Shown here one piece after another: positions 1-64,000 of a stretch of 64,000 nt of DNA. Below the pieces are notes generated by a model, which was given only the letters and a program-made list of their open reading frames with translations, made no database searches and was not told where the DNA came from. Location of the stretch: NCBI GenBank assembly GCA_017465905.1, contig JAFTVE010000013.1:1-64000 (forward strand), in the 5' to 3' direction. The stretch comes from Bacteroidaceae bacterium (GTDB lineage: Bacteria; Bacteroidota; Bacteroidia; Bacteroidales; Bacteroidaceae). The translations under genes were made by a program, and so were the position numbers. Every line of letters begins with the position of its first letter. The stretch's first letter is position 1.

Positions 1-84
1 ATTACGACATACGGAGTGGAGCGGAACAAATACAGCAGCAATCTTCAACGAGTTATTACATTGAAGGAGTTGTTCGGAAATTAG
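1..84 (+). CDS. 3' end of a probable AAA-type ATPase (partial)
   Basis: An open frame enters from the left edge and ends at TAG 82-84, giving 27 residues that read ITTYGVERNKYS...VITLKELFGN. This type of ending (ITTYGV..N.Y...V.L..LF) is one I associate with Bacteroidales AAA-type ATP-binding proteins, but the catalytic part is outside the window, so the function is a guess from the tail alone. A terminator-like hairpin follows directly. Confidence 0.4.
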   Translation: MTTYGVERNKYSSNLQRVITLKELFGN

Positions 85-85
85 C

Positions 86-113
86 AACGTCCGTATGGGC
101 GTTTTCTTTTTTG
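86..113 (+). terminator. Rho-independent terminator of the left-edge gene
   Basis: A 7-bp stem AACGTCC/GGGCGTT (one G-T pair) with loop GTAT is followed by TTCTTTTTT. It begins two bases after the stop codon at 84. Confidence 0.6.
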
Positions 114-131
114 CAGTGTGTGATTGAAGTT

Positions 132-170
132 TGCAATGGAGGACACCCGTCACAAGCATCCTCCATTGCA
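132..170. other. Perfect 12-bp inverted repeat between convergent genes
   Basis: TGCAATGGAGGA (132-143) pairs perfectly with TCCTCCATTGCA (159-170). It lies between the plus-strand tail ending at 84 and the minus-strand receptor ending at 202, so it may end transcription from the right, although no T-run follows on the minus strand. A partial match (TCCTCCATTG) recurs near 2930. Confidence 0.45.
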
Positions 171-201
171 GGGAAAAATTTATAAAAGTGCTATTGTATG
201 G

Positions 202-2757
202 TTACAAGCGTTGCTTCTCACTTTGGCCGGCACCTGTGCCCTTGTACTTGCTTCGGGTTGTGTTGAAGTCGTAGCTGACGGTCAGTTCCACATAGCGCGA
301 GTCACTGTATCGGTCATAGTCAAAGGTCAGACAATCGTCCTGGATAAGCCACTGGCTCTTTTCTGTGTTGAAAATATTGTTTAGAGTCAATGACAGCGAC
401 AGTTTGCGGTCAAGAAACCGCTTGGTGACACCGGCATTCATTTTCCACGAAGAGCCAATCAGGCGGACACCGACGTTTCCTGCTGACTGCCAACGTGCAT
501 CCACTCTAATCATCCAGTCCTTGGGTAGTGAGAAGTAGTTGTTCCAGCGTGTGTTGAATAGAGGTTTGTTATAGTTTTTCCCATCACCTAAAGTAAATGA
601 CTGAAATTGTCCGCCCGCTTCGAGGTTGGGTCTCCATATACCAACGGTAGGTGTATATCCAATGGTGAAGAAGCTGCTCTTCACATTCTCTACATTTGCC
701 GTGTGAAGGTGTACGACAGGTTCGTCCTCATACAGATGGGCCAGTTGGGTTATATATCCTTCATATATGTTATGTCCCAGCATAACTTTGACATCCTTAT
801 AAGCCAACATTCCTGTGAGGCTGTTTTGGATTTGAGGTTGTAGCAGTGGATTTCCGCTCTCATAGATGAACGGCGAGCTATACTGGATGTTGCTCCGGAG
901 TTGCCAATATGAGGGATACTTGATTTTGCGTTCATAGCCCATGACAGCATTGAAATCATTGTTTGAATAACTTGCCTGTACGTTAGGGAACAGCTCGCTA
1001 TATACCTTGGATTGCTGCTTATTGTATACCTGATTCTGATAATAAGCAAAGTCGATGTTCTCGTAGCGCAACCCTGCGCCAAATCCCCATTTCCCAACCT
1101 GTGCTTTTGCAGAAACGAACATTGCCCAACGGTTCTGCCTGGTCATATCGTTTGAATTGTCTATCCCAAGTTCTTTATCATCAATGTCGTAGGTCTGTGC
1201 AACATCTGTGTATGAATACTCTGTGCCTGCATCCAATGTCAACCATTGGTTGTTGGTATATGAAAATACTCCTTTGGCGGCATACAAGTCATAACGGCGT
1301 GTTCCGAGTGTGTTTATATCCCCGGCATACTTGTCTACAAAGAACGAGTTCATTCCGTCCGTTTCGTTTCCTGTAGCCCAGTCGGCATTGAAGTTGAATG
1401 AGAATTTGTTGTTCCACATGCCACTATAATAGGCATTCACATCATGACTCTTGCTCGGCTTATCGAAATATGAGGACTGTCCCATTGTTTCAGTGTGCCC
1501 ATCTGCCGTATAGAGAATATGATTGAACATGTCATCTCTCCATTGGGAATTGTCGTATACATACTGCATACCGGCCGAGTGGTTGGGATTGGGGTTGTAG
1601 TTGATTCCAGCGACTGTAGCCAAACGGTCCGACTTGATTTTCTCTTCACCGTCATAAGTGACGTTATGTGAGGTTCCCGCCATCATCAATTGTTGATGAG
1701 ACTCTAAACCAATGTGCTCGCGATCCTGTATATAATATGCTGAACCGAAAATATCCCAGACGTCATTGCGGTAGTTCAGCGATGCATATTCTTCGGCAGA
1801 CCATACTCTCGAACGCCGCGAGCCAGCATATAGAGAGCCGCTTAGGCCTTCGCCTTGTGGCCGTTCGGTTATAATTTGAATAACAGCACTTACCGATGCG
1901 TCGTACTTGGCACCGGGCATCATATTCACTTTTATAGATTTGATGTCGGAAGACATCAGACGTTTCAGTTCCTCACTATCTCTCACCAAACGATTGTTGA
2001 TATATATTAATGGTGTGCCTTTACCGAAGACCGTGAAATCTCCATTTTTTCCGCTGATGAAAGGTAACTGAGCAATTACATCGTCTGCTGTAGCGAAATT
2101 TTCCAGAATGGTTCCTTTCACTGTGGCAACCATCTCGCCATTGTTGAGTGTATATAACCTTTTACGGCCTACAACAACAACCTCATCCATTATTATAGGC
2201 TTCATCGTAATGGTAATCGGACTCTCCTTCACCTCAACAAGTAGGGGTTCATATCCGACATAAGAGACTTGCAGAGTATATTCCTCATCTCCCTTCAATG
2301 GCAGATAGAAACTCCCCTCTGTATCTGTAGCCACACCGCTTATATATGTAGAGTCGGCATCGAGTAGCAATACATTGCAATAGGACATAGGTTCGCCCTT
2401 CTCGTCCACCACCACGCCACTGACGCCTACGGCTGTGGTTTTGTTTTCCTGCTTCTGCACCACGAAGTACTCGGGACGCTCCTTGGCCACGAAGGGCTTG
2501 CCCCACAATACGTGGTTGATGGCCCCGGTCTGAGTAGTGTCGCGGATGTCGGCGCTTACCTTGTATTTCTCCGTCTCGCTCACCGAGAAGATGATGCTCT
2601 TGCCGCCCTGCTGCTCGATGAGGCGCAGTGCCTTGGGCAGCGGCTCGTCGGTCAGCTTCAGCGTGATTTTTCCCTGTGCATTCACTCCCAATGCCGTGGC
2701 AAGCATCAATGCCATGCACAGCCATACCCTACATGCGGTCGTTCTCTTCTGTTTCAT
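202..2757 (-). CDS. TonB-dependent outer-membrane receptor-like protein with N-terminal STN domain
   Basis: About 851 residues. The chosen ATG (2755-2757) opens a typical signal peptide (MKQKRTTACRVW...LGVNAQ). An in-frame ATG at 2815-2817 would add 20 residues encoded by the conserved leader and is less likely. Domains in order: STN (about 30-100), carboxypeptidase-regulatory-like domain (about 110-180), plug (about 220-300, with GTPLIYINNR), then an aromatic-rich beta-barrel ending in YVELTVSYDF. An STN domain usually means signalling to an anti-sigma factor, but none is adjacent. The protein is a paralog of the receptor at 2966-5302 (both carry a VATnTEG-type segment and VSYiGYE). It is not a SusC with a SusD partner; the ligand is unknown. 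Outer-membrane location is inferred. Confidence 0.85.
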   Translation of the reverse strand: MKQKRTTACRVWLCMALMLATALGVNAQGKITLKLTDEPLPKALRLIEQQGGKSIIFSVSETEKYKVSADIRDTTQTGAINHVLWGKPFVAKERPEYFVVQKQENKTTAVGVSGVVVDEKGEPMSYCNVLLLDADSTYISGVATDTEGSFYLPLKGDEEYTLQVSYVGYEPLLVEVKESPITITMKPIIMDEVVVVGRKRLYTLNNGEMVATVKGTILENFATADDVIAQLPFISGKNGDFTVFGKGTPLIYINNRLVRDSEELKRLMSSDIKSIKVNMMPGAKYDASVSAVIQIITERPQGEGLSGSLYAGSRRSRVWSAEEYASLNYRNDVWDIFGSAYYIQDREHIGLESHQQLMMAGTSHNVTYDGEEKIKSDRLATVAGINYNPNPNHSAGMQYVYDNSQWRDDMFNHILYTADGHTETMGQSSYFDKPSKSHDVNAYYSGMWNNKFSFNFNADWATGNETDGMNSFFVDKYAGDINTLGTRRYDLYAAKGVFSYTNNQWLTLDAGTEYSYTDVAQTYDIDDKELGIDNSNDMTRQNRWAMFVSAKAQVGKWGFGAGLRYENIDFAYYQNQVYNKQQSKVYSELFPNVQASYSNNDFNAVMGYERKIKYPSYWQLRSNIQYSSPFIYESGNPLLQPQIQNSLTGMLAYKDVKVMLGHNIYEGYITQLAHLYEDEPVVHLHTANVENVKSSFFTIGYTPTVGIWRPNLEAGGQFQSFTLGDGKNYNKPLFNTRWNNYFSLPKDWMIRVDARWQSAGNVGVRLIGSSWKMNAGVTKRFLDRKLSLSLTLNNIFNTEKSQWLIQDDCLTFDYDRYSDSRYVELTVSYDFNTTRSKYKGTGAGQSEKQRL

Positions 2758-2762
2758 TCTGT

Positions 2763-2850
2763 CTGTTGTGTTTAAGTCGTACTTTTCTTTGTTCTTTATA
2801 TCTAATACAACCGACATGGTCAATCGGGTATGGTCGGGATGGCAAAATTA
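2763..2850 (-). promoter_or_regulatory. Promoter and 5' leader of the STN receptor; copy 1 of an 85-bp direct repeat
   Basis: On the minus strand the -7 box TAATTTTG (2843-2850) matches TAnnTTTG, and about 75 nt of leader run to the ATG at 2757. Positions 2763-2847 recur at 7884-7968 with about three mismatches. The leader holds an in-frame ATG (2817) that stays open into the receptor in this copy. Confidence 0.7.
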
Positions 2851-2965
2851 TAGAAAATTTTTAATTAGTCACAGATTTCCATGGATTACACGGGCAAATG
2901 ATGAATCTTATGTGCCGACGTGGACAATCGTCCTCCATTGTTGAGAAAGGTATATAGTGCTGCTG

Positions 2966-5302
2966 TTATCTAATGTCCTTAACTTCTTTGAAGCTTTGTG
3001 AACCGTTTTCAACGGCATTGACATTTACGCTCTTACCACCAGAAAATCTCCATATGAGTGATAGACCAATGTTCTGCACAGGCGTAGTATAGTTATAAGT
3101 AACCTTGTTGCCATTGGCATACCTATCATATTTTCGACGATCGCCTAGGGCATTGAAAGTAAGAGTCAGCTGCAACTTGTCCTTGCACATATTCTTATAT
3201 ATCTGTCCTCCGACATTGTAAACTGTGTGATAGGTTCTATCGTTTGTTTTGTAGGTCGGCTCAAACATGAGATTCAGCATACCACCCCAACCGCGGTTGA
3301 AACTGAATGTGTTGTACATAGCGTAATATTGGCGAAGTCTTGTTTTATCGTAATGGATATCACCCAATGTCATATTTTCGGGATGAATCTCAAGGCGACT
3401 TGATAATTTCATTCTCCATGGCTTTGCTGGGTTCCAATTGATTTCAGCTCCGGCACCAAACATCTCTGCTGAAGAAAGATTGATAGGGGTTGTATAGAAC
3501 ACATCAGTTGAGGTCGGGCTTTGTAATGTTTCCCAGTAAATGTTGTCTTTTGTATGCATATATATTGCTGTAAGGTTCAAAAGGTTACGAAATAAGGATG
3601 CTCCAGCCATAACCATATCAGCCGTAGGGGATTTCAAATCAGGGTTGCCCACTGTGTAGTTATATGGATCGCTCCAACGTATGGTTGAAGAGATGGCAGC
3701 ATAAGGGATGTCATCAAGTGTACGTTTATAGTTGAGCATCAAGACATGCATGCCATTATTGTCAAGAGGCATCATCAATTGAACTGTAGGACTGATTCCC
3801 CACTGAATATCTGAGGATTTGGATTCATCATTCAATGTCTCATAACTAATCTTGTTCAATTGGAAATTCATCCCGGCGCTGTATCTGACTTTCCAGAACT
3901 GGCCCATCGCAGAAGCGTATGCAAGTGGAGTTAGACCACTGGTGCGTGTCGGTATAAGGCTCGCTTGGAAACGGCCAGAAGCATCAACAGTACTTAGCAT
4001 TGGAGTATAATCTGAAGTTATATACTGCACCGATACTCCATATTTCCATACCATATTCTGGCCACGAGGATCAGTTAAATCTACTGAGAACTTGTACATA
4101 TTCAAAGAAGTCTCATCCTCAGATATGCTTGAATTATTATCGCCATATGAATAACTATACTTGTTGTCAGATTGTCGATTGAAATAGTCGCCAATAATAT
4201 CCAATGTCGTACCACGCTGACTGAGTATGGATGTGTACTTCAATGTTGCTTCTTGATCAAGATAGGTGCTTCTACCATCAATCATGGCCTGAATGGCGTT
4301 AGCATCATTGTCCAAAGTTGTGGAGGTCGTATTTAGTTTGTTTGTTGCGATGTAATAACTTCCTCCGATAGAGTTCTTATCATTTATCTGTTGGGTAAGG
4401 CTTAAACGGTTATTAAAGATATGCCCTTTATATCTCGTGTCTTCCTCAACTTCCGTACGCAAGTCTGTCGATTCATTCCAAATCGCCTGTTCTGCTGTTT
4501 CCTTTGGCTGATTGATGTTTAATGAGAGATTGTCATAGATACTTAAGTTCTTATATCGATAGTACACTACTCCTCCGATATTCTCATTACTGAAGCCGTA
4601 TGATGGGTAAAGCGTTGCTCCTCCTGTCAAGGCTCCGTAATATCCGCCTTGGGGTGGCTGGCGAAGCAAGATTTCAATAGTACCACCTGTTAACGCTGCG
4701 TTCTGATTACTGCCTGCCAAATAATTGACTTTTACCTTATCTATCATTTCGGCAGGTAGATTCTTAAGTTCGTCAAACGAGGTCAGTTTGGCACCATCTA
4801 CATAAATTTCGCTTACTGGTAGACCATTGATTTTATAGCTCCCATCCTCGTTACTGATACCTGGCAGAAATACTAATGCATCTGAAGACTGCTTGCCTTT
4901 CGTGATTTCCGATGAACGCAAACTCACTGTATAGCCATTCGCGTTATGCTGGGTTCTTGAAGCAACGACACTGACCTCGTCAAGCATCTTTGCGTCTTCT
5001 TTCATCTTGATGGTTAAGACATCACCACCCCTACAAGCCTTATTGATGGTCTCATATCCTATATAAGAAACCAATAATAGATAGTCTGCATTGTCCTTTG
5101 CCGTAAAAGAGAACATGCCTTCAGTATTCGTAGCAACTCCATTTACATACGAAGAGTCTTGAGCACGCTGAAGAACAACACTAACATATGGTAGAGGATT
5201 GTTCTTCTCGTCTACCACCTTTCCCGAAATCTCCTGAGCCATCAGGGATTCAATAGCACAGCCCAGAAATACAAAAACGAATGAAACCAATTTCTTTGTC
5301 AT
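2966..5302 (-). CDS. TonB-dependent receptor-like outer-membrane protein
   Basis: 778 residues with a signal peptide (MTKKLVSFVFVFLGCAIESLMAQ region), a carboxypeptidase-regulatory-like domain (about 24-100), a plug (about 110-215, with INGLPVSEIYVDGAKLTS) and a C-terminal barrel typical of the Bacteroidetes outer-membrane beta-barrel family. No STN domain is present. It has its own promoter (TAACTTTG, 5319-5326) only about 15 nt before the ATG, and a four-unit 11-bp direct-repeat array upstream (5356-5400). The TPR/HTH regulator lies immediately upstream on the same strand and is the obvious candidate to control it. The substrate is unknown. Base composition is more AT-rich than the sdh genes. 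Confidence 0.85.
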   Translation of the reverse strand: MTKKLVSFVFVFLGCAIESLMAQEISGKVVDEKNNPLPYVSVVLQRAQDSSYVNGVATNTEGMFSFTAKDNADYLLLVSYIGYETINKACRGGDVLTIKMKEDAKMLDEVSVVASRTQHNANGYTVSLRSSEITKGKQSSDALVFLPGISNEDGSYKINGLPVSEIYVDGAKLTSFDELKNLPAEMIDKVKVNYLAGSNQNAALTGGTIEILLRQPPQGGYYGALTGGATLYPSYGFSNENIGGVVYYRYKNLSIYDNLSLNINQPKETAEQAIWNESTDLRTEVEEDTRYKGHIFNNRLSLTQQINDKNSIGGSYYIATNKLNTTSTTLDNDANAIQAMIDGRSTYLDQEATLKYTSILSQRGTTLDIIGDYFNRQSDNKYSYSYGDNNSSISEDETSLNMYKFSVDLTDPRGQNMVWKYGVSVQYITSDYTPMLSTVDASGRFQASLIPTRTSGLTPLAYASAMGQFWKVRYSAGMNFQLNKISYETLNDESKSSDIQWGISPTVQLMMPLDNNGMHVLMLNYKRTLDDIPYAAISSTIRWSDPYNYTVGNPDLKSPTADMVMAGASLFRNLLNLTAIYMHTKDNIYWETLQSPTSTDVFYTTPINLSSAEMFGAGAEINWNPAKPWRMKLSSRLEIHPENMTLGDIHYDKTRLRQYYAMYNTFSFNRGWGGMLNLMFEPTYKTNDRTYHTVYNVGGQIYKNMCKDKLQLTLTFNALGDRRKYDRYANGNKVTYNYTTPVQNIGLSLIWRFSGGKSVNVNAVENGSQSFKEVKDIR

Positions 5303-5318
5303 AATCTTTTTTTGCTGA

Positions 5319-5326
5319 CAAAGTTA
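5319..5326 (-). promoter_or_regulatory. -7 box of the 2966-5302 receptor promoter
   Basis: Minus-strand TAACTTTG fits the Bacteroidales TAnnTTTG consensus, with a TTTG about 21 bp upstream. The predicted start of transcription leaves a leader of only about 10 nt. Confidence 0.65.
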
Positions 5327-5355
5327 GGTTTCGAGGCGCAACCAAGACAAATTTT

Positions 5356-5400
5356 TAGCGTTACATCTGCGTTATTCGGATGTTACATTTGCGTTACATT
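5356..5400 (-). promoter_or_regulatory. Four-unit 11-bp direct repeat, likely activator site
   Basis: Read on the minus strand, units of the form AATGTAACGCA occur in four consecutive, imperfect 11-12-bp steps, just upstream of the receptor promoter (roughly -45 to -90). The array overlaps the stop codon of the regulator gene (5394-5396). Helically phased repeats ahead of a promoter are typical of a DNA-bound activator. That the neighbouring regulator binds here is inference. Confidence 0.5.
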
Positions 5401-6488
5401 GATTGGGGAAATAGAACAATGTACACTTTTTCAGACAGTTTCCCTTTTAGGCGATTTTTTCTTACTCGGATTGTGCCTGGAACAGATTTAAGACAAAACG
5501 CAGTAACATTGTTTGTAAGTTTGAGATAGCCATACAGACATAGCATCAGGTCTTGATGACTAATCTTAGCCTCGTCCTTGGCGAGGATGTGGTATGCGTC
5601 ATTGAACGCAGCAAGAACGGCATCTTCTATCCTTTGGGTATCAATATCGGTTCTCGTCCTAAGTTCGTTCTCATTCAGACTTCGTATTTCTTGAAGAGTC
5701 TTATATGCCTCTGTTTTTTCAAAAGCAAGTTTCCCTTCATTAAGTTTCTGCTCTAACGATTTCTCTGTAGGTCTTACTCTTGTTTTAATACCCGAATTGT
5801 TATTCTTGACTTTGAAATATATAAACCCACACGAACTAATTACAAGAAGTATTGTAAATAATACGAATAGAGCGAATCCTATATTTTCTCTTTTCACCCT
5901 GTTTACATCATTTAGTGCCCTTTTTATGTCTTGACAGAGTTTCCAAGTATTCTCACTTTCATTCTCATTTAATAATTTTAGTGCTGTTTCGTATGCTTTA
6001 GCCCCTTCTTCTATGCTTCCATTCGCAAAATGGCAAGAGCCTAAAGCGTGATATGCACGCCCCTTGTGGCTGTCATAGCCATCGGGAGCGTAGTCTATAG
6101 AGTTTTGGAAGGCATAGGCAGCCTTATGCTTATCATGACCAAAATAATAACATCCGAGGAAATAAGATGCGAGGGAAGATTCATAAGAGACTTCCTTATT
6201 ATAGTATCTTACAGCCTTTTGAATCAGTGAATCCGAAGCGATGCTGTCAGTGGCAATATACTCTGCTTTAGTTATTAACACTGCATACCATGCCTCTGTG
6301 CCCTTATCCTGTGAAGCAAGCGCCTCGTATCCTTTCAGTACAGAGATGGCGCTATCAGGCTTTTCATTTATGTAGGCTTGCACATCGGTCAACAATTTGT
6401 GTGTCTCACGATACTGGGCTACACTGTTAGTAATGCAACTGAACGACACCAACAACACAATGACTATTATCTGTATAAATTGTTTCAT
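5394..6488 (-). CDS. Membrane-anchored TPR protein with C-terminal HTH (transcription regulator)
   Basis: 364 residues: an N-terminal signal or anchor segment (MKQFIQIIVIVLLVSFSC), a helical TPR-like region (about 30-195, with ALGSCHFANGSIEEGAKAYETAL), a single membrane span (about 203-225, GFALFVLFTILLVIS) and a cytoplasmic tail. The tail ends in ISHQDLMLCLYGYLKLTNN...TIRVRKNRLKGKL, a helix-turn-helix of the kind found in Bacteroidetes TPR-LuxR-like regulators. The topology suggests periplasmic sensing linked to DNA binding. It sits 91 bp upstream of the receptor it probably controls. The ligand is unknown. Confidence 0.75.
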   Translation of the reverse strand: MKQFIQIIVIVLLVSFSCITNSVAQYRETHKLLTDVQAYINEKPDSAISVLKGYEALASQDKGTEAWYAVLITKAEYIATDSIASDSLIQKAVRYYNKEVSYESSLASYFLGCYYFGHDKHKAAYAFQNSIDYAPDGYDSHKGRAYHALGSCHFANGSIEEGAKAYETALKLLNENESENTWKLCQDIKRALNDVNRVKRENIGFALFVLFTILLVISSCGFIYFKVKNNNSGIKTRVRPTEKSLEQKLNEGKLAFEKTEAYKTLQEIRSLNENELRTRTDIDTQRIEDAVLAAFNDAYHILAKDEAKISHQDLMLCLYGYLKLTNNVTAFCLKSVPGTIRVRKNRLKGKLSEKVYIVLFPQSM

Positions 6489-6557
6489 TAAAAAAAGATA
6501 TTTTCAATTCTCCACCGAAAATGGTGGTCAGATGACCACTTATAATCAACCGTGACG

Positions 6558-7697
6558 TTAAATAATTCCTCCTCTCCATAGTTCAGCGAGGAAATCGTGC
6601 ACATAAATCAACTCTATACCATCTTCTTTACGATTGATGCGGTCGAGCGAAACAAGGATACGGCGAGATTGGGGGTAGTCATCACCAAACGATTTTAATC
6701 CTTTAAGATGACGCTTCTGAATTTCCTCAGCGGATTTTATCTCGATGGCTATGCGAGCGTCCCCGATAATAGCATCAACTTCTACGCCTGTATGCGTACG
6801 CCAATAGGAGAGTTTATCCTCTTTGTGATTGTAGCCGATATAAGCTATAAGTTCTTGTATAATAAAATGCTCGAATGCATGACCATATTCGGGTGTGCCG
6901 CGCATAAGAGATTTACGGTGAAGAAGATGACAAGCAAGCCCTACATCGAAAAAATAAAATCGTGGAGCCTGTACCAAACGGCGTTTCATCATCTTCGTGT
7001 AAGCCGGTATCATATACCCCACCAAGGTGTCTTCAAGAATACCAAAATAACCCTTTATCGTCTGTGCGCTGACACCACATTCGGCTGCGATATTGGAGTA
7101 GTTCACTATCTCGCCATCTGTCAGTGCCGCCACCTCCAGAAATCGCTGGAAACTGCCCAGATTACGCACCAAAGCCTCTTCGCGTATCTCTTCACGTAAA
7201 TACACATCAACGTATGCTGATAACAATCTGTTAGGATTCTTCGCCAAGTAATGTGTGGGCAACATACCATGCTGCAGCGCACGGTCAAGATCAAAGTCTG
7301 GAATCTCTGCACTTACCAACGGATAAAAATAAGAGGGATATGCTCTTCCGCCCAATGTATTGTAGCCTTTGCGCTTGAGCTTTCGGGCACTTGAGCCGCA
7401 GAGCACAAATCTCAATCCTCGCTCCGATATCAAACGATGCACTTCATTGAGTAGTTCGGGTACTTCGGGAATCTCGTCAATGACCACTACTGTTTCAGAA
7501 TCTTTGTCGCGTAACATCTCATAGAGTAGTGAAGGACGACGCTGAAAACGCATACGAAGCTCTGAGTCAAGCAAGTCGATAAACACCGCATCGGGAAACT
7601 GATGGCGAAGAATTGTACTTTTTCCTGTCTGCCTTGATCCAAATAGGAACATAGACATGTCAACCTCTTGATTCAATTGCGGATAGCGTGTAAACAT
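6558..7697 (-). CDS. AAA ATPase of the DUF4143 family
   Basis: 379 residues. Walker A is GSRQTGKST (about 21-29), Walker B is VVVIDEI (about 70), and a sensor-like FVLCGSSARKLKR follows. The C-terminal half is the DUF4143 part, containing a PD-(D/E)XK-like strand set GVEVDAIIGDARIAIEIKS (about 305-325). Such proteins are common singletons in Bacteroidales and their biological role is unsettled. Two palindromic direct repeats stand directly upstream (7719-7774), consistent with autoregulation. The gene lies inside the segment bracketed by the 85-bp repeat. Confidence 0.8.
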   Translation of the reverse strand: MFTRYPQLNQEVDMSMFLFGSRQTGKSTILRHQFPDAVFIDLLDSELRMRFQRRPSLLYEMLRDKDSETVVVIDEIPEVPELLNEVHRLISERGLRFVLCGSSARKLKRKGYNTLGGRAYPSYFYPLVSAEIPDFDLDRALQHGMLPTHYLAKNPNRLLSAYVDVYLREEIREEALVRNLGSFQRFLEVAALTDGEIVNYSNIAAECGVSAQTIKGYFGILEDTLVGYMIPAYTKMMKRRLVQAPRFYFFDVGLACHLLHRKSLMRGTPEYGHAFEHFIIQELIAYIGYNHKEDKLSYWRTHTGVEVDAIIGDARIAIEIKSAEEIQKRHLKGLKSFGDDYPQSRRILVSLDRINRKEDGIELIYVHDFLAELWRGGII

Positions 7698-7718
7698 AAG
7701 TATGTATTTCTCTAATTC

Positions 7719-7774
7719 TACTTATTATTTTCATTGAAAATCGTAAGTAGTACTTAATATTTTCAATGAAAATC
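7719..7774. promoter_or_regulatory. Paired palindromic direct repeats upstream of the DUF4143 ATPase
   Basis: Two 24-bp copies (7719-7742 and 7751-7774) differ at two positions and start 32 bp apart, about three helical turns. Each contains the palindrome ATTTTCA(t/a)TGAAAAT. They lie 22-77 bp before the ATPase start and look like an operator pair. The remainder of the 7698-8064 gap holds the 85-bp repeat copy and the sdhB terminator. Confidence 0.5.
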
Positions 7775-7883
7775 TGCCGCAAATTTAGCAATTAGATATT
7801 ATATAACAAATTAAGAAGGCAATTATTCTTCATTACAATACAAAAAAGTTTATTGCAAATGGAATCCAAGACAATCCATAAGC

Positions 7884-7971
7884 CTGTTGTGTTTTAGTCG
7901 TACTTTTCTTTGTTCTTTATATCTAATACAACCGACATGGTCAATCGGGTATGGTCTGGAGGGCAAAAATA
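7884..7971 (-). repeat. Copy 2 of the 85-bp promoter/leader repeat
   Basis: It matches 2763-2847 in the same orientation with about three mismatches. A minus-strand -7 box TATTTTTG (7964-7971) is preserved. The leader ATG frame that is open in copy 1 is closed here by a one-base change giving TAA after about 14 codons. No gene starts directly downstream: the next minus-strand start is the ATPase at 7697. Confidence 0.75.
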
Positions 7972-8006
7972 CGGATTTTTTTCGTTTTTTCTGACCATTT
8001 TAAAAT

Positions 8007-8039
8007 AAAAGGCAGACTCCCTTGTGGAGCCTGCCTTTT
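8007..8039 (-). terminator. Terminator of the sdhCAB operon
   Basis: AAAAGGCAGACTCC and GGAGCCTGCCTTTT form a 14-bp stem with one mismatch and loop CTTGT. On the minus strand it begins 26 nt after the sdhB stop codon and is followed by a T-rich run. Confidence 0.8.
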
Positions 8040-8064
8040 GGTTATTGTTGTCAACAACAGCGGT

Positions 8065-8820
8065 TTAGTCCTTCATCTTAGCTTTGAGGAACTCGCGGTT
8101 GAGGCGAGCGATGTTGCTGATGCTTACGCACTTGGGGCACTCGGCCTCGCAGGCACGAGTGTTGGTGCAGTTACCGAAGCCGAGCTCATCCATGCGGGCA
8201 AGCATAGCCTTGGCACGGCGGGCTGCCTCTACCTTACCCTGGGGAAGGAGGGCGAGCTGGCTCACCTTGGCTGATACGAAGAGCATGGCCGAACCATTCT
8301 TACAAGCAGCTACGCAGGCACCGCAACCGATACATGCAGCAGCGTCCATAGCCTCGTCAGCGATGGGCTTGGCGATGGGTATAGCGTTGGCATCGGGGAT
8401 ACCACCGGTGTTTACCGACACGTAACCGCCAGCCTGCATGATCTTATCGTATGCAGAGCGGTCTACCATCAGGTCGCGGATCACGGGGAAGCCAGCCGAG
8501 CGCCAGGGCTCTACGGTGATGGTGTCGCCATCCTTGAATCGGCGCATGTAGATCTGACAGGTGGTAGCACCTGTAGCGGGGCCGTGGGGGTGACCATTGA
8601 TGTAGAGTGAGCACATACCGCAGATACCTTCACGACAGTCGTGGTCGAAGGCAATGGGTTCCTTGTTCTCGTTTACCAACTGCTCGTTGAGGATGTCGAG
8701 CATCTCGAGGAAAGAGGTATCGCCGGGGATATCTTTCATCTGGTAGGTTTCAAATGCGCCCTTCTCCTTAGGACCTCTCTGGCGCCAAACCTTAAGTGTG
8801 AAACTTATATTCTTGTCCAT
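8065..8820 (-). CDS. sdhB: Succinate dehydrogenase/fumarate reductase iron-sulfur subunit
   Basis: 251 residues, the normal length. The electron-transfer subunit carries electrons between the flavin of SdhA and the haems and menaquinone site of SdhC. The 2Fe-2S ligands are in [10 protein letters not shown] with a downstream Cys. The 4Fe-4S ligands are [11 protein letters not shown]. The 3Fe-4S region is [13 protein letters not shown]. In Bacteroidales this enzyme mostly works as fumarate reductase in anaerobic respiration and succinate formation. It is the last gene of the operon sdhC-sdhA-(four-helix gene)-sdhB. The gap to sdhA is stretched by the inserted cassette and by a T/A-rich repeat. 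Confidence 0.96.
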
Positions 8821-8825
8821 ATTGA

Positions 8826-8917
8826 TTTGAGTTTTTTAGTTTTTTAGTTTTTTAGTTTGCCAAATTTAGTTTTTGAGTTTTTTAGTTTTGAGTTTTTGGG
8901 TTTTTAAGTTTGTTGAT
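8826..8917. repeat. TTTTTTAGTTT/GAGTTTTT simple repeat upstream of sdhB
   Basis: Degenerate units of the form TTTTTTAG and TTTTTGAG run for about 90 bp directly before the sdhB start. Read on the minus strand the units are AACTAAAAAACT and AACTCAAAAACT. A short stretch of the same type precedes the start at 38481 (38448-38478), and the direct repeats at 8939-8970 and 9342-9373 are built of the same words in the opposite orientation. Confidence 0.6.
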
Positions 8918-8938
8918 TGAGTCCCGGATGGCACCTTA

Positions 8939-8970
8939 CAAACTCAAAAACTTATAAACTCACAAACTTA
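8939..8970. repeat. Left 32-bp direct repeat of the four-helix-bundle cassette
   Basis: This 32-bp segment, beginning CAAACTCAAAAACTTA and ending ACAAACTTA, matches 9342-9373 at 30 of 32 positions. It includes the stop codon of the gene between the two copies. Confidence 0.75.
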
Positions 8971-9339
8971 TCTATTTCTGTCCAGGCCGTTTTTCCTTCT
9001 ATATATTAAAGACCTTATCATTTTGCTGACTTCGTCATTCTGCTCTCTGGCTTCATCAAAAGACTTGTCGTTGATGTAAGACAGCTCGCGTGAAATGACC
9101 AACTGTGTGTCCAGCTCATTCGAGGAGCCTAACGCCACATAGAGAAATTGAATCAGTTCCTTATCAGAAGACCGTCCATAACCTTCAGCGATATTGGATG
9201 GTATAGAGACCGAGCATCTGCGCATCTGATTGGTCAAGCCGAACCGCTCATCAGCAGGAAAGGTGGCGGTAAGCTCATAGATGGCTTTTGCCAAAGCTAT
9301 GCCCTTTTCCCAAACTGTCAAGTCTCTATAACTGCCCAT
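8968..9339 (-). CDS. Four-helix bundle protein (S23/IVS family)
   Basis: 123 residues, fully helical by eye, with the family hallmarks DLTVWEKGIALAKAIYE, FPADERFGLTNQMRR, VSIPSNIAEG and QFLYVALGSSNEL. Members are encoded in 23S rRNA intervening sequences of Leptospira and Coxiella, and the family is related to the Avd proteins of diversity-generating retroelements; their own function is unclear. Here it interrupts sdhA-sdhB and fits exactly between two 32-bp direct repeats, which suggests a small mobile cassette. No reverse transcriptase, transposase or rRNA is nearby. Confidence 0.85.
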   Translation of the reverse strand: MGSYRDLTVWEKGIALAKAIYELTATFPADERFGLTNQMRRCSVSIPSNIAEGYGRSSDKELIQFLYVALGSSNELDTQLVISRELSYINDKSFDEAREQNDEVSKMIRSLIYRRKNGLDRNR

Positions 9340-9341
9340 TG

Positions 9342-9373
9342 CAAACTCAAAAACTTATTAACTTACAAACTTA
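9342..9373. repeat. Right 32-bp direct repeat of the four-helix-bundle cassette
   Basis: Partner of 8939-8970 (30/32 identical), ending two bases upstream of the cassette gene's ATG. The sdhA stop codon follows at 9378-9380. Confidence 0.75.
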
Positions 9374-9377
9374 AAAC

Positions 9378-11321
9378 TTAAGATTTATAGTTACGTGTCT
9401 GTACCTTGATGTACTCGTAGTTGAGTGGCTCCTTGAGGAGTTCAGGCTTCTTGCCCTCACCCTCGTACTTCCAGCAAGCAACGTATGAGAACTCATCGTC
9501 GCGGCGCAGTGCCTCGCCTTCGGGAGTCTGGTACTCTTCACGGAAGTGGCCACCGCATGACTCCTCGCGGTTGAGCGCGTCGTAAGCCATGAGCTTGCCG
9601 GTCTCGATGAAGTCCCACAGACGGAGTGCCTTCTCCAGCTCGATGTTGAGTGAGTTGGCCTCGCCAGGAATGCGGAGGTCGCTCCAGAATACCTTCTCGA
9701 GGGCTGTGATCTTCTCGATAGCGGTCTTGAGCGATGCATCGGTACGAGCCATACCCACGAAGTCCCACATGATGTGGCCGAGCTCCTTGTGGATAGAGTC
9801 TACAGAGCGTGTACCCTTGATAGCCATGAGCTTGTCGATCTTGGCCTGTACCTCCTTCTCGGCCTGTACGAATTCGGGCAGGTCGGTAGAGAAGCGGGGC
9901 ACCTGGATCTGGTCGCTGAGGTAGTTCTGAATAGTATAGGGGAGCACGAAGTAACCGTCGGCCAAGCCCTGCATGAGGGCAGAGGCACCGAGGCGGTTGG
10001 CACCGTGGTCAGAGAAGTTGGCCTCACCGATGGCAAACAAGCCAGGGATAGAGGTCTGCAACTCGTAGTCAACCCAGATACCACCCATGGTGTAGTGGAT
10101 GGCGGGGAAGATCATCATAGGAGTCTTGTAGGGGTTCTCGTCGGTGATCTCCTCGTACATGTCGAAGAGGTTACCGTAGCGGGCACGTACTACATCCTCG
10201 CCCAGACGCTCGATGGCGTACTTGAAATCGAGGAATACGGCCAGACCCGTATTGTTCACACCGAAGCCGGCATCGCAACGCTCCTTGGCAGCACGTGAAG
10301 CCACGTCGCGGGGAACGAGGTTACCGAAGGCGGGATAACGGCGCTCGAGGTAGAAGTCGCGGTCCTCATCGGGGATGTCGTTGGGCTTCTTGGTACCTGC
10401 CTGCAGGGCCTTGGCATCCTCAAGCTTCTTGGGCACCCAGATGCGGCCGTCGTTACGGAGCGACTCAGACATCAAGGTCAGCTTTGACTGCTTGTCACCG
10501 TGTACGGGGATACAGGTGGGGTGGATCTGTGCGAAGGCGGGGTTAGCGAAGTAAGCACCCTTACGGTAGCACTGCATGGCAGCCGAACCGTTGCTACCCA
10601 TAGCGTTGGTAGAGAGGAAGAAGGTGTTGCCATAACCGCCAGTACCGATAACTACGGCGTGGGCAGAGAAGCGCTCGATCTTACCTGTCACGAGGTTACG
10701 TGCGATGATACCACGTGCACGGCCATCGATGATAACGAGGTCGAGCATCTCGTAGCGGGTGTAGAGCTCTACGTTGCCCAGCTCTACCTGACGGCTCAGT
10801 GCAGAGTAAGCACCGAGGAGGAGCTGCTGACCGGTTTGGCCGCGGGCATAGAACGTACGCGATACCTGAGCACCACCGAATGAACGGTTGTCGAGCAAGC
10901 CACCGTATTCGCGAGCGAAGGGAACACCCTGTGCCACGCACTGGTCGATGATGGCGTTTGACACCTCGGCGAGGCGGTAAACGTTAGCCTCACGTGCACG
11001 GTAGTCACCACCCTTGATGGTATCGTAGAAGAGACGGTATACAGAGTCACCGTCGTTCTGATAGTTCTTAGCAGCATTGATACCGCCCTGTGCAGCGATA
11101 GAGTGTGCACGGCGCGGAGAGTCCTGGATGCAGAAGTTCTTCACCTTGAAGCCCATAGCGCCGAGCGAAGCGGCAGCAGAGGCTCCAGCCAAACCTGTAC
11201 CCACAACGATAACATCGAGCTTACGCTTGTTGGCGGGGTTCACCAACTTCTGATGTGCCTTGTAATTGGTCCATTTTTCTGCCAATGGGCCTTCAGGAAT
11301 TTTTGAATCTATTGTAGCCAT
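9378..11321 (-). CDS. sdhA: Succinate dehydrogenase/fumarate reductase flavoprotein subunit
   Basis: 647 residues. The catalytic subunit interconverts fumarate and succinate. The FAD-binding dinucleotide fold is [14 protein letters not shown] (about 42-55). The covalent flavin histidine lies in [18 protein letters not shown]. The active-site region includes [11 protein letters not shown] and [11 protein letters not shown]. The C-terminal part shows the helical [11 protein letters not shown]-type segment (here [12 protein letters not shown]). It is downstream of sdhC in the same operon. High GC and strongly biased codon use suggest high expression. Confidence 0.97.
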
Positions 11322-11374
11322 AGTAATGTATTTAATTCTGAATTTTGAATTATGAATTGTGATTCACCTATAGA

Positions 11375-12106
11375 TTAGCCCAAAGTAGACTTAATATATT
11401 CAACCACGAAGTTGGGGTCCATCAAGCTCTGTACAAAGAAGAGCAGGGGCACAGCGATGAAGCCGAGCACGATGATGGTAGTGTACACGTTGCTGATGCA
11501 CTCGAGACGCTTGAGCCAGTTCTTACCGTTCCAGCCGATGGTGTGCAATGCACTCCAGAAACCGTGAGAGAGGTGGAACCAGATAGCTGCCAACCATACT
11601 ACATAGAGAACTACGATGAGGGGCTGAGAGAAGTTGTAGGCAATGAGCGCAGCACCGTTGGTGGGAGCGATTACCAATCCTTCATACACGAGAGCCTCAT
11701 GACCACCGAGAATCTCGGTGAGCTGCATCTTTGACCAGAAGTGCACCAAGTGGAGTGCCAAGCCAAGGATCACAATGATACCCAGCACGAGCATGTTCTG
11801 TGAAGCCCACTCTACGCCTTTAGGCTTCGCGGTCACAGCGTAGCGCTCGCTACCACGTGCCTTGCGATTCTGAATCTGCAGAATGAAGGCATACACAATG
11901 TGAATAACTACGAGAGCTGCCAAACCTACAGTAGCCACCAGGGCATACCAGTTTGCTCCCAAAAACTCACACACCATGTTGTACCCTTCGCCAGAGAAGA
12001 GCGCAACAGCGTTCATCGCCATGTGAAACGTCAGGAAGAGGATGAGACCCAATCCAGAGATACTCATCACCAACTTTCTTCCAATTGATGAATTAATTAA
12101 CCACAT
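11375..12106 (-). CDS. sdhC: Succinate dehydrogenase/fumarate reductase cytochrome b subunit (b558 type)
   Basis: 243 residues with about five membrane spans (around 15-35, 55-80, 100-125, 155-180 and 205-230), matching the single-anchor di-haem cytochrome b of trimeric enzymes. Candidate haem histidines are visible in LTFHMAMNAV, VVIHIVYAF, LALHLVHFW and FHLSHGFWSALH. It anchors SdhAB at the inner face of the cytoplasmic membrane and exchanges electrons with menaquinol. It is the first gene of the operon, driven by the promoter at 12167-12174. Confidence 0.95.
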   Translation of the reverse strand: MWLINSSIGRKLVMSISGLGLILFLTFHMAMNAVALFSGEGYNMVCEFLGANWYALVATVGLAALVVIHIVYAFILQIQNRKARGSERYAVTAKPKGVEWASQNMLVLGIIVILGLALHLVHFWSKMQLTEILGGHEALVYEGLVIAPTNGAALIAYNFSQPLIVVLYVVWLAAIWFHLSHGFWSALHTIGWNGKNWLKRLECISNVYTTIIVLGFIAVPLLFFVQSLMDPNFVVEYIKSTLG

Positions 12107-12166
12107 AAATGTTTTGTTTTTAATGAATTAAGTTATTAATAATTGTTTATAGTTATCGACTGTTGG

Positions 12167-12174
12167 CAAATTTA
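12167..12174 (-). promoter_or_regulatory. Promoter (-7 box) of sdhCAB
   Basis: Minus-strand TAAATTTG fits TAnnTTTG, with TTG about 20 bp upstream. It lies 61 bp before the sdhC start, giving a leader of about 55 nt. Confidence 0.7.
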
Positions 12175-12460
12175 GTTAAAAAGATGCAATAAACAAGGCG
12201 AAAACACAAGTTTTTCCGCTTTTTCTTTATAGGGGTATTAATGTTGTGTGTCTGTGAGTTCATTTTTCTTTGCCTTTCCTTTATTAATGTCCTTTGTTAA
12301 TATCCGCAGGTTCTGTTTGCACTTGCCTTCTTCTCCACTTGCCAAGATTCTTTCCAATGCTGGCTTTATTATCGAAATCTATTGGATTGGTTCGATTGAT
12401 AGGTTTTTTCAAAATATGGGCTTGTTGAAGCTTCTTTCTATAAGTGTGGATAGTTTTTTT

Positions 12461-12597
12461 GCGAAACGAAGAAAAATCCATGCAGAAAAAATCTGGGTTA
12501 ATTCAATGTAGATGTGTTGATTAAGAAGAAAAAAGCCTTCTGAGAATCGTTTCTTTTCTTTCGTCCCGTCCCTCGGGCGGGAAAATCGCAAGGATGA
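12461..12597 (-). repeat. Dispersed intergenic repeat A, copy 1
   Basis: Read on the minus strand it carries the shared blocks CCCGAGGGACGGGACG, GAAAAGAAACGATTCTCAGA and ATTTTTCTTCGTTTCGC also found at 17273-17415 and 32567-32707. In this copy the first hairpin is weak. It occupies much of the 658-bp gap between the divergent sdhC and mnmG genes. I see no convincing gene in that gap, only the two promoters. Confidence 0.65.
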
Positions 12598-12730
12598 AGC
12601 GGTAGAATTGGGCATTTTTGTGGATTTGCAATGAATAATAACTACGAAGCGTGATAGGTATTTATGAAGTTGCTTTCCGTTTGTTGCGAAATATTGAAGT
12701 AAACTTTACATAATTTCGCTCACTTATTCG

Positions 12731-12738
12731 TAACTTTG
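12731..12738 (+). promoter_or_regulatory. Promoter (-7 box) of mnmG
   Basis: TAACTTTG, 26 bp before the mnmG ATG, fits the Bacteroidales consensus. Confidence 0.65.
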
Positions 12739-12764
12739 TCAATCAATAATTATAAATAGGTATA

Positions 12765-14636
12765 ATGGAATTTTTCTATGATGTCGTTGTGATTGGTGCA
12801 GGCCACGCGGGATGCGAGGCAGCGGCAGCTTCAGCCAATATGGGTTCGAAGACGTGCCTTATCACGATGGACATGAACAAGATTGGGCAAATGAGTTGCA
12901 ATCCTGCCATTGGTGGTATTGCCAAGGGACAGATAGTGCGCGAGATTGACGCGCTCGGTGGATACACTGGTATTGTGACCGACCGTACGGCGATTCAGTT
13001 CCGCATGCTCAACCGCTCGAAAGGCCCTGCGATGTGGAGTCCGCGTGCACAGTGCGACCGCGAGAAGTTTATCTGGTCTTGGCGCGAAGTACTTGACAAC
13101 ATTCCCAACTTGAATATCTGGCAAGACACGGTGGACGAACTACTCGTGGAAAATGGCGAAGTCACCGGTGTTCGTACCGTTTGGGGCGTCATCTTCCATG
13201 CCAAGTGTGTTATCGTCACTGCGGGTACCTTTCTCAATGGTCTCCTTCATGTGGGGCGTGTGCAGTTACCTGGTGGACGCATGGCCGAGCCAGCATCGTA
13301 TCATTTGACCGAATCCATCGCTCGACACGGAATCACCGTGGGGCGCATGAAGACGGGAACTCCCGTACGCATCGACAAACGCAGCGTACACCTCGATGAA
13401 ATGGAGATTCAGGATGGAGAGAACGATTTCCACAGCTTCTCCTATATGAGCGAACCGCGCAAGCTGAAGCAGCTCTGCTGCTGGACTTGCTACACCAATC
13501 CCGAAGTGCACCGTATATTGCGCGAGGGATTGCCCGAATCGCCCCTTTACAACGGACAAATCCAGAGTATCGGTCCGCGCTACTGTCCCAGCATAGAAAC
13601 CAAAATCGTGACCTTCCCCGACAAAGAGCAGCATCAGCTTTTCCTCGAACCCGAAGGTGAAACGACCAACGAACTTTACCTGAATGGCTTCTCTTCATCG
13701 CTGCCGATGGAGATACAGCTCGAGGCATTGCGTCAGGTTCCCGCATTCCGCGATATCGCCGTTTATCGTCCGGGCTATGCTATCGAATATGATTATTTCG
13801 ACCCCACGCAGCTACGCCATACGTTGGAGTCGAAGCTCGTCAAGGGCCTCTTTCTTGCCGGACAGGTCAACGGTACCACGGGCTATGAGGAGGCAGCGGG
13901 GCAAGGTCTTGTGGCGGGTATCAATGCGCACATCTCTTGCCATGGCGGCGAACCCTTCACGCTCGGCCGCGATGAAGCCTACATTGGTGTACTCATCGAT
14001 GATTTGGTAACAAAAGGTGTAGACGAGCCTTATCGTATGTTTACCTCGCGTGCCGAATATCGTATCCTACTCCGTCAGGACGATGCTGACATGCGCCTTA
14101 CCGAACGTTCCTATCGGCTTGGCCTCGCTTCGCAGGAGCGCTACGATCACCTGTGTCGCAAGCGTGAGAAAATTAACGAAATCATCGCGCTCACCAAGGC
14201 TTTTTCCATCAAGCCTGCACTTATCAATGACACCTTGGAAAGCCTCGGCACTACCCCACTCGCTCACGGCTGCAAACTCATCGACCTCATCGGACGCCCG
14301 CAAATTACGCTTGCCAACATGAGCGAAGTGATTCGTCCGCTCGGTGCGCTGATTGGCGATATAGCCGACCGCAAGGAGGAGATTGTGGAGGCCGCCGAAA
14401 TCAAGATAAAGTATCAGGGCTACATCGAGCGCGAGAAGATGATTGCCGACAAGATGCAGCGTCTCGAAAGCATCAAGATTCGTGGCCGATTCGACTATAA
14501 CGAACTGCAATCACTCTCTACTGAAGCACGCCAAAAGCTAACTAAAATAGACCCTGAAACACTTGCCCAAGCCAGCCGTATCCCCGGTGTTTCGCCCAGC
14601 GATATTAATGTACTCTTAGTGCTTTTAGGTCGATAG
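12765..14636 (+). CDS. mnmG: tRNA uridine-5-carboxymethylaminomethyl modification enzyme MnmG (GidA)
   Basis: 623 residues, full length. The FAD-binding N-terminus is VVVIGAGHAGCEAAAASANMG. Family motifs CNPAIGGIAKGQIVREIDALGG, MNRSKGPAMWSPRAQCDR and the Cys-containing GTFLNGLLHVG segment are present, as is the GQVNGTTGYEEAAGQG signature. The C-terminus ends with the IPGVSPSDINVLLVLL helices. With MnmE (not in the window) it modifies the wobble uridine of several tRNAs. mnmG often lies close to the replication origin, and a parS palindrome directly follows this copy. Confidence 0.98.
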   Translation: MEFFYDVVVIGAGHAGCEAAAASANMGSKTCLITMDMNKIGQMSCNPAIGGIAKGQIVREIDALGGYTGIVTDRTAIQFRMLNRSKGPAMWSPRAQCDREKFIWSWREVLDNIPNLNIWQDTVDELLVENGEVTGVRTVWGVIFHAKCVIVTAGTFLNGLLHVGRVQLPGGRMAEPASYHLTESIARHGITVGRMKTGTPVRIDKRSVHLDEMEIQDGENDFHSFSYMSEPRKLKQLCCWTCYTNPEVHRILREGLPESPLYNGQIQSIGPRYCPSIETKIVTFPDKEQHQLFLEPEGETTNELYLNGFSSSLPMEIQLEALRQVPAFRDIAVYRPGYAIEYDYFDPTQLRHTLESKLVKGLFLAGQVNGTTGYEEAAGQGLVAGINAHISCHGGEPFTLGRDEAYIGVLIDDLVTKGVDEPYRMFTSRAEYRILLRQDDADMRLTERSYRLGLASQERYDHLCRKREKINEIIALTKAFSIKPALINDTLESLGTTPLAHGCKLIDLIGRPQITLANMSEVIRPLGALIGDIADRKEEIVEAAEIKIKYQGYIEREKMIADKMQRLESIKIRGRFDYNELQSLSTEARQKLTKIDPETLAQASRIPGVSPSDINVLLVLLGR

Positions 14637-14652
14637 TGTTTCACGTGGAACA
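14637..14652. promoter_or_regulatory. parS centromere site (ParB binding)
   Basis: The 16-bp palindrome TGTTTCACGTGGAACA begins directly after the mnmG stop codon. It matches the conserved bacterial parS consensus TGTTnCACGTGnAACA at every fixed position. I noticed no second full-length copy in the window. ParB binding and an origin-proximal position are inferred from the consensus. Confidence 0.85.
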
Positions 14653-14686
14653 TTTTTAGTAGAACATCTATAAAAACAAAATAATT

Positions 14687-15220
14687 ATGAACAAAGAACT
14701 ATTATTAGCGAATCTTCGCAGTATTCCCGACTTTCCTATTCCTGGAATTCTTTTCCGTGATGTGACAACTCTGTTCAAGAATGCCGAGTGCTTGAAGGAA
14801 CTTGAGGATACACTTTATGAAATGTACAAGGACAAAGGTATTACAAAAGTGGTAGGAATTGAATCGCGCGGCTTTATAGTTGGTGCAAGTTTGGCAATTC
14901 GTTTGGGCGCAGGCTTCGTCCCAGTGCGCAAACCTGGAAAACTTCCGGCCGAAACAATTCAAGAAAGTTATCAAAAAGAGTACGGCGTAGACACGATAGA
15001 GATTCACAAAGATGCCATTTCGGAGAACGATGTGGTGCTCATTCACGATGATCTTTTAGCTACTGGAGGCACCATGCTTGCCGCATACAACCTCGTGCAG
15101 AAGTTTGCGCCCAAGGCTACTTATGTAAACTTTATCATCGAACTCATCGACCTCAAAGGCCGAGAGATTTTCCCAAAAGATGTGGATGTGACTTCGCTGC
15201 TCTGTCTCGAAGGTGAATAG
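14687..15220 (+). CDS. apt: Adenine phosphoribosyltransferase
   Basis: 177 residues. It converts adenine and PRPP to AMP in purine salvage. Seen: the N-terminal RSIPDFPIPGILFRDVTTL, GIESRGFIVGASLA, the hood segment PVRKPGKLP, and the PRPP-binding loop VVLIHDDLLATGGTMLAA. It follows mnmG by 50 bp with parS in the gap and may be co-transcribed. The final codons (PKDVDVTSLLCLEGE, stop at 15220) are duplicated in diverged form at 16031-16078, so the present 3' end or the downstream copy was brought in with the intervening gene. Confidence 0.96.
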   Translation: MNKELLLANLRSIPDFPIPGILFRDVTTLFKNAECLKELEDTLYEMYKDKGITKVVGIESRGFIVGASLAIRLGAGFVPVRKPGKLPAETIQESYQKEYGVDTIEIHKDAISENDVVLIHDDLLATGGTMLAAYNLVQKFAPKATYVNFIIELIDLKGREIFPKDVDVTSLLCLEGE

Positions 15221-15251
15221 TTGGTGTGTTGGATTAAATAAAATATAGTAT

Positions 15252-16016
15252 ATGACGAGGAAGGTTATTCTATTGATTGCTATGTTGGCATTTGCTGTCT
15301 GTGTAATTGCGCAAACAACAAATGAACGCCAAAAGTACATTCTAATTGATGGGTATTTCTTTAATGAGATGCCTGTCACACGGCAGAGCAGAAAGACTAT
15401 ATATATGTTGAAAACACCTAATGGAAATTCCGCTTTGGGTATAGAGTTGTCTACACCACTTCCGAAGGAGGTCTTGAAGTATGCCATTCCTAAAGAGCAG
15501 GTTCCTGAAGGCAAGTTGCTTCTTAAGATGTTTAATGAGTCAAAAGCGAGAAATCAGGGTATCTCAGCGCAGGTTGTAAATGAAACCATAGTGAAGGCTG
15601 GCGACAAATTTCCGACTTTTTCAGCAACAGATGTTGATGGAAGGAAGTGGACTAATGCGGATGTAAAGGGGAAAGTTATGGTGCTTAATCTTTGGTATAC
15701 GGGGTGTGGACCTTGCTGTGCAGAGATGCCAGAACTATCTCTCTGGAAACGGGAAATGCCCGATGTGATGTTCTTTTCTTCAACATTTGAGGATGCGGAA
15801 AGAGCTCGTCCTGTTCTTCAGAAACAAGGCTTTAATTGGATTCATCTTGTAAATGACATCCAATTTACCAAGTTTATCGGTGGTAATGGGTATCCTATGT
15901 TTATTGTCGTCGATGAAAAGGGAATAATTGCGAAGGTGGAATATGGGACCTCTCATATACAAAGAGAGGAGTTGAAAAAGTTTATTCAGACATTATCAAA
16001 TAAGTCGAGGCTATGA
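15252..16016 (+). CDS. Exported thioredoxin-like (TlpA/ResA-type) protein
   Basis: 254 residues: signal peptide (MTRKVILLIAMLAFAVCVIAQ), an N-terminal region of about 100 residues without recognisable fold, then a TlpA-like thioredoxin domain (about 115-250). This has KAGDKFPTFSATDVDG, the redox site WYTGCGPCCAEMPEL (CGPC plus an extra Cys) and the cis-Pro loop GGNGYPMFIVVDEKG. The likely role is thiol-disulfide exchange in the periplasm; the partner is unknown. The gene sits between the apt stop codon and a second apt 3' end, marking it as an insertion. It is AT-richer than apt and mnmG. Confidence 0.85.
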   Translation: MTRKVILLIAMLAFAVCVIAQTTNERQKYILIDGYFFNEMPVTRQSRKTIYMLKTPNGNSALGIELSTPLPKEVLKYAIPKEQVPEGKLLLKMFNESKARNQGISAQVVNETIVKAGDKFPTFSATDVDGRKWTNADVKGKVMVLNLWYTGCGPCCAEMPELSLWKREMPDVMFFSSTFEDAERARPVLQKQGFNWIHLVNDIQFTKFIGGNGYPMFIVVDEKGIIAKVEYGTSHIQREELKKFIQTLSNKSRL

Positions 16017-16030
16017 GGCTTGTTTGTTTA

Positions 16031-16078
16031 CCCAAAGATTTGGATGTAACATCGCTGCTTTGTCTGGAGGGAGAGTAG
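16031..16078 (+). pseudogene. Displaced second copy of the apt 3' end
   Basis: Sixteen codons read PKDLDVTSLLCLEGE-stop. The apt 3' end reads the same except Val for the first Leu. Of nine nucleotide differences, eight are synonymous, so both copies evolved as coding sequence before they came together. No homology to apt is visible further upstream. The interval 15221-16078 is therefore probably a recombination insert. Confidence 0.75.
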
Positions 16079-16106
16079 TCTATAAAAATTTATTACAATT
16101 ATAACG

Positions 16107-16778
16107 ATGAAAAGATTCATTCCAATCTTACTTGTATGCTTGACTCTTGGCTGCACTAATAAAAAAAGCGCGCATTCATCGGTTGCGCAAACCGATTCGT
16201 TGCTTTGTGAATTACATGAGCGTGACCAACAGATACGGCATGAATTGATGAGGGTGCAGCGAGCTTTCATTGCCGAGCAACGAGCGGAATTGGTTGATTC
16301 CATCGTGATGCTTGTTGAAGAGGAGGAGCGTACTGACAGCCTCAATAGAGTGGTTGTAGATTCGCTCTTGCAGAATGGTTGGCCCGAAGGATTGAGCGAA
16401 CAGTCAAACCAAACCATCTGGCTTATCATCGACCACGGCGATGTGGAGTATCAGGAGCGTTACCTCCCTCTGATAGAGCAGCAGGCAATGCGTGGCATCA
16501 TCAGTTTGGCCGATTACGCTACCCTATCGGACCGCGTGAATGTGCGCCGTCAACGTCCCCAGCGTTTCGGCACACAGACAGGATACAAGCAGCGCGATGG
16601 TGAAGTGTTTACCTTCGTTTATCCCATTGAAGATGTCGATGCATTGGACTCGCTCCGTCTCTCCGTAGGACTCGACTCTATGCACATTTATCTTCGTCAG
16701 GTGAGCAAGACGTTGGGAACACCTATCGAGATAGACCCTGGGTTGACATGGGAGGAGATAGAATCTTTTGGAGAATAA
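16107..16778 (+). CDS. DUF6624-type lipoprotein
   Basis: 223 residues. The signal peptide ends in a lipobox (LVCLTLGC, Cys about 16), so a lipid-anchored envelope protein is likely. A charged helical stretch (about 30-85) is followed by the DUF6624 pattern: NGWPEGLSEQSNQTIWLIIDHGDVEYQE, YLPLIEQQAMRG, YATLSDRVNVRRQRPQRFGTQ. The conserved H, DR and GTQ positions are present. No activity is established for this family to my knowledge. It is followed by the next ORF with no real gap. Confidence 0.75.
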   Translation: MKRFIPILLVCLTLGCTNKKSAHSSVAQTDSLLCELHERDQQIRHELMRVQRAFIAEQRAELVDSIVMLVEEEERTDSLNRVVVDSLLQNGWPEGLSEQSNQTIWLIIDHGDVEYQERYLPLIEQQAMRGIISLADYATLSDRVNVRRQRPQRFGTQTGYKQRDGEVFTFVYPIEDVDALDSLRLSVGLDSMHIYLRQVSKTLGTPIEIDPGLTWEEIESFGE

Positions 16779-16785
16779 CATTATC

Positions 16786-17226
16786 ATGAAAACTGAGAAT
16801 ACGTATCACGTCCCAGAAGAGAGCGCTGGGGTTGTTTCTATTTGCAACAACTGGAAGGGAATTAATCTTGATATCTTAACGAAGGATAAGAGACACGAAA
16901 CGAACCTTCGTGTAGGGGATGTTGTAACTATTAAAATAAATAGCATGAATAGCTTCTCCGTGATACATCAACCATCGGCAAGCGATGAAGAAATCTTGCC
17001 TACTGAGAGTTTAGGATTTGTTATCAAGACGAAGGAGGAAACGACATGCATACCATTCGTACAAGGCGAAGGAACTGCCTCATGCTTTGTAATCACGATG
17101 CACAAAGGCTCTGTGCAACTTAATGCAAGTACAGCCTTAACTGTCCCCAAAGAGATTTATACAGATTACATCCAAACCCAGATATTCCCCAATGATGAAG
17201 TCTGCGTAACAATTGCATACTTATAA
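16786..17226 (+). CDS. Hypothetical cytoplasmic protein
   Basis: 146 residues from ATG 16786, eight bases after the previous stop; an upstream in-frame TTG overlaps the preceding gene and was not used. No signal peptide or membrane span is visible. The alternating hydrophobic pattern (VVSICNNWKGINLDIL, VGDVVTIKIN, VCVTIAYL) suggests a small beta-rich fold. I do not recognise the family. The spacing suggests co-transcription with the DUF6624 lipoprotein. Confidence 0.55.
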   Translation: MKTENTYHVPEESAGVVSICNNWKGINLDILTKDKRHETNLRVGDVVTIKINSMNSFSVIHQPSASDEEILPTESLGFVIKTKEETTCIPFVQGEGTASCFVITMHKGSVQLNASTALTVPKEIYTDYIQTQIFPNDEVCVTIAYL

Positions 17227-17272
17227 AAAGAATCGGGGCTCCCCCACCCTCCCATTTTCGTCCCAATTTTAA

Positions 17273-17415
17273 CGTCCTGTCCTTGCGTTTTTTCGACCCG
17301 AGGGACAGGACGGATGAAAAGAAACGATTCTCAGAAGTCGTTTTTAGGCTTAATCAGCTATTCAATAGGTATTTAACGTTGGTTTTCTTTGTCGGGATTT
17401 TTCTTCGTTTCAAAA
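17273..17415 (+). repeat. Dispersed intergenic repeat A, copy 2
   Basis: It begins with a perfect 10-bp inverted repeat, CGTCCTGTCC (17273-17282) and GGACAGGACG (17303-17312), then carries GAAAAGAAACGATTCTCAGA and a TTTGTCGGGATTTTTCTTCG block shared with the other copies. It lies between two converging genes, fills the 17227-17466 gap and may also act as a terminator. Confidence 0.7.
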
Positions 17416-17466
17416 TCGGATGAGTTTAATAAACGAAAATTATGGGAAAAGAGGTGGAGGCCACGA

Positions 17467-18348
17467 TCATATCCTATTCCTATACTCACGTGGTGAGAGA
17501 CCAGTCACGCGCTTGAAGTATTTGCCGAAGACCGATTGTGAGGGAAAGTGCAGTTCGTCGGCAATCTGCTGTATGCTCATCCTTGTGGAGAGCAGCAGGG
17601 CCTTGCACTCGGTGATGACGTACTGCTCAATGAACTCCAGGGCAGGCGTGCCCGACTTCTCCTTCACCACTTGCGACAGGTACTTCACCGTCACGCAGAG
17701 TTTGTCGGCATAGAAGGCTACGTCGTGGCTGGTGCGGAAGTGGCGGCGGACGAGTTCCACAAAGGCGCCATACAGTTCATCTTTACGGCCTATGCGCGTC
17801 TCTTGGTCTGTGGTAACATTGTGCCGGGCCAGCGAGAAGGAATAGAAGGTGGCCAATGTCAGGTGCTTGGCAGCTTCCAACTTGTAGGGCGAACCGCTAC
17901 GCTTGGTGAGGTCGATGAGCATCGACAGGTACTTGTTGTATACATACACGTGCTCCACGCCCTCCTGTACCGGATGGTTCTGAATGGACGAACGCAACGG
18001 GTGCATACGGTCGAGGTTGAGGAAGAGGTTGTCAGTAAAGTTCTTCGAATAGATGACAATCTTGTACTCCAAATCTTCGGAGCACTCCAACACCTTATAT
18101 ATAGTGTCGGGCAGGAAGGTCACCACGCTCGGTGCTTGCACCATGTATTCTCTCATGTCGATACTCACGCGCACCCACCCCTTTTCATAGATGATGACCG
18201 TGGTCACGTCGGTCTTGAAGTGTCCCTCGGGAAGCTGAAACAGCTTGTGCTGCGGTAATATGAAGACGTCATTGCCAATGCGGTACTCATCGGGCACAAT
18301 CTGGTTGATGCGCTCGCGCCACTTTACATAAGGTATTTTCTCTGCCAT
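17467..18348 (-). CDS. AraC-family transcription regulator
   Basis: 293 residues. An N-terminal cupin-like sensing region (about 20-130) precedes a C-terminal double HTH of AraC type (about 195-293). In this, TSHDVAFYADKLCVTVKYLSQVVKEKSG and MSIQQIADELHFPSQSVFGKYFKRVTGLSPREYR are characteristic. It is divergent from the cluster starting at 18679 that encodes the 11-residue-repeat proteins, and is the natural candidate regulator of it. The effector is unknown. Confidence 0.9.
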   Translation of the reverse strand: MAEKIPYVKWRERINQIVPDEYRIGNDVFILPQHKLFQLPEGHFKTDVTTVIIYEKGWVRVSIDMREYMVQAPSVVTFLPDTIYKVLECSEDLEYKIVIYSKNFTDNLFLNLDRMHPLRSSIQNHPVQEGVEHVYVYNKYLSMLIDLTKRSGSPYKLEAAKHLTLATFYSFSLARHNVTTDQETRIGRKDELYGAFVELVRRHFRTSHDVAFYADKLCVTVKYLSQVVKEKSGTPALEFIEQYVITECKALLLSTRMSIQQIADELHFPSQSVFGKYFKRVTGLSPREYRNRI

Positions 18349-18555
18349 AAACTACAATCTTGGTACAAATGTCGCTTTTTTCTCCATTCGCTGCAAATAA
18401 AAGTTGAACGATTTATATTCATTGTTCGCTTTTATGCGAATAATATTCGCTTTTATTCTTGTTTGTTTGGCTTATTTAGCGCTAAAAAGGCGAATTTACA
18501 GACAAATAAACCAAAACATTGGATTTAATGGCTTATTTGGCATAAAAAGTCGCAG

Positions 18556-18637
18556 TACCTTTGCATCGCAATTGCGAAGGTTGGCTGCGCTTGTTGAAAA
18601 TAAACGTGGTTTATTCACTCGCTTGCTCAACCTTTGC
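18556..18637 (+). promoter_or_regulatory. Promoter plus hairpin leader (leader family C, copy 1)
   Basis: The -7 box TACCTTTG (18556-18563) is followed 11 bp later by GCGAAGGTTG (18574), which pairs with CAACCTTTGC (ending 18637). Inside it lies a second hairpin AATAAAC-GTG-GTTTATT. The same layout recurs at 44404-44490. The first gene of the cluster starts about 40 bp downstream. The 18404-18670 reading frame across this stretch is not considered a gene. Confidence 0.6.
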
Positions 18638-18678
18638 AACGTCAAAAATGACAAAGCGAAAAGAACCTAACCTGAACT

Positions 18679-18882
18679 ATGAGCGGAAGGCCCAAATATA
18701 AACTGAAGACCACCAAGGTGGAGAAGAGTGTGGTGGAGGCTTACCAGAAATTGGAGCGAAGTGTGGTAAAAAGCTACTTTGCAGTGGAGAATGCCTTCGT
18801 TGGGGCTTACCAGAAGATTGAGGACAAGTTTGTGGATACTTTCTTGGAAGAAGTAACGGACGAAGACGAAAACGATAAATAA
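18679..18882 (+). CDS. Small 11-residue-repeat protein, no signal peptide
   Basis: 67 residues. After a basic N-terminus (MSGRPKYKLKTTK) come four consecutive 11-residue units: EKSVVEAYQKL, ERSVVKSYFAV, ENAFVGAYQKI, EDKFVDTFLEE. An acidic tail follows. The pattern E-x-x-V-V-x-x-Y-x-x-I gives an amphipathic helix with 11-residue periodicity, as in membrane-surface or hendecad coiled-coil helices. The next gene encodes an exported paralog with the same four units. I know similar uncharacterised repeats in other gut bacteria; the function is unknown. Confidence 0.75.
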   Translation: MSGRPKYKLKTTKVEKSVVEAYQKLERSVVKSYFAVENAFVGAYQKIEDKFVDTFLEEVTDEDENDK

Positions 18883-18906
18883 TAACCAATTAAAGTAGAA
18901 AAAGAA

Positions 18907-19230
18907 ATGAAGAAGATTTATTCAGTCGCAGCTGCAATGCTCATCGCAATGGCTGCAACAGCGCAAACAGACAAGAAGTGTGACAACGCATGTGCCAACG
19001 ATAGCATCGTAGCAGACACCATCGTAGTGTATACCCTCAAGACCGGTAAGGTAGGCGAAGGCGTAGTGAAGGGCTACAAGGCCATCGAGAACGGTGTAGT
19101 AGGTGGCTACAAGGCTATCGAGAATGGCGTGGTAAGCGGTTACAAGAAGATTGAGGAGATGTTCGTACAGGCCTTCTTGAACCAAGAGAAGACGGTGGTA
19201 AAGAAGGGCAAGAAGAACGATAAGAAATAA
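18907..19230 (+). CDS. Exported 11-residue-repeat protein
   Basis: 107 residues. A signal peptide (MKKIYSVAAAMLIAMAATAQ) is followed by a short Cys-containing linker (KKCDNACAND), then four units GEGVVKGYKAI, ENGVVGGYKAI, ENGVVSGYKKI, EEMFVQAFLNQ and a lysine-rich tail. It is the periplasmic counterpart of the preceding cytosolic 67-residue protein, 24 bp upstream. The amphipathic helix could lie on a membrane or pair with its paralog-type partner; that is inference. Confidence 0.8.
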   Translation: MKKIYSVAAAMLIAMAATAQTDKKCDNACANDSIVADTIVVYTLKTGKVGEGVVKGYKAIENGVVGGYKAIENGVVSGYKKIEEMFVQAFLNQEKTVVKKGKKNDKK

Positions 19231-19282
19231 GGGGACATTCGATTCAGACATATATTAATAGTTTTAACTTAAACCATTAACT

Positions 19283-19786
19283 ATGAAAAAATTTATAGCA
19301 ACATTCGCCCTCGTGGCAACAGTAATGGGTATGCAGGCCCAAAGTGAAACCAAGGATTTTGTGAACTACGAGCGTGGCTACCGTGCCGACATAGCACTGA
19401 GCACCTCCATCTCCGAGCAGTACAGCATCACCACCAGCCACGGCTACAGCTTTGGCAACGGACTCTATGTAGGTGGTGGCGTAGGCTTCACCGCCGAGAC
19501 CTTCCTCAACTTCGAGGATGAGCCTCACTACCTCGTACCCCTGTTTGCTGATGTCAAGTACACCTTCCTCAACAAGCGCGTATCGCCCTTCGTGTCGGCT
19601 CGCGTAGGTGGCATCTTCAATACCGAGTACCAGATGAACCGTATGCTCATCAACCCCATGGTGGGTATCGATGTACGCCACTTCAGCATTGGCCTCGGCT
19701 ATGAGCTGCAGCACAACTTCAAGGGACTCATCGAGAACAAGGCTTCTATGCACAATGTGCGTCTGAGCGTAGGGTATACATTTTGA
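19283..19786 (+). CDS. Small outer-membrane beta-barrel protein
   Basis: 167 residues: signal peptide (MKKFIATFALVATVMGMQAQ) followed by alternating amphipathic strands with frequent Gly and aromatic residues (GNGLYVGGGVGFTAETF, FADVKYTFL, VSPFVSARVGG, FSIGLGYELQHNF), ending in VRLSVGYTF with the terminal Phe usual for barrel insertion. It probably forms an eight-stranded barrel. It is 52 bp downstream of the repeat protein and on the same strand. Confidence 0.75.
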   Translation: MKKFIATFALVATVMGMQAQSETKDFVNYERGYRADIALSTSISEQYSITTSHGYSFGNGLYVGGGVGFTAETFLNFEDEPHYLVPLFADVKYTFLNKRVSPFVSARVGGIFNTEYQMNRMLINPMVGIDVRHFSIGLGYELQHNFKGLIENKASMHNVRLSVGYTF

Positions 19787-19842
19787 TTTTATGGAGCCAA
19801 AAGGAGATAACTCCCTTTACTCCACACGTTATTCCAAATATC

Positions 19843-19880
19843 TACTTTTGCATTGCCGTTCTGCTCGCAGACGGCAATGC
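19843..19880 (+). promoter_or_regulatory. Promoter with a perfect hairpin at the start of the acyltransferase transcript
   Basis: The -7 box TACTTTTG (19843-19850) runs straight into GCATTGCCGT, which pairs with ACGGCAATGC (19871-19880); an inner CTGC/GCAG pair extends the stem. No T-run follows, so it is more likely a 5' leader structure than a terminator. It suggests that 19962 onward has its own transcription start. Confidence 0.5.
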
Positions 19881-19961
19881 TTTCACACATACGCATCACC
19901 ATGTCACGCACAACACCTATTCGTATAGCATCTCTTCTATTAAAATACATTAACCAAACCT

Positions 19962-21272
19962 ATGCTGTCCAGTAATTTCAAACTTAAGATTCGTTCGGGC
20001 GAGTCGTTCCTCTATCGCAAGGAGGGTACCGAGAGTCAGGTCTTCGAACTCCGTATGCGCGACAAAGTGTCGCACTTCGCCTTGCAGAATGCCTGCCGCA
20101 AGGCACTCAAGCGCTTCCCCTATTTCAATAGCAGTTTCAAGATAAAAGGCGAGTCTATCTACCTCGTGCGCAACAAGGTGAAGCCTGCCGTAGAGCGCCG
20201 CCGACATCTGCGCCCCTTAGGTGGAGCACGCACGCAGAAGAACATGCTCGACATCACCTTCTACGACAAGAGCATCTTCGTGGCCTTTCATCACGGCATG
20301 TGTGACGGACGCGGCATCATGCCATTCATCAAGACGCTGATGTACTATTACCTGCGCCGAGTGTACAAGCTGCGCGACCTCCATATCCCCGATGTGCGCC
20401 TTGTGGGCGAGGAGATGCTGCACGGAGAGACGTCCGACCCCGTGAGAGACGGCAACTTCACGTTCGACCCCGAAAAGGTGTTCCGTGTAGACCGCACGGG
20501 ATTTGAGCTCCCAGGAGTAGACCAGGAGGGGCCTTCGCCCACGCTCAACTATCGCTACGAGCATACCTTTGAGCTGGATACCTTCATGAAGGTGTGCAAG
20601 GAGCACAATGCCACGCCTCCCATACTGATAGCCATGCTCGTGCAGCGAGCCATCCTCGACGTATGCCCCTTGGCCGACAAGCCCATCACCTGCTTCCTCA
20701 CCTGTGATTGGCGCGAGCATATAGGTCTGCCCAATACCTTCCGCAACTGCGTCAGCTCCATCTATCTGCCCTACAGGAAGGAGGACCACGGCAAGGAGTT
20801 GCGTCAGCTGGGTGCCGAGTACCGCGAACTCATAGCCCGGCAGAAGGAACTCGACTCGGGACGCTGCAGCGCCAGCATCATCAAGTACCTCTCCGACACG
20901 CTCGACAAGCTCTCCACCTACGAGGAGAAGAGTGCTATGGCCGAGCGCATGGCGGGTATGGCTGCCAACACCTTCAACCTCAGCTATACGGGACGTGCCA
21001 ACATGGGCGATGCCGAGCAGTACATAGAGTCTATCCACCCTTACATGAGCGGTAGTAAGGGCGTATGCATACAGATGATGTCGATTGGCGATGTCATCAC
21101 CGTGGACTTCTTGCAGAGTTTCGGCTCCTCCATGTATGTCGATGCCTTCTGCAAGCAGTGCCGCGAGCTGGGCCTCAAGTTTACGGGCTCGCAGGCCATA
21201 CCGTTCAGCACACCGCGCGACCGCATACGCAATAAGAGTGTGATGAAGCTGCTGCAAAAGATGTTCAGATGA
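19962..21272 (+). CDS. Condensation/alcohol acetyltransferase-like (CAT superfamily) protein
   Basis: 436 residues, no signal peptide. The superfamily catalytic motif HHxxxDG is present as FHHGMCDGRGIMPF (about 110), the second domain has the NTFNLSYTGR segment, and the protein ends near a basic tail. Such enzymes move acyl groups from CoA or carrier thioesters to hydroxyl or amine acceptors. The substrate is unknown. The next gene overlaps it by four bases (ATGA), so the two are translationally coupled. Genes around it encode envelope proteins, hinting at modification of an envelope lipid or glycan (inference). Confidence 0.75.
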   Translation: MLSSNFKLKIRSGESFLYRKEGTESQVFELRMRDKVSHFALQNACRKALKRFPYFNSSFKIKGESIYLVRNKVKPAVERRRHLRPLGGARTQKNMLDITFYDKSIFVAFHHGMCDGRGIMPFIKTLMYYYLRRVYKLRDLHIPDVRLVGEEMLHGETSDPVRDGNFTFDPEKVFRVDRTGFELPGVDQEGPSPTLNYRYEHTFELDTFMKVCKEHNATPPILIAMLVQRAILDVCPLADKPITCFLTCDWREHIGLPNTFRNCVSSIYLPYRKEDHGKELRQLGAEYRELIARQKELDSGRCSASIIKYLSDTLDKLSTYEEKSAMAERMAGMAANTFNLSYTGRANMGDAEQYIESIHPYMSGSKGVCIQMMSIGDVITVDFLQSFGSSMYVDAFCKQCRELGLKFTGSQAIPFSTPRDRIRNKSVMKLLQKMFR

Positions 21273-22246
21273 AAAAGTATCTCCTCGTATTCTCTACTGC
21301 ATCCTTGCTGTCCTCCGCCGTAATGGCTCAGGAGGGGTTCTTCGAGAGATTCGTGTTCAGGCCCGATACGATCTATGCTGTGCGCTATCCTTTCCGATTT
21401 ACTATACGCCCTAACGTGGGCACCACTTTCGGACAGTACACCTCCCAATGGACTGCAGGAGACACGCCCCATAGCTATAGCCTGATGTCGTCGCCAATCT
21501 TCAAGGCGGGCTGCAGCGTATCGTATCTGGGCATTACCGCAGGTATTCACCGCGATGTGAAGCGACTCTTTGGCGAGACCGAGGAGACGGAATACAGCAT
21601 CAGCGGATACACCCCGATTGTGGGTGGCGAACTCTCCTATAGCTCCTCGCACACCCATACGATGAGCAGCAAAGGTGATGGTGAGACGCTATGGCAATTA
21701 CCGCTCGACGGGTGTCACACACGGCGTTTTCTGGCCAATGGCTACGTGGTGCTCAATCCTCGCCGCTTTTCACTGCCCGCCGCGCTCACCCAGCGTTATA
21801 AGCAGATACGTAGTGCTGGTAGTGCTCTCCTTGGAGCATCTCTCACGGGGTTCCGTATGGATGTGGATGTAGCACAGTTGCCACCCCAGCTAATCGATGA
21901 GAACACTCCCTACGACTATGCCCGCCACATCATCTACACCGCAGCGAGCCTTGGTGCCGGCTATGCCTATAACTGGGTGCTCCCGGACAACTGGATGCTG
22001 CACGCCTCGTACCTGCACACGCTCTCGCTCTACCACTATGGCGAGATAGCCTTTGCCGATGGCACTATCCCCTTTGGTCACAAGCTTAACCAAGGCGGCA
22101 TCGTACGCCTCGGCTCGGTATGGGACATCGACCGCTATTTCGGTGGCTTCACAGGGACGATGCAGATGCAATGGATGAGCTACACCCCCATCCATACCTT
22201 CGACTTCCATGTACGCACCCGCCTCTTCTTCGGCTTCCGGTTCTAA
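21269..22246 (+). CDS. Exported outer-membrane-like protein, DUF4421 type
   Basis: 325 residues with a signal peptide (MKKYLLVFSTASLLSSAVMAQ). The middle segment GYVVLNPRRFSLPAALTQRYKQIRSAGSALLG resembles the DUF4421 signature I know from Bacteroidetes, and the protein ends in a barrel-like strand (VRTRLFFGFRF). It overlaps the acyltransferase by four bases, so they probably act together. Outer-membrane location and family assignment are by motif recognition only. Confidence 0.65.
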   Translation: MKKYLLVFSTASLLSSAVMAQEGFFERFVFRPDTIYAVRYPFRFTIRPNVGTTFGQYTSQWTAGDTPHSYSLMSSPIFKAGCSVSYLGITAGIHRDVKRLFGETEETEYSISGYTPIVGGELSYSSSHTHTMSSKGDGETLWQLPLDGCHTRRFLANGYVVLNPRRFSLPAALTQRYKQIRSAGSALLGASLTGFRMDVDVAQLPPQLIDENTPYDYARHIIYTAASLGAGYAYNWVLPDNWMLHASYLHTLSLYHYGEIAFADGTIPFGHKLNQGGIVRLGSVWDIDRYFGGFTGTMQMQWMSYTPIHTFDFHVRTRLFFGFRF

Positions 22247-22331
22247 CATTAATAAAATATAAATAATCTGGTTTTAAGCTATAGAATATCATATTTCACG
22301 TAATTTTGCAAAATATAGACCTAAACAGATA

Positions 22332-23555
22332 ATGAAAAAACTATTCATAGCCATCATATCCGCCCTTCTCTGCCTGCCGCTTGCTGCGGTGGAGCGTGAG
22401 GACGAGGCGTTTCCGCTCGACACGGCCGACGTGGTGTGGACCTTCACCGAGGGCAACCGTGTGAAGCTGCTCAACAATGCCGATGCCAAGTTCATCGACC
22501 TGCTCACGTGCATCGACACGGCACGCCACTCGGTGCACCTCGAATACTTCAACTTCCGCAACGACTCCATCAACAAGATTATGATGACGCTCTTGGCGCG
22601 TAAGTTGAGAGAGGGTGTCGAGGTGCGCATCCTCTTCGATGACTTCGGCAACATCTCCAACGACCGTCCCATTCGTCGTAAGCACTTGCGTGAGATGCGC
22701 GAGCTGGGATTCAAGATTAAGCCCTACGACCCCATGCAATTCCCATGGATCAACCACGCTTTCCATCGCGACCACCGCAAGGTGGCTGTCGTGGATGGGC
22801 AGACGGCATTCATCGGTGGTATCAACGTGGCCGACTACTACGTCACAGGTTTGCCCGGGGTAGGCGACTGGCGCGATATGCACTTGCGCATCGAGGGACC
22901 TGCCGCCAATATTGTTCAGCGCAACTTCATCACCATGTGGAACGCCGAGACCAAGGAAAAGCTCTCACCTTCCGACTACTGCCTTGCCCATACGGCCTAT
23001 GCCGATGGAGTGCCCGTAGCCATTGTCAACGACCATCCGCGCCATAGCAATGGCGATATTCTCGATGCCTATCTTTGGCTTATCGGTGAGGCCAAGTGGG
23101 AAATCAAGATTGTCACGCCCTATTTCCTGCCGCCACCTAGCATACGGCGTGCTTTGACCCATGCCGTGGAGCGTGGGGTCGACGTGCAGATACTCATCTC
23201 GGCCAAGGGCGATATTGCGCTCACCCCCGAAGGTTCCAAGCGTATGGGCTACAAGCTCACCAAGCGGGGTGTCAACGTGTTCCTCTTCAACGGCGGCTTC
23301 CACCACTCCAAGGTGATGTCCATCGATGATGACTGCTGCATGATAGGTTCGGCCAACCTCGAGAGCCGAAGCCTCTTCTACGACCACGAACAGAATGCCA
23401 TCGTGGTGGACACGGCCCTCGTAGACGACTTCGTGGAGATTTACGAGGCCGACAAGCTCAACAGCGACACACTCACCCGCGAACTCTACAAGAGTGCTAC
23501 GCCCTGGAAACGCTTCGTGGGGCGCTTGGCAGTGTTCCTAAGGCCTATATTGTAA
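22332..23555 (+). CDS. Phospholipase D/cardiolipin synthase-like protein with signal peptide
   Basis: 407 residues. Two HKD motifs are intact: HRDHRKVAVVDGQTAFIGGINVADYY and HHSKVMSIDDDCCMIGSANLESRS, with the downstream acidic region FYDHEQNAIV. The length is close to cardiolipin synthases, but instead of two membrane spans it begins with a signal peptide (MKKLFIAIISALLCLPLAAV). It therefore probably acts in the periplasm on phospholipids. It has its own promoter (TAATTTTG, 22301-22308). Confidence 0.88.
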   Translation: MKKLFIAIISALLCLPLAAVEREDEAFPLDTADVVWTFTEGNRVKLLNNADAKFIDLLTCIDTARHSVHLEYFNFRNDSINKIMMTLLARKLREGVEVRILFDDFGNISNDRPIRRKHLREMRELGFKIKPYDPMQFPWINHAFHRDHRKVAVVDGQTAFIGGINVADYYVTGLPGVGDWRDMHLRIEGPAANIVQRNFITMWNAETKEKLSPSDYCLAHTAYADGVPVAIVNDHPRHSNGDILDAYLWLIGEAKWEIKIVTPYFLPPPSIRRALTHAVERGVDVQILISAKGDIALTPEGSKRMGYKLTKRGVNVFLFNGGFHHSKVMSIDDDCCMIGSANLESRSLFYDHEQNAIVVDTALVDDFVEIYEADKLNSDTLTRELYKSATPWKRFVGRLAVFLRPIL

Positions 23556-23653
23556 GTTTGCGAGATGGTCTTGTCGTGTTTTAATAGTAATGATGCTGTA
23601 TTAAGCTCAAAATTATATACATTTGCAAAAGCAACCTACGACACCTCAAAACT

Positions 23654-24322
23654 ATGCAAAAGCAATACACCTATTCCCTACCCGAAGAGATTGTCAATAT
23701 GAGCACCCACGGCGTGGGACTTGCCATGGCTCTTGCCGTGTGCATATACTTCCTCGTGCTGAGCAGTGGCAGTGGTTCCTGGTTGGTACCCTTCAGCTTG
23801 ACGCTGTACCTGTTTGGTGTGGTCAGCTCGTATGCTGCTTCTGTACTCTACCATTCTATCCCTTCTGCTCGGGCCAAGGCCAAGGCGCGGGCACGCAAGC
23901 TCGACCACGCTGCCATCTACTGGCACATTGCCGGTAGCTATACCCCACTCACGCTCATTGCCATGCGCGATGGAGGCGCACCCGTCTGGGGGTGGGCGAT
24001 ATTTGCTTTCGTATGGCTATGCGCTATTGTGGGCACAGCACTCAGCTTCCGCAAGATGAAGGCGCAGAGCTATCTCGAGACCACCTGCTATGTGCTCATG
24101 GGACTCACCATCCTCGTGGCCTTCAAGCCCTTCTACGACACCTGCGGGCTCCCCATCGTGCTATGGGTAGTGGGCGAAGGTGTGGCCTACATCACGGGAG
24201 CCGTGCTCTATAGCTTCAAGCAGATACCCTACATTCACTCCGTCTTCCACGTGTTTGTCATCCTTGGCGACATCTGCCACATGATAGCCACTTGGATGAT
24301 GCTACAGATATTCGTATTATAA
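23654..24322 (+). CDS. Hemolysin III family (PAQR-like) membrane protein
   Basis: 222 residues with seven membrane spans. Conserved metal-site positions are present: HGVGLAMAL near the N-terminus, VLYHS, LDHAAIYWHIAGSYTP, and HSVFHVFVILGDICHMIA at the end. Bacterial members affect membrane homeostasis or cation balance, and the hemolysin label is historical. Promoter TACATTTG is at 23618-23625. It follows a phospholipase gene, so both concern the membrane, though each has its own promoter. Confidence 0.9.
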   Translation: MQKQYTYSLPEEIVNMSTHGVGLAMALAVCIYFLVLSSGSGSWLVPFSLTLYLFGVVSSYAASVLYHSIPSARAKAKARARKLDHAAIYWHIAGSYTPLTLIAMRDGGAPVWGWAIFAFVWLCAIVGTALSFRKMKAQSYLETTCYVLMGLTILVAFKPFYDTCGLPIVLWVVGEGVAYITGAVLYSFKQIPYIHSVFHVFVILGDICHMIATWMMLQIFVL

Positions 24323-24588
24323 ACACACGTCTCCGTAGAGTCAACGGCACTGTAAACGCCAGTTGTTAATGGTGTGGAATATCAAATCCAGGCAGATGAG
24401 AGCGTGATACAATGTAGATAGCAGAGGCATATCACCTACAACGAGCCATTTGTTTGCCAATATATAACACTTCAAAAAATGCCCATTTCATCGTAGTTTT
24501 GTATATTGTAATTTTTTTGTAACCCCAAAATCTTGTATTCAAGGATGGTGCAACATAACTTTGCATCTGCATAATCAAAAAACAGAGC

Positions 24589-25464
24589 ATGATGAAGGGT
24601 TCATTAGTAAAAGGCTTGATGGCAATTACATTCTTGCTGATGCTTCCGCTCTCGGCAAAAGCCACAGCGCAGGAGGGAGATATTATTTATATCAATGGAG
24701 AGAAATGGTTCCTGTTGGGTAAGCCACTAAACTATGACGATGAGCTATATGCGAAACTAAATGAATTCTTACCGAAGAACCGTAGTTGGAGCACAGCAAA
24801 CTGGAGCGGATACACCGGCTATTGGGAGATTGTATATGGACGGCTTTACCTAAAGAAGGTGGTGGTGTACGTGTATGATAAGCTGATGGATACCTATCTG
24901 GACATCACATACGATGCCTATGACTTGAAAGAATTGTTTACACCCTACTATACCGCACATGGCATCAATGCCGAGTGGTATAGCAACAAGGCTGTAACCG
25001 TGGGGCGCGGAGAATGTATCAGGGTCAATAACGATGCGTATGATAGAAACTACGCCGAGGAGCTGGTGATGACCTTTGAGAAGGGGGAAGTAATGAAGGA
25101 AAAGTACTGGCGCAACAAAAAGGTGACCGACGGGTGTAGCCTTAGGGATGGTGCTGGAATGGAAGTGATAAAGCTGTTCCCGTACGAACAATTCCCGGAG
25201 CTTGAGACGCAGCGGGTAATCGTACACTTTAGGAATGTGGCCGTATCTGCTGACGGTAGGTTCAAGGATTGTGATGCTGACCTGTTCTGGTCTAAAGACA
25301 AGTCTATGGAAGAGAATCCCAACCACCCGATTATCATTGCATTCAAGGAGACGATGCGCAAGGTATATCCATGGGAGACATTCTATATCCATGGGAAAAA
25401 TACAATCAACTATGGCGATCGACGATTCTCACTCCCGTTAGGCAAGCGTAGGGTGAAGAATTAA
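24589..25464 (+). CDS. Exported protein of unknown function
   Basis: 291 residues with a signal peptide (MMKGSLVKGLMAITFLLMLPLSAKATA), rich in aromatic residues (WFLLGKPLNYDDELYAKLNEFL, NWSGYTGYWEI, WYSNKAVTVGRGECIRV). Two N-terminal segments look like repeated beta strands. I do not recognise the family. A good promoter is present: TTG (24533-24535), 20 bp, TAACTTTG (24556-24563). The stretch 24323-24555 shows nothing else recognisable. Confidence 0.65.
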   Translation: MMKGSLVKGLMAITFLLMLPLSAKATAQEGDIIYINGEKWFLLGKPLNYDDELYAKLNEFLPKNRSWSTANWSGYTGYWEIVYGRLYLKKVVVYVYDKLMDTYLDITYDAYDLKELFTPYYTAHGINAEWYSNKAVTVGRGECIRVNNDAYDRNYAEELVMTFEKGEVMKEKYWRNKKVTDGCSLRDGAGMEVIKLFPYEQFPELETQRVIVHFRNVAVSADGRFKDCDADLFWSKDKSMEENPNHPIIIAFKETMRKVYPWETFYIHGKNTINYGDRRFSLPLGKRRVKN

Positions 25465-25483
25465 GGGAGATGTAACAACGCGC

Positions 25484-25623
25484 TAAAATAAAATATCCAA
25501 GCAAGCTTGGCGTTTCTCGCTCGTTTAATCGTATCTTTGAGGTAAACCTCGAAGATACTTTCACTCGCTGTGAAAAATATTCAAGCAAGCTTGATATTTC
25601 TCGCTCGTTTGTTCCTATCTTTG
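25484..25623 (+). promoter_or_regulatory. Tandem hairpin promoter (family B) upstream of the membrane acyltransferase
   Basis: Two units of 84 bp each hold a hairpin CAAGC-AA-GCTTG, the words TTTCTCGCTCGTTT and a -7 box TATCTTTG (25532-25539 and 25616-25623). After the first box, GTATCTTTGAGG pairs with CCTCGAAGATAC around loop TAAA. The same two-unit arrangement precedes genes at 44079 (minus) and 56462 (minus) with compensatory stem changes. Confidence 0.75.
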
Positions 25624-25640
25624 CGGTAAAACAGGAGAAG

Positions 25641-26801
25641 ATGACCATGAATGCCTCAAAACGAATGGATATGATGCAGCGACAGCGCTTGGAGTCGCTG
25701 GATGTGCTGCGCGGCTTCGACCTCTTTTGCCTTGTGGGACTGGAGGCGGTGATGCACGCTTTGGATGGTGCCGTAGATGCTCCGTGGTTTGACCGCGTGA
25801 TGTGGTGCTTCACACATGTTGAGTGGGAGGGCTTCTCCTCGTGGGACTTGGTGATGCCGCTCTTCATGTTCATGTCGGGCGTGACGATACCCTTTGCTCT
25901 GGCCCGCTACAAGCGTGAGGGAAATAAGGGAGTGGCCTACCGCCGCATCATCAAGCGAGTGCTGCTCCTGTGGATTCTGGGCATGATGTGTCAGGGCAAT
26001 CTCTTGGGCCTCAATCCGGAACGGATATACCTCTATTCCAATACGCTACAATCCATCGCCATAGGCTACCTTATCGCTTCCCTACTCTACCTCAACTGTT
26101 CGGTGCGGGTGCAGATAGGTGTTGCCGTGGGGCTATTGCTGGCGTTCTGGGGGTGCATGGAATGGATACAAGTGGGCGAATTTGGTGGCGGCAACTACAC
26201 TCCCACGGGCAACCTTGCCGAGTGGGTAGACCGCGCGGTGCTGGGGCGCTTCCGTGATGGAGCCATCGTAGCGGACGGACAGGTGGTGTTTGCTTCGTGG
26301 TATCACTATACATGGGTGCTCAGCAGTCTCACGTTCGCGGTCACTACGATGACGGGCATGTTTGCCGGGCATATATTACGGGATACCGAGTCTACTCCTC
26401 TGCGCAAGTGCTGTACATTGGCCCTTATTGGTGCCGTGCTTGTGGCTGGCGGATGGCTGTGGGGACTGCAGATGCCTGTCATCAAGAAGCTGTGGACCAG
26501 TTCTATGGTGCTCGTGAGCAGCGGCTATTGTTTCCTGCTCATGGCGCTCTTCTACTGGCTTATCGATTGCAAGGGATGGAGCAGGCATACCCGCTGGCTC
26601 AAGGTCTACGGCACCAACTCCATCGCAGCCTATATGCTGGCTACGTGCGTCAACTTCAGCAGTGTTTCTAATTCCCTGCTGTATGGCCTCAAAGCCTACA
26701 CCGGCGACTTCTACCCCACCCTCATCGCCATAGCCAATGCAGTCATCATCTACCAGATTCTGCGAGTGATGTATAGGCAGCAGGTATTCCTGAAGGTATA
26801 A
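25641..26801 (+). CDS. DUF5009/heparan-alpha-glucosaminide acetyltransferase-like membrane protein
   Basis: 386 residues with about ten membrane spans. The N-terminal RLESLDVLRGFDLFCLVG is the family hallmark, and MPLFMFMSGVTIPFAL, GVLALIG-type spans and the final NSIAAYMLATCVNFSS follow. Members of this superfamily move acetyl groups across a membrane to sugars. In Bacteroidales they are often linked with glycan use, but no glycan genes are adjacent here. It is expressed from the tandem promoter directly upstream; the leader of the proximal transcript would be only about 12 nt. Confidence 0.8.
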   Translation: MTMNASKRMDMMQRQRLESLDVLRGFDLFCLVGLEAVMHALDGAVDAPWFDRVMWCFTHVEWEGFSSWDLVMPLFMFMSGVTIPFALARYKREGNKGVAYRRIIKRVLLLWILGMMCQGNLLGLNPERIYLYSNTLQSIAIGYLIASLLYLNCSVRVQIGVAVGLLLAFWGCMEWIQVGEFGGGNYTPTGNLAEWVDRAVLGRFRDGAIVADGQVVFASWYHYTWVLSSLTFAVTTMTGMFAGHILRDTESTPLRKCCTLALIGAVLVAGGWLWGLQMPVIKKLWTSSMVLVSSGYCFLLMALFYWLIDCKGWSRHTRWLKVYGTNSIAAYMLATCVNFSSVSNSLLYGLKAYTGDFYPTLIAIANAVIIYQILRVMYRQQVFLKV

Positions 26802-26894
26802 AGGATGGTAGAATATCTTTAGCTAAGAGCGAAAAAATAGCTATTTGTTTACTGTTGATAAATAAATATCCTTATTTTTATTTACTGGCAATAA

Positions 26895-27029
26895 ATAAAA
26901 CCATATATCACCTCGCCTTCATTCCCACTGAAGAGAGCCCTCATCATCACTTATGATGAAGAAGAGACAATCGAAGTAAACGGACTAACTATAGGGGTAG
27001 TTCCTATATGGAAATGGTTGCTTGAATAA
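26895..27029 (+). pseudogene. Relic of the C-terminus of a DUF4143-type ATPase
   Basis: An open frame of about 44 codons with no start reads KRALIITYDEEETIEVNG...VVPIWKWLLE before TAA 27027-27029. This is the typical last segment of Bacteroidales DUF4143 ATP-binding proteins. Nothing upstream (26802-26894) encodes the rest. It is a decayed or truncated copy of a gene type also present intact at 6558-7697. Confidence 0.55.
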
Positions 27030-27053
27030 GAGGTTGGGCAAGTAAGCAACGGA

Positions 27054-27113
27054 AAAGCCCATAAGACCTGCGAAGTACACCTTCGTCTATTCTTCGCAGA
27101 CCTTATGGACTTT
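27054..27113. other. Long imperfect inverted repeat
   Basis: The 22-base arms 27054-27075 and 27092-27113 pair at about 19 positions (arm core CCATAAG and CTGCGAAG). There is no adjacent T-run. It lies between the ATPase relic and the terminator of the minus-strand gene. Confidence 0.5.
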
Positions 27114-27152
27114 CCTATCAAGCAATATGATTGTATGGATGGGAAAAAGAAA

Positions 27153-27172
27153 CGGCAGGCTGGAGCCTGCCG
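27153..27172 (-). terminator. Terminator of the 27196-28224 gene
   Basis: A perfect inverted repeat CGGCAGGCT-GG-AGCCTGCCG is followed on the minus strand by TTTCTTTTTC. It begins 24 nt after the stop codon. Confidence 0.8.
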
Positions 27173-27195
27173 CAACTGAGGTCATTCACGTGTGA

Positions 27196-28224
27196 TTACT
27201 TCACAATTACCTTGCCGTTGTCCACTACTTGGCCTTTCTTCTGTAAAGTAAAGTTATACATCCCACTGCGCATCATAGCCGCACTTACCTTTACAGTGTT
27301 TTCACCCGCAGGGATTCCGCGACGCTCTACCAACTGACCGTTCACGCTTGTCACAACCAACTCTCGTGCTACCCCATTGTTATCATCGTTCAACGTAATA
27401 GTGATTTGTGTATCGCGCTCGGCGATGGTGGGGGAAATATTCATTGCGGCACGTGTCTCACGAACGAAATTGATGCTGCTGGTCTCTTTACAGATTTCGT
27501 ACCAACGATAAAATTCAGTTTTATAATACCACTCACTATTATCAGTAATTGGATTAAGAACTCCGACGGGAACAACGACATATACTTTAGTGCCAATTTT
27601 TATAATTTTAGTGTCTTTATTACTAAAGAAAAAACCGTCTCCAGCGCTCAAAGTATGCAGTATCTTACCTGTCCCATTCATTATCTTAAATTCAACAACT
27701 ACATAATTTTGATATATGTGACGAGTATCACTCCAATCTTGATAAACAACATCTTCTCCGCCATAGATAGGAACAAAAAACTCATACTCTTCATCGTCAT
27801 TAAACAACGTTTGAGTTACTGTCGCCTTTGAATACTCATTGCTTTCTTCTCCGTAGAAATAAATGCTTTTTAATCCTTTGTTAAACTCAGAACTCTCAGT
27901 TCTTCCATCCTTATACTCCCAAATTAATATAGACTTCGTCATTTCCAACCCCATCGAATACGGTTTTAGCTCTGCCTCTGTATCCAAGTCTTGATTTACC
28001 ACCTTGTAGCCCATAGTGACACTTTCGTATCCGTCTTCACTTTCACTAATAGTAAAAACAATTTTTTCCGCACCACCATAGGCCAGGCTCTTGGGTATAA
28101 TGGAAAAACTTTCCCATGAGTTCATTTTGTTGCTTTCGACAAAAACATCACTTTGTGCCATCACGTTAGCACCCATCAATAGCGCAGCACACGCTGCCAT
28201 TCCTTTGCGTAAAATCGCTTTCAT
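27196..28224 (-). CDS. Secreted protein with C-terminal type A-like sorting domain
   Basis: 342 residues: signal peptide (MKAILRKGMAACAALLMGANVMAQ), a beta-rich central region without recognised family, and a C-terminal domain of about 80 residues. This domain (ISPTIAERDTQITITL, VVTSVNGQLVERRGIPAGENTVKVSAAMMRSGMYNFTL, GKVIVK) matches the pattern of type IX secretion sorting domains. Export to the cell surface by that route is inferred, and no T9SS component is in the window. A conserved structured leader (28310-28501) precedes it, of the same type as before 58946-59497. Confidence 0.7.
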   Translation of the reverse strand: MKAILRKGMAACAALLMGANVMAQSDVFVESNKMNSWESFSIIPKSLAYGGAEKIVFTISESEDGYESVTMGYKVVNQDLDTEAELKPYSMGLEMTKSILIWEYKDGRTESSEFNKGLKSIYFYGEESNEYSKATVTQTLFNDDEEYEFFVPIYGGEDVVYQDWSDTRHIYQNYVVVEFKIMNGTGKILHTLSAGDGFFFSNKDTKIIKIGTKVYVVVPVGVLNPITDNSEWYYKTEFYRWYEICKETSSINFVRETRAAMNISPTIAERDTQITITLNDDNNGVARELVVTSVNGQLVERRGIPAGENTVKVSAAMMRSGMYNFTLQKKGQVVDNGKVIVK

Positions 28225-28309
28225 AATCTTTTCTTTTTTAGTTATACATAAGGTTTATAATCTATCAACTAAAGCAAAAAAGAAACGTGAACTGATATGC
28301 CACGCCTTT

Positions 28310-28501
28310 AATTGGAGGTCCTAGGAAAACCCGAACAAACAGTATGGAGATAACAGTCCACGCGATATACGCGTAGAACCATTACGCCGTCCTTGTTTGT
28401 TCTATTGAAAATTTCCTAGGTTTCCAATTAACAAGAGAGCATAACGCTTCTATTTTACCAAAATGTCTTGACGAATCTTTCGACTCATCGCTGCAAAGGT
28501 A
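28310..28501 (-). promoter_or_regulatory. Promoter and structured leader (leader family E, copy 1)
   Basis: On the minus strand transcription should start after TACCTTTG (28494-28501). The first 49 nt (28453-28501) equal 59712-59760 with one mismatch and encode a 12-residue peptide MSRKIRQDILVK ending in TAG. A long hairpin follows, pairing AATTGGA..CCTAGGAAA (28310 on) and GAACAAAC (28333-28340) with GTTTGTTC (28395-28402), TTTCCTAGG and TTTCCAATT (to 28429). It accounts for much of the 618-bp gap 28225-28842. Confidence 0.65.
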
Positions 28502-28611
28502 GTACAAGGCGAGAGAAAAACCAACAATTACATTGGATTTTTCTGAACCGCAGTGTATATTTTCTATTCTATCCACCCAATAAGTTGCATCTGCATGTTC
28601 AAAAACTTAAA

Positions 28612-28689
28612 TATCCGCGGATACGTAATGAAATATCCATGGATACGTGATGAAATAACCGCGGATACGTAATGGAATATCCGTGGATA
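28612..28689. repeat. 22-bp tandem palindrome array (4 units, core TATCCGCGGATA)
   Basis: Palindromic 12-bp cores start at 28612, 28634, 28656 and 28678, exactly 22 bp apart: TATCCGCGGATA, TATCCATGGATA, TAACCGCGGATA, TATCCGTGGATA. The 10-bp spacers are nearly identical (CGTAATGAAA type). Central substitutions keep or nearly keep the palindrome. It lies in the gap between divergent genes. Confidence 0.85.
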
Positions 28690-28842
28690 TTTAGTTTTTT
28701 CGTTTGCTCCGTCGGAGTTATTCTTTGGTATGAGCGCTACTTTTGAGGCTGTATAACCCGAAAAATATGCCTATTTTCGTTCAGCAATAGTCCTATATAT
28801 CTGATAAAACAGTATCTTTGTAGCTTATTAAGTACTTATATT

Positions 28843-30714
28843 ATGAGGGCATACGATTACTTTGATATTTCTTCGTTCGTAGAAGAGTTGATGGCTAAAA
28901 AGGAATCTGCAGAGATTGAGTTCAAGTCGGCTACTGGTGGGTTCCCTAAATCTTTTTGGGAGACCTATTCTTCTTTTGCCAATACCAATGGAGGGACGAT
29001 AGTGCTTGGCATAAAAGAGAAAGATGGGGAATTCTATGTCGATAAGTTAGCGGATGAGTTAATTGAGAAGTATCAAAAAGAGTTTTGGAGTGGAGTTAAC
29101 AATAAAGATATTATCAACCTAAACTTATTGACAAATGATGATGTCAAGGTTGGTGAATTGGGCAGTCGTAAAGTTCTTTTATTCTATATTCCGCGTGCCA
29201 GTCGTGAACAACGCCCTGTATATCATACACCGAACCCATATAATGGTACATATAAACGTAACCATGAAGGTGACTTCAAGTGTACTGAGCAAGAGATTAG
29301 ACGTATGTATGCCGATGCCAATGTAGCCATATCAGCTGATTCACGTATCTTGGACAATTATACTATTGATGATATAGATGAAGCTTCTCTTAAACAATAC
29401 CGGAGGTTGTTTGACTTGGCTAAACCAGGACATGCGTGGTTGGCCTTAGAAGATATTCCATTGCTGAAGAAATTAGGTGGCTATAAGGTAGATAGGCAGA
29501 CAGGAAAAGAGGGATTTACATTAGCTGGATTATTGATGTTTGGGAAGACAGAGGCTATTATTGATGAAACTTGTGCTCCACATTTCTTTCTTGATTATCG
29601 TGAGCTTGGGGAAGATACTTCGGTGACAAGATGGCTCGATCGTATCTATCCCGATGGGACGTGGGAAGCGAATCTTTTTCAGTTCTATAGGCGTGTCCTT
29701 CCTAAGCTACAAGAGATATTACCTGTTCCTTTCCAATTGGAAGGTGACATGAGGAAAGATGAGACTCCTGCACACATAGCTGTCAGGGAGGCGCTGATAA
29801 ATGCACTGATACATGCTGATTATTCTATAAATGCATCGACTGTAATCACAAGGAATAAGAGTGAATTAGTATTCTCTAATCCTGGTTGTCTGTTGGTATC
29901 AAAACAACAATTCTACGAAGGCGGAGATAGTGTATGTAGGAACCAGTCTCTACAGAAAATGTTTATGATGCTTGGACGGGCAGAAAAAGCAGGTAGTGGC
30001 GCTGATAAGATTATATCGGGTTGGAAAGAATCTAATTGGAAATCACCTAATATCGAAGAGAAGAACAGACCCGACAAGGTGGTTCTGACAATGCCGCTCA
30101 TTTCTATATTAGATGATGATATAAAAAAGCAATTGATAGATATATTTGGCGAACAGATACTTTATATAGAACACAATAAATTACTTACGTTGGCATTAGC
30201 CTTAGCAGAAGGGGTTGTGTCAAATGAGCGCCTAAGGTATACGCTAAATCTACACAAATATGATATAACAAAGATGCTGAAGGAGTTATGCATTGATGGA
30301 TATCTTGTTTCTAATGGTGTTGGAAGAGGTACCACATATCATATTAGTATCCAACAAAACCTTACCAGTTCTGAGGCAAACCTTACCAGTTCTGAGGCAA
30401 ACCTTACCAGCTCTGAGGCAAACCTTACCAGCTCTGAGGCAAACCTTACCAGCTCTGAGGCAAACCTTACTAGTTTGGTTGAACCCAAACAAATAAAAAA
30501 GAAGTGTACTCAGCAGGAGTTGTTTGATATAATAGTGAATTGTGCAGACGAATGGAAATCTTTGGATGAAATCTCTCGTGAGGTTAATCGTAGTGCACAA
30601 TACCTTAAAGGGGCTATTATACATAAGATGGTAGAGCAGGGATTGTTGCAAAGGGAATTCCTAATACCTAATCATCCTGCTCAGAGGTATAAGAGAATAA
30701 TAAGCGAGAAGTAG
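28843..30714 (+). CDS. AlbA_2/Schlafen-type regulator with internal tandem repeat
   Basis: 623 residues. An N-terminal AlbA_2 domain (about 15-140: ESAEIEFKSATGGFP, YSSFANTNGGTIVLGIKE) is followed by the typical DUF/HATPase_c_4 portion (about 330-430: HIAVREALINALIHADYS, VFSNPGCLL, GRAEKAGSGADKIISGW) and C-terminal winged helices. Between the helices lie five copies of NLTSSEA plus a partial sixth, encoded by a 21-bp DNA repeat. Such proteins are usually regulators or defence-linked; no partner is evident. It is AT-rich beside GC-rich uvrC, suggesting transfer. Promoter TATCTTTG is at 28813-28820. Confidence 0.85.
   Translation: MRAYDYFDISSFVEELMAKKESAEIEFKSATGGFPKSFWETYSSFANTNGGTIVLGIKEKDGEFYVDKLADELIEKYQKEFWSGVNNKDIINLNLLTNDDVKVGELGSRKVLLFYIPRASREQRPVYHTPNPYNGTYKRNHEGDFKCTEQEIRRMYADANVAISADSRILDNYTIDDIDEASLKQYRRLFDLAKPGHAWLALEDIPLLKKLGGYKVDRQTGKEGFTLAGLLMFGKTEAIIDETCAPHFFLDYRELGEDTSVTRWLDRIYPDGTWEANLFQFYRRVLPKLQEILPVPFQLEGDMRKDETPAHIAVREALINALIHADYSINASTVITRNKSELVFSNPGCLLVSKQQFYEGGDSVCRNQSLQKMFMMLGRAEKAGSGADKIISGWKESNWKSPNIEEKNRPDKVVLTMPLISILDDDIKKQLIDIFGEQILYIEHNKLLTLALALAEGVVSNERLRYTLNLHKYDITKMLKELCIDGYLVSNGVGRGTTYHISIQQNLTSSEANLTSSEANLTSSEANLTSSEANLTSSEANLTSLVEPKQIKKKCTQQELFDIIVNCADEWKSLDEISREVNRSAQYLKGAIIHKMVEQGLLQREFLIPNHPAQRYKRIISEK
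30358..30474 (+). repeat. 21-bp in-frame tandem repeat in the AlbA_2 gene
   Basis: Five full units of AACCTTACCAGTTCTGAGGC plus one base (30358-30462) and a degenerate sixth. Units 1-2 carry AGTTCT and units 3-5 AGCTCT but are otherwise identical, so copy number changed recently. Each unit adds seven residues without frame change. Confidence 0.9.
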
Positions 30715-30728
30715 AAGCTGTTTGTACT

Positions 30729-32546
30729 ATGTTTGAAAGCCCACTAAAGAAAAATCCCTACTTGCAGTCCATTGTGGAGAACCTGCCCGACACGCCGGGG
30801 TGCTATCAGTATCTCAACAAGGAGGGCACGGTGATCTATGTGGGTAAGGCGAAGAATCTGAAGCGGCGCGTGAGCCAGTATTTCCAGAAGGAGCAGACGG
30901 GCAAGACGCGTGTTCTCGTCGGTCAAATCGCCGATATTCGCTACGTGGTGGTGAAGAGCGAGGAGGATGCACTGCTGCTCGAGAACAACCTCATCAAGAA
31001 GTACAAGCCGCGCTACAACGTGCTGCTCAAGGACGATAAGTCGTACCCCTCCATCTGCATCACCAGCGAGTACTTCCCCAAGGTGTTCAAGACCCGCAAG
31101 ATTATCCGCAACGGCTCGCAGTACTTCGGCCCCTACAGCCATATCCCCACGCTCAACGAGATACTCGGGCTCATCAAGCAGCTCTATACGGTGCGCACGT
31201 GTAACCTCGCGCTCACTCCCGAGAACATCCGCAGCGGCAAGTTCAAGCCCTGCCTCGACTACCATATCAAGCGTTGCAAGGCCCCGTGCATCGCGCTGCA
31301 GAGCCACGATGAATACATGGAACAGATCGGTGAAATCAGGGAAATCTTGCGTGGCAACACCAAGGAGCTGAGCCGTAGCCTGATGGACGAGATGCGCCGC
31401 CTGAGCGAGGAGATGCGCTTCGAGGAGGCCATGGAGCTGAAGCGCAAGTACGATGCCCTGGAGCGCTTCCGCGAGAAGAGCGAGGTGGTGAGCCACATCA
31501 TCGACAACGTGGACGTGTTCTCCATCGAGGAGGACGACGGCAGCGCCTTCATCAACTACCTGCACATCACCAACGGGGCCATCAACCAGGCCTTCACCTT
31601 CGAGTACAAGAAGAAGATGAACGAGACGCGCGAGGAGCTGCTCACGCTGGGCATCGTGGAGATGCGCGAGCGCTACAAGAGCCAGTCGAAGGAGATTGTG
31701 GTGCCTTTCCCCGTGGACATAGACCTGGAGGGCGTCACCTTCACCGTGCCGCAGCGCAGCGACCGCAAGAAGCTGCTCGACCTCTCGCTGCTCAACGTGA
31801 AGCAATACAAGCTCGACCGCCTGAAGCAGGCCGACAAGCTCAACCCCGAGCAGAAGAGCACACGCCTGCTCAAGGAGATACAGGAGCACCTCAAGCTCGA
31901 CAAAATGCCCGTTCACATCGAGTGTTTTGACAACTCCAACATCTCGGGCACCGATGCAGTGGCGGCCTGCATCGTCTTCCGAATGGGCAAGCCCAGCAAG
32001 AAGGAGTACCGCAAGTATAATATCAAGACCGTTGTGGGCCCCGACGACTATGCCTCGATGCGCGAGGTGGTGTATCGCCGCTACTCGCGTATGATTGCCG
32101 AGGGCACTCCCCTCCCCGACCTCATCATTGCCGACGGTGGCAAGGGACAGATGGAGGTCATCCGCGAAGTGGTGGAAGACACGCTAGGACTGCACATCGC
32201 CATTGCCGGCTTGGCCAAGAACGACCGTCACCGCACAGCCGAACTCCTCTTCGGCTTCCCCGCGATGAGCATCGGGCTGAAGCAGCAGAGCGCACTCTTC
32301 CACTTGCTCGAACGCATACAGGACGAGGTGCACCGCTTTGCCATCACCTTCCATCGCGACAAGCGCAGCAAGCGGCAGACCGCCTCGGCGCTCGACAACA
32401 TCAAGGGCATCGGCGCAAAGAGCAAGGAGGCCCTGCTCGCCCACTTCAAGACGGTGAAGCGCATCAAGGAGGCTCCCATCGAAGAATTAGAGGCTGTCAT
32501 TGGTAAGAGCAAGGCGAAGATGGTGAAGGAGGGGTTGCAAGGGTAA
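30729..32546 (+). CDS. uvrC: Excinuclease ABC subunit C
   Basis: 605 residues. UvrC makes both incisions in nucleotide excision repair. Seen: the GIY-YIG nuclease (about 15-95: LPDTPGCYQYLNKEGTVIYVGKAKNLKRRV), the UVR helical motif (about 200-235: LMDEMRRLSEEMRFEEAMELK), the RNase H-like half with HIECFDNSNISGTDAVAACIVF and DLIIADGGKGQM, and C-terminal HhH motifs (IKGIGAKSKEALLAHF, LEAVIG). GC-rich, in contrast to the preceding gene. An isolated copy of the MITE end AGAAGCTGTTTG (30713-30724) sits at its 5' side. Confidence 0.97.
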   Translation: MFESPLKKNPYLQSIVENLPDTPGCYQYLNKEGTVIYVGKAKNLKRRVSQYFQKEQTGKTRVLVGQIADIRYVVVKSEEDALLLENNLIKKYKPRYNVLLKDDKSYPSICITSEYFPKVFKTRKIIRNGSQYFGPYSHIPTLNEILGLIKQLYTVRTCNLALTPENIRSGKFKPCLDYHIKRCKAPCIALQSHDEYMEQIGEIREILRGNTKELSRSLMDEMRRLSEEMRFEEAMELKRKYDALERFREKSEVVSHIIDNVDVFSIEEDDGSAFINYLHITNGAINQAFTFEYKKKMNETREELLTLGIVEMRERYKSQSKEIVVPFPVDIDLEGVTFTVPQRSDRKKLLDLSLLNVKQYKLDRLKQADKLNPEQKSTRLLKEIQEHLKLDKMPVHIECFDNSNISGTDAVAACIVFRMGKPSKKEYRKYNIKTVVGPDDYASMREVVYRRYSRMIAEGTPLPDLIIADGGKGQMEVIREVVEDTLGLHIAIAGLAKNDRHRTAELLFGFPAMSIGLKQQSALFHLLERIQDEVHRFAITFHRDKRSKRQTASALDNIKGIGAKSKEALLAHFKTVKRIKEAPIEELEAVIGKSKAKMVKEGLQG

Positions 32547-32566
32547 GAATCCCCAAAACCGTAAGC

Positions 32567-32707
32567 CCTCGTCCTTGCAATTTTCCCGACCGAGGGGCGA
32601 GGCGAACGAAAAGAAACGATTTTCAGAGGCCATTTTTCGGTTTAACGTGCACTCCCCCACCCGATTAACCCCGATTTTTCTTGTCGGGATTTTTCCTCGT
32701 TTCGCGA
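32567..32707 (+). repeat. Dispersed intergenic repeat A, copy 3
   Basis: CCTCGTCC (32567-32574) pairs with GGGCGAGG (32595-32602), the same hairpin position as in copy 2 but with a different, compensated sequence. GAAAAGAAACGATTTTCAGA and CTTGTCGGGATTTTTCCTCG follow. It lies between uvrC and the sigma factor gene. Confidence 0.7.
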
Positions 32708-32799
32708 AAAGTGTCGCCAAAGTGATGTTTTTCTCTCATTTTTGTAGTTTTTCCGTTACCTTTGCGTCTAACGGATAAAAATTGTTGCGAAGACAAACG

Positions 32800-33279
32800 A
32801 TGAAAAAGAACGAAACCGAATTTGCGCAGATGGTGAGGGCACACAAAGAGACAATATATACGGTGTGCTATATGTTCTCCAACGACAGCGACGAAGTGAA
32901 CGACCTCTTCCAGGAAGTGCTCATCAACCTATGGAGTGGCATTGAGCAGTTTCGCGGCGAGAGCAAAGTGGATACGTGGATTTACCGCGTGAGTCTCAAC
33001 ACCTGCATCTCGTGGGAACGGAAGAAGAAGCTGCGCGCTACTGTGCCGCTGACGATGGACATCAACCTCTTCGAAGATAAAGACGAAGACACGCGCCAGA
33101 TCCAGATGCTCTACAAGCGCATCCATCAGCTGAAGCCCTTCGACCGCGCCATCGTGTTGCTGTGGCTCGAGAACATGAGCTACGAAGAGATAGCCGCTAT
33201 CGTGGGCATCACGGTGAAGAACGTGTCGGTGCGTCTCTATCGCATCAAGGAACAACTCAAACAAATGTCGAACCTGTAA
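32800..33279 (+). CDS. ECF-type sigma factor (module 1)
   Basis: 159 residues from ATG 32800; the longer frame starts at a TTG and is not used. Region 2 (about 20-75) shows YMFSNDSDEVNDLFQEVLINLWSG and WIYRVSLNTC. Region 4 (about 105-155) shows KPFDRAIVLLWLENMSYEEIAAIVGIT and LYRIKEQLKQM. It directs RNA polymerase to specific promoters. The gene for a membrane protein follows after 12 bp and is the likely regulator. Paralog of 37241-37723. Confidence 0.9.
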   Translation: MKKNETEFAQMVRAHKETIYTVCYMFSNDSDEVNDLFQEVLINLWSGIEQFRGESKVDTWIYRVSLNTCISWERKKKLRATVPLTMDINLFEDKDEDTRQIQMLYKRIHQLKPFDRAIVLLWLENMSYEEIAAIVGITVKNVSVRLYRIKEQLKQMSNL

Positions 33280-33291
33280 ATATCAAGTCTT

Positions 33292-33882
33292 ATGGAAGAA
33301 CAATTCAATACTGCCGAACTCAATGAGATGAAGGAACAGATCAGCCTGCTGCGCCGCAAGCTGGAGAAAGAGACCATCGTGAACGAGAAGCTTATTCGCA
33401 CAAGTATGCGGGACAAGTTGAAGGCGGTGAAGCGGAGATCTTACATTTTATGTGCTATAGTACTTATCTCATGCCCTGTTTGGACAACTCCAATCTTTAA
33501 CTTCCATTCTCCATGGTTTATAGGAGTAACGATAGCATTTCTGCTTATTGCTGTCGTCTATGAAATCTATTGCAACCAACTGCTGAGCACACAGAACTAC
33601 ATCACTGGTAGTTTGGTAGACGAGGCTCGCAAGCTCAACCGTTACAAGCAACTCAGCAGGCAATGGCATTGGTTCAGTATACCATTCCTATGTATATGGT
33701 TGCCGTGGTTTGTTTACGAAGCTACTTCTATGGGTGGATTTTTCGTTAAGAATATTCTTATCGGCGGCCTTATTGGCGGTACTATCGGCGGTATCATCGG
33801 TTGGCATATATATAAGAAAGGACAAAACGCCGTCAACGAGGTTATTGACCAAATAGAGGAACTGACCGAGGAGAAGGAGTAA
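33292..33882 (+). CDS. Membrane protein paired with ECF sigma factor (putative anti-sigma), module 1
   Basis: 196 residues. A cytosolic helical N-terminus (about 1-45: LNEMKEQISLLRRKLEKETIVNEKLIRTSMRDKL) is followed by about four membrane spans and a short charged tail. The N-terminal block is shared with the membrane protein of module 2 (36635-37237), the most conserved part between the two, and could be the sigma-binding region. It lacks a classical zinc anti-sigma motif. The anti-sigma role is inferred from gene order. Confidence 0.7.
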   Translation: MEEQFNTAELNEMKEQISLLRRKLEKETIVNEKLIRTSMRDKLKAVKRRSYILCAIVLISCPVWTTPIFNFHSPWFIGVTIAFLLIAVVYEIYCNQLLSTQNYITGSLVDEARKLNRYKQLSRQWHWFSIPFLCIWLPWFVYEATSMGGFFVKNILIGGLIGGTIGGIIGWHIYKKGQNAVNEVIDQIEELTEEKE

Positions 33883-33938
33883 ACCTGGTATTCACTTTGC
33901 CGTTGGATAAGCGGGAGGGAAAAATTATCCCCTTATTA

Positions 33939-33970
33939 TTTGGTAGTGCAGTGCGAATCTTGTACTTTTG
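33939..33970 (+). promoter_or_regulatory. Promoter of the orphan DNA methyltransferase
   Basis: TTTG (33939-33942), exactly 20 bp, TACTTTTG (33963-33970). It lies inside the longest reading frame and therefore places the real start downstream, at GTG 34000. Confidence 0.7.
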
Positions 33971-33999
33971 GGATTGATTTATCCTTCAATACAAGCAAA

Positions 34000-34938
34000 G
34001 TGAACAAGCAGCGGGCAGGACGCAACAAGACAATTACCCTCACTGAAGAGGAGCGCGGTGAGCTGAAGAAAGAGATTGCAACTATGCACTCTTTCGATGC
34101 GGCGCGGTGGGAGAACACCATCGTCTGTGCCGACCTGCTGGAGGTGATTGACCGCGTGCCCGACGGCGTGGCCGACCTCATCATCATTGACCCTCCCTAC
34201 AACCTCTCCAAAGACTTCAACGGACTGGCATTTTCGGCCATTTCATCGGACAAATATGCCGAATATCTGCGTACCTGGTTCCATAAGGTCTGCGATAAGC
34301 TGAAGCCTACGGGCTCGCTCTATATGTGTGGCGACTGGAAGTGTACGTCGGCCCTGCAAGCGGTGTTGGAGGAGCGCCTCACCATCCTCAACCGCATCAC
34401 GTGGCAGCGCGATAAGGGGCGCGGGGCAAAGGCCAACTGGAAGAACTGCATGGAGGACATCTGGTTTGCCGTGAACGATGCGCACGACTACTATTTCGAT
34501 GTGGAGAGCGTCAAGGTGCGCCGCCGCGTGTTGGCACCCTACCGCGTGGATGGCAAGCCGAAAGATTGGGAGGCTACGGAGGCGGGAAACTATCGTCTCA
34601 CCCACCCCTCGAACTTCTGGGACGACATCAGCATCCCCTTCTGGTCGATGCCCGAGAACACCGACCACCCTACACAGAAGCCCGAGAAGTTGTATGCCAA
34701 GCTGATTCTCGCTTCGTCACGTCCGGGCGATGTGGTCTTCGACCCCTTCATGGGCAGTGGCACGGCAGCTGTAGTGGCCAAGAAGCTCGGTCGCCGCTAC
34801 CTCGGCATAGAGATTAACGAGGAGTACTGTCTGTGGGCGGCCAAACGCCTCAAAATGGCCGATGAAAACGCCGAAATTCAAGGATACTCTGATGGCGTGT
34901 TCTGGGAGCGGAACAGTCAGAGGAACCACACCTTGTAA
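34000..34938 (+). CDS. Orphan site-specific DNA methyltransferase (N4/N6, beta-class order)
   Basis: About 312 residues from GTG 34000 (VNKQRAGRNKTITLT), chosen because the promoter lies just upstream. The catalytic motif DPPYNLSKDFNG comes before the SAM-binding DPFMGSGTAAVVAKKLGRRYLGIE, the beta-class order, with a target-recognition region between (about 90-230). It transfers a methyl group to adenine or cytosine amino groups in a specific sequence. No restriction endonuclease is adjacent, so it may be a solitary regulatory or protective methylase. The target is not deducible by eye. Confidence 0.88.
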   Translation: MNKQRAGRNKTITLTEEERGELKKEIATMHSFDAARWENTIVCADLLEVIDRVPDGVADLIIIDPPYNLSKDFNGLAFSAISSDKYAEYLRTWFHKVCDKLKPTGSLYMCGDWKCTSALQAVLEERLTILNRITWQRDKGRGAKANWKNCMEDIWFAVNDAHDYYFDVESVKVRRRVLAPYRVDGKPKDWEATEAGNYRLTHPSNFWDDISIPFWSMPENTDHPTQKPEKLYAKLILASSRPGDVVFDPFMGSGTAAVVAKKLGRRYLGIEINEEYCLWAAKRLKMADENAEIQGYSDGVFWERNSQRNHTL

Positions 34939-34967
34939 TTGGTACCCATACGAAAAGTGCATCCACA

Positions 34968-35059
34968 TTTGGTAGATTAGTTTAGATTGCCTACTTTTGC
35001 ATCGCCTCAGAAGGAGACGCCGGACATTTCCGCAGCCCTCGGTAAGGATTATCGTCAAT
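34968..35059 (+). promoter_or_regulatory. Promoter and short leader of the SMR exporter gene
   Basis: TTTG (34968-34971), exactly 20 bp, TACTTTTG (34992-34999), the same geometry as the methyltransferase promoter. The leader of about 55 nt holds blocks AGAAGGAGACGCC, CCGCAGCC and CGGTAAGGA that look structured. SMR genes are often controlled by guanidine riboswitches, but I cannot match this leader to a known class. Confidence 0.5.
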
Positions 35060-35383
35060 ATGAATTGGTTGATTCTGATTATTGCCGGACTATGCGAGAC
35101 CGGCTTTGCCTTTTGCCTCGGCAAGGGCAATCTTGCAACAGGACACAAGGCGGCATTGTGGTATGCCGGTTTTGTTCTTCTATGTACGCTCAGTATGTAT
35201 CTCTTGACTAAGGCTACGCGCACTATCCCTCTCGGTACGGCCTATCCTGTGTGGACAGGCATTGGTGCGGTGGGTACGGTGCTGATTGGTATCTTTCTCT
35301 TCAAGGAACCGGTATCGTTTGCCCGCATCTTCTTCATCGTCACCCTCATAGCCTCGGTCGTAGGGCTCAAGATGGTGAGTTAA
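35060..35383 (+). CDS. Small multidrug resistance (SMR) family exporter
   Basis: 107 residues from ATG 35060; upstream codons lie in the leader. Four membrane spans. The essential membrane-embedded Glu is in IIAGLCETGFAFCLG (about 13), followed by GTAYPVWTGIGAVGTVLIGIFLF and a final ASVVGLKMV, as in SugE/EmrE proteins. It works as a dual-topology dimer exporting cations such as guanidinium or quaternary compounds with proton antiport. The Gdx or drug-exporter subtype cannot be decided here. Confidence 0.88.
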   Translation: MNWLILIIAGLCETGFAFCLGKGNLATGHKAALWYAGFVLLCTLSMYLLTKATRTIPLGTAYPVWTGIGAVGTVLIGIFLFKEPVSFARIFFIVTLIASVVGLKMVS

Positions 35384-35395
35384 AACCACGTGAAT

Positions 35396-36523
35396 ATGCT
35401 TATGTTCATCCTCATACTGATTCTGTTTCTTGGCGTGCTCTTCGGTGCCAACGCCTATATCTTCGTCCGCTTGGTGCAAGCACTCCCCACCCTACCTTTG
35501 GTAGCCAAAGTATTGGTGGGTGTATGTATGGGAGTGGCCACGTGTAGTCTGTTTCTCTCCATGGCGTTGCGTGGCAGCGCAATGCCTGCCGCCTTGTCGC
35601 GCGGACTATTTCAGGTGGGTTCCGTATGGCTGGTGTTCCTGCTATATATGGTTCTTGCCCTGCTGCTGGTCGATGTAGCTGCATGGCTCCGACTGACGGT
35701 TCCCTATGGCTTTTGGGCCGCCCTGGTCCTCTGCTCCGTAGTGCTCATCAGTGGCCATTACCGCTATAAGCATCCGCAGGTGAATGTCGTTCCCATAGCC
35801 TTTGACAAGGCATGTGACTCCGCGAAGCCCCTCACCGTGGTTGCCGTGAGCGACGTACACTTGGGTGAAGGCACGGGGCGTGAAGCTCTGGCCCGCTATG
35901 TGGACCTCATCAATGCGCAAAGCCCCGATGTCATCGTCATTGCCGGCGACCTCATCGACAATAGCGTACACCCACTCTACCGCGACCATATGGCCGATGA
36001 ACTGGCCCGTCTCACGGCTCCGCAAGGCATTTTCATGGTGCCGGGAAACCACGAATACATCAGTGGCATCGATGCTGTCGCACGCTTCATTGAGGGCACT
36101 CCCATCACGCTGCTGCGCGACTCGATGGTGACGCTTCCCTGTGGCATTCAGCTCATCGGACGCGACGACAAGAGTAACCCCGCCCGTGCATCGCTGGACA
36201 CGCTGATGGCGCATGCCGACAAGGACCACCCCACCCTCGTGCTCGACCATCAGCCCTACGGCGTGGCCGAAGCCGATGCTTTGGGTGTAGACCTGCTCTT
36301 CTGCGGACATACTCACCGTGGCCAGGTGTGGCCACTAACGTGGCTGACCGACAAACTCTTCGAACAGAGCCACGGCTATCACCGCTGGTCTCACGCCCAC
36401 GTCTACGTATCGCAAGGCCTTTCCCTTTGGGGCCCACCCTTCCGCATCGGTTCCAGCAGCGAGCTCGTGGTGTTTAAAATACAAAGCAACAAAGAAAATC
36501 AGTCCACTCAAATAACACACTGA
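35396..36523 (+). CDS. Membrane-anchored metallophosphoesterase
   Basis: 375 residues from ATG 35396 (a GTG two codons upstream is possible). Four to five N-terminal membrane spans (about 1-130) are followed by a calcineurin-like phosphoesterase domain. Its metal ligands are SDVHLG, AGDLIDN, PGNHEY and CGHTHRGQVWP. It resembles the YaeI/YkoE-type group of lipid-linked phosphatases. The start is 12 bp after the SMR gene's stop, so the two are probably co-transcribed. The terminator follows at 36568. Confidence 0.88.
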   Translation: MLMFILILILFLGVLFGANAYIFVRLVQALPTLPLVAKVLVGVCMGVATCSLFLSMALRGSAMPAALSRGLFQVGSVWLVFLLYMVLALLLVDVAAWLRLTVPYGFWAALVLCSVVLISGHYRYKHPQVNVVPIAFDKACDSAKPLTVVAVSDVHLGEGTGREALARYVDLINAQSPDVIVIAGDLIDNSVHPLYRDHMADELARLTAPQGIFMVPGNHEYISGIDAVARFIEGTPITLLRDSMVTLPCGIQLIGRDDKSNPARASLDTLMAHADKDHPTLVLDHQPYGVAEADALGVDLLFCGHTHRGQVWPLTWLTDKLFEQSHGYHRWSHAHVYVSQGLSLWGPPFRIGSSSELVVFKIQSNKENQSTQITH

Positions 36524-36567
36524 ATTATTGACGGATTCTTAAGATTAACATAAACAACTAATAGTAG

Positions 36568-36613
36568 CAAGCGGTAAGTGAGTTAACATCCCCCTACCGC
36601 TTGTTGCTTTTTC
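36568..36613. terminator. Terminator between converging phosphoesterase and sigma module 2
   Basis: CAAGCGGTA (36568-36576) pairs perfectly with TACCGCTTG (36595-36603), followed by TTGCTTTTTCG. Confidence 0.75.
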
Positions 36614-36634
36614 GTTTGCTTTATACTCGTTAAT

Positions 36635-37237
36635 CTATCCTCGCAAGGTCTTTATCTGGCGCAGTACCTCATCCAGGCGTTTCTTGTTGGCACGCTGCTG
36701 GGTGATGCCCAGAACAACGGTAAAGCCCATAGCAAAGACGGTGATGGTGATGACTTGGAGGTTCCACGCGAAGTCGCTGGCGATGAGGATGGTCCATACG
36801 ATCAGTGCGATGAGCGGGAGGGCAAGGATACGGTTGGCCATCATGCGCAATTGCTTGTGACGAGCGATATGCTCGGTGGCCTCAGTCATACTCATCGAGG
36901 GTAAGTTGGCGATATTGAGCGCCTTGTAAGCCCTATTGTTGAGGATAACTTCCAGTATGCCAGTAGCGATTATCAGCAGGCAGAAACCCCAATAGTGAAA
37001 TCCTTTGTCGGCAAACTGTGTGAGAAACACTATTCCGATGATAGGAGCAGCGATTGCTGATGTACGGAACCGATTCTGATACCACAGCTCTACGCGCGAG
37101 AGCTTGCTCTTCATCGACTCTCTCAATATCTCTTCATTGATGATGCGCTGCTTATCCAGCTTCTCATCTATCAGGTTAAACTGTTTTCTCAGTTCCTGCA
37201 ATTCGGACAAATCCATTTCGTGTGTCATAAGATACAT
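36635..37237 (-). CDS. Membrane protein paired with ECF sigma factor (putative anti-sigma), module 2
   Basis: 200 residues; the ATG comes three bases after the sigma stop, so translation is coupled. The N-terminal cytosolic helix (LSELQELRKQFNLIDEKLDKQRIINEEILRESMKSKL) matches that of 33292-33882, while the membrane part (about four spans) has diverged. This points to a conserved intracellular job such as holding the sigma factor, combined with different sensing parts. Function is inferred. Confidence 0.7.
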   Translation of the reverse strand: MYLMTHEMDLSELQELRKQFNLIDEKLDKQRIINEEILRESMKSKLSRVELWYQNRFRTSAIAAPIIGIVFLTQFADKGFHYWGFCLLIIATGILEVILNNRAYKALNIANLPSMSMTEATEHIARHKQLRMMANRILALPLIALIVWTILIASDFAWNLQVITITVFAMGFTVVLGITQQRANKKRLDEVLRQIKTLRG

Positions 37238-37240
37238 TTT

Positions 37241-37723
37241 TTACTTGTTTGACATTGATTTCAGCTGTTCCTTGATACGGAACAGCCGGGTGGTGACACT
37301 TGACAGGCTGATGCCCACCACGTTGGCTATGTCCTGATAGCTCATATTCTCCAGCCAAAGGAGGATGATGGCTCTATCGAAGACATCGAGGCGGTTGATT
37401 CTGTCATACAACATCTGAATCTGCTTACTGTGCTCGTCGTCATCGTTGTACAAGTCGATGTCGACCGAAAGGGGAACAGTCTGTACACTACTCTTCTTCT
37501 TTCGTTCCTGGTTGCTACAGGTGTTGAGGCTCACGCGCCATATCCAAGTTTTCGCGCTGCTGTCGCCACGGAAGTCCTTGAAGCCCTTCCAGAGGTTTAT
37601 CAGTATCTCTTGGAACAGGTCGTTCACCTCCTCCTTGTCATCAGAGAAGAAATAGCAGACGGTATATATCGTCTTGCGATACTCTCTGACCATCTCAGTA
37701 AATCGTCTTTCAATGTTGTCCAT
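37241..37723 (-). CDS. ECF-type sigma factor (module 2)
   Basis: 160 residues. Region 2 is YFFSDDKEEVNDLFQEILINLWKG plus WIWRVSLNTC. Region 4 is DVFDRAIILLWLENMSYQDIANVVGIS plus LFRIKEQLKSM. It is clearly a paralog of 32800-33279, and the two modules face each other across the methyltransferase, SMR and phosphoesterase genes. The most variable part is the acidic linker (INLFEDKDEDT versus IDLYNDDDEHS). Confidence 0.9.
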   Translation of the reverse strand: MDNIERRFTEMVREYRKTIYTVCYFFSDDKEEVNDLFQEILINLWKGFKDFRGDSSAKTWIWRVSLNTCSNQERKKKSSVQTVPLSVDIDLYNDDDEHSKQIQMLYDRINRLDVFDRAIILLWLENMSYQDIANVVGISLSSVTTRLFRIKEQLKSMSNK

Positions 37724-37932
37724 CAGTTGTCTTTTTGTCGTTCTACTCTCTTAGACACACAATCGGTGGATTCCTTTCAGCAAATCGAAAGTTTTTTCAA
37801 ATTTATCTACTCTATCCGCTGCAAATATAAGCGAAATACTATGATTAGAGGAATAAAGCTTCATAATAGTAGAATTTTTTTCCCTTTTTTGATTTACTTT
37901 TGCCTCTGTTTTGCGTCCTCATAGTAGAGACA

Positions 37933-38436
37933 ATGATTATGGAGAAGGACAGATTTGACATATTGTCGAGGAGCATCAGGGGCAAGCTAGTGGCACTGGC
38001 GCGGAGCTTTCCGCTGCCTTCGGGAGTGGAGCCCGACGATGTGGTGCAGGAGGCAATGATTGCGCTTTGGGTACTGACGGAGCAAGGCTACCCTATTCAA
38101 GATGCCGAGGCGATGGCCATAAGGCTGACGAAGAATATCTGCGTGGGGCACCATCGCAAGGCCCGTCTGGAGCTGCAGGCACTGACACACGACAACTACC
38201 TTGGCGGCACCGAAGCTACCGTGCTGACCGATCGTGAGGACCTGAAGCGCATACAGGAGAGCATCTATGGCTCGCTCACCACTACACAGCGGGAATATCT
38301 GCACCTGAGAAACGACGAGGGGCTCTCGCTCGATGAGATAGCCACACTCACGGGCAAGCCCAAGACAAGCATCAAGTCTACCCTATCGAAAGCAAGAAAA
38401 CAGATGTTGGATAAGTTTTGTAAGTTGATAAGTTAA
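37933..38436 (+). CDS. Sigma-70 family (ECF-like) sigma factor, divergent type
   Basis: 167 residues from ATG 37933, with ATG 37939 equally possible. Region 2 contains GVEPDDVVQEAMIALWVLTEQG. Region 4 contains TTTQREYLHLRNDEGLSLDEIATLTGKPKTSIKSTLSKARKQM. It is not close to the two neighbouring sigma modules. The genes downstream on the same strand encode a single-span membrane protein and an exported plug-like protein. Confidence 0.82.
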   Translation: MIMEKDRFDILSRSIRGKLVALARSFPLPSGVEPDDVVQEAMIALWVLTEQGYPIQDAEAMAIRLTKNICVGHHRKARLELQALTHDNYLGGTEATVLTDREDLKRIQESIYGSLTTTQREYLHLRNDEGLSLDEIATLTGKPKTSIKSTLSKARKQMLDKFCKLIS

Positions 38437-38480
38437 TCAGTCTGCCAAACTCAAAAACTAAAGAACTAAAAAACTAAAAC

Positions 38481-39017
38481 ATGATGGATATAAAGGATAA
38501 AGATACGCGCATGGCGCTTGTGGCCAGGTACCTCGAAGCGGAAACGACGGTAGCCGAGGAGGCTCTGCTCGCTGCATACTACGCATCGAACGAGGCCGAG
38601 GAGGACGAGCGTGCCATAGCCCAGATGATACGGATGGAGCACGCTGGTGCAGCGCTGCTCTCCAAGGAGGGAGCCGAGGAGTTTGACCGCATCGTGAGCC
38701 AAACGAAGTCCAAGCAGCCCAAGCCCCGCATCCGCCGTATGGCCTGGATAGGCGGCGTGGCAGCTGCCATAGCCCTGCTGCTTGTGCTCAACGTGACAAT
38801 ACCACGGGAGGCAGAGCCCAGCCCAGCCTTCACGACCATGGAGATTGCCGGATATGTGCAGCAACTGATGAATGTGGAGGATATAGAGGCGGTAACGGCA
38901 TCGCCCGTCAAAGAGTGTGTACTAGTGACAGCCACGCTGGCCGACGGCACCACCAAGATGTTTATTATGAACAAAGACCCAGAGGAAGGAAGTACTTCAA
39001 TGTTAGCGATAAATTAA
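38481..39017 (+). CDS. Single-span membrane protein downstream of sigma factor (putative anti-sigma)
   Basis: 178 residues. The cytosolic half is acidic and helical (about 1-85: VARYLEAETTVAEEALLAAYYASN), one membrane span follows (about 92-110: WIGGVAAAIALLLVLNVTI), and the rest faces the periplasm. The topology and position after a sigma gene suggest an anti-sigma factor. The YLEAETTVAEEALLAAYY segment resembles the start of Bacteroidales anti-sigma-like proteins. An AACTAAAAAACT-type repeat directly precedes its start. Confidence 0.65.
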   Translation: MMDIKDKDTRMALVARYLEAETTVAEEALLAAYYASNEAEEDERAIAQMIRMEHAGAALLSKEGAEEFDRIVSQTKSKQPKPRIRRMAWIGGVAAAIALLLVLNVTIPREAEPSPAFTTMEIAGYVQQLMNVEDIEAVTASPVKECVLVTATLADGTTKMFIMNKDPEEGSTSMLAIN

Positions 39018-39037
39018 AACTCTATTCAATTATTGCA

Positions 39038-39173
39038 AGGAGATATATGTAGATAAAAGGAGTTAAATGTAGATAAATGCCAATAGACTATTCGCGCGTA
39101 AAGTATTGGCCTTTATCTCCCCAAGGAGCAAAGCGACTAACTCCCTTTGACTCCCTTTACTACAGAAAGTTGA
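39038..39173. repeat. Foldback repeat D, copy 1
   Basis: GATAAATGCCAATA pairs with TATTGGCCTTTATC around a loop containing TTCGCGCGTAA; outer words GGAGTTAAA and TAACTCCCTTT extend the fold. The same plan, including the TTCGCGCGTAA loop, recurs at 47840-47968. Both copies lie 35-45 bp upstream of a plus-strand gene. Confidence 0.65.
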
Positions 39174-39214
39174 GCTTGCGAAACCTAAGTTAAACCCACT
39201 AAACAATCAAAATT

Positions 39215-39676
39215 ATGAGAACAATCCTATTGACGGCACTCTGTGCCATAACCATCGGCACCCAAGCCAAGGTAGCAAACGACACGATAGACAAGTACAT
39301 CATCGACAAGCTGCCGGTAGAGCACTTTGACGGCTCGCAGCTCGAAGGCAAGTGTATATCGAAGTATATGATTGCCTACAAGCAAGGCAAAGGCGTGGTA
39401 GAGAGGCATCACGTGATATACACGGGCGATGAAGATGTCAAGGTCGTAAGGCTTACGGCAAACGACGATAAATCTGTTTCTGTAGTTACAGAACCTCTTC
39501 TCATTGTAGACGGAAAGGAAACATCACCCGAGGAGTTTGCGAAGATAAATTCACAGGCCATTGATCATATTGATGTGCTCAAAGCGGGTTCTAAAGCTGC
39601 AAAAGAGAATTTTGGCGAGAAAGGCAAGAATGGAGTAATCATTGTAACTACAAAAGCAGGCAAGGAAAGTAAATAG
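39215..39676 (+). CDS. Exported stand-alone TonB plug-like protein
   Basis: 153 residues with a signal peptide (MRTILLTALCAITIGTQA). The C-terminal third reads PLLIVDGKETSPEEFAKINSQAIDHIDVLKAG...FGEKGKNGVIIVTTK. This is the core of a TonB-receptor plug (VDG, IESIEVLK and NGVI.I.TK positions) without any barrel. Such pieces also occur fused to BlaR1-type peptidases in Bacteroidetes. It is third in line behind a sigma gene and a putative anti-sigma gene, suggesting an envelope signalling part; the role is unknown. Confidence 0.72.
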   Translation: MRTILLTALCAITIGTQAKVANDTIDKYIIDKLPVEHFDGSQLEGKCISKYMIAYKQGKGVVERHHVIYTGDEDVKVVRLTANDDKSVSVVTEPLLIVDGKETSPEEFAKINSQAIDHIDVLKAGSKAAKENFGEKGKNGVIIVTTKAGKESK

Positions 39677-39737
39677 TATAATTCCTAACGTGTATACACA
39701 TGTTTTTGCTGCTTGTAATATTATAACATATGTATAA

Positions 39738-39769
39738 GAGGTGAGGTATCTGTGAAGATACCTCGCCTC
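39738..39769. other. 14-bp hairpin downstream of the plug-like gene
   Basis: GAGGTGAGGTATCT pairs with AGATACCTCGCCTC (one G-T pair) around loop GTGA. No T-run follows on the plus strand. It may still stop transcription between 39676 and dtd. Confidence 0.45.
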
Positions 39770-39857
39770 GTGGCGGTGCATAGCTGAAGCAGAATTTTGC
39801 CGTTACCCCCAAAATCACTACATTTGCATAGAATAAGAATCCAAAGACTTATAGATT

Positions 39858-40310
39858 ATGCGAATCATTATACAGCGTGTACGGAATGCTTCGGTGACGA
39901 TTGAGGGAGTAGAGCACTCGGCCATCAATCAGGGAATGATGATATTGGTGGGCATTGAGGAGGCCGACGGCGATGAGGACATCGCTTTTCTCACCAAGAA
40001 AGTAGCCAACATGCGCATCTTCGACGATGCCGACGGAGTGATGAACCTCTCGGTGATGGACATCGGGGGCGAAGTGCTCGTAGTGAGCCAGTTTACTCTG
40101 CACGCCTCCACCAAGAAAGGCAACCGCCCATCCTACATCCGTGCGGCCAAGCCCGACATCTCCATACCGCTCTACGAGAAGTTCTGCACCGAGCTCTCCG
40201 CCACGCTTGGAAAGCCGGTGAAAACGGGTGTTTTTGGTGCCGACATGCAGTGTGCACTCATCAACGATGGCCCTGTAACGATATTTATGGACAGCAAGAA
40301 CAAGGAGTAG
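39858..40310 (+). CDS. dtd: D-aminoacyl-tRNA deacylase
   Basis: 150 residues, full length. It removes D-amino acids (and Gly from tRNA-Ala) from mischarged tRNAs. The two catalytic signatures are present: VVSQFTLHASTKKGNRPSY and NDGPVTIFMDS, and the N-terminus MRIIIQRVRNASVTIEG is standard. Promoter TACATTTG is at 39819-39826. It belongs to the conserved mnmG-apt-uvrC-dtd-MazG-deoC string but is separated from uvrC by about 7.3 kb of accessory genes. Confidence 0.97.
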   Translation: MRIIIQRVRNASVTIEGVEHSAINQGMMILVGIEEADGDEDIAFLTKKVANMRIFDDADGVMNLSVMDIGGEVLVVSQFTLHASTKKGNRPSYIRAAKPDISIPLYEKFCTELSATLGKPVKTGVFGADMQCALINDGPVTIFMDSKNKE

Positions 40311-40357
40311 CGTAGAGAGAAAGATGACGCGCGGCTCACTTCATCAGGGAACACGAT

Positions 40358-40936
40358 ATGAATACTTTTTACACCAGCCATAGAGAAGAATGGAGAGCCT
40401 GGCTCTCGGCGAATTTCGACAAGGAAAAGGAGGTCTGGTTCGTTTTCCCGATGAAAGCGGCAGGCGAAGAAGCGCTCTCCTATAACGATGCCGTGGAGGA
40501 GGCGCTATGCTTTGGGTGGATTGATGGAGTCATCAAGCACATTGGCCCCACCCATCGTGCCCAACGGTTTACACCCCGAAGGCCTGGCAGCCCATATTCG
40601 AGGCCAAATATAGAGCGGCTGATTTGGCTTGAGGAGCAGAAACTTATCCATCCAAGCATACGTGAACGCGTTCTCAGTATAATCAAAGCTCCCTATCTGT
40701 TCCCTGAAGACATTATTGCGGCTATCAAGCGGGACGAAAAGGCATGGGAACACTATAACAGCTTTGCGCCTACCTACAAACGTATCCGTGTTGCCTACAT
40801 CGATGCTGCGAGAAAACGCCCCGAAGAGTTTCAGAAACGTCTCGATAGCTTCATCAAGAAAACCCGTGAGAACAAACTGATTATAGGCTACGGAGGCATA
40901 GATAAGTATTACAGAATAAATCGGGAAGGGGAATAG
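40358..40936 (+). CDS. YdeI/OmpD-associated family protein
   Basis: 192 residues. The family pattern is clear: FYTSHREEWRAWLSANFDKEKEVWFVFPMK, LSYNDAVEEALCFGWIDGVIK, RAQRFTPRRPGSPYSRPNIER, AYIDAARKRPEEFQKRLDSFI. Members were linked to resistance to peptides and bacteriocins in a few bacteria, but the biochemical activity is not known. It lies 47 bp after dtd and ends one base before the end of the converging ogt gene. Confidence 0.85.
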   Translation: MNTFYTSHREEWRAWLSANFDKEKEVWFVFPMKAAGEEALSYNDAVEEALCFGWIDGVIKHIGPTHRAQRFTPRRPGSPYSRPNIERLIWLEEQKLIHPSIRERVLSIIKAPYLFPEDIIAAIKRDEKAWEHYNSFAPTYKRIRVAYIDAARKRPEEFQKRLDSFIKKTRENKLIIGYGGIDKYYRINREGE

Positions 40937-41401
40937 CTATGAGGAGCTTCCCTTCTCCAGCAACAGCAAGTACCGCTTGACTTCCAGCCCGCAGGCAAAG
41001 CCTGTGAGTTTGCCGTTTGCCCCTATCACGCGATGACAAGGGACGATGAGCAGCAGGGGATTCTTGTTGCAGGCCATCCCCACAGCACGGCTTGCGCCAG
41101 GGTTGCACAGCAGGGCGGCAAGCTCTCCGTAGGAGCGTGTAGAGCCGTAGGGAATCTGTTGCAGCGCCTGCCACACTCGCAATTGGAAGGGAGTGCCCTC
41201 CATCCGTATGGCGAAGTCCATCTGCTGGCGTGTACCGTTCAGGTACTCTGTTATCTGCCGCTCCGCTTCGCACAAGAGAGGGCTGGGAGAAGAGGAGGCA
41301 TCGCAACGGTCAGTCAGTGCGATGTGCGTGATGGCTCCCCGCTCCTCGGTGAGCCGAACGATGCCGATAGGACTGCTGAAGGTATATGTGACTGGTGTCA
41401 T
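40937..41401 (-). CDS. ogt: Methylated-DNA-protein-cysteine S-methyltransferase
   Basis: 154 residues from the internal ATG (MTPVTYTFSSPIGIVRLTEE); the longer frame adds 35 residues unlike the family. It removes O6-methyl groups from guanine by suicide transfer to the Cys in LLIVPCHRVIG. The HTH part is GTPFQLRVWQALQQIPYGSTRSYGELA, with SRAVGMACNKNPL after it. It converges with the YdeI-like gene. Confidence 0.92.
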   Translation of the reverse strand: MTPVTYTFSSPIGIVRLTEERGAITHIALTDRCDASSSPSPLLCEAERQITEYLNGTRQQMDFAIRMEGTPFQLRVWQALQQIPYGSTRSYGELAALLCNPGASRAVGMACNKNPLLLIVPCHRVIGANGKLTGFACGLEVKRYLLLLEKGSSS

Positions 41402-41543
41402 CAATATATGTTGTTTGTGCCCAATAGAGCAGAGGATTAATGATTGGCAAAGTTGCAACAAACCTCCGTCTTCTGCAACTTTTTTAGGGTTAAAAGAGTC
41501 CTGCATCAGATATTTTCAGCATGGTGTTTGTATGCGCAAAATG

Positions 41544-41621
41544 GAAAAAGTCCCGTTTTTATACGATATTTCAACGGAAAAAGTCCCGATTTTGCATGCT
41601 GTTTTAATAGAAAAAGTCCCG
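41544..41621. repeat. 33-bp tandem array (3 units, core GAAAAAGTCCCG)
   Basis: The core GAAAAAGTCCCG starts at 41544, 41577 and 41610, exactly 33 bp apart, with unrelated 21-bp spacers rich in T. Reading frames across it give repetitive peptides on both strands (EKVP... and GTFS...), which are not credible proteins. It lies in the 534-bp gap 41402-41935; the rest of that gap holds only the GT2 promoter (TATCTTTG, 41905-41912). Confidence 0.7.
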
Positions 41622-41935
41622 ATGACTTGTGCAAATAAACTGAAACACTTACTCTTGCGATTTATCATTGACAAACAGCAGGTATGGTACGGAAGTATCA
41701 ACATGCTTAGTTATCACGCCACGGATGACAATGCTTTGCGCTTCTGCGATACGGAAATAGCAAACAACCTAATGGAGATGTTGTGGGGATAATCTCCTTT
41801 CTATCACGACATCAAGGGGTGACCTTTATTTGATGGGGCATTGAAAAAGTCTCCTCTTTAAAAGGATATTTCATTTTTTGCAGTAACTTTACAGAATGAA
41901 TTTATATCTTTGTATTCTTATCAGTTGTAATTTAC

Positions 41936-43057
41936 ATGTTATTGTATCGCGCTATACGTAAATTGAAGTTGCACGATTTGTTTTACCATACCATGCGCCC
42001 ATTCTATACGCAGAAGGTATCCACTACGGATATTGCTGTGTATGAAGCTGAAAGGCGTTTGCAAGCCTTGCATCCCGATGGGGGAAAATCGTGTCTCTGC
42101 CAGAATGTATTGGAGGAATCTTTCCCCTATGATTTGCAGGTAGTGATTCCTGTCTACAATATGGCCCAATATATAGAGGAGTGTTTGGAGTCGGTACTTA
42201 ATCAGCAGACGCACTATCGGTTTGTCGTGACCGTGGTGAATGATGGCTCTACCGATGATACTCCTGACATATTGCAACGCTATGCAGACCATCCCAATGT
42301 GATGCTAATAAATCAAGAAAACCGCGGATTCTCGGGAGCAAGAAATGCCGCGTTGGCCCATCTAATCGGCCGCTATATTACTTTTGTTGATGCTGACGAC
42401 CGTTTGCCATCCGGAGCCATCGAAGCTTTGATGAGTGCTGCTGAACGGACACAAGCCGATATAGTGGAGGGTGGATACCGTCGTTATGTGGGCAATACCA
42501 CTACTTATACCTATCGGCACAAGGCAGATGAAGAGGCTCATTGGAACGTGCTCTACGGTTATCCTGTAGGCAAAGTTTATCGTGCTTCGCTCTTTGCTGA
42601 CGTACAGTTCCCTTTGGGTTATTGGTTCGAAGATACCATTTGCACTTATATTCTCTATCCGCGGTGTAGTCGTGTTGTTACTATTTGTGATGTGGTATAT
42701 GAATACCGCATCAATGAGGGCGGTATATCATTTGCTTCGCAAGGCGATATACGCACTTTGGATGCTTTATGGGTGACTAGGCAGGTTCTTGCCGATAGTC
42801 AGCGTTGCAATATTGCCATTACGCCTGCACTGTACGACGGTTTCCTGGTTGACCTTCGAGTTAACTATACACGCTTTGTTACACTTGCAGACGAGACGTT
42901 GCATCGCGATGTGTTTATTGTAAGCTGCGAACTGATGAAACTATACTTCAGTGGTTTGCGTACAAACAATCCTATATTGAAGCCTCTTGAACAGGCACTA
43001 CTTGAAGCCGACTATGGAGCCTATCGCTTCTATGGGCGATGCTATCTATGTGTTTGA
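41936..43057 (+). CDS. Family 2 glycosyltransferase
   Basis: 373 residues. After about 65 N-terminal residues of unknown role, the GT-A domain begins: LQVVIPVYNMAQYIEECLESVLNQ, VNDGSTDDTPDIL, NRGFSGARNAALAHLIGRYITFVDADD, with the DxD-like DADD and the later YPVGKVYRASLF and WFEDTICTY segments. It transfers a sugar from a nucleotide-sugar donor. It stands alone here, with no capsule or LPS cluster around it, so the acceptor is unknown. Confidence 0.9.
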   Translation: MLLYRAIRKLKLHDLFYHTMRPFYTQKVSTTDIAVYEAERRLQALHPDGGKSCLCQNVLEESFPYDLQVVIPVYNMAQYIEECLESVLNQQTHYRFVVTVVNDGSTDDTPDILQRYADHPNVMLINQENRGFSGARNAALAHLIGRYITFVDADDRLPSGAIEALMSAAERTQADIVEGGYRRYVGNTTTYTYRHKADEEAHWNVLYGYPVGKVYRASLFADVQFPLGYWFEDTICTYILYPRCSRVVTICDVVYEYRINEGGISFASQGDIRTLDALWVTRQVLADSQRCNIAITPALYDGFLVDLRVNYTRFVTLADETLHRDVFIVSCELMKLYFSGLRTNNPILKPLEQALLEADYGAYRFYGRCYLCV

Positions 43058-43118
43058 CTGGTTTTGTTTGTTGATTTGTGGCTTTTCTTGATGGAATGTT
43101 TTTTTGAGGTGTTCCTAT

Positions 43119-43188
43119 TGGCGAAAGTTCATAGATTGGTTGCTTTGGAAGAGATTACCGATGTACCGTTCGAACCTATCTTGTAGCT
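43119..43188. repeat. Degenerate copy of the 45.5-kb foldback arm
   Basis: About 70 bp starting TGGCGAAAGTTCATA and ending near CCTATCTTGTAG match 45501-45570 with scattered differences. The match extends beyond the foldback arm into the element's centre, so it is a separate, older copy rather than a third arm. Confidence 0.65.
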
Positions 43189-43224
43189 ATGTGAGCCAGC
43201 AAGCCATCATAAGTAGAGCAAGCA

Positions 43225-44079
43225 TTATTTAGGTAGCTTCTTAGTATTCTTCTCCAAGCTTTTCTCTTCACGTGCCACTCTGCGTTCTACTTTCTTGATA
43301 TCTTCAGCCGCAGGTAATTCTTCAGGACGTATGCCACGGTCAAGCAACATCTTTCGAACGCTCTGATTGTTTTGTATATGTTCGCCTGTGATAGGAGCTT
43401 CTCCTTGTAGGTCTTTTTGCTCTACATTGTAGTTGGTCATCTCTGTGGCAAGATTCTTGGCCGCTATGGTTAATGTTGGCAGATGATCGGCCAAAGCACC
43501 ACTTTTCACTCCCAAGCGTTTCTTCATTTGCTCGGTGTTGACACCTCCAAACAGAGCTGTATCTCCCTTAGAACGAATTCGGCCAAAACCCTTATCATCT
43601 ACACCACGTTGATAGATGTTTTGACTCAATTGCTTTTCAGAACTGCGCAAACGTTCACGAGTCTCTAACCGTGACATCAACTGTAGGCGTTCTTCTATTA
43701 GTTCTGCATTACGTGTTTGAATAGCAAAGTAGCTTTGAGCAAAAGCTATTTCCTCTTTCTTTGGGTCACCATTCTGTGCTATGATATAGCACGCATAACG
43801 AGTAAGCATATAATCCTGCACCGGACGCTGGGCTCCTTTAGCAAGCGTTATCATTTTCGTGACCTCACGAAAATGATCATCTACGTTGATTCCTTGCGTA
43901 TTACATGATTCGATTGCACGATTGATGGCTACAGCAAAATTTTCCCATCTGGCATATCCTAATACTGCTTGTAATTCGCGGGCATACCACACTTCCATTG
44001 GTTCGCCATTATCATCGGGAATGCTCTTAGCTATGCTATCGAAACTATTCTTGTATTGGTTAATTTTCTGAATATCCAT
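43225..44079 (-). CDS. dinD: DNA damage-inducible protein D-like
   Basis: 284 residues from the internal ATG (MDIQKINQYKNSFDSIAK); the upstream extension covers the promoter repeat and is rejected. DinD hallmarks: ARELQAVLGYARWENFAVAINRAIESC, VDDHFREVTKMI, QRPVQDYMLTRYACYIIAQNGDP, QNIYQRGVDDKGFGRIRSKGDTALFGG. E. coli DinD is SOS-induced and was reported to inhibit RecA. The tandem hairpin promoter (family B) lies directly upstream, and I see no obvious LexA box. Confidence 0.9.
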   Translation of the reverse strand: MDIQKINQYKNSFDSIAKSIPDDNGEPMEVWYARELQAVLGYARWENFAVAINRAIESCNTQGINVDDHFREVTKMITLAKGAQRPVQDYMLTRYACYIIAQNGDPKKEEIAFAQSYFAIQTRNAELIEERLQLMSRLETRERLRSSEKQLSQNIYQRGVDDKGFGRIRSKGDTALFGGVNTEQMKKRLGVKSGALADHLPTLTIAAKNLATEMTNYNVEQKDLQGEAPITGEHIQNNQSVRKMLLDRGIRPEELPAAEDIKKVERRVAREEKSLEKNTKKLPK

Positions 44080-44117
44080 GGCGCTTAATCTATTTGTTGC
44101 AATGTTATAATGATTGC

Positions 44118-44268
44118 AAAGATACAACGAAACGAGCGAGAAATATGAAGTTCACTTCAATATTTTTCACAGCGAGTGCACTATATCTTCGCGGTTACCG
44201 CAAAGATACTAATAAGTGATCGAAAACATATCAAGCTTGCCTGAGTATTTTCACAGCGGGGTACAACC
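44118..44268 (-). promoter_or_regulatory. Tandem hairpin promoter (family B) upstream of dinD
   Basis: On the minus strand two TATCTTTG boxes are separated by one repeat unit. The upstream box is followed by a hairpin in which TATCTTTGCGG pairs with CCGCGAAGATA, using CGG/CCG where the 25.5-kb copy uses AGG/CCT. The AT-rich hairpin is GAAGT..ACTTC here against GAAGC..GCTTC at 56.5 kb. These paired changes support a selected structure. Confidence 0.7.
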
Positions 44269-44403
44269 TAAAGTGCCCGTATAGGCTTATCTCACCAATG
44301 CTATTAGTTTAATACAGAAGATATGGACGGTTCTGTATATATTACATTCTTAATAAAAGTTAAAAGCGTCGTTTGCTCTTGACTCGTACCTTACGGAAGC
44401 ATT

Positions 44404-44490
44404 TAACTTTGCACTTGAAAGCTGCGAAGGTTGGCTGCACTCGTTACAAGCAATTGCATGCATTGCTCACTCGTTGGCACAACCTTTGTC
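44404..44490 (+). promoter_or_regulatory. Promoter plus hairpin leader (leader family C, copy 2)
   Basis: The -7 box TAACTTTG (44404-44411) is followed by GCGAAGGTTGGCTGCACTCG (from 44424), which pairs with CAACCTTTGTC (to 44490). An inner hairpin GCAAT..ATTGC replaces the AATAAAC hairpin of copy 1. The MerR gene starts 50 bp downstream. Together with the dinD promoter repeat it accounts for most of 44080-44539. Confidence 0.6.
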
Positions 44491-44539
44491 GGCGTAATTC
44501 AGTTTCTCATTGCGCAATAGACTGTTACAAACGAGTGAA

Positions 44540-45358
44540 ATGAAAAGATTATTGAAAATCGGAGAGTTCTCCAAGCTGTGTCGCGTCACTGTACGTACTT
44601 TGCGGCACTATGAAGAGAAGGGGCTGCTGAAGCCTACGGAAGTTGACGAGTGGACTGGCTACAGGCAATATTCCCTCGACCAGTCGCAACGCCTATACCG
44701 CATCATTCATCTGAAAGGTATGGGTCTGTCACTTGACGAGATTGCCGACATCTTTGAGCGGGGTGACGATAAGCCCGACTCGGAAACGATTCGGCAAAAG
44801 GCCGAGCAATGCCGTGCCGAGATAGCGAGACTACAGAGGCAATTGGAGCAACTGGAAAGTCTGGAGCAACTCTCCACAACAAACAGAACTATGCACGAAA
44901 CAACAATCAAACGAATCCCAAGCCGAATAGTGGCAAGCTATCGCAAAGTAATCAAAAACTACGATGAATTGGGACCTTTATGCGTCAATGTCATCGGGCC
45001 GGAGATGATGCGCATTGGCTGTACCTGCCCCGAACCTCAGTACTGCTTCACGATGGAGCACGACGCGGAGCACCGCGACGAGAACATCGACCTGGAGTAT
45101 TGCGAGGCTGTGGGTGAGATGCACCCCGACACGGAAATCCTACGATTCTATGAAACCGCAGAAATCCCCAAAGCGCTCTGCTGCTATCATCGTGGCTCAT
45201 ACGATAGTTTTTCCGAGACGATGACAAGGATGCTGAGCCATATCGAGGAGCAGGGAATGCAGCTCAGTGGTAATCCACGCTTCTGCTACATCGATGGTCC
45301 GTGGAACAAAGAGGATGTGGCAGACTACCTCACGGAGATTCAGATTCCCGTCAGATAA
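44540..45358 (+). CDS. MerR-family regulator with GyrI-like effector domain
   Basis: 272 residues from ATG 44540 (the longer frame starts at a TTG inside the leader). N-terminal MerR HTH (LLKIGEFSKLCRVTVRTLRHYEEKGLLKPTEVDEWTGYRQYS), a dimer coiled coil (about 80-115), and a C-terminal GyrI/AraC-effector-like domain (TIKRIPSRIVASYRKVI ... YTLTEIQIPV-type end). It resembles BmrR-type multidrug sensors. No exporter is adjacent; the target may be elsewhere or its own operator. Confidence 0.88.
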   Translation: MKRLLKIGEFSKLCRVTVRTLRHYEEKGLLKPTEVDEWTGYRQYSLDQSQRLYRIIHLKGMGLSLDEIADIFERGDDKPDSETIRQKAEQCRAEIARLQRQLEQLESLEQLSTTNRTMHETTIKRIPSRIVASYRKVIKNYDELGPLCVNVIGPEMMRIGCTCPEPQYCFTMEHDAEHRDENIDLEYCEAVGEMHPDTEILRFYETAEIPKALCCYHRGSYDSFSETMTRMLSHIEEQGMQLSGNPRFCYIDGPWNKEDVADYLTEIQIPVR

Positions 45359-45635
45359 ATCGATCCAGGCCGTTGAAAATAGTTCTATTTTTGGTCTGGC
45401 ACGGTGCTGAAGCAATTGACAATTGACAATTCACAATTGACAATTCTCCGATGAAATCGGAGATTTCTAAACCCATCATCCTCTAACTTACCCCTCCCTA
45501 TGGCGAAAGTTCATAAATCGGTTGGCTTTGGCAGAGGCTGCCGATGCATCGTTCAAACCTATCTCGTAGCATATAAGTAGAGAATACATTGCTCAAAAGC
45601 GATTTGTCACGCTTTTATGCGTCATTGAAAAAGTT

Positions 45636-45763
45636 TTGTCAAGAATTATCATGGGATTGACAAAAAATTATCACCGTGGTGAAAAAAGTTTGTCAACGGT
45701 GCGACAAAAAATTATCACAGGCTTGATAATTTTTTTTCAAACCTATGATAAAGAATTTTTTCA
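45636..45763. repeat. 22-bp tandem array (6 units, core TGACAAAAAATTATCA)
   Basis: 16-bp cores bounded by TGA-type and TCA half-sites start at 45636, 45658, 45680, 45702, 45724 and 45746, exactly 22 bp apart, with 6-bp variable spacers (TGGGAT, CCGTGG, ACGGTG, CAGGCT, AACCTA). The last core is 18 bp. It lies in the centre of the foldback element. Confidence 0.8.
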
Positions 45764-45768
45764 GTTAA

Positions 45769-45834
45769 AAACTGCAGTTTGCAAGGCTCCAAACTGTAGT
45801 TTGGGCAAAGAAAAACTGCAGTTTGGGCAAGGGG
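45769..45834. repeat. 22-bp tandem array (3 units, core AAACTGCAGTTT)
   Basis: Palindromic cores at 45769, 45791 and 45813: AAACTGCAGTTT, AAACTGTAGTTT, AAACTGCAGTTT. The spacing is exactly 22 bp. It follows the previous array almost in register although the core sequence is completely different. The same core occurs in the array at 60439. Confidence 0.85.
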
Positions 45835-46144
45835 AAATTATAAACCAATGACCACTACTGCCAACTCCTCAGCGGTTTTCGTTTTCGTTGCATCCTCTGC
45901 CAGAGCCAACCGATTTATGAACTTTCGCCATAGGGAGGGGTGAGTTAGAGGATGATGGGTTTAGAAATCGCCCATTTCATCGGAGAATTGTCAATTGTAA
46001 ATTGTCAATTGCTTCTGCGCCTTGCCAGGCCAAAAATAAAAATCGTTTCAACTGGCCGGATTGTAAATTTCGTTAATTCTTAAGTAAAAATATGTCCACA
46101 AAAACGCTCGTTTTATGAATATTCCTTACATTTGTGTTATTATA

Positions 46145-47329
46145 ATGATGGATATGATGAAAAAGATTGTAAAATTTTTAGTGTCCTTCTTGTTGGGTAT
46201 TGTCATTGGAGGAGTGGCAGTAGTTGGAGTCATATTTATACTGGAAGGCCCGGATGGTATGTCCGATTTTATTGGTAAACTGGCCGAAATCAAAGTAGTA
46301 GAGTTAATAATCCCTATACTCGGTGCCTTCATCGCCATGTTTGTTGCCATTGTTCTACACATCATTCTCCACGAGGGCGGACATCTTCTGATGGGATTTG
46401 CCACGGGATATCGCTTCATTTCATTCCGCATAGCAAGCGTTGCATTTATACGTAAGGAGGGAAGGATTAGAATAAGGCGGTTCAAGTTGGCCGGCACGGG
46501 TGGACAGTGCTTAATGTCCCCACCCGATATGACACCCGAGAAGGTCCCATTCTTCTGGTATAATGCCGGTGGTGTGTTGATGAACTTTGTTTTTGCTCTG
46601 CTCCCGCTGTTCTTATTGTTGATGTGCGATATGCCCATGTGGCTGGAGATGCTTTGTATGATGATGACGATAGTGGGCCTCTTCTTGGCTTTGGCAAATG
46701 GCATCCCAATGCGGCCGGGTGGCATGCAGAATGATGCGATGAACATATTGACACTATACCGCAATCCGCAAAAGAGAAAGGACTTCATCCGTCAGCTGCA
46801 GATAGCTGCTGAGGTTACAGCAGGAAAACGATTGATTGAGATTCCTGCCGAATGGTTCGATGCTGACAAGGTTGATGATTACAAAGATTTACTCCGACTC
46901 GCAAGCAGAATGAACTATCAGGCACGGCTCATCGACGAGGGTCGCTTTATGGATGCACAGTTGTCGGTAGAAGACTTGGTGGAACATTTCTCTGAACTTC
47001 CTATGCTTGCCCAGCAAGAATTGGCAGGAGAATATGTGTTTACAGAACTACTCACCGAGGGCAGAAAAGAGGTGATAGAAAAGTATTGGACAAAACAATT
47101 GGAACAATACGTCAAGGCCGGTGCACGGTATTCGTCAGGCAAGCAACGCATACTCTTTGCCTATGCTCTCTATATGGAAAAGAACAATGATGAGGCTATG
47201 AGAATATATAATGATACTTTGGCGCAGAAGAGCGATTACCTTATCGAAGGCGAGGTAAGGGGTGACCTCGCACTGATGGAGGAGATTTTAAGAAACCATC
47301 ATGAGGTTGCCCACGCAACTGAAGTCTAG
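46145..47329 (+). CDS. M50-like membrane metalloprotease
   Basis: About 394 residues. The promoter box TACATTTG (46127-46134) lies inside the longest frame, so the start is one of the clustered ATGs at 46145-46157 with a very short leader. Several membrane spans surround HEGGH (ILHEGGHLLMGFATGYRF, about 95), a zinc protease motif. NAGGVLMNF is the likely second conserved segment, and a soluble helical C-terminus (about 240-394) follows. Site-2-type proteases cut membrane-bound regulators; whether this one is active and on what is unknown. Confidence 0.75.
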   Translation: MMDMMKKIVKFLVSFLLGIVIGGVAVVGVIFILEGPDGMSDFIGKLAEIKVVELIIPILGAFIAMFVAIVLHIILHEGGHLLMGFATGYRFISFRIASVAFIRKEGRIRIRRFKLAGTGGQCLMSPPDMTPEKVPFFWYNAGGVLMNFVFALLPLFLLLMCDMPMWLEMLCMMMTIVGLFLALANGIPMRPGGMQNDAMNILTLYRNPQKRKDFIRQLQIAAEVTAGKRLIEIPAEWFDADKVDDYKDLLRLASRMNYQARLIDEGRFMDAQLSVEDLVEHFSELPMLAQQELAGEYVFTELLTEGRKEVIEKYWTKQLEQYVKAGARYSSGKQRILFAYALYMEKNNDEAMRIYNDTLAQKSDYLIEGEVRGDLALMEEILRNHHEVAHATEV

Positions 47330-47470
47330 TATGCATTGTTTGCGAAACAACTGAGGGAGCAAGATGTTTTTTATTGGAGTAAGGCGGATTATTAAAGTAA
47401 AATCTGTAAATTTGCACATCTTCTAAACATATTAGCGATAATTAAAAAACATCTTCTTATCCTATATAGT

Positions 47471-47818
47471 ATGAGCAACGAACCCATCACGCTGAGCGAG
47501 GTGCAGCAGCAGGCCGACGAATGGATACGGACCTATGGCGTGCGCTACTTCAATGAGCTGACCAATATGGCGGTACTCACCGAAGAGGTGGGCGAACTGG
47601 CACGTGTGATTGCCCGCACCTATGGCGAGCAGTCGTTCAAGGAGGGCGAGGAGCCCAACCTGGCCGAGGAGATGGCCGATGTGTTGTGGGTGCTCGTCTG
47701 CATGGCCAACCAAACGGGGGTAGACCTCACCGAGGCGTGGCGCCATACCATAGAGAAGAAGACCAAGCGTGACAAGACGCGGCATTTGGAGAATGAGAAA
47801 TTACAACATAATAATTAA
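47471..47818 (+). CDS. MazG-like nucleotide pyrophosphohydrolase
   Basis: 115 residues, all-alpha NTP pyrophosphatase fold. The metal-binding pattern is EEVGELARVIARTYG ... NLAEEMADVLWVLVCMANQTGVDL, matching the ExxE...ExxD motif. It hydrolyses (d)NTPs to monophosphates and pyrophosphate, with the exact substrate unknown. Promoter TAAATTTG is at 47407-47414. It is part of the conserved string ending in deoC. Confidence 0.88.
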   Translation: MSNEPITLSEVQQQADEWIRTYGVRYFNELTNMAVLTEEVGELARVIARTYGEQSFKEGEEPNLAEEMADVLWVLVCMANQTGVDLTEAWRHTIEKKTKRDKTRHLENEKLQHNN

Positions 47819-47839
47819 TTCTACTCAAGTAGAATTTTT

Positions 47840-47968
47840 ATGGAGATAAAGGAGTTAAAATGGAGTCAAAAGAAGATAAATGCCAAATGTCTGTTCGCGC
47901 GTAACAACTATCGGCTTTTAACTCCTAAGGGAACGAAGTGACCTATCTCCCTTTAACTACTGACTACC
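47840..47968. repeat. Foldback repeat D, copy 2
   Basis: Shares GGAGATAAAGGAGTTAAA, GATAAATGCCAA, the loop TTCGCGCGTAA and TAACTCC with 39038-39173. It lies 35 bp upstream of the deoC start. Confidence 0.65.
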
Positions 47969-48002
47969 AAGAATTTGAATACATAAAGCTTAAATAATCA
48001 TT

Positions 48003-48917
48003 ATGGAACATCATCACCACCACGAAGCCGATGAACACAGCAAGTATGAAGCTGCGTTGGCACTTTATGAGACAAACCTTTCTGACGATGAGGTAAAGGC
48101 AAAAACGGCCCATATCATCGAGAAATATGTGGCCGAGAACAACACGCTGGAGGTAAAGAAATTCCTCTTCAACTGCATTGACCTAACCACCCTGAAGACC
48201 GAGGACAGTGAGGAGAGCGTGCTGAAGTTTACCGAGCGCGTTAACGACTTTGAGGATAAGTATCCCGACCTGAAGAATGTGGCTGCCATCTGCGTATATC
48301 CCTGCTTTGCCAAGATCGTGAGCCAGTCGCTCGAAGTTGAGGATGTAAATATCGCCTGCGTATCGGCTGGATTCCCCTCATCGCAGACCTTTACCGAGGT
48401 GAAGGTGGCCGAGACAGCCTTGGCACTGGCCGATGGCGCCACGGAGATCGACATCGTCATCTCAGTGGGCAAGTTCCTCAGTGGAGACTATGAAGGAATG
48501 TGCGATGAAATCGAGGAAATCAAGAACATCTGCGGTGAACGTCACCTCAAGACCATCCTTGAGACAGGCGCACTGAAGACTGCCGAGAACATCATGAAGG
48601 CCTCTATCCTCTCTATGTATAGCGGTGCCGACTTCATCAAGACCTCTACCGGCAAGCAGGAGCCTGCCGCCACACCTGAGGCTGCTTATGTGATGTGTCG
48701 TGCCATCAAGGCCTATTACGAGCAGACCGGCCGCAAGGTGGGCTTCAAGCCTGCGGGTGGTATCAATTGCGTGAACGACGCCCTCGTATATTATACCATC
48801 GTGAAGGAGGTGCTCGGTGAGGAATGGCTTAACAATCACCTCTTCCGCCTCGGCACCAGCCGCCTGGCCAACCTGTTGCTGAGCGAGATTGTGGGCGAGA
48901 ACGTTAAGTTCTTCTAA
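48003..48917 (+). CDS. deoC: Deoxyribose-phosphate aldolase
   Basis: 304 residues. It splits 2-deoxyribose 5-phosphate into acetaldehyde and glyceraldehyde 3-phosphate in nucleoside catabolism. The Schiff-base Lys is in GADFIKTSTGK; other active-site parts are FNCIDLTTLKTEDSEE, AICVYPCFA, EIDIVISVGKFLSGDY and GFKPAGGINC. The N-terminus reads MEHHHHHEADEH, a natural run of five histidines. It is the last gene of the conserved mnmG-to-deoC string. Confidence 0.96.
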   Translation: MEHHHHHEADEHSKYEAALALYETNLSDDEVKAKTAHIIEKYVAENNTLEVKKFLFNCIDLTTLKTEDSEESVLKFTERVNDFEDKYPDLKNVAAICVYPCFAKIVSQSLEVEDVNIACVSAGFPSSQTFTEVKVAETALALADGATEIDIVISVGKFLSGDYEGMCDEIEEIKNICGERHLKTILETGALKTAENIMKASILSMYSGADFIKTSTGKQEPAATPEAAYVMCRAIKAYYEQTGRKVGFKPAGGINCVNDALVYYTIVKEVLGEEWLNNHLFRLGTSRLANLLLSEIVGENVKFF

Positions 48918-48929
48918 TATAATATTCTT

Positions 48930-49114
48930 AGAAGCTGTTTGGATTTTACCGTTAATAAGTTTAAGGAGATACTTTTCTGTTTATTTGGGGTCCTTTTTGG
49001 CATCTTTGCCCTCTCTGTTCTTGCAAATAGACCACTATTTGCTGCGAACCAAGAGTACAAATCTACTCAAAAAGTCTTCCCAACTAAACTATAAATAAAA
49101 TTCAAACAGCTTCT
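48930..49114. mobile_element. 185-bp MITE-like element with terminal inverted repeats
   Basis: The ends are AGAAGCTGTTTGGATTTTA (48930 on) and its near-perfect reverse complement ending at 49114. Beyond these 18-19 bp, weaker inverted similarity continues for about 30 bp. No coding capacity. A lone end, AGAAGCTGTTTG, stands at 30713-30724. The next gene's ATG starts two bases after the right end. Confidence 0.65.
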
Positions 49115-49115
49115 T

Positions 49116-49448
49116 ATGAACCGCCTAATTGCTTGCTGTGGGCTCGATTGTGAAATCTGCGAAGCTCGCATTGCTACTATCCAGAACGATGAAGACTTGC
49201 GGAAAAAAGTTGCATGCGAGTGGAGCAACCTGAACAATGCAGAGATTTTACCCGAGCACATCAATTGCATGGGCTGCCGTATGGATGGAGTAAAAACGGT
49301 ATTCTGTTCTGACTATTGCGATATACGTCGTTGCGTGCTTAGTAAGGGAATAGAGACCTGTGGAGATTGTGCGGAAATACTTCATTGTACTACAGTAGGC
49401 CGTATATTTCAATTTACGCCAGAAGCCAAAGAACGCCTTATAAAATAA
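49116..49448 (+). CDS. DUF3795 zinc-binding-type protein
   Basis: 110 residues, Cys-rich: CCGLDCEICEARIAT at the N-terminus, INCMGCRMDG, VFCSDYCDIRRC and GIETCGDCAEILHC. This is the DUF3795 pattern and probably binds zinc or another metal. The role is unknown. The start codon sits immediately behind the MITE-like element, which could supply or disrupt its promoter. The next gene follows after seven bases. Confidence 0.82.
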   Translation: MNRLIACCGLDCEICEARIATIQNDEDLRKKVACEWSNLNNAEILPEHINCMGCRMDGVKTVFCSDYCDIRRCVLSKGIETCGDCAEILHCTTVGRIFQFTPEAKERLIK

Positions 49449-49455
49449 TTATCGG

Positions 49456-49758
49456 ATGAAAAAAGTCAAAATCACCGCCTTGCGCCGCTCGTGCTACCCC
49501 GACTTGATGGAGCAGTACGAGAACCCTATAGAGCATGCTTGCGATGTCTGCTTGGGCCAGAGCTTCATCTCTGAAGATGGAGAGCGACCCGAGGGACTTT
49601 GCGAGAGTGCATGGGAGTCGATGCGAACGTTTGTGGAGGAGCTGGCCCGTGGAGGCGGCAACTTCTACGACGGATGGATGAAGAATCCCCACTCTGCCAT
49701 GATTTCTTGCAACGATGGCTTCCGTCCGGTAAGCTTTTATATTGAGGTGATGGAGTGA
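49456..49758 (+). CDS. TIGR04076 family protein
   Basis: 100 residues matching the small TIGR04076-type family: MKKVKITALRRSCYPDL, ACDVCLGQSFISEDGERPEGLCESAWESM, NFYDGWMKNPHSAMISCNDGFRPVSFYIE. Conserved cysteines suggest a metal or redox role; none is established. It is in one transcription unit with the DUF3795 gene (seven-base gap). Confidence 0.8.
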   Translation: MKKVKITALRRSCYPDLMEQYENPIEHACDVCLGQSFISEDGERPEGLCESAWESMRTFVEELARGGGNFYDGWMKNPHSAMISCNDGFRPVSFYIEVME

Positions 49759-49784
49759 GCGGATGAGTCACTAAAGATTCCGCA

Positions 49785-50756
49785 TCACTTCTTTCTATTT
49801 ATCACCGCATCCATATAAGCGATGAGAGCATTTTTTACGTTTTCATCGATATTTTCGGGTAGCAGCGCGAGAGCTTTCTGACGATACTTCTGCATCGTCT
49901 GCTCGGCATATTCGATGCCGCCACATGCCTTGGCAAAGGTGATGAGTTCGTTTATCTCGACGTCAGAGAGCTCGCCCTCCTTGAGGCGGTCTATCATGGT
50001 GCGTATGTGCTCGTCGCCCTGTGTGCGCACAGCATAGATGATGGGCAGGGTGAGCTTGCCTTCGCGCATGTCGTTGCCCGTGGGCTTGCCCACATCGTTA
50101 CTGAAGTAGTCGAAGATATCGTCGCGTATCTGGAAGCAGATACCGATGTACTCGCCTATCTGGCGGGCACGGGCCACATCCTCGGCCGATGCGCCTACTG
50201 AGAGGGCACCAATCTCGGCACAAGAAGAGAAGAGCGAAGCCGTCTTCTTGCGGATGATCTCAAGGTACACCTCCTCGGACACCAGCTTCTCGTGGCTATG
50301 GAACATCTGGAATATCTCACCATCTGAGAGTGTCTGCCCCAACGAACCTACGATATTGGTGATGCGGTTGTCGCCACAGCGGCCGGTGAAGACCAGTGCT
50401 GTAGATAGCAGGTAGTCGCCCACGAGCACCGCCAGCTTGTTGTTGTAGATGGCGTTTACTGATGCCTGTCCGCGACGTTGTATGCTGTCGTCCACCACAT
50501 CGTCGTGCACGAGGCTGGCGGTGTGCAGGAGCTCCAGTGCCAGAGCGGCGCTATAGGTAGAATCCACGATGTCGCCGAACATCTTTCCGAAGAGCAGTAC
50601 CATCATCGGACGCATCTGCTTACCGCGCTGCTTGTTGACGTGGAGGATAATCTCACGCAGCAGCGGATTGGGATTCACGGCGAGGTCATCCTGCATCTTC
50701 TTGAAATTGGCAAATTCGGCCTCGATAGGTTGTAGAATGGTTTGCATTGCGTCCAT
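49785..50756 (-). CDS. Polyprenyl (octaprenyl-type) diphosphate synthase
   Basis: 323 residues from ATG 50756 (MDAMQTILQPIEAEF). Both Asp-rich motifs are present: LVHDDVVDDSIQRRG (first, DDxxD) and FQIRDDIFDYFSND (second). LLREIILHVNKQRGKQMRP binds the allylic substrate. It makes the long isoprenoid side chain of menaquinone. That fits the quinone-dependent fumarate reductase earlier in the window. Divergent from polA. Confidence 0.92.
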   Translation of the reverse strand: MDAMQTILQPIEAEFANFKKMQDDLAVNPNPLLREIILHVNKQRGKQMRPMMVLLFGKMFGDIVDSTYSAALALELLHTASLVHDDVVDDSIQRRGQASVNAIYNNKLAVLVGDYLLSTALVFTGRCGDNRITNIVGSLGQTLSDGEIFQMFHSHEKLVSEEVYLEIIRKKTASLFSSCAEIGALSVGASAEDVARARQIGEYIGICFQIRDDIFDYFSNDVGKPTGNDMREGKLTLPIIYAVRTQGDEHIRTMIDRLKEGELSDVEINELITFAKACGGIEYAEQTMQKYRQKALALLPENIDENVKNALIAYMDAVINRKK

Positions 50757-50842
50757 AGCATAGAAAATTTTGTACAAAAATAGTAATAAAACTGTTTATA
50801 TCGTATTTTTTCGTACTTTTACAACATATTTTTAACAAGTTT

Positions 50843-53692
50843 ATGGAAAAACTCTTTCTTCTCGATGCCTATGCCCTCATTTATAGGGCCTACTATGCCT
50901 TCATCCGTGCTCCGCGTATCAACTCGAAGGGACAGAATACCTCGGCCATCTTCGGCTTTGTCAACACCCTGGAGGATGTGCTCAAGAAGGAGCAGCCTAC
51001 ACATATCGGCGTGGCCTTCGACCCCAAGGGCGGTACCTTCCGCCATGAGATGTACGCGCCCTACAAGGCGCAGCGCGAGGAGACACCCGAGGATATACGC
51101 GCCAGCGTGCCCATCATCAAGGACATACTGCGTGCTTACCGCATCCCCATCCTGGAGGTGCCGGGTTACGAGGCCGACGACGTCATAGGCACACTATCGC
51201 ACCAAGCCGATGCCCTGGGCATAAAGACCTATATGATGACGCCCGACAAGGACTATGGGCAGCTGGTCACGGAGAATGCGCTCATCTACCGCCCTAAGTT
51301 TGGCGACAAGGAGTTTGAAGTTATGGGTATAGAGCGCGTGAAGGAGAAGTTTGGCATAGAACGCCCCGAACAAGTCATAGACCTACTGGGCTTGATGGGC
51401 GACTCGTCGGACAACATCCCCGGATGTCCGGGTGTGGGAGAGAAGACGGCACAGAAGCTCATTGCCGAGTTTGGCGACATACCCACCCTACTCGCTCGCC
51501 GCGATGAGCTGAAGGGTGCGCTGAAGAAGAAGGTGGACGAGAATGTAGAGCTCATCGAGCTGAGCCGTTTCCTGGCTACTATCAAGACCGATGTGCCCAT
51601 CACGCTCGACCTGGAGGCGCTGAAGCGTGAGGCACCCGACGAGGAGAAGATACAGGCATTGTTTGAGGAGCTGGAGTTCCGCACGCTGCTGAAGAGGGTG
51701 ATGGGAAAGGACACCGAGACCTCCTCTAACTCACCCTCTAGGGGGAGGACTCAGACAGCGCGGAAGGGCACTACCGAGTCGGCGCAGGGCGACCTCTTTG
51801 CACCTGCAGGAGGTGCAGTGCAAGGTGACCTTTTCGCGATGGACACGACAGAGTCTGCTGGCGATCTCTTCCATACCAGTCTCGACAATCTCGCTACTAT
51901 ACCGCACACCTACACCTTGGTGGATACCCAAGAAAAGCGCGATGGATTGGTGGAAAAACTCGCCTTGGCCAATGCCTTTGCGTTTGACACCGAGACTACG
52001 GGTACCGACCCCATCACGGCCGAGCTGGTGGGCATGAGCTTTGCCATCGAGGAGGGCGTGGCCTACTATGTGCCTGTGCCTGCCGAGCGAAGCGAGGCGC
52101 AAGGCATCGTGGAACAGTTACGTGCCGTGCTTGAGGATGAGCACACGCTGAAGATAGGGCAGAACATCAAGTACGACTACCTCATCATGCAGGGCTATGG
52201 TGTGGAGCTCGGCGGCCCGATGTTCGACACTATGGTAGCCCACTACCTGCTGCAACCCGAGCTGAGCCACGGCATGGATTACCTCGCCGAGGTATATCTG
52301 AAATACGATACCATCAAGATAGAATCGCTCATCGGTCCTCGAGGACGTGGGCAGAAGACCATGCGCGACCTCGCCCCTGCCGACATCTGCGACTACGCCT
52401 GCGAGGATGCCGACGTGACCCTGAAGCTGAAGCATATCTTCGAGAAAGAGCTGGTGACGGCTGGTGCCGACAAGCTGTTCTACGACATCGAGATGCCGCT
52501 CGTACGAGTGCTCGCCTATATGGAGCGCAACGGAGCACGCATCAGCACCGAGGCCTTGAAGGAGACCTCACGCTACTTCACCGAGCGACTGATGCAGATA
52601 GAGCGCGAGATATATGAGTTGGCAGGCTTCTCATTCAACATCGCCTCGCCCAAGCAGGTGGGCGAAGTGCTCTTTGAGCGCATCAAGATAGTGGAGAAGG
52701 CCAAGAAGACCAAGAGCGGACAGTACAGCACATCGGAGGAGGTGCTCGAAGGGCTGCGCTCGAAGCACCCCATCGTGGAGAAAATCCTCGACCACCGAGG
52801 CCTGAAGAAGCTACTGAGCACCTATGTAGATGCCCTACCCGCCCTCATCAATCCCGCGACGGGCAAGATACACACCTCGTTCAACCAAACTGTCACGGCC
52901 ACGGGGCGCCTCAGTTCGAGCAACCCCAACCTGCAGAATATCCCCATCCGCAACGAGGACGGCAAGGAGATACGCAAGGCCTTCATCCCCGAGCCCGGAT
53001 GCGAGTTCTTCTCGGCTGACTACTCGCAGATAGAGCTGCGCATCATGGCCCACCTCAGTGGCGACGAGAACCTCATCGAGGCCTTCCGCTCGGGCGAGGA
53101 CATCCATGCGGCCACAGCAGCCAAGATATACCACGTGCCCATCGGGGAGGTGACACGCGAGCAGCGCTCGCGTGCCAAGACGGCCAACTTCGGCATCATC
53201 TACGGCATATCGGTATTCGGACTTGCCGAGCGCATGAACGTGAGCCGCAGCGAGGCCAAGGAGCTCATCGAAAACTACTTCGAGACCTACGGCGGCGTGA
53301 AACGCTACATGGACGAGAGCATACAGGTGGCCCGCGAGAAGGGCTACATAGAGACCATCCTCCACCGCAAGCGCTACCTGCCGGATATCAACTCCCACAA
53401 CAGCGTAGTGCGTGGCTATGCCGAGCGCAACGCCATCAATGCACCCATCCAGGGCAGCGCGGCCGACATCATCAAGATAGCCATGATAGAGATCTACCGC
53501 CGCTTCCGTGCCGAGGGCTTGCGCTCCACAATGATACTCCAGGTACACGACGAACTCAACTTCAGCGTCTACCCTGAGGAGAAGGAGCTGGTACAGCGCA
53601 TCGTCATCGAGGCCATGGAGAGCGCCTACCGGATGCAGGTACCCCTCAGCGCCGACTTTGGCTGGGGCACAAATTGGCTGGAAGCACATTGA
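50843..53692 (+). CDS. polA: DNA polymerase I
   Basis: 949 residues. The 5'-nuclease (about 1-290: LLDAYALIYRAYYAFI, GDSSDNIPGCPGVGEKTAQKL) is followed by a 55-residue linker, an apparently intact 3'-5' exonuclease (FAFDTETTGTDP, NIKYDYLIMQ, MFDTMVAHYLL, YACEDADVT) and the polymerase domain (DYSQIELRIMAHLSGDE, RSRAKTANFGIIYGISVFGLA, LQVHDELNFSV). It works in repair and primer removal. The linker holds QGDLF (315-319), QGDLF (327-331) and AGDLF (339-343), spaced exactly 12 residues and matching the beta-clamp-binding consensus. A palindromic CCCTCTAGGGGG sequence lies in the linker DNA. Confidence 0.98.
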   Translation: MEKLFLLDAYALIYRAYYAFIRAPRINSKGQNTSAIFGFVNTLEDVLKKEQPTHIGVAFDPKGGTFRHEMYAPYKAQREETPEDIRASVPIIKDILRAYRIPILEVPGYEADDVIGTLSHQADALGIKTYMMTPDKDYGQLVTENALIYRPKFGDKEFEVMGIERVKEKFGIERPEQVIDLLGLMGDSSDNIPGCPGVGEKTAQKLIAEFGDIPTLLARRDELKGALKKKVDENVELIELSRFLATIKTDVPITLDLEALKREAPDEEKIQALFEELEFRTLLKRVMGKDTETSSNSPSRGRTQTARKGTTESAQGDLFAPAGGAVQGDLFAMDTTESAGDLFHTSLDNLATIPHTYTLVDTQEKRDGLVEKLALANAFAFDTETTGTDPITAELVGMSFAIEEGVAYYVPVPAERSEAQGIVEQLRAVLEDEHTLKIGQNIKYDYLIMQGYGVELGGPMFDTMVAHYLLQPELSHGMDYLAEVYLKYDTIKIESLIGPRGRGQKTMRDLAPADICDYACEDADVTLKLKHIFEKELVTAGADKLFYDIEMPLVRVLAYMERNGARISTEALKETSRYFTERLMQIEREIYELAGFSFNIASPKQVGEVLFERIKIVEKAKKTKSGQYSTSEEVLEGLRSKHPIVEKILDHRGLKKLLSTYVDALPALINPATGKIHTSFNQTVTATGRLSSSNPNLQNIPIRNEDGKEIRKAFIPEPGCEFFSADYSQIELRIMAHLSGDENLIEAFRSGEDIHAATAAKIYHVPIGEVTREQRSRAKTANFGIIYGISVFGLAERMNVSRSEAKELIENYFETYGGVKRYMDESIQVAREKGYIETILHRKRYLPDINSHNSVVRGYAERNAINAPIQGSAADIIKIAMIEIYRRFRAEGLRSTMILQVHDELNFSVYPEEKELVQRIVIEAMESAYRMQVPLSADFGWGTNWLEAH

Positions 53693-53723
53693 TAATATTT
53701 ATATGAAGAGATAATTGGCAGTA

Positions 53724-54365
53724 ATGAAGAAACTATTTCTATTTCTTATAGCAAGCATTGTACTCTTCGGAGCTTGTGGAAACAAGGCTACGAAGGATGT
53801 GAAACAGCAGCGTGAAGCCATGCGCGAATATGTGGAGAGCTTTCTTCTCCGTTATCCCGAGGCTACCCTGCAGGATATTTATAAAGGTAGCTTTCAAGAT
53901 TACTTCGGTCCGGCACATATCGTCAGTGACCGTGAGGCTGCCAAGCGCTATATCCTGCGCGAACTGGCTACTGCCGATACGCTTGGCGGTGAGTGTTACG
54001 AACCGTGTGGCTGGCGCGGACAGTTCTATCGCGTGAACCTCTCGGTGATTAGGGATAGTTTGGTGGCGGTTGATAGCTTGGTCGATGCCTTTGTGGAGAG
54101 TGCACAGGGAGAACCTGCATTCAGTAGCGAGTGGACCGATGAGTGGGCCATCATACAGCAAACCGTCAGGGAGGTATGCCCTACCCTTCAGGGATTTGCC
54201 GAGGATTCCATTCAGCTAGCCCATCTGCTGAGCGAAGGCAACTATGTGGTACACCACAGCCGTGCCTTCAACGAACATTATCATCCCCACTACCGTATCG
54301 TGCGGCGCGATGTTTTTGAGCGAAAGATACAGCCGGTTATAAGATGTTGGGAGACTTCCCATTGA
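53724..54365 (+). CDS. Lipoprotein of unknown function
   Basis: 213 residues from ATG 53724 (MKKLFLFLIASIVLFGAC, lipobox Cys about 18). The body is soluble, with SFLLRYPEATLQDIYKGSFQDYFGPAHIVSDREAAKRYILREL and a His-rich end (VVHHSRAFNEHYHPHYRIV). I have an impression of similar Bacteroidales lipoproteins but no named family. It follows polA by 31 bp and may be read from the same transcript. It is not an obvious DNA-metabolism protein. Confidence 0.65.
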   Translation: MKKLFLFLIASIVLFGACGNKATKDVKQQREAMREYVESFLLRYPEATLQDIYKGSFQDYFGPAHIVSDREAAKRYILRELATADTLGGECYEPCGWRGQFYRVNLSVIRDSLVAVDSLVDAFVESAQGEPAFSSEWTDEWAIIQQTVREVCPTLQGFAEDSIQLAHLLSEGNYVVHHSRAFNEHYHPHYRIVRRDVFERKIQPVIRCWETSH

Positions 54366-54374
54366 AGCAATATC

Positions 54375-56462
54375 TTAGAACGTATACCTCACCTGCAACT
54401 GCACATCCTCGCGGTGGCAGGCGTTAATCATTGCGGCTCCACTGCCGATAGTGGTGCGGTCAAAATAGTGTGTAGCACCGAGCTTGGCTGTAGCGGTGAG
54501 GCGCGGTGCCTCTTTGTGGCTGTATTGTAGGAACAGGTAGCTGCGTAGCCCCGTGCCATAGTACATTTGGTAGTTGTAGGCATAGAGGAGTCCGCGTTCG
54601 TAGCCATAGAGTCGGGCGGCGTAGTCGGCACGGAATGCGGTGAGTCCGTACGAGAGGCGCAAGGCGTGCTGGCCAAGGGTGGGGGAGTAGGTAGCTTGTG
54701 CGCTGGCCATTGCGCCCGTAGAGAGTGTCTCGGCTTGTACGAGACAACCTTCCATCAGTGTTTGGCAACTTAGCAACGGAGTCAGCGTGCCGCTCCATTG
54801 CAGTCGCAGGCGATGCGTCCATTCATTGAGCAGCCCGCCATCAGGTAGGCGGTACCCTTCGGCCACGTCGCGCTGTTTCAGGCGGAAGCGGTAGCGAAGC
54901 AGTAGGCTGTGTGCGTCATTGGGCATATAGCGGGCAGTGACCACACCATCGGTTCCGTACGATGGAGCCGACACACGGTAGCGTAGATAGGGGAAATGGT
55001 AGCCGTCGGCGTATGCCGTGAGCACGAAGCGGCGATGGGGCTGCCACTCGGCACCGAGATATACGCCCTGCTCGTTTCGGATGTCTGATGAGGTGGAGAA
55101 GCTCTTGCCCTCCAGTGCCCAGAAGTCATGGGCATAGTAGCGCTGCAGCAGGGTGAAGTGTAGTCCGTCTACCGCCTTCACGCGCAGCATATTAAGAGTG
55201 GCCACAGAACCTTTGCCATCCACGGCGGTCTCGCCTATGATGCTCAGGCGATGATGATGCCAGGCATAGTCGGCTGAGGCGTTGAAGAAGGTGTGCCCTT
55301 GCGGCGCATAGCGCTTGTAGCTTTGTGTGGGGATAGCAAAGAGGCGGTTGAACGATTGGTACAATGCTGTCATCCCCACGTGCAGACCATGATTGCTATA
55401 GCCGAGGTGTGCTCCGAAGAGATTGCCGCGTGTGTTGCCACGGCGTGCCAGTTCGGTAGGTGTGCGGTGATAGCCGTCGGTCTTCAAGGTGCTGATGGCA
55501 GCGCCATTGAGCGTAGCGTCGAGCCGTCGGTACGAAGCAAAGGCGGTGAACTGCCACGAATGCCACGCCACGGTAGCTGCAGCTCCTGTGTAGTAGTTGC
55601 CTTCGCCCGTGCCTCGATGAGGCTTGATGGAAGCACTTTGTCGGCCCAAACCTTGCAACAGCATCGTCTTGCCGAGAGCAAAGTCGGAGTTGAGTATCAG
55701 TCCCTGTCCGAAGCGCAGGCGATAGTTGCCCACCACAAGATTCTTGAGTATGCCCATATCGCCCAGTTGTATGTAGCCCGATAGGTAATCGGGTAGGGGC
55801 GAGGTGGCGGTAAAGATGGGTTCGCCCGCATCTTTCTCTGCACTGATGCCCCACAAGAGGCGTGTGCCGTAGCGGTAGTTGTAGCGCAGGTTATGGTAGA
55901 GCGCATTGCCAGTGTAGTAGTGCGAAGGTGCTGCATCGAGTTGGCTCTGTGTGCGTGGCGCATAGCCTGCCCGGCTGTAGAGTGGGATGTCGAGCCGCGA
56001 GGAGACCTCGCTGCGTCCTTGGGTGAGCATACGGCGCCAAATGTCGCGAGGATCCTCCTTCTTCTCTTCCGGTGGACCGAAGGTGACGAAGTACGACAGC
56101 AGCTGGCGTGTGTGGTAGTCGAGCTCGGGGATAAGCATCAGTTCGCCCACACTGCGCAGAGCCCCGTACCTATATATATAATAGTGTATGCCCTCAATCT
56201 GCCAGTCGGTGAGGAAGCCCAACTGTTGCAGCTCCGTACTGTCGGCACGGTTGATGTTGATGGGGTGGGCATGCCAGTGCATGTAGTCGTCGTAGAGATT
56301 CTCGGCTGCCACCAGTGCCTCTTCGCCCTCGCTTTCAGCCTCCACGAAAAGCTGCTCCACGAAGTCGTCCCACGAGAGGAACTGCGCCGAGGTGGGCAAT
56401 GTACAGAGTAGCCATAGCCCCAGGAGAATAGTTTGTCGTATCGAGGTGAAATGCTTTGCCAT
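54375..56462 (-). CDS. Helix-hairpin-helix domain outer-membrane barrel protein
   Basis: 695 residues: signal peptide (MAKHFTSIRQTILLGLWLLCTLPTSAQ), an N-terminal ComEA-like HhH segment (about 65-125: ININRADSTELQQLGFLTDWQIEGI, LRSVGELMLIPELD), then a long beta-barrel region ending in DVQLQVRYTF. An HhH pair next to a barrel is a recurring Bacteroidetes architecture. A role in DNA binding or uptake at the outer membrane is conceivable but unproven. It is transcribed from the tandem hairpin promoter at 56477-56655. Confidence 0.8.
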   Translation of the reverse strand: MAKHFTSIRQTILLGLWLLCTLPTSAQFLSWDDFVEQLFVEAESEGEEALVAAENLYDDYMHWHAHPININRADSTELQQLGFLTDWQIEGIHYYIYRYGALRSVGELMLIPELDYHTRQLLSYFVTFGPPEEKKEDPRDIWRRMLTQGRSEVSSRLDIPLYSRAGYAPRTQSQLDAAPSHYYTGNALYHNLRYNYRYGTRLLWGISAEKDAGEPIFTATSPLPDYLSGYIQLGDMGILKNLVVGNYRLRFGQGLILNSDFALGKTMLLQGLGRQSASIKPHRGTGEGNYYTGAAATVAWHSWQFTAFASYRRLDATLNGAAISTLKTDGYHRTPTELARRGNTRGNLFGAHLGYSNHGLHVGMTALYQSFNRLFAIPTQSYKRYAPQGHTFFNASADYAWHHHRLSIIGETAVDGKGSVATLNMLRVKAVDGLHFTLLQRYYAHDFWALEGKSFSTSSDIRNEQGVYLGAEWQPHRRFVLTAYADGYHFPYLRYRVSAPSYGTDGVVTARYMPNDAHSLLLRYRFRLKQRDVAEGYRLPDGGLLNEWTHRLRLQWSGTLTPLLSCQTLMEGCLVQAETLSTGAMASAQATYSPTLGQHALRLSYGLTAFRADYAARLYGYERGLLYAYNYQMYYGTGLRSYLFLQYSHKEAPRLTATAKLGATHYFDRTTIGSGAAMINACHREDVQLQVRYTF

Positions 56463-56476
56463 AGCAAGTTGATTCT

Positions 56477-56655
56477 ATCGCAAAGATAGCAATAAGCGAG
56501 CGAGAAATATGAAGCTTGCTTCAATATTTTTTACAGCGAGTGCAGTCTATCTTCGAGGTTTAGCTCAAAGATAGTAATAAGCGAGTGAGAAATATGAAGT
56601 TTACTTCAATATTTTTCTTAGCGAACAAGTCTCATCGAGGTTTATCGTGAAGGCT
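56477..56655 (-). promoter_or_regulatory. Tandem hairpin promoter (family B) upstream of the HhH barrel gene
   Basis: Read on the minus strand, two full units and a decayed third carry TATCTTTG boxes; the nearest is about 20 bp before the ATG at 56462. The upstream box begins a hairpin TATCTTTGAG..CTCGAAGATA. The AT-rich hairpins read GAAGC..GCTTC in one unit and GAAGT..ACTTC in the other. Confidence 0.7.
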
Positions 56656-56673
56656 GCTAAACTTTATGGTGTG

Positions 56674-57975
56674 TTATTTCCACCAGTCCTTATTGTGGTG
56701 ATGGATGATGCTTTTTCCTTTGCTGCGCTTATCCTTTTTGAGGAAAGGTATTTGGTAACCAATTCCAAATTCCACATATTCGGCAATATAGAGATGCGTT
56801 TTGGCTGTCGTTTGTAAATAGAAGTTATCCCAAATGCGGGTCTTCAGACCAAAACGGAAGTAGTGGAACGCCTCTTCCGAACCTGCACCCATCGACTTGT
56901 AGAATAGCGGATGCTTGTGGTCGTGCCCATATTCGACGTGGCTATCGTAGTAGTAGTTGCGCGAGGGGTTATAGAGATATACACCCCAGTCGACAATGGC
57001 TGTAACCAAGCCAAATTGAAATTCATTGTTGAGGGCAATGCCTACGCGTATCTTATCGGCAGTAGTGTATTCTCTGTCCTGACAATATAGGGAACGGCCG
57101 GTACCCTTATCAATGGCGCCATTGTAGAAGGCATCGACTCCCATACCTACGGCATACCAATTGGTCACGTTATACACAGCACCAGTATGGAACGAAGATA
57201 TCAGGTACAAGGGATAATACATCCATGCTCGGTGTGCTCCTGCAGCTCCTGTGATATTCAGACTCCATTTGTAGGGAAGGTCAGGAAACTGAATAGGGCT
57301 TTTCTCTGCGTTGGCATTGAAGGTCTTGATAACTCCCACACCGCCATAGATGGCATTTAAGCCTACGTTAGGCATGCAAGTACGGCCGTTGCTCATATGG
57401 AAGTAGCCGAATTCGCTGTTGAGAGCCACGTTGCGGTTAATAGGAATGTTTACATTGACGCCAGCGTTGAGGTAGGCGTTGAGGTAACATCCAAAGATAG
57501 TGCTGACATCCGGTGAGGAGTAGTCATAATTGTCAGGAGATACATTCCCGGTGTACCAATGCTCGGTCACTAAGCCAAGACCTGCAGCTATCTTAAAATC
57601 TAGTTCAAAATGCTTGAGCCGTATGGCAGGAATAAGCAGATAGGGATATACGGCCACAGATTTACCTACGATATCGTTCCCGAAATCGATGAGCGACATG
57701 CCTACTCCAAAAGTAGAATTGTTGAGATACTGCTGCCAAGGGCGTTGCTGCATTGAGGGGAACTCAAGGCCAAGGTTTATGCCTGTGGGAACAAAAGAAC
57801 CCTTTTCTCTGAATTTATCGAAGTGATGGTTTTGGTCAAGATACGTACCAGTGAATGGTTGCACCTTGATAGCAAACTTATTTTTCTCTTTCTTGATTGT
57901 CTGAGCATCTTGCGCTGAAGCGAAAGCCGTAAAAAGGATTGTCGTCAGTAAAAATAAAGGTAAACGCTTGTTCAT
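56674..57975 (-). CDS. PagL-like lipid A deacylase/acyloxyacyl hydrolase family protein
   Basis: 433 residues with a signal peptide (MNKRLPLFLLTTILFTAFASA) and a barrel-like body. The segment FGYFHMSNGRTCMPNVGLNAIYGGVGV (about 195-220) carries the PagL catalytic pattern H-x-S-N-G ... P-N-x-G-x-N, pointing to removal of an acyl chain from lipid A at the outer membrane. It is longer than classical PagL (about 150-190 residues), with extra strands after the catalytic core. Activity is inferred from the motif. Confidence 0.78.
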   Translation of the reverse strand: MNKRLPLFLLTTILFTAFASAQDAQTIKKEKNKFAIKVQPFTGTYLDQNHHFDKFREKGSFVPTGINLGLEFPSMQQRPWQQYLNNSTFGVGMSLIDFGNDIVGKSVAVYPYLLIPAIRLKHFELDFKIAAGLGLVTEHWYTGNVSPDNYDYSSPDVSTIFGCYLNAYLNAGVNVNIPINRNVALNSEFGYFHMSNGRTCMPNVGLNAIYGGVGVIKTFNANAEKSPIQFPDLPYKWSLNITGAAGAHRAWMYYPLYLISSFHTGAVYNVTNWYAVGMGVDAFYNGAIDKGTGRSLYCQDREYTTADKIRVGIALNNEFQFGLVTAIVDWGVYLYNPSRNYYYDSHVEYGHDHKHPLFYKSMGAGSEEAFHYFRFGLKTRIWDNFYLQTTAKTHLYIAEYVEFGIGYQIPFLKKDKRSKGKSIIHHHNKDWWK

Positions 57976-58228
57976 GTCTTATTGTAAAAGTATCTTTCCC
58001 ATTTCGCGCTGCAAAATTAGGCAATTAAGTAGTGCGGAGTAAGAAGGACAATGCCAATTTTTGATAATTGTCATGTTAATTATCCCAAAAGGCAGATTTC
58101 AAGGTTACCGACAATCAATATGCCATATATGTATTGCTTTTTTATGTGTGTATTATTCATAGAAAAAAGTCCCAAAGCTTGCATTAACACTTCTATATGT
58201 CTAAATTTGTAGGGAATATTCAATTCTT

Positions 58229-58807
58229 ATGGAACAGTTGCAGGTAATACAGAACAAGATATACGAGATTCGCGGCCAGCGTGTGATGCTCGACTTCGAT
58301 TTAGCGGAGTTATATGGTACGGAGACAAGAGTGCTCAAGCAATCTGTAAAACGAAACATCAAACGTTTCCCTACAGACTTCATGTTTGAATTGACGAAAG
58401 AAGAATTCGGTAGTTTGAGGTCACAATTTGTGATCTCAAACAAACGGGGTGGCACACGCTACATGCCGTTTGCTTTTACCGAACAGGGCGTGGCTATGCT
58501 CTCATCGGTGCTGAACAACGAAACAGCTATTGAAATTAACATCAACATCATGCGTGCTTTCGTCACCGTGCGCCAGTATCTCACCTCAGCCAATGGCACT
58601 ATCAAAGAGATTGAAGAACTCAAGCAACGGATGAAGGCATTGGAACAGGGCAGCGAAGATACTATTGCCGCTATCAATGACCTTAGCGAAGACACACGTC
58701 GCGAACTTGATGATATCTATTTGGCTCTTTCGCAATTGGCCGATAAACAAAAGCAAGCACCCACTGACCGTAAGCCGATAGGGTTTACGGAGTATGATAA
58801 GGAGTGA
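58229..58807 (+). CDS. ORF6N domain protein
   Basis: 192 residues. The N-terminal ORF6N domain (about 8-100: YEIRGQRVMLDFDLAELYGTETRVLKQSVKRNIKRFPTDFMFELT, RYMPFAFTEQGVAMLSSVL) is followed by a coiled coil (about 120-175). ORF6N domains come from phage antirepressor-type proteins and are frequent singletons in Bacteroidales; DNA binding is likely, the target unknown. A 27-bp palindrome within the coding sequence recurs just after the stop codon. Confidence 0.88.
   Translation: MEQLQVIQNKIYEIRGQRVMLDFDLAELYGTETRVLKQSVKRNIKRFPTDFMFELTKEEFGSLRSQFVISNKRGGTRYMPFAFTEQGVAMLSSVLNNETAIEININIMRAFVTVRQYLTSANGTIKEIEELKQRMKALEQGSEDTIAAINDLSEDTRRELDDIYLALSQLADKQKQAPTDRKPIGFTEYDKE
58414..58440. repeat. 27-bp palindrome inside ORF6N gene
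   Basis: TTTGAGGTCACAA and TTGTGATCTCAAA form a nearly perfect palindrome that encodes LRSQFVISN. Its copy at 58824-58850 differs at one base. Confidence 0.7.
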
Positions 58808-58823
58808 CGAATGAGACGCAAAT

Positions 58824-58850
58824 TTTGAGGTCGCAATTTGTGATCTCAAA
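58824..58850. repeat. Second copy of the ORF6N palindrome, downstream of the stop codon
   Basis: 26 of 27 bases match 58414-58440 and would still encode LRSQFVISN in one frame, but no ORF6N coding context surrounds it. It may be a binding site or a remnant of a second ORF6N gene. Confidence 0.6.
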
Positions 58851-58894
58851 CTGGTTAAGACATAAACCTAAAAGCTATAATTTATTACAACCAG

Positions 58895-58922
58895 AAAAGG
58901 CGGATTCTGTAGTCCGCCTTTT
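58895..58922. terminator. Bidirectional terminator
   Basis: AAAAGGCGGA and TCCGCCTTTT form a perfect 10-bp stem around an 8-base loop, with A- and T-runs on either side. It lies between the converging ORF6N gene and the gene ending at 58946. Confidence 0.85.
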
Positions 58923-58945
58923 CCTATTATGAAGCATTCATGCCA

Positions 58946-59497
58946 TCAGAATCCGATACCAAGATGCACACCAAGGCAGTTTGTAGCAATCGTGGGGCCG
59001 AGGAAGATATGCAGATTCTTGTAGCAGCGCACTCTGATACCAGGCTGCCAAGAGAGGACAAAGTAAGCATCACCAGGCTCCTCGTCTATCATTTCCCTTT
59101 CGTAATTGCCATCTGGAGTCGGCTCAATCCAGTACTTGCCGTCTACTTCATAAATCCATCCTGCACCTATCGAGAGATCGCTGTAAATAGCAAAGGTTTT
59201 ACGCTGGCCTAAGTGGAAATATCTGCGGGCAAACACACTGGTAGTGATAGACCTTACATTAGCAGGGAAGTCATCATAATAGGTTTCGTGAGGACCCACC
59301 ATCAAGCCTACAGAATGTTTGTCGTCCAAACGTACACCTCCAGATAATACCGCACCGGAATTATAGAGCCCAAGATTTAATCTCGCAGTAAACTCTGGTC
59401 TCAAAGTCTTTGCAGCACTTTCATTCTGTGCAAACGAACTCAATGGAAACAGTATAAATACTGCACAAGCGATGGCTTTGAAGAGATTCTTTTTCAT
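58946..59497 (-). CDS. Small exported outer-membrane-like protein
   Basis: 183 residues with a signal peptide (MKKNLFKAIACAVFILFPLSSFAQ) and alternating strand pattern (FTARLNLGLYNSGAVLSGGVRL, TSVFARRYFHL, YSDLSIGAGWIYEVDGKYW), ending in GVHLGIGF with a terminal Phe, as expected for a small barrel. I do not recognise the family. A long structured leader (59526-59760), of the same kind as before 27196-28224, precedes it. Confidence 0.7.
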   Translation of the reverse strand: MKKNLFKAIACAVFILFPLSSFAQNESAAKTLRPEFTARLNLGLYNSGAVLSGGVRLDDKHSVGLMVGPHETYYDDFPANVRSITTSVFARRYFHLGQRKTFAIYSDLSIGAGWIYEVDGKYWIEPTPDGNYEREMIDEEPGDAYFVLSWQPGIRVRCYKNLHIFLGPTIATNCLGVHLGIGF

Positions 59498-59525
59498 AAC
59501 TTTTTCTTTTTTATTATTATTCGTA

Positions 59526-59760
59526 CTATTGCCTTATTTGCAGGCGAAAGCTGCAAATAAAAAGCGCAGACTTCGCCATACGCTCTCTGGGCTCACCACA
59601 AGCCGTAAATATTATATGTGAAAGTCCGCGCCTAAACATAGGCACGCTTTCAATAATATTTACAATAACTCTTTTGTTCCGAGGTGGTGATTCAGAGAGC
59701 ATTGAGTTACGTTTTACCAAAATGTCTTGACGAATCTTTCGACTCATCGGTGCAAAGGTA
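59526..59760 (-). promoter_or_regulatory. Promoter and structured leader (leader family E, copy 2)
   Basis: After the minus-strand box TACCTTTG (59753-59760) comes the 49-nt block shared with 28453-28501, starting the frame MSRKIRQDILVK at 59747. Here the frame stays open for 73 codons, to 59526. The following RNA can form a long stem: GCTCTCTG (59582-59589) with CAGAGAGC (59693-59700), TCACCAC with GTGGTGA (59684-59690), and GTAAATATT with AATATTTAC (59655-59663). It fills most of 59498-59865. Confidence 0.65.
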
Positions 59761-59865
59761 TAAAAACTTTCGAATATACAACACACTGTCATCAGATTAT
59801 TTGCTATTCTGCCATTAAAGTGGTATATTTGTACTATCAAAGAACCACTTAAATCAAATGAACTT

Positions 59866-60309
59866 ATGACACAACAGACAGCGACAAAGACAAACGGAGA
59901 AGTCCCCAATAACTATACCCTCTGCATCAAGGGCGATTGCCCGAAGGCAGCCACTTGCTTGCGCCATGTGGCAGTGGGGATGATGTCCTCTGGGGTGCAG
60001 CGATGGAGCATCATAAGCCCTGCGTACCTGGCGCAGACAGAGGGCGAGTGCCCCGTGTACCGCTCTGCCGAGAAGGTGCAGTATGCTCACGGTTTCGTGC
60101 GGATGATAAGAACGCTGCCAGTGAACGTATCGGAAATGGTGGCGAAAAGGCTGATTGCACACTTCGGACGCAATGTCTATTACGATATGCGCAAGGGAAA
60201 ACGCCCCATTGCACCTGCCGAGCAGGAGATTATCCACACTGTGGTAGCCGAATGTGGGGCTCAACAAGAGGTGGTGTTCGATAGCTACGAGGAGGGCTAT
60301 CAGTGGTAA
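59866..60309 (+). CDS. DUF6078-type small protein
   Basis: 147 residues, soluble. The N-terminal YTLCIKGDCPKAATCLRHVA with four cysteines/histidine (C, C, C, H) looks like a small metal site, followed by a mixed region (QYAHGFVRMIRTLPVNVSEMVAKRLIAHFGRNVYYDMRKGKRPIAPAEQEII). It resembles the DUF6078 family of Bacteroidales. A promoter-like TATATTTG is upstream. The role is unknown. Confidence 0.7.
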   Translation: MTQQTATKTNGEVPNNYTLCIKGDCPKAATCLRHVAVGMMSSGVQRWSIISPAYLAQTEGECPVYRSAEKVQYAHGFVRMIRTLPVNVSEMVAKRLIAHFGRNVYYDMRKGKRPIAPAEQEIIHTVVAECGAQQEVVFDSYEEGYQW

Positions 60310-60330
60310 TCTGAAAATTATTCATTGCAC

Positions 60331-60412
60331 TTGTCATGCTGAGTAAAATGAAACATCTCGCATAGTACTGCGCGAGATTCTTCCTCCCTTCAGGTCGTCA
60401 GAATGACAAAAG
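60331..60412. repeat. Imperfect palindromic repeat (TGTCAT...ATGACAA type)
   Basis: TTGTCATGCTGA and its inverted counterpart near TCAGAATGACAA flank CATCTCGC and GCGCGAGAT, giving an 82-bp imperfect foldback. It has the look of the widespread GTCATTCTGA/GAATCTC intergenic palindromes. Confidence 0.6.
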
Positions 60413-60438
60413 GTAGTTTGGATTATTTTTCTATATAA

Positions 60439-60532
60439 AAACTGCAGTTTTATCAAGTAAAAACTACAGTTTGGAAGGCTAAAAACTGGAGTTTGGAACT
60501 GAACAAATTGTAGTTTGTAGCTGTACAAACGG
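60439..60532. repeat. 22-bp tandem array (4-5 units, core AAACTGCAGTTT)
   Basis: Cores at 60439, 60461, 60483 and 60505: AAACTGCAGTTT, AAACTACAGTTT, AAACTGGAGTTT, AAATTGTAGTTT, exactly 22 bp apart; a fifth begins AAACGG at 60527. Spacers are 10 bp and variable. It ends about 20 bp before the SDR gene. Confidence 0.85.
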
Positions 60533-60550
60533 AATCGTAATAGAGAAGAT

Positions 60551-61348
60551 ATGAACACATCACACTGGGCATTGGTCACAGGAGGCAGTGCGGGCATAGG
60601 GCTTGCCATCGCTCGCGAACTGCTGCGTAGGGAGTATCGGGTGATACTGGTGAGCCGCTCTGAGGAGCGCTTGCAGGAGGCACGCCGCAGGCTGCTCGGC
60701 GAGACGGGTAGGGGAGATGAGTGTATCGCACTCCGTGTTGCCGACCTCACGCAAGCGGAGGCACCGGCCGAACTGCTGCGTTGGACCACCGAGATGGGCT
60801 ATGCCGTGGAGGTGCTGGTAAACAATGCGGGGATGTATTTCTTTCGCGATGCCGTGGCGCTCCCGGTAGAGGATGTGGAGCGTATCGTCAGTCTCAATGT
60901 GCGCTCCGTGGCGATGATGTGCCGCCTCTTTGGCGAGCAGATGGCAGCGCGTGGGCATGGCTACATACTCAACCTGTCGTCCTACTCCGTATATATGCGT
61001 CTGCCCGGATGGTCGCTCTACAGTGGCAGCAAGGCTTTCGTGCGCAACTTCTCCATCACCTTTGGCCGCGAGATGCGCTCGCGGGGCGTAGTGGTGACCA
61101 CGGCGGCACCGGCCGGTGTGGCTACGGAGCTGATGGGCTTGCCGCCCAAGGTGTTTAGCCTGGCAAAGAAGACGGGCTTCCTGATGCGCCCCGAGACTTG
61201 TGCCCGCAGGGTGGTGAAGGCGCTCTTCAAGGGGCGCGAATACATCATCCCCGGCTGGTACAACCGCCTATGGATACCGCTGCTCAGCTGCATAGGGCGC
61301 CGCACTGCCGTATGGTTTCATCGGAAGACGGAGCGGTGGCAACAGTAG
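60551..61348 (+). CDS. Short-chain dehydrogenase/reductase (SDR)
   Basis: 265 residues. The classical SDR set is complete: cofactor loop TGGSAGIGLAIARELL (about 10-25, Rossmann Gly-rich), VNNAGMYFF, the catalytic Ser in LNLSSYSVYMRL, and YSGSKAFVRNF (Tyr-x-x-x-Lys). The Arg-containing SRSEE after the second strand favours NADPH. A hydrophobic C-terminus may associate with membranes. The substrate is unknown. The 22-bp array sits directly upstream. Confidence 0.92.
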   Translation: MNTSHWALVTGGSAGIGLAIARELLRREYRVILVSRSEERLQEARRRLLGETGRGDECIALRVADLTQAEAPAELLRWTTEMGYAVEVLVNNAGMYFFRDAVALPVEDVERIVSLNVRSVAMMCRLFGEQMAARGHGYILNLSSYSVYMRLPGWSLYSGSKAFVRNFSITFGREMRSRGVVVTTAAPAGVATELMGLPPKVFSLAKKTGFLMRPETCARRVVKALFKGREYIIPGWYNRLWIPLLSCIGRRTAVWFHRKTERWQQ

Positions 61349-61359
61349 AAAGATTTATT

Positions 61360-62025
61360 CTACCAAACATAAGGAATCATGCGATAGCACACACGCTGGG
61401 TGTACGCTATGTAGCCGGGAAGGCCTTGACGCAGTACCTGCTCCTCATTTTTGATGCGTGCAGCCAGCAGGAGCACGCAGGGCGACATCACTAATAGTGC
61501 CCACCACGAGCCGAGCACGAGCGGAATGGAGAGATAGAGCAGACTGACTGCCGAATACATGGGGTGGCGCACAATGCCGTACAATCCCGTATCGATGACA
61601 CGCTGCCCCTGCTGCACCTCGACTACACGCGAAAGATACACATTCTCGCGCAACACCTCGGCATAGAGCGCATAACTTATGAGCAATGCTATAGAGGCGA
61701 TGATGACGACGACGGATGAAACGTGGCTCCAACCGAACCGGAAGTCGAGCCCTGCCACAATGAACGAACCTACGAGAAGCAGTCCCGACAGCGCCACCAC
61801 GCTCCGCTGCTCTTTCTCACGCTCCTTCATCTCCAAGCGCTTGCGCAGCAACTCGGGATTCTTAATCAATAACACCACTCCCATAATAAGGATAGGGATG
61901 AAGAGCAGTGCCATGAAAAGCCATGCACCAGGATAGTGTCCTGTGCCGGCAGGAAGGAAAAGCATGGCAGCTGTAATGGCCAGACCAAGAAGGAAGGCGG
62001 TAAGAGTTCGTAAGAGTAGTTTCAT
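61360..62025 (-). CDS. Isoprenylcysteine methyltransferase-like membrane protein
   Basis: 221 residues with about five membrane spans. The SAM-binding C-terminal segment of the ICMT/PEMT-type fold is visible: GLYGIVRHPMYSAVSLLYLSIPLVLGSW followed by RIKNEEQVLRQGLPGYIAYTQRVCYRMIPYVW (conserved RHPxY, E, GY and RxIP). Bacterial members methylate small or lipid-like acceptors; the substrate is unknown. It converges with the SDR gene. Confidence 0.85.
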   Translation of the reverse strand: MKLLLRTLTAFLLGLAITAAMLFLPAGTGHYPGAWLFMALLFIPILIMGVVLLIKNPELLRKRLEMKEREKEQRSVVALSGLLLVGSFIVAGLDFRFGWSHVSSVVVIIASIALLISYALYAEVLRENVYLSRVVEVQQGQRVIDTGLYGIVRHPMYSAVSLLYLSIPLVLGSWWALLVMSPCVLLLAARIKNEEQVLRQGLPGYIAYTQRVCYRMIPYVW

Positions 62026-62044
62026 CGGAAGACGGAGCAGTGGT

Positions 62045-62395
62045 CTATTTCTTCATTGCCCAAGTATTGGCCAAAATCAAGGTTACAATAACTAATATTA
62101 TGGTGGAAACGACAAACAGACCACGACCCATAATGTCCATGTCCCGTAATGCTATTAGGCATGCCAATAAGATAAAGATAGAACCTCCAAGGAAACGCAA
62201 GCGTTTGATGTCGTATTTCTCCTTCTCTTCTTTGCTGGCGGTGTTGTAACTCGCTATCAAGATGTCACCTTTGCCTGTGAAGAGAATGATTGCAAAGAAT
62301 AGACTTGCCAATGCTTGACCTGCTAAACCTCCGATAAGTGTATTTAGAAGAGCAATAACTACGATGAAAAGCAGTATGATAAGGAAGTTTCTCAT
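62045..62395 (-). CDS. Small membrane protein, DUF3784-like
   Basis: 116 residues with four membrane spans split by a short loop GKGDILIASYNTASKEEKEKYDIKRL, the DUF3784 signature (AGYNT.S.EEK.KYD). No function is known. The start is 19 bp upstream-side of the methyltransferase gene and on the same strand, so they are probably co-transcribed. Confidence 0.78.
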   Translation of the reverse strand: MRNFLIILLFIVVIALLNTLIGGLAGQALASLFFAIILFTGKGDILIASYNTASKEEKEKYDIKRLRFLGGSIFILLACLIALRDMDIMGRGLFVVSTIILVIVTLILANTWAMKK

Positions 62396-62553
62396 TGTGT
62401 AAAGGATTTATGGTGCAAATATAAAGAAAATCAATAGAAAACCAAACGATTGATACAAATTACGCAATAAAAACGCGTATTTGCAAATGGGGTGGGGTAG
62501 AGATATGGCAGTGTAGAAATATTTTTGTACATTTACAGCCTAAACAATAAACA

Positions 62554-64000
62554 ATGTCTATTATGAAAACGCGAAGCCTCTTATTTACCCTCGGCATGGT
62601 GCTGTGCACGTCACTGTTGGCGCAACCCCTGAAGACAAAAAACATTGACAATGGTGGTACAGGAATGTTCAAAGCCATTGCAGTAAAGGAAAGCGGTATG
62701 CCCGACTTTGTTATCTATCGCCCCAAAGACCTGATGCATGCTCACGCCCGATGTGGCGCATTGCCGCTCCTGATGTTTGCCAACGGAGGATGCATGGATA
62801 CAAGCATCGGCTATGAGCGTATGCTCACCGAGATAGCTTCGCACGGATATATCGTGATGGCCATAGGTGAAATGCAGGATGTGCGCAACGACCGCAAGGA
62901 GAGTCATACCCCCTCATCGGAGCTGAAGCGCGGACTCGACTGGATAGTGCAGCAGAGCGTGACGAAGGGTAGCGATTACTATCAGAATATAGATACTGCA
63001 CGCATAGGCGCTGCAGGGCACTCGTGCGGAGGAGCCCAGGTGCTGGCCAACGCTGCCGATGCACGACTGAAGACCTACCTTATACTCAATGCAGGAATGG
63101 GAGATATGGAGATGGCGGGAGCGAGCAAGGCTTCACTGCCCAATATGCACGGACCAGCGCTCTATATCGTGGGAGGCCCCAGCGACGTGGCTTTCGAGAA
63201 TGCGCAGAAGGACTATGAACGCATCACCGACACGCCTGTTGCCCTGGCCGATCATCCTGCTTCAGGACACGGAGGCACCTACGAGCATCCCTATGGAGGC
63301 GATTATGGGCGTATGGTTATTGACTGGCTCGACTGGCAACTGAAGGGCGAGAAGGCCAAGGCTGCCATATTCCTTGATGGCAAGCTCGACAAGTATGAGG
63401 GATGGACCATCAAGGCCAAGAATTTCAAGCAACATGCTGAATCAAACGTCGAAGAACTGTGGATACGCAACGGAGAGCGTCACCTGTATGGTGTGCTCAG
63501 TCGCCCCGCACATGCCAAAGGCAAGATGCCTGTAGCCATCATTGCCCACGGATTCAACGGTACGCACCACTTTGGACGCAACTATTTCGAAACACTCAAC
63601 AAACTGGGCTATCAGGTATACACCTTCGACTTTGCCTGTGGCTCGGTCAACAGCCGTAGCGACAACAACACGATGAATATGTCGATCCTCGATGAGCAGA
63701 GCGACCTCGAAGCCATCGTGCGCTACTTCAAGCAGCAGCCCGACGTGGATGCCAGCCGTATCGTGCTCATCGGCGAGAGCCAAGGCGGACTCGTATCGGC
63801 ACTCACTGCAGCAAGTATGCCCAAGGATATCAGCCGCACCATACTCATCTTCCCCGCACTGTGCATCCCCGACAACTGGACAGCCCGCTATCCCAACCTG
63901 AGCGATATCCCCGACACCACACGCCTGTGGAATGTGCCTATGGGTCGCCGCTTCTTCAACGAGGTGCGCGATATCGATGTATTCAAGCGCATTGGTAAGT
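62554..64000 (+). CDS. Exported double alpha/beta-hydrolase (partial, runs off the window)
   Basis: An open frame from ATG 62554 (ATG 62563 is possible) to the right edge, at least 482 residues. A signal peptide (MKTRSLLFTLGMVLCTSLLAQ) is followed by one alpha/beta-hydrolase domain with nucleophile GHSCGGAQ (about 155) and a His in ASGHGGTYEHP. A second hydrolase domain follows, with oxyanion region AHGFNGTHHFGRNYF and nucleophile GESQGGLVS (about 410). Two catalytic domains in one chain suggest an extracytoplasmic esterase; the substrate is unknown. Promoter TATTTTTG lies near 62518. Confidence 0.88.
   Translation, partial: MSIMKTRSLLFTLGMVLCTSLLAQPLKTKNIDNGGTGMFKAIAVKESGMPDFVIYRPKDLMHAHARCGALPLLMFANGGCMDTSIGYERMLTEIASHGYIVMAIGEMQDVRNDRKESHTPSSELKRGLDWIVQQSVTKGSDYYQNIDTARIGAAGHSCGGAQVLANAADARLKTYLILNAGMGDMEMAGASKASLPNMHGPALYIVGGPSDVAFENAQKDYERITDTPVALADHPASGHGGTYEHPYGGDYGRMVIDWLDWQLKGEKAKAAIFLDGKLDKYEGWTIKAKNFKQHAESNVEELWIRNGERHLYGVLSRPAHAKGKMPVAIIAHGFNGTHHFGRNYFETLNKLGYQVYTFDFACGSVNSRSDNNTMNMSILDEQSDLEAIVRYFKQQPDVDASRIVLIGESQGGLVSALTAASMPKDISRTILIFPALCIPDNWTARYPNLSDIPDTTRLWNVPMGRRFFNEVRDIDVFKRIGK

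What the first reader, a model, noticed from the sequence alone, without database searches (positions are those of the whole stretch)
28612..28689. Helically phased palindrome array: four 12-bp palindromes at exactly 22-bp spacing
Cores TATCCGCGGATA, TATCCATGGATA, TAACCGCGGATA and TATCCGTGGATA begin at 28612, 28634, 28656 and 28678. The spacing is exactly two helical turns, spacers are nearly constant, and changes in the centre mostly preserve the palindrome. Arrays with the same period but other cores occur at 45636, 45769 and 60439, and a 33-bp version at 41544. This looks like one class of element with interchangeable core sequences, which I do not recognise as described. Possible roles are multimeric protein binding sites, phased DNA bending, or targets or products of an unknown copying system.
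Basis: seen in the sequence. Interest (0 to 1): 0.75.

Follow-up and report, generated by a model that had tools for sequence, protein, structure and literature searches.

The report
Twenty-two-base dyad arrays, IS landing pads
Uncultured gut Bacteroidaceae carry arrays of about four short palindromes spaced exactly 22 bases apart, built from several unrelated palindrome sequences, and one insertion sequence lands beside them in nearly always the same register whatever the palindrome, which suggests that something bound to the array guides it.

Summary
The array is real and beyond chance. It belongs to a class of arrays in a Bacteroidaceae genus known here only from incomplete assemblies: usually four dyads, exactly 22 bp apart, with at least eight different dyad sequences. 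Of 42 distinct TATCC-RY-GGATA arrays, 31 have four dyads. The centre is purine-pyrimidine in 169 of 169 cores but self-complementary in only 47%. So the half-sites vary independently, which fits a dimeric DNA-binding protein better than a hairpin.

New finding: an IS3-family insertion sequence targets these arrays. In this genus 20 of 22 close copies of its right end face an array. With two more MAGs added, the first dyad centre is in one register (5-9 mod 22) in 21 of 22. This holds for four unrelated dyad families, without a junction motif and with 3-bp target duplications.

Best reading: operator-like dyad lattices on dispersed REP/MITE-like repeats, whose bound protein (unidentified) sets the IS insertion register. 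IS targeting of palindromic repeats is known (REPs). A fixed register outside the array, and interchangeable dyads, were not found in my literature searches.

The parts
28612..28689 (+). Array of four 12-bp dyads TATCC-RY-GGATA (third is TAACCGCGGATA) at 22-bp spacing, starts 28612, 28634, 28656, 28678; linkers CGTAATGAAA, CGTGATGAAA, CGTAATGGAA
   Evidence: relatives
28562..28611 (.). Left arm shared with relatives (AAAAACTTAAA next to the array); in relative G406 the IS lies just left of ATCTGCATG, at about 28589
28690..28733 (.). Right arm, 44 bp shared with relatives; homology to G410 stops here
45646..45751 (+). Second kind of array: five 18-bp dyads TTRTCA-N6-TGAYAA-like, 4-bp linkers, period 22 (some half-sites degenerate)
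45769..45824 (+). Array of three 12-bp dyads AAACT-NN-AGTTT, period 22; forms a composite with 45646-45751
60439..60516 (+). Array of four AAACT-NN-AGTTT dyads, period 22 (the fourth, AAATTGTAGTTT, degenerate)

Best explanation
Each array is a lattice of operator-like sites. A dyad is two independently varying half-sites (TATCCR in the family given) read by a homodimeric DNA-binding protein. The 22-bp pitch, two helical turns, puts about four dimers on one face of the helix so that they can bind cooperatively. The arrays sit on dispersed non-autonomous repeats with conserved arms, of a REP/MITE-like kind. Different dyad sequences represent lineages of elements, presumably with their own binding-protein specificities but the same geometry. 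The bound lattice, or its regular shape, marks a landing site for an IS3-family insertion sequence. The IS integrates with its right end towards the array, at the outer edge of the next lattice position, most often 29 bp from the first dyad centre. Shown: arrays, pitch, copy number, half-site independence, sequence conservation, IS register, orientation bias and 3-bp target duplication. Inferred: the binding protein, cooperativity, tethering of the IS, and how the arrays spread.
For: Period: in stretches not chosen for arrays, 5 of 7 three-dyad chains in 464 kb of this genome and 2 of 2 in 385 kb of the genus are at 22 bp; 0 of 6 in 337 kb of other genomes of the order; shuffles gave 1, 1 and 5 chains over all periods. 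Copy number: 31 of 42 distinct TATCC arrays have four dyads (6 five, two of them by a spurious tail unit; 3 three, 1 six, 1 two). Half-sites: RY centre 169 of 169, left and right letters independent; T to A at position 3 in 29 cores without the matching change (0 compensated). Pairwise differences within five groups of corresponding arrays: half-sites 26/1040, linkers 25/780, centres 17/208 (all transitions), adjacent 20-bp arms 111/1040. IS: 20 of 22 close right ends beside an array against 1 of 21 close left ends, Fisher p 5e-9. Register 5-9 mod 22 in 21 of 22 when two further MAGs are added; 8 of 9 in 6-9 among arrays other than TATCC-RY. No junction motif (at most 0.32 bits per position, n=20). 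3-bp target duplications: four joined flank pairs match uninterrupted relatives at 97% or more. IS3 family by Pfam rve and NCBIfam NF033516 on relatives of the element.
Against: No binding protein was identified and nothing was measured. The linkers are about as conserved as the half-sites, so the conservation may partly be homogenisation between copies. Several IS cases lie in paralogous arrays with similar arms, so the 22 are not fully independent, and the phase window 5-9 was chosen after seeing the data. G404:C83 is out of register (phase 17). G406:C63 and G410:C95 have no array. One array, G000:C13, was missed by the automatic rule and counted by eye; the stricter rule missed three (C13, C26, G406:C50). 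None of the 8 AAACT arrays of this genome coincides with any of its 10 IS right ends. One left end (G404:C5) does face an array. One array family shows a compensated change (TCTCCGCGGAGA in L223), which a hairpin would also explain. 13 of 31 arrays inspected lie inside short open frames of 80-153 aa kept by a crude ORF caller.
Confidence: 0.55

Rival explanations
1. The arrays are palindromic mobile repeats of the REP/REPIN kind, spread by a single-copy REP-associated tyrosine transposase (RAYT)-like protein acting on single-stranded hairpins; no lattice of dimers is involved.
For: A RAYT-like gene (Pfam PF01797; NCBIfam NF047646 at 43.4 bits, below its cut-off of 80) occurs in this genome. 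Relatives of it are in 10 of 19 genomes of the genus, each with at least one match to the TATCC or AAACT pattern (in G408 a single two-mismatch AAACT match), and in 0 of the 6 with neither (Fisher p 0.003). In G408 an ACACAATTGTGT array lies about 100 bp downstream of one.
Against: The co-occurrence is confounded by relatedness. Three genomes with arrays (G401, G403, G410) gave no match. G400 has neither pattern nor gene but carries a TCAYYGCRRTGA array. Eight of nine RAYT-like neighbourhoods examined show no array (two further fetched loci were not examined). Centre and half-site changes are mostly uncompensated. The common linkers carry no GTAG or CGTC tag.
Confidence: 0.2
2. The arrays are a minisatellite inside a MITE, as in BrickBuilt of Porphyromonas gingivalis; period and copy number come from replication slippage and the palindromes are incidental.
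For: Tandem units; copy number 1, 3 or 4 beside shared arms in relatives; homology between arrays at different loci often stops 22-60 bp outside the array, though some pairs share 100-270 bp.
Against: At least five unrelated dyad families in one genome share exactly 22 bp. Neighbouring units often differ. Half-sites are conserved and the centre is restricted to RY. No period other than 22 is frequent.
Confidence: 0.12
3. The IS transposase itself recognises the array, through DNA shape or a degenerate outer dyad, without any host protein bound there.
For: For IS1397 and ISKpn1 (IS3 family) target choice for palindromic units is attributed to the transposase (PMC1525189, passage read). Degenerate in-phase dyads lie next to some junctions. 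OrfA of a related IS carries an HTH domain.
Against: IS ends 94-100% identical in one genome lie beside TATCC, GTACT and TCTTCGCGAAGA arrays, and no strong shared motif lies between junction and dyad.
Confidence: 0.25
4. The arrays work as RNA hairpins, as terminators or processing sites.
For: Mostly outside larger genes, and each dyad could form a short stem; two GTACT arrays are inverted repeats over their whole length (92% and 78%).
Against: Pairing is not maintained in the TATCC family. The arrays lie between divergent and co-directional genes alike. No Rfam match in the window at gathering scores.
Confidence: 0.05

Closest known systems
REP/BIME palindromic repeats and the insertion sequences that target them (IS1397, ISKpn1, ISPsy8, IS621; PMC1525189, passages read)
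   Same: Dispersed extragenic palindromic units, often clustered; an IS3-family element specific for them, with almost all its copies there
   Different: Those IS are described as inserting within the REP (ISPsy8 always at exactly the same point). Here the junction usually lies outside the array in a fixed register, and the palindromes are of several unrelated sequences, 12-18 bp with a strict 22-bp pitch
BrickBuilt MITE with 23-nt minisatellite, Porphyromonas gingivalis (PMC4596501, abstract and part 1 of one section read)
   Same: Bacteroidales, intergenic, tandem repeats of similar length flanked by leader and tail arms; 19 copies in strain ATCC 33277
   Different: BrickBuilt has a 23-nt unit and IS5-type terminal inverted repeats, and what I read describes no dyad lattice; here 22 bp, dyads with independent half-sites, several unrelated dyads
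Tn7-type target selection (recalled, no call)
   Same: Integration in one orientation at a fixed distance from a protein-bound site
   Different: Here an IS3-family element with orfA/orfB, and many array sequences as targets; tns genes were not searched for
Plasmid iterons (recalled, no call)
   Same: Repeats phased at about 22 bp bound by one protein
   Different: Dispersed in many copies, palindromic; rep genes were not searched for

Membership tests
REP/BIME repeats | dispersed extragenic palindromic units in many copies | tested here: met
   13 TATCC loci (one, C35, weak) and 8 AAACT loci in this genome; outside larger genes, though 13 of 31 inspected arrays fall in short open frames
REP/BIME repeats | GTAG or CGTC tag at one end of a 20-40 bp palindrome (as in the abstract of PMC3733652, listing) | tested here: not met
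   dyads of 12-18 bp; no such tag in the 25 linkers listed for the TATCC family; other families not checked
REP/BIME repeats | cognate RAYT transposase, often flanked by the repeats (recalled) | tested here: inconclusive
   RAYT-like gene in 10 of 19 genomes; 1 of 9 neighbourhoods with an array
REP-targeting insertion sequences | nearly all copies of the IS lie at the repeat | tested here: met
   20 of 22 close right ends
REP-targeting insertion sequences | insertion at a fixed point inside the repeat | tested here: not met
   junction usually one lattice step outside the first dyad; 1 case (G000:C15) at the edge of the first dyad
MITE (BrickBuilt-like) | terminal inverted repeats shared with a parental IS, and target duplication | tested here: inconclusive
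   outer arms partly inverted at the array edge; no array-free site was found, so duplication by the array element itself is untested
IS3 family (the inserting element) | orfA/orfB with rve integrase domain, TG..CA ends, 3-4 bp target duplication | tested here: met
   rve and NF033516 on relatives L207 and L209; ends TGTCTT..AAGACA; 3-bp duplication. I saw no complete copy of the own-genome IS; contigs break inside it
CRISPR array | identical repeats with unique spacers beside cas genes | tested here: not met
   variable dyads and recurring linker words; cas genes were not searched for

The most novel reading that the evidence does not exclude
A sequence-independent 22-bp nucleoprotein (or DNA-shape) lattice exists in Bacteroidaceae. 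Its dyad sequence can be exchanged freely, yet the lattice register itself is read by an IS3-family integrase, which places its end one lattice step outside the array.
Probability: 0.3. Interest if true: 0.8.

Novelty: new variant of a known kind. Interest (0 to 1): 0.62.

Why it matters
Why insertion sequences choose their targets is rarely resolved at base-pair level. Here nature has run the experiment: the same element, several unrelated target sequences, one geometry, one insertion register. If tethering to a bound lattice is confirmed, it would show an IS3-family element choosing sites by protein geometry rather than sequence, and it would reveal an unknown chromosomal DNA-binding system in gut Bacteroidaceae. 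The arrays can also be typed and traced across species.

Tried and rejected
Rfam on the window: no match at gathering scores. On four loci with the IS end: six sub-threshold matches (five to miRNA families, one to a histone stem-loop), none on the IS end. I first took the conserved 140-bp sequence beside the arrays for a structured RNA leader and folded it; translation upstream of one copy showed it to be an IS3-family right end, so I dropped the RNA idea. Plasmid and phage collections: no match to the IS end of G410 at E 1e-5. Viral contigs: no exact match to the TATCC-RY or TTRTCA patterns. A terminator role was rejected on gene orientation. Array as decayed IS end was rejected because relatives have the array without the IS. 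Gene neighbours of TATCC arrays: no Pfam family shared among the nine flanking proteins scanned. Literature searches on tandem palindromes, 22-bp periods, fixed-distance insertion and IS3 in Bacteroidaceae listed no description of this class (listings only); only open-licence PMC papers are held.

Full report
CHECK. No four-dyad chain at any spacing from 13 to 60 bp appeared in 200 shuffles of the window. AAACT-NN-AGTTT arrays at 45769 and 60439 share the period. The 45636 array has 18-bp dyads TTRTCA-N6-TGAYAA with 4-bp linkers, again 22 bp, and adjoins the AAACT array at 45769; by eye the same pairing is seen at 13 of 17 AAACT loci printed, orthologues included. The 41544 repeat is a 33-bp direct repeat, not palindromic.

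DISTRIBUTION. The window is contig C48 of an incomplete (80%) 2.84-Mb genome. TATCC arrays occur at 13 loci of this genome, the C35 one with only two degenerate dyads, and in 9 of 19 genomes of the genus, own included. AAACT arrays are at 8 loci and in 10 of 19 genomes, own included. In an even draw of 393 genomes of the order only the own genome had the TATCC pattern. A named-genome scan gave 44 stretches. Twelve come from MAGs labelled uncultured Bacteroides, one from a Phocaeicola MAG, one from Marseilla massiliensis, one from an unnamed bacterium, four from cyanobacteria and one from Sporosalibacterium. The Bacteroides-labelled ones carry TATCCWWGGATA, also at 22 bp.

A CLASS, NOT ONE REPEAT. 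In stretches not chosen for arrays, three-dyad chains fell at period 22 in 5 of 7 cases in 464 kb of this genome (the two at 57 have unlike cores by eye), in 2 of 2 in 385 kb of the genus, and in 0 of 6 in 337 kb of other genomes of the order; shuffled sequence gave 1, 1 and 5 chains over all periods. One of the six in the order, L276:13933, looks like a real array, but of period 33. Dyads seen with the 22-bp pitch: TATCCRYGGATA, TATCCWWGGATA, AAACTNNAGTTT, TCACCGCGGTGA, GTACTNNAGTAC, TCTTCGCGAAGA, GAGACTNNAGTCTC, TCAYYGCRRTGA, ACACAATTGTGT and TTRTCA-N6-TGAYAA.

ANATOMY. Among 42 distinct TATCC arrays 31 have four dyads; two of the six counted as five include a spurious tail unit. The centre is RY in 169 of 169 cores, with the two letters independent; the commonest other half-site change is uncompensated. 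The scan tolerated up to three mismatches per core, centre included, so a non-RY centre was allowed but none was seen. Linkers come from a few words, in one orientation within most arrays: CGTAATGAAA 40, CGTGATGAAA 27, TTTAATGAAA 21. In pairwise comparisons within five groups of corresponding arrays (one group is a paralogous pair), half-sites differ at 2.5% of positions, linkers 3.2%, centres 8.2% (all transitions) and the adjacent 20-bp arms 10.7%. The arrays lie between larger genes with no fixed orientation; 13 of 31 inspected fall inside short open frames of 80-153 aa kept by my crude ORF caller, which I do not take for genes but did not test. Beside arms like those of the window array, relatives have four dyads (G394, G406, G397), three (G399) and one (G410). 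In G410 homology stops about 50 bp left and 44 bp right of the array, so it may be another locus; the left arm of G397 also differs.

THE INSERTION SEQUENCE. Several own-genome arrays end within about 200 bp of a contig end in the same sequence. It is the right end of an IS3-family element: a translation upstream of one copy, and relatives with HTH and rve domains, show this. One search listed 33 matches in 9 genomes. I used the 22 close ones (10 own, 7 G406, 1 G394, 1 G410, 3 G404) and set aside 11 weak ones in G402, G405, G407 and G409. Of the 22, 20 face a period-22 array: 19 by the automatic rule and one, G000:C13, from the three-dyad array. G406:C63 and G410:C95 do not. The dyads are TATCC-RY (13), GTACT (3), CACCGCGGTG (2), TCTTCGCGAAGA (1) and GAGACT-type (1). 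Seven of the 13 TATCC loci of this genome have the IS beside them, none of its 8 AAACT loci.

REGISTER. The distance from IS end to first dyad centre, modulo 22, is 7 in 12, 6 in 4, 8 in one, 9 in one and 17 in one; C13 gives 5. The distance itself is exactly 29 bp in 11 of the 19. In G406:C15 the rule picked a degenerate dyad at 8; the first TATCC dyad is at 30. Two Bacteroides-labelled MAGs (genus not determined) have the same IS tail beside TATCCTTGGATA arrays, at 51 and 29 bp, both phase 7. Together 21 of 22 fall in phases 5-9; Rayleigh p is about 3e-8, to be discounted because paralogous arms are not independent and the window of phases was chosen afterwards. Outside the TATCC-RY family 8 of 9 are in phases 6-9, but the three GTACT arms are related and two of the nine share the TATCC half-site. 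The in-register arrays thus cover four unrelated dyad families: TATCC, GTACT, CACCG and CTTCG. The first twelve bases after the junction carry at most 0.32 bits each (n=20). Left ends: one search listed 30 matches, one search examined 28 of them and one, G404:C5, has an array, 28 bp away; among the 21 close copies that is 1 of 21. Eleven same-genome left/right pairings shared 3 bp (other duplication lengths were not tested); 7 of the 11 joined sequences matched an uninterrupted relative, four at 97% or better; one left end, C24, fits two right ends, so one of those two is spurious. The IS is therefore a later, separable insertion: the window array has it in G406 but not in G000, G394, G397 or G399.

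MECHANISM. Independent half-sites, an RY-restricted but non-pairing centre and a two-turn pitch are what a row of homodimer operators would show. That one IS reads the pitch but not the dyad suggests tethering to bound protein or recognition of a regular DNA shape. I could not identify the binding protein. A REP-transposase-like gene is a candidate for spreading the arrays: present in 10 of 19 genomes, all with at least one TATCC or AAACT match (G408 weakly), and absent from 6 of 6 without either, but confounded by kinship, and only 1 of 9 neighbourhoods examined has an array.

COMPARISON. IS elements that target palindromic repeats are known: PMC1525189 (passages read) reports such IS in five families, IS3 among them, in its strict cases with all copies at REPs, and ISPsy8 breaking the REP at one exact point. 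BrickBuilt (PMC4596501; abstract and part 1 of one section read) is a Bacteroidales MITE with 23-nt tandem repeats. In what I read neither has several unrelated dyads with one pitch, nor insertion in a fixed register outside the array. My searches (listings only except for these two papers) showed no description of this.

Noticed in passing
L167, L168, L174, L175, L179, L180, L183, L186, L189; L209:1486-1530: Related IS3-family right ends in G405, G407 and G408 lie beside other short repeats (GTTACA, GTGACA or ACGGACA runs) rather than 22-bp arrays; possibly a second kind of landing site. L169 (G409) shows neither.
   Followed up: partly
L276:13933 (G081): A period-33 array with like palindromic cores (around GTTTCAAAAC) in another genome of the order; three helical turns instead of two.
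   Followed up: no
L279:1315-2331; G000:C12:83646-84539: Two divergent REP-associated-tyrosine-transposase-like proteins with long C-terminal extensions, conserved across part of the genus.
   Followed up: partly
window 28276-28472: Dispersed element with inverted ends (TCCTAGGAAA...TTTCCTAGG) beside the array, similar copies in several genus genomes.
   Followed up: no
window 8826-8971 and 9342-9380: Repeats of period 8/16 (TTTGAGTTTTTTAGTT) whose AAACTCAAAA words resemble the outer arms of TATCC arrays.
   Followed up: no
window 30357-30470: 21-bp tandem repeat, 5.4 copies at 98% match, inside the Schlafen/AlbA_2-domain gene 28843-30714.
   Followed up: no
L052, L059, L085: Cyanobacterial loci with two TATCCCCGGATA dyads 22 bp apart and linker AAAACTCTAG; relation to the Bacteroidaceae arrays unknown.
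   Followed up: no
L070 and L152, right of the array: TTGAGAATTT repeats begin just beyond the 44-bp right arm in G399 and G410, perhaps the end of another mobile element.
   Followed up: no
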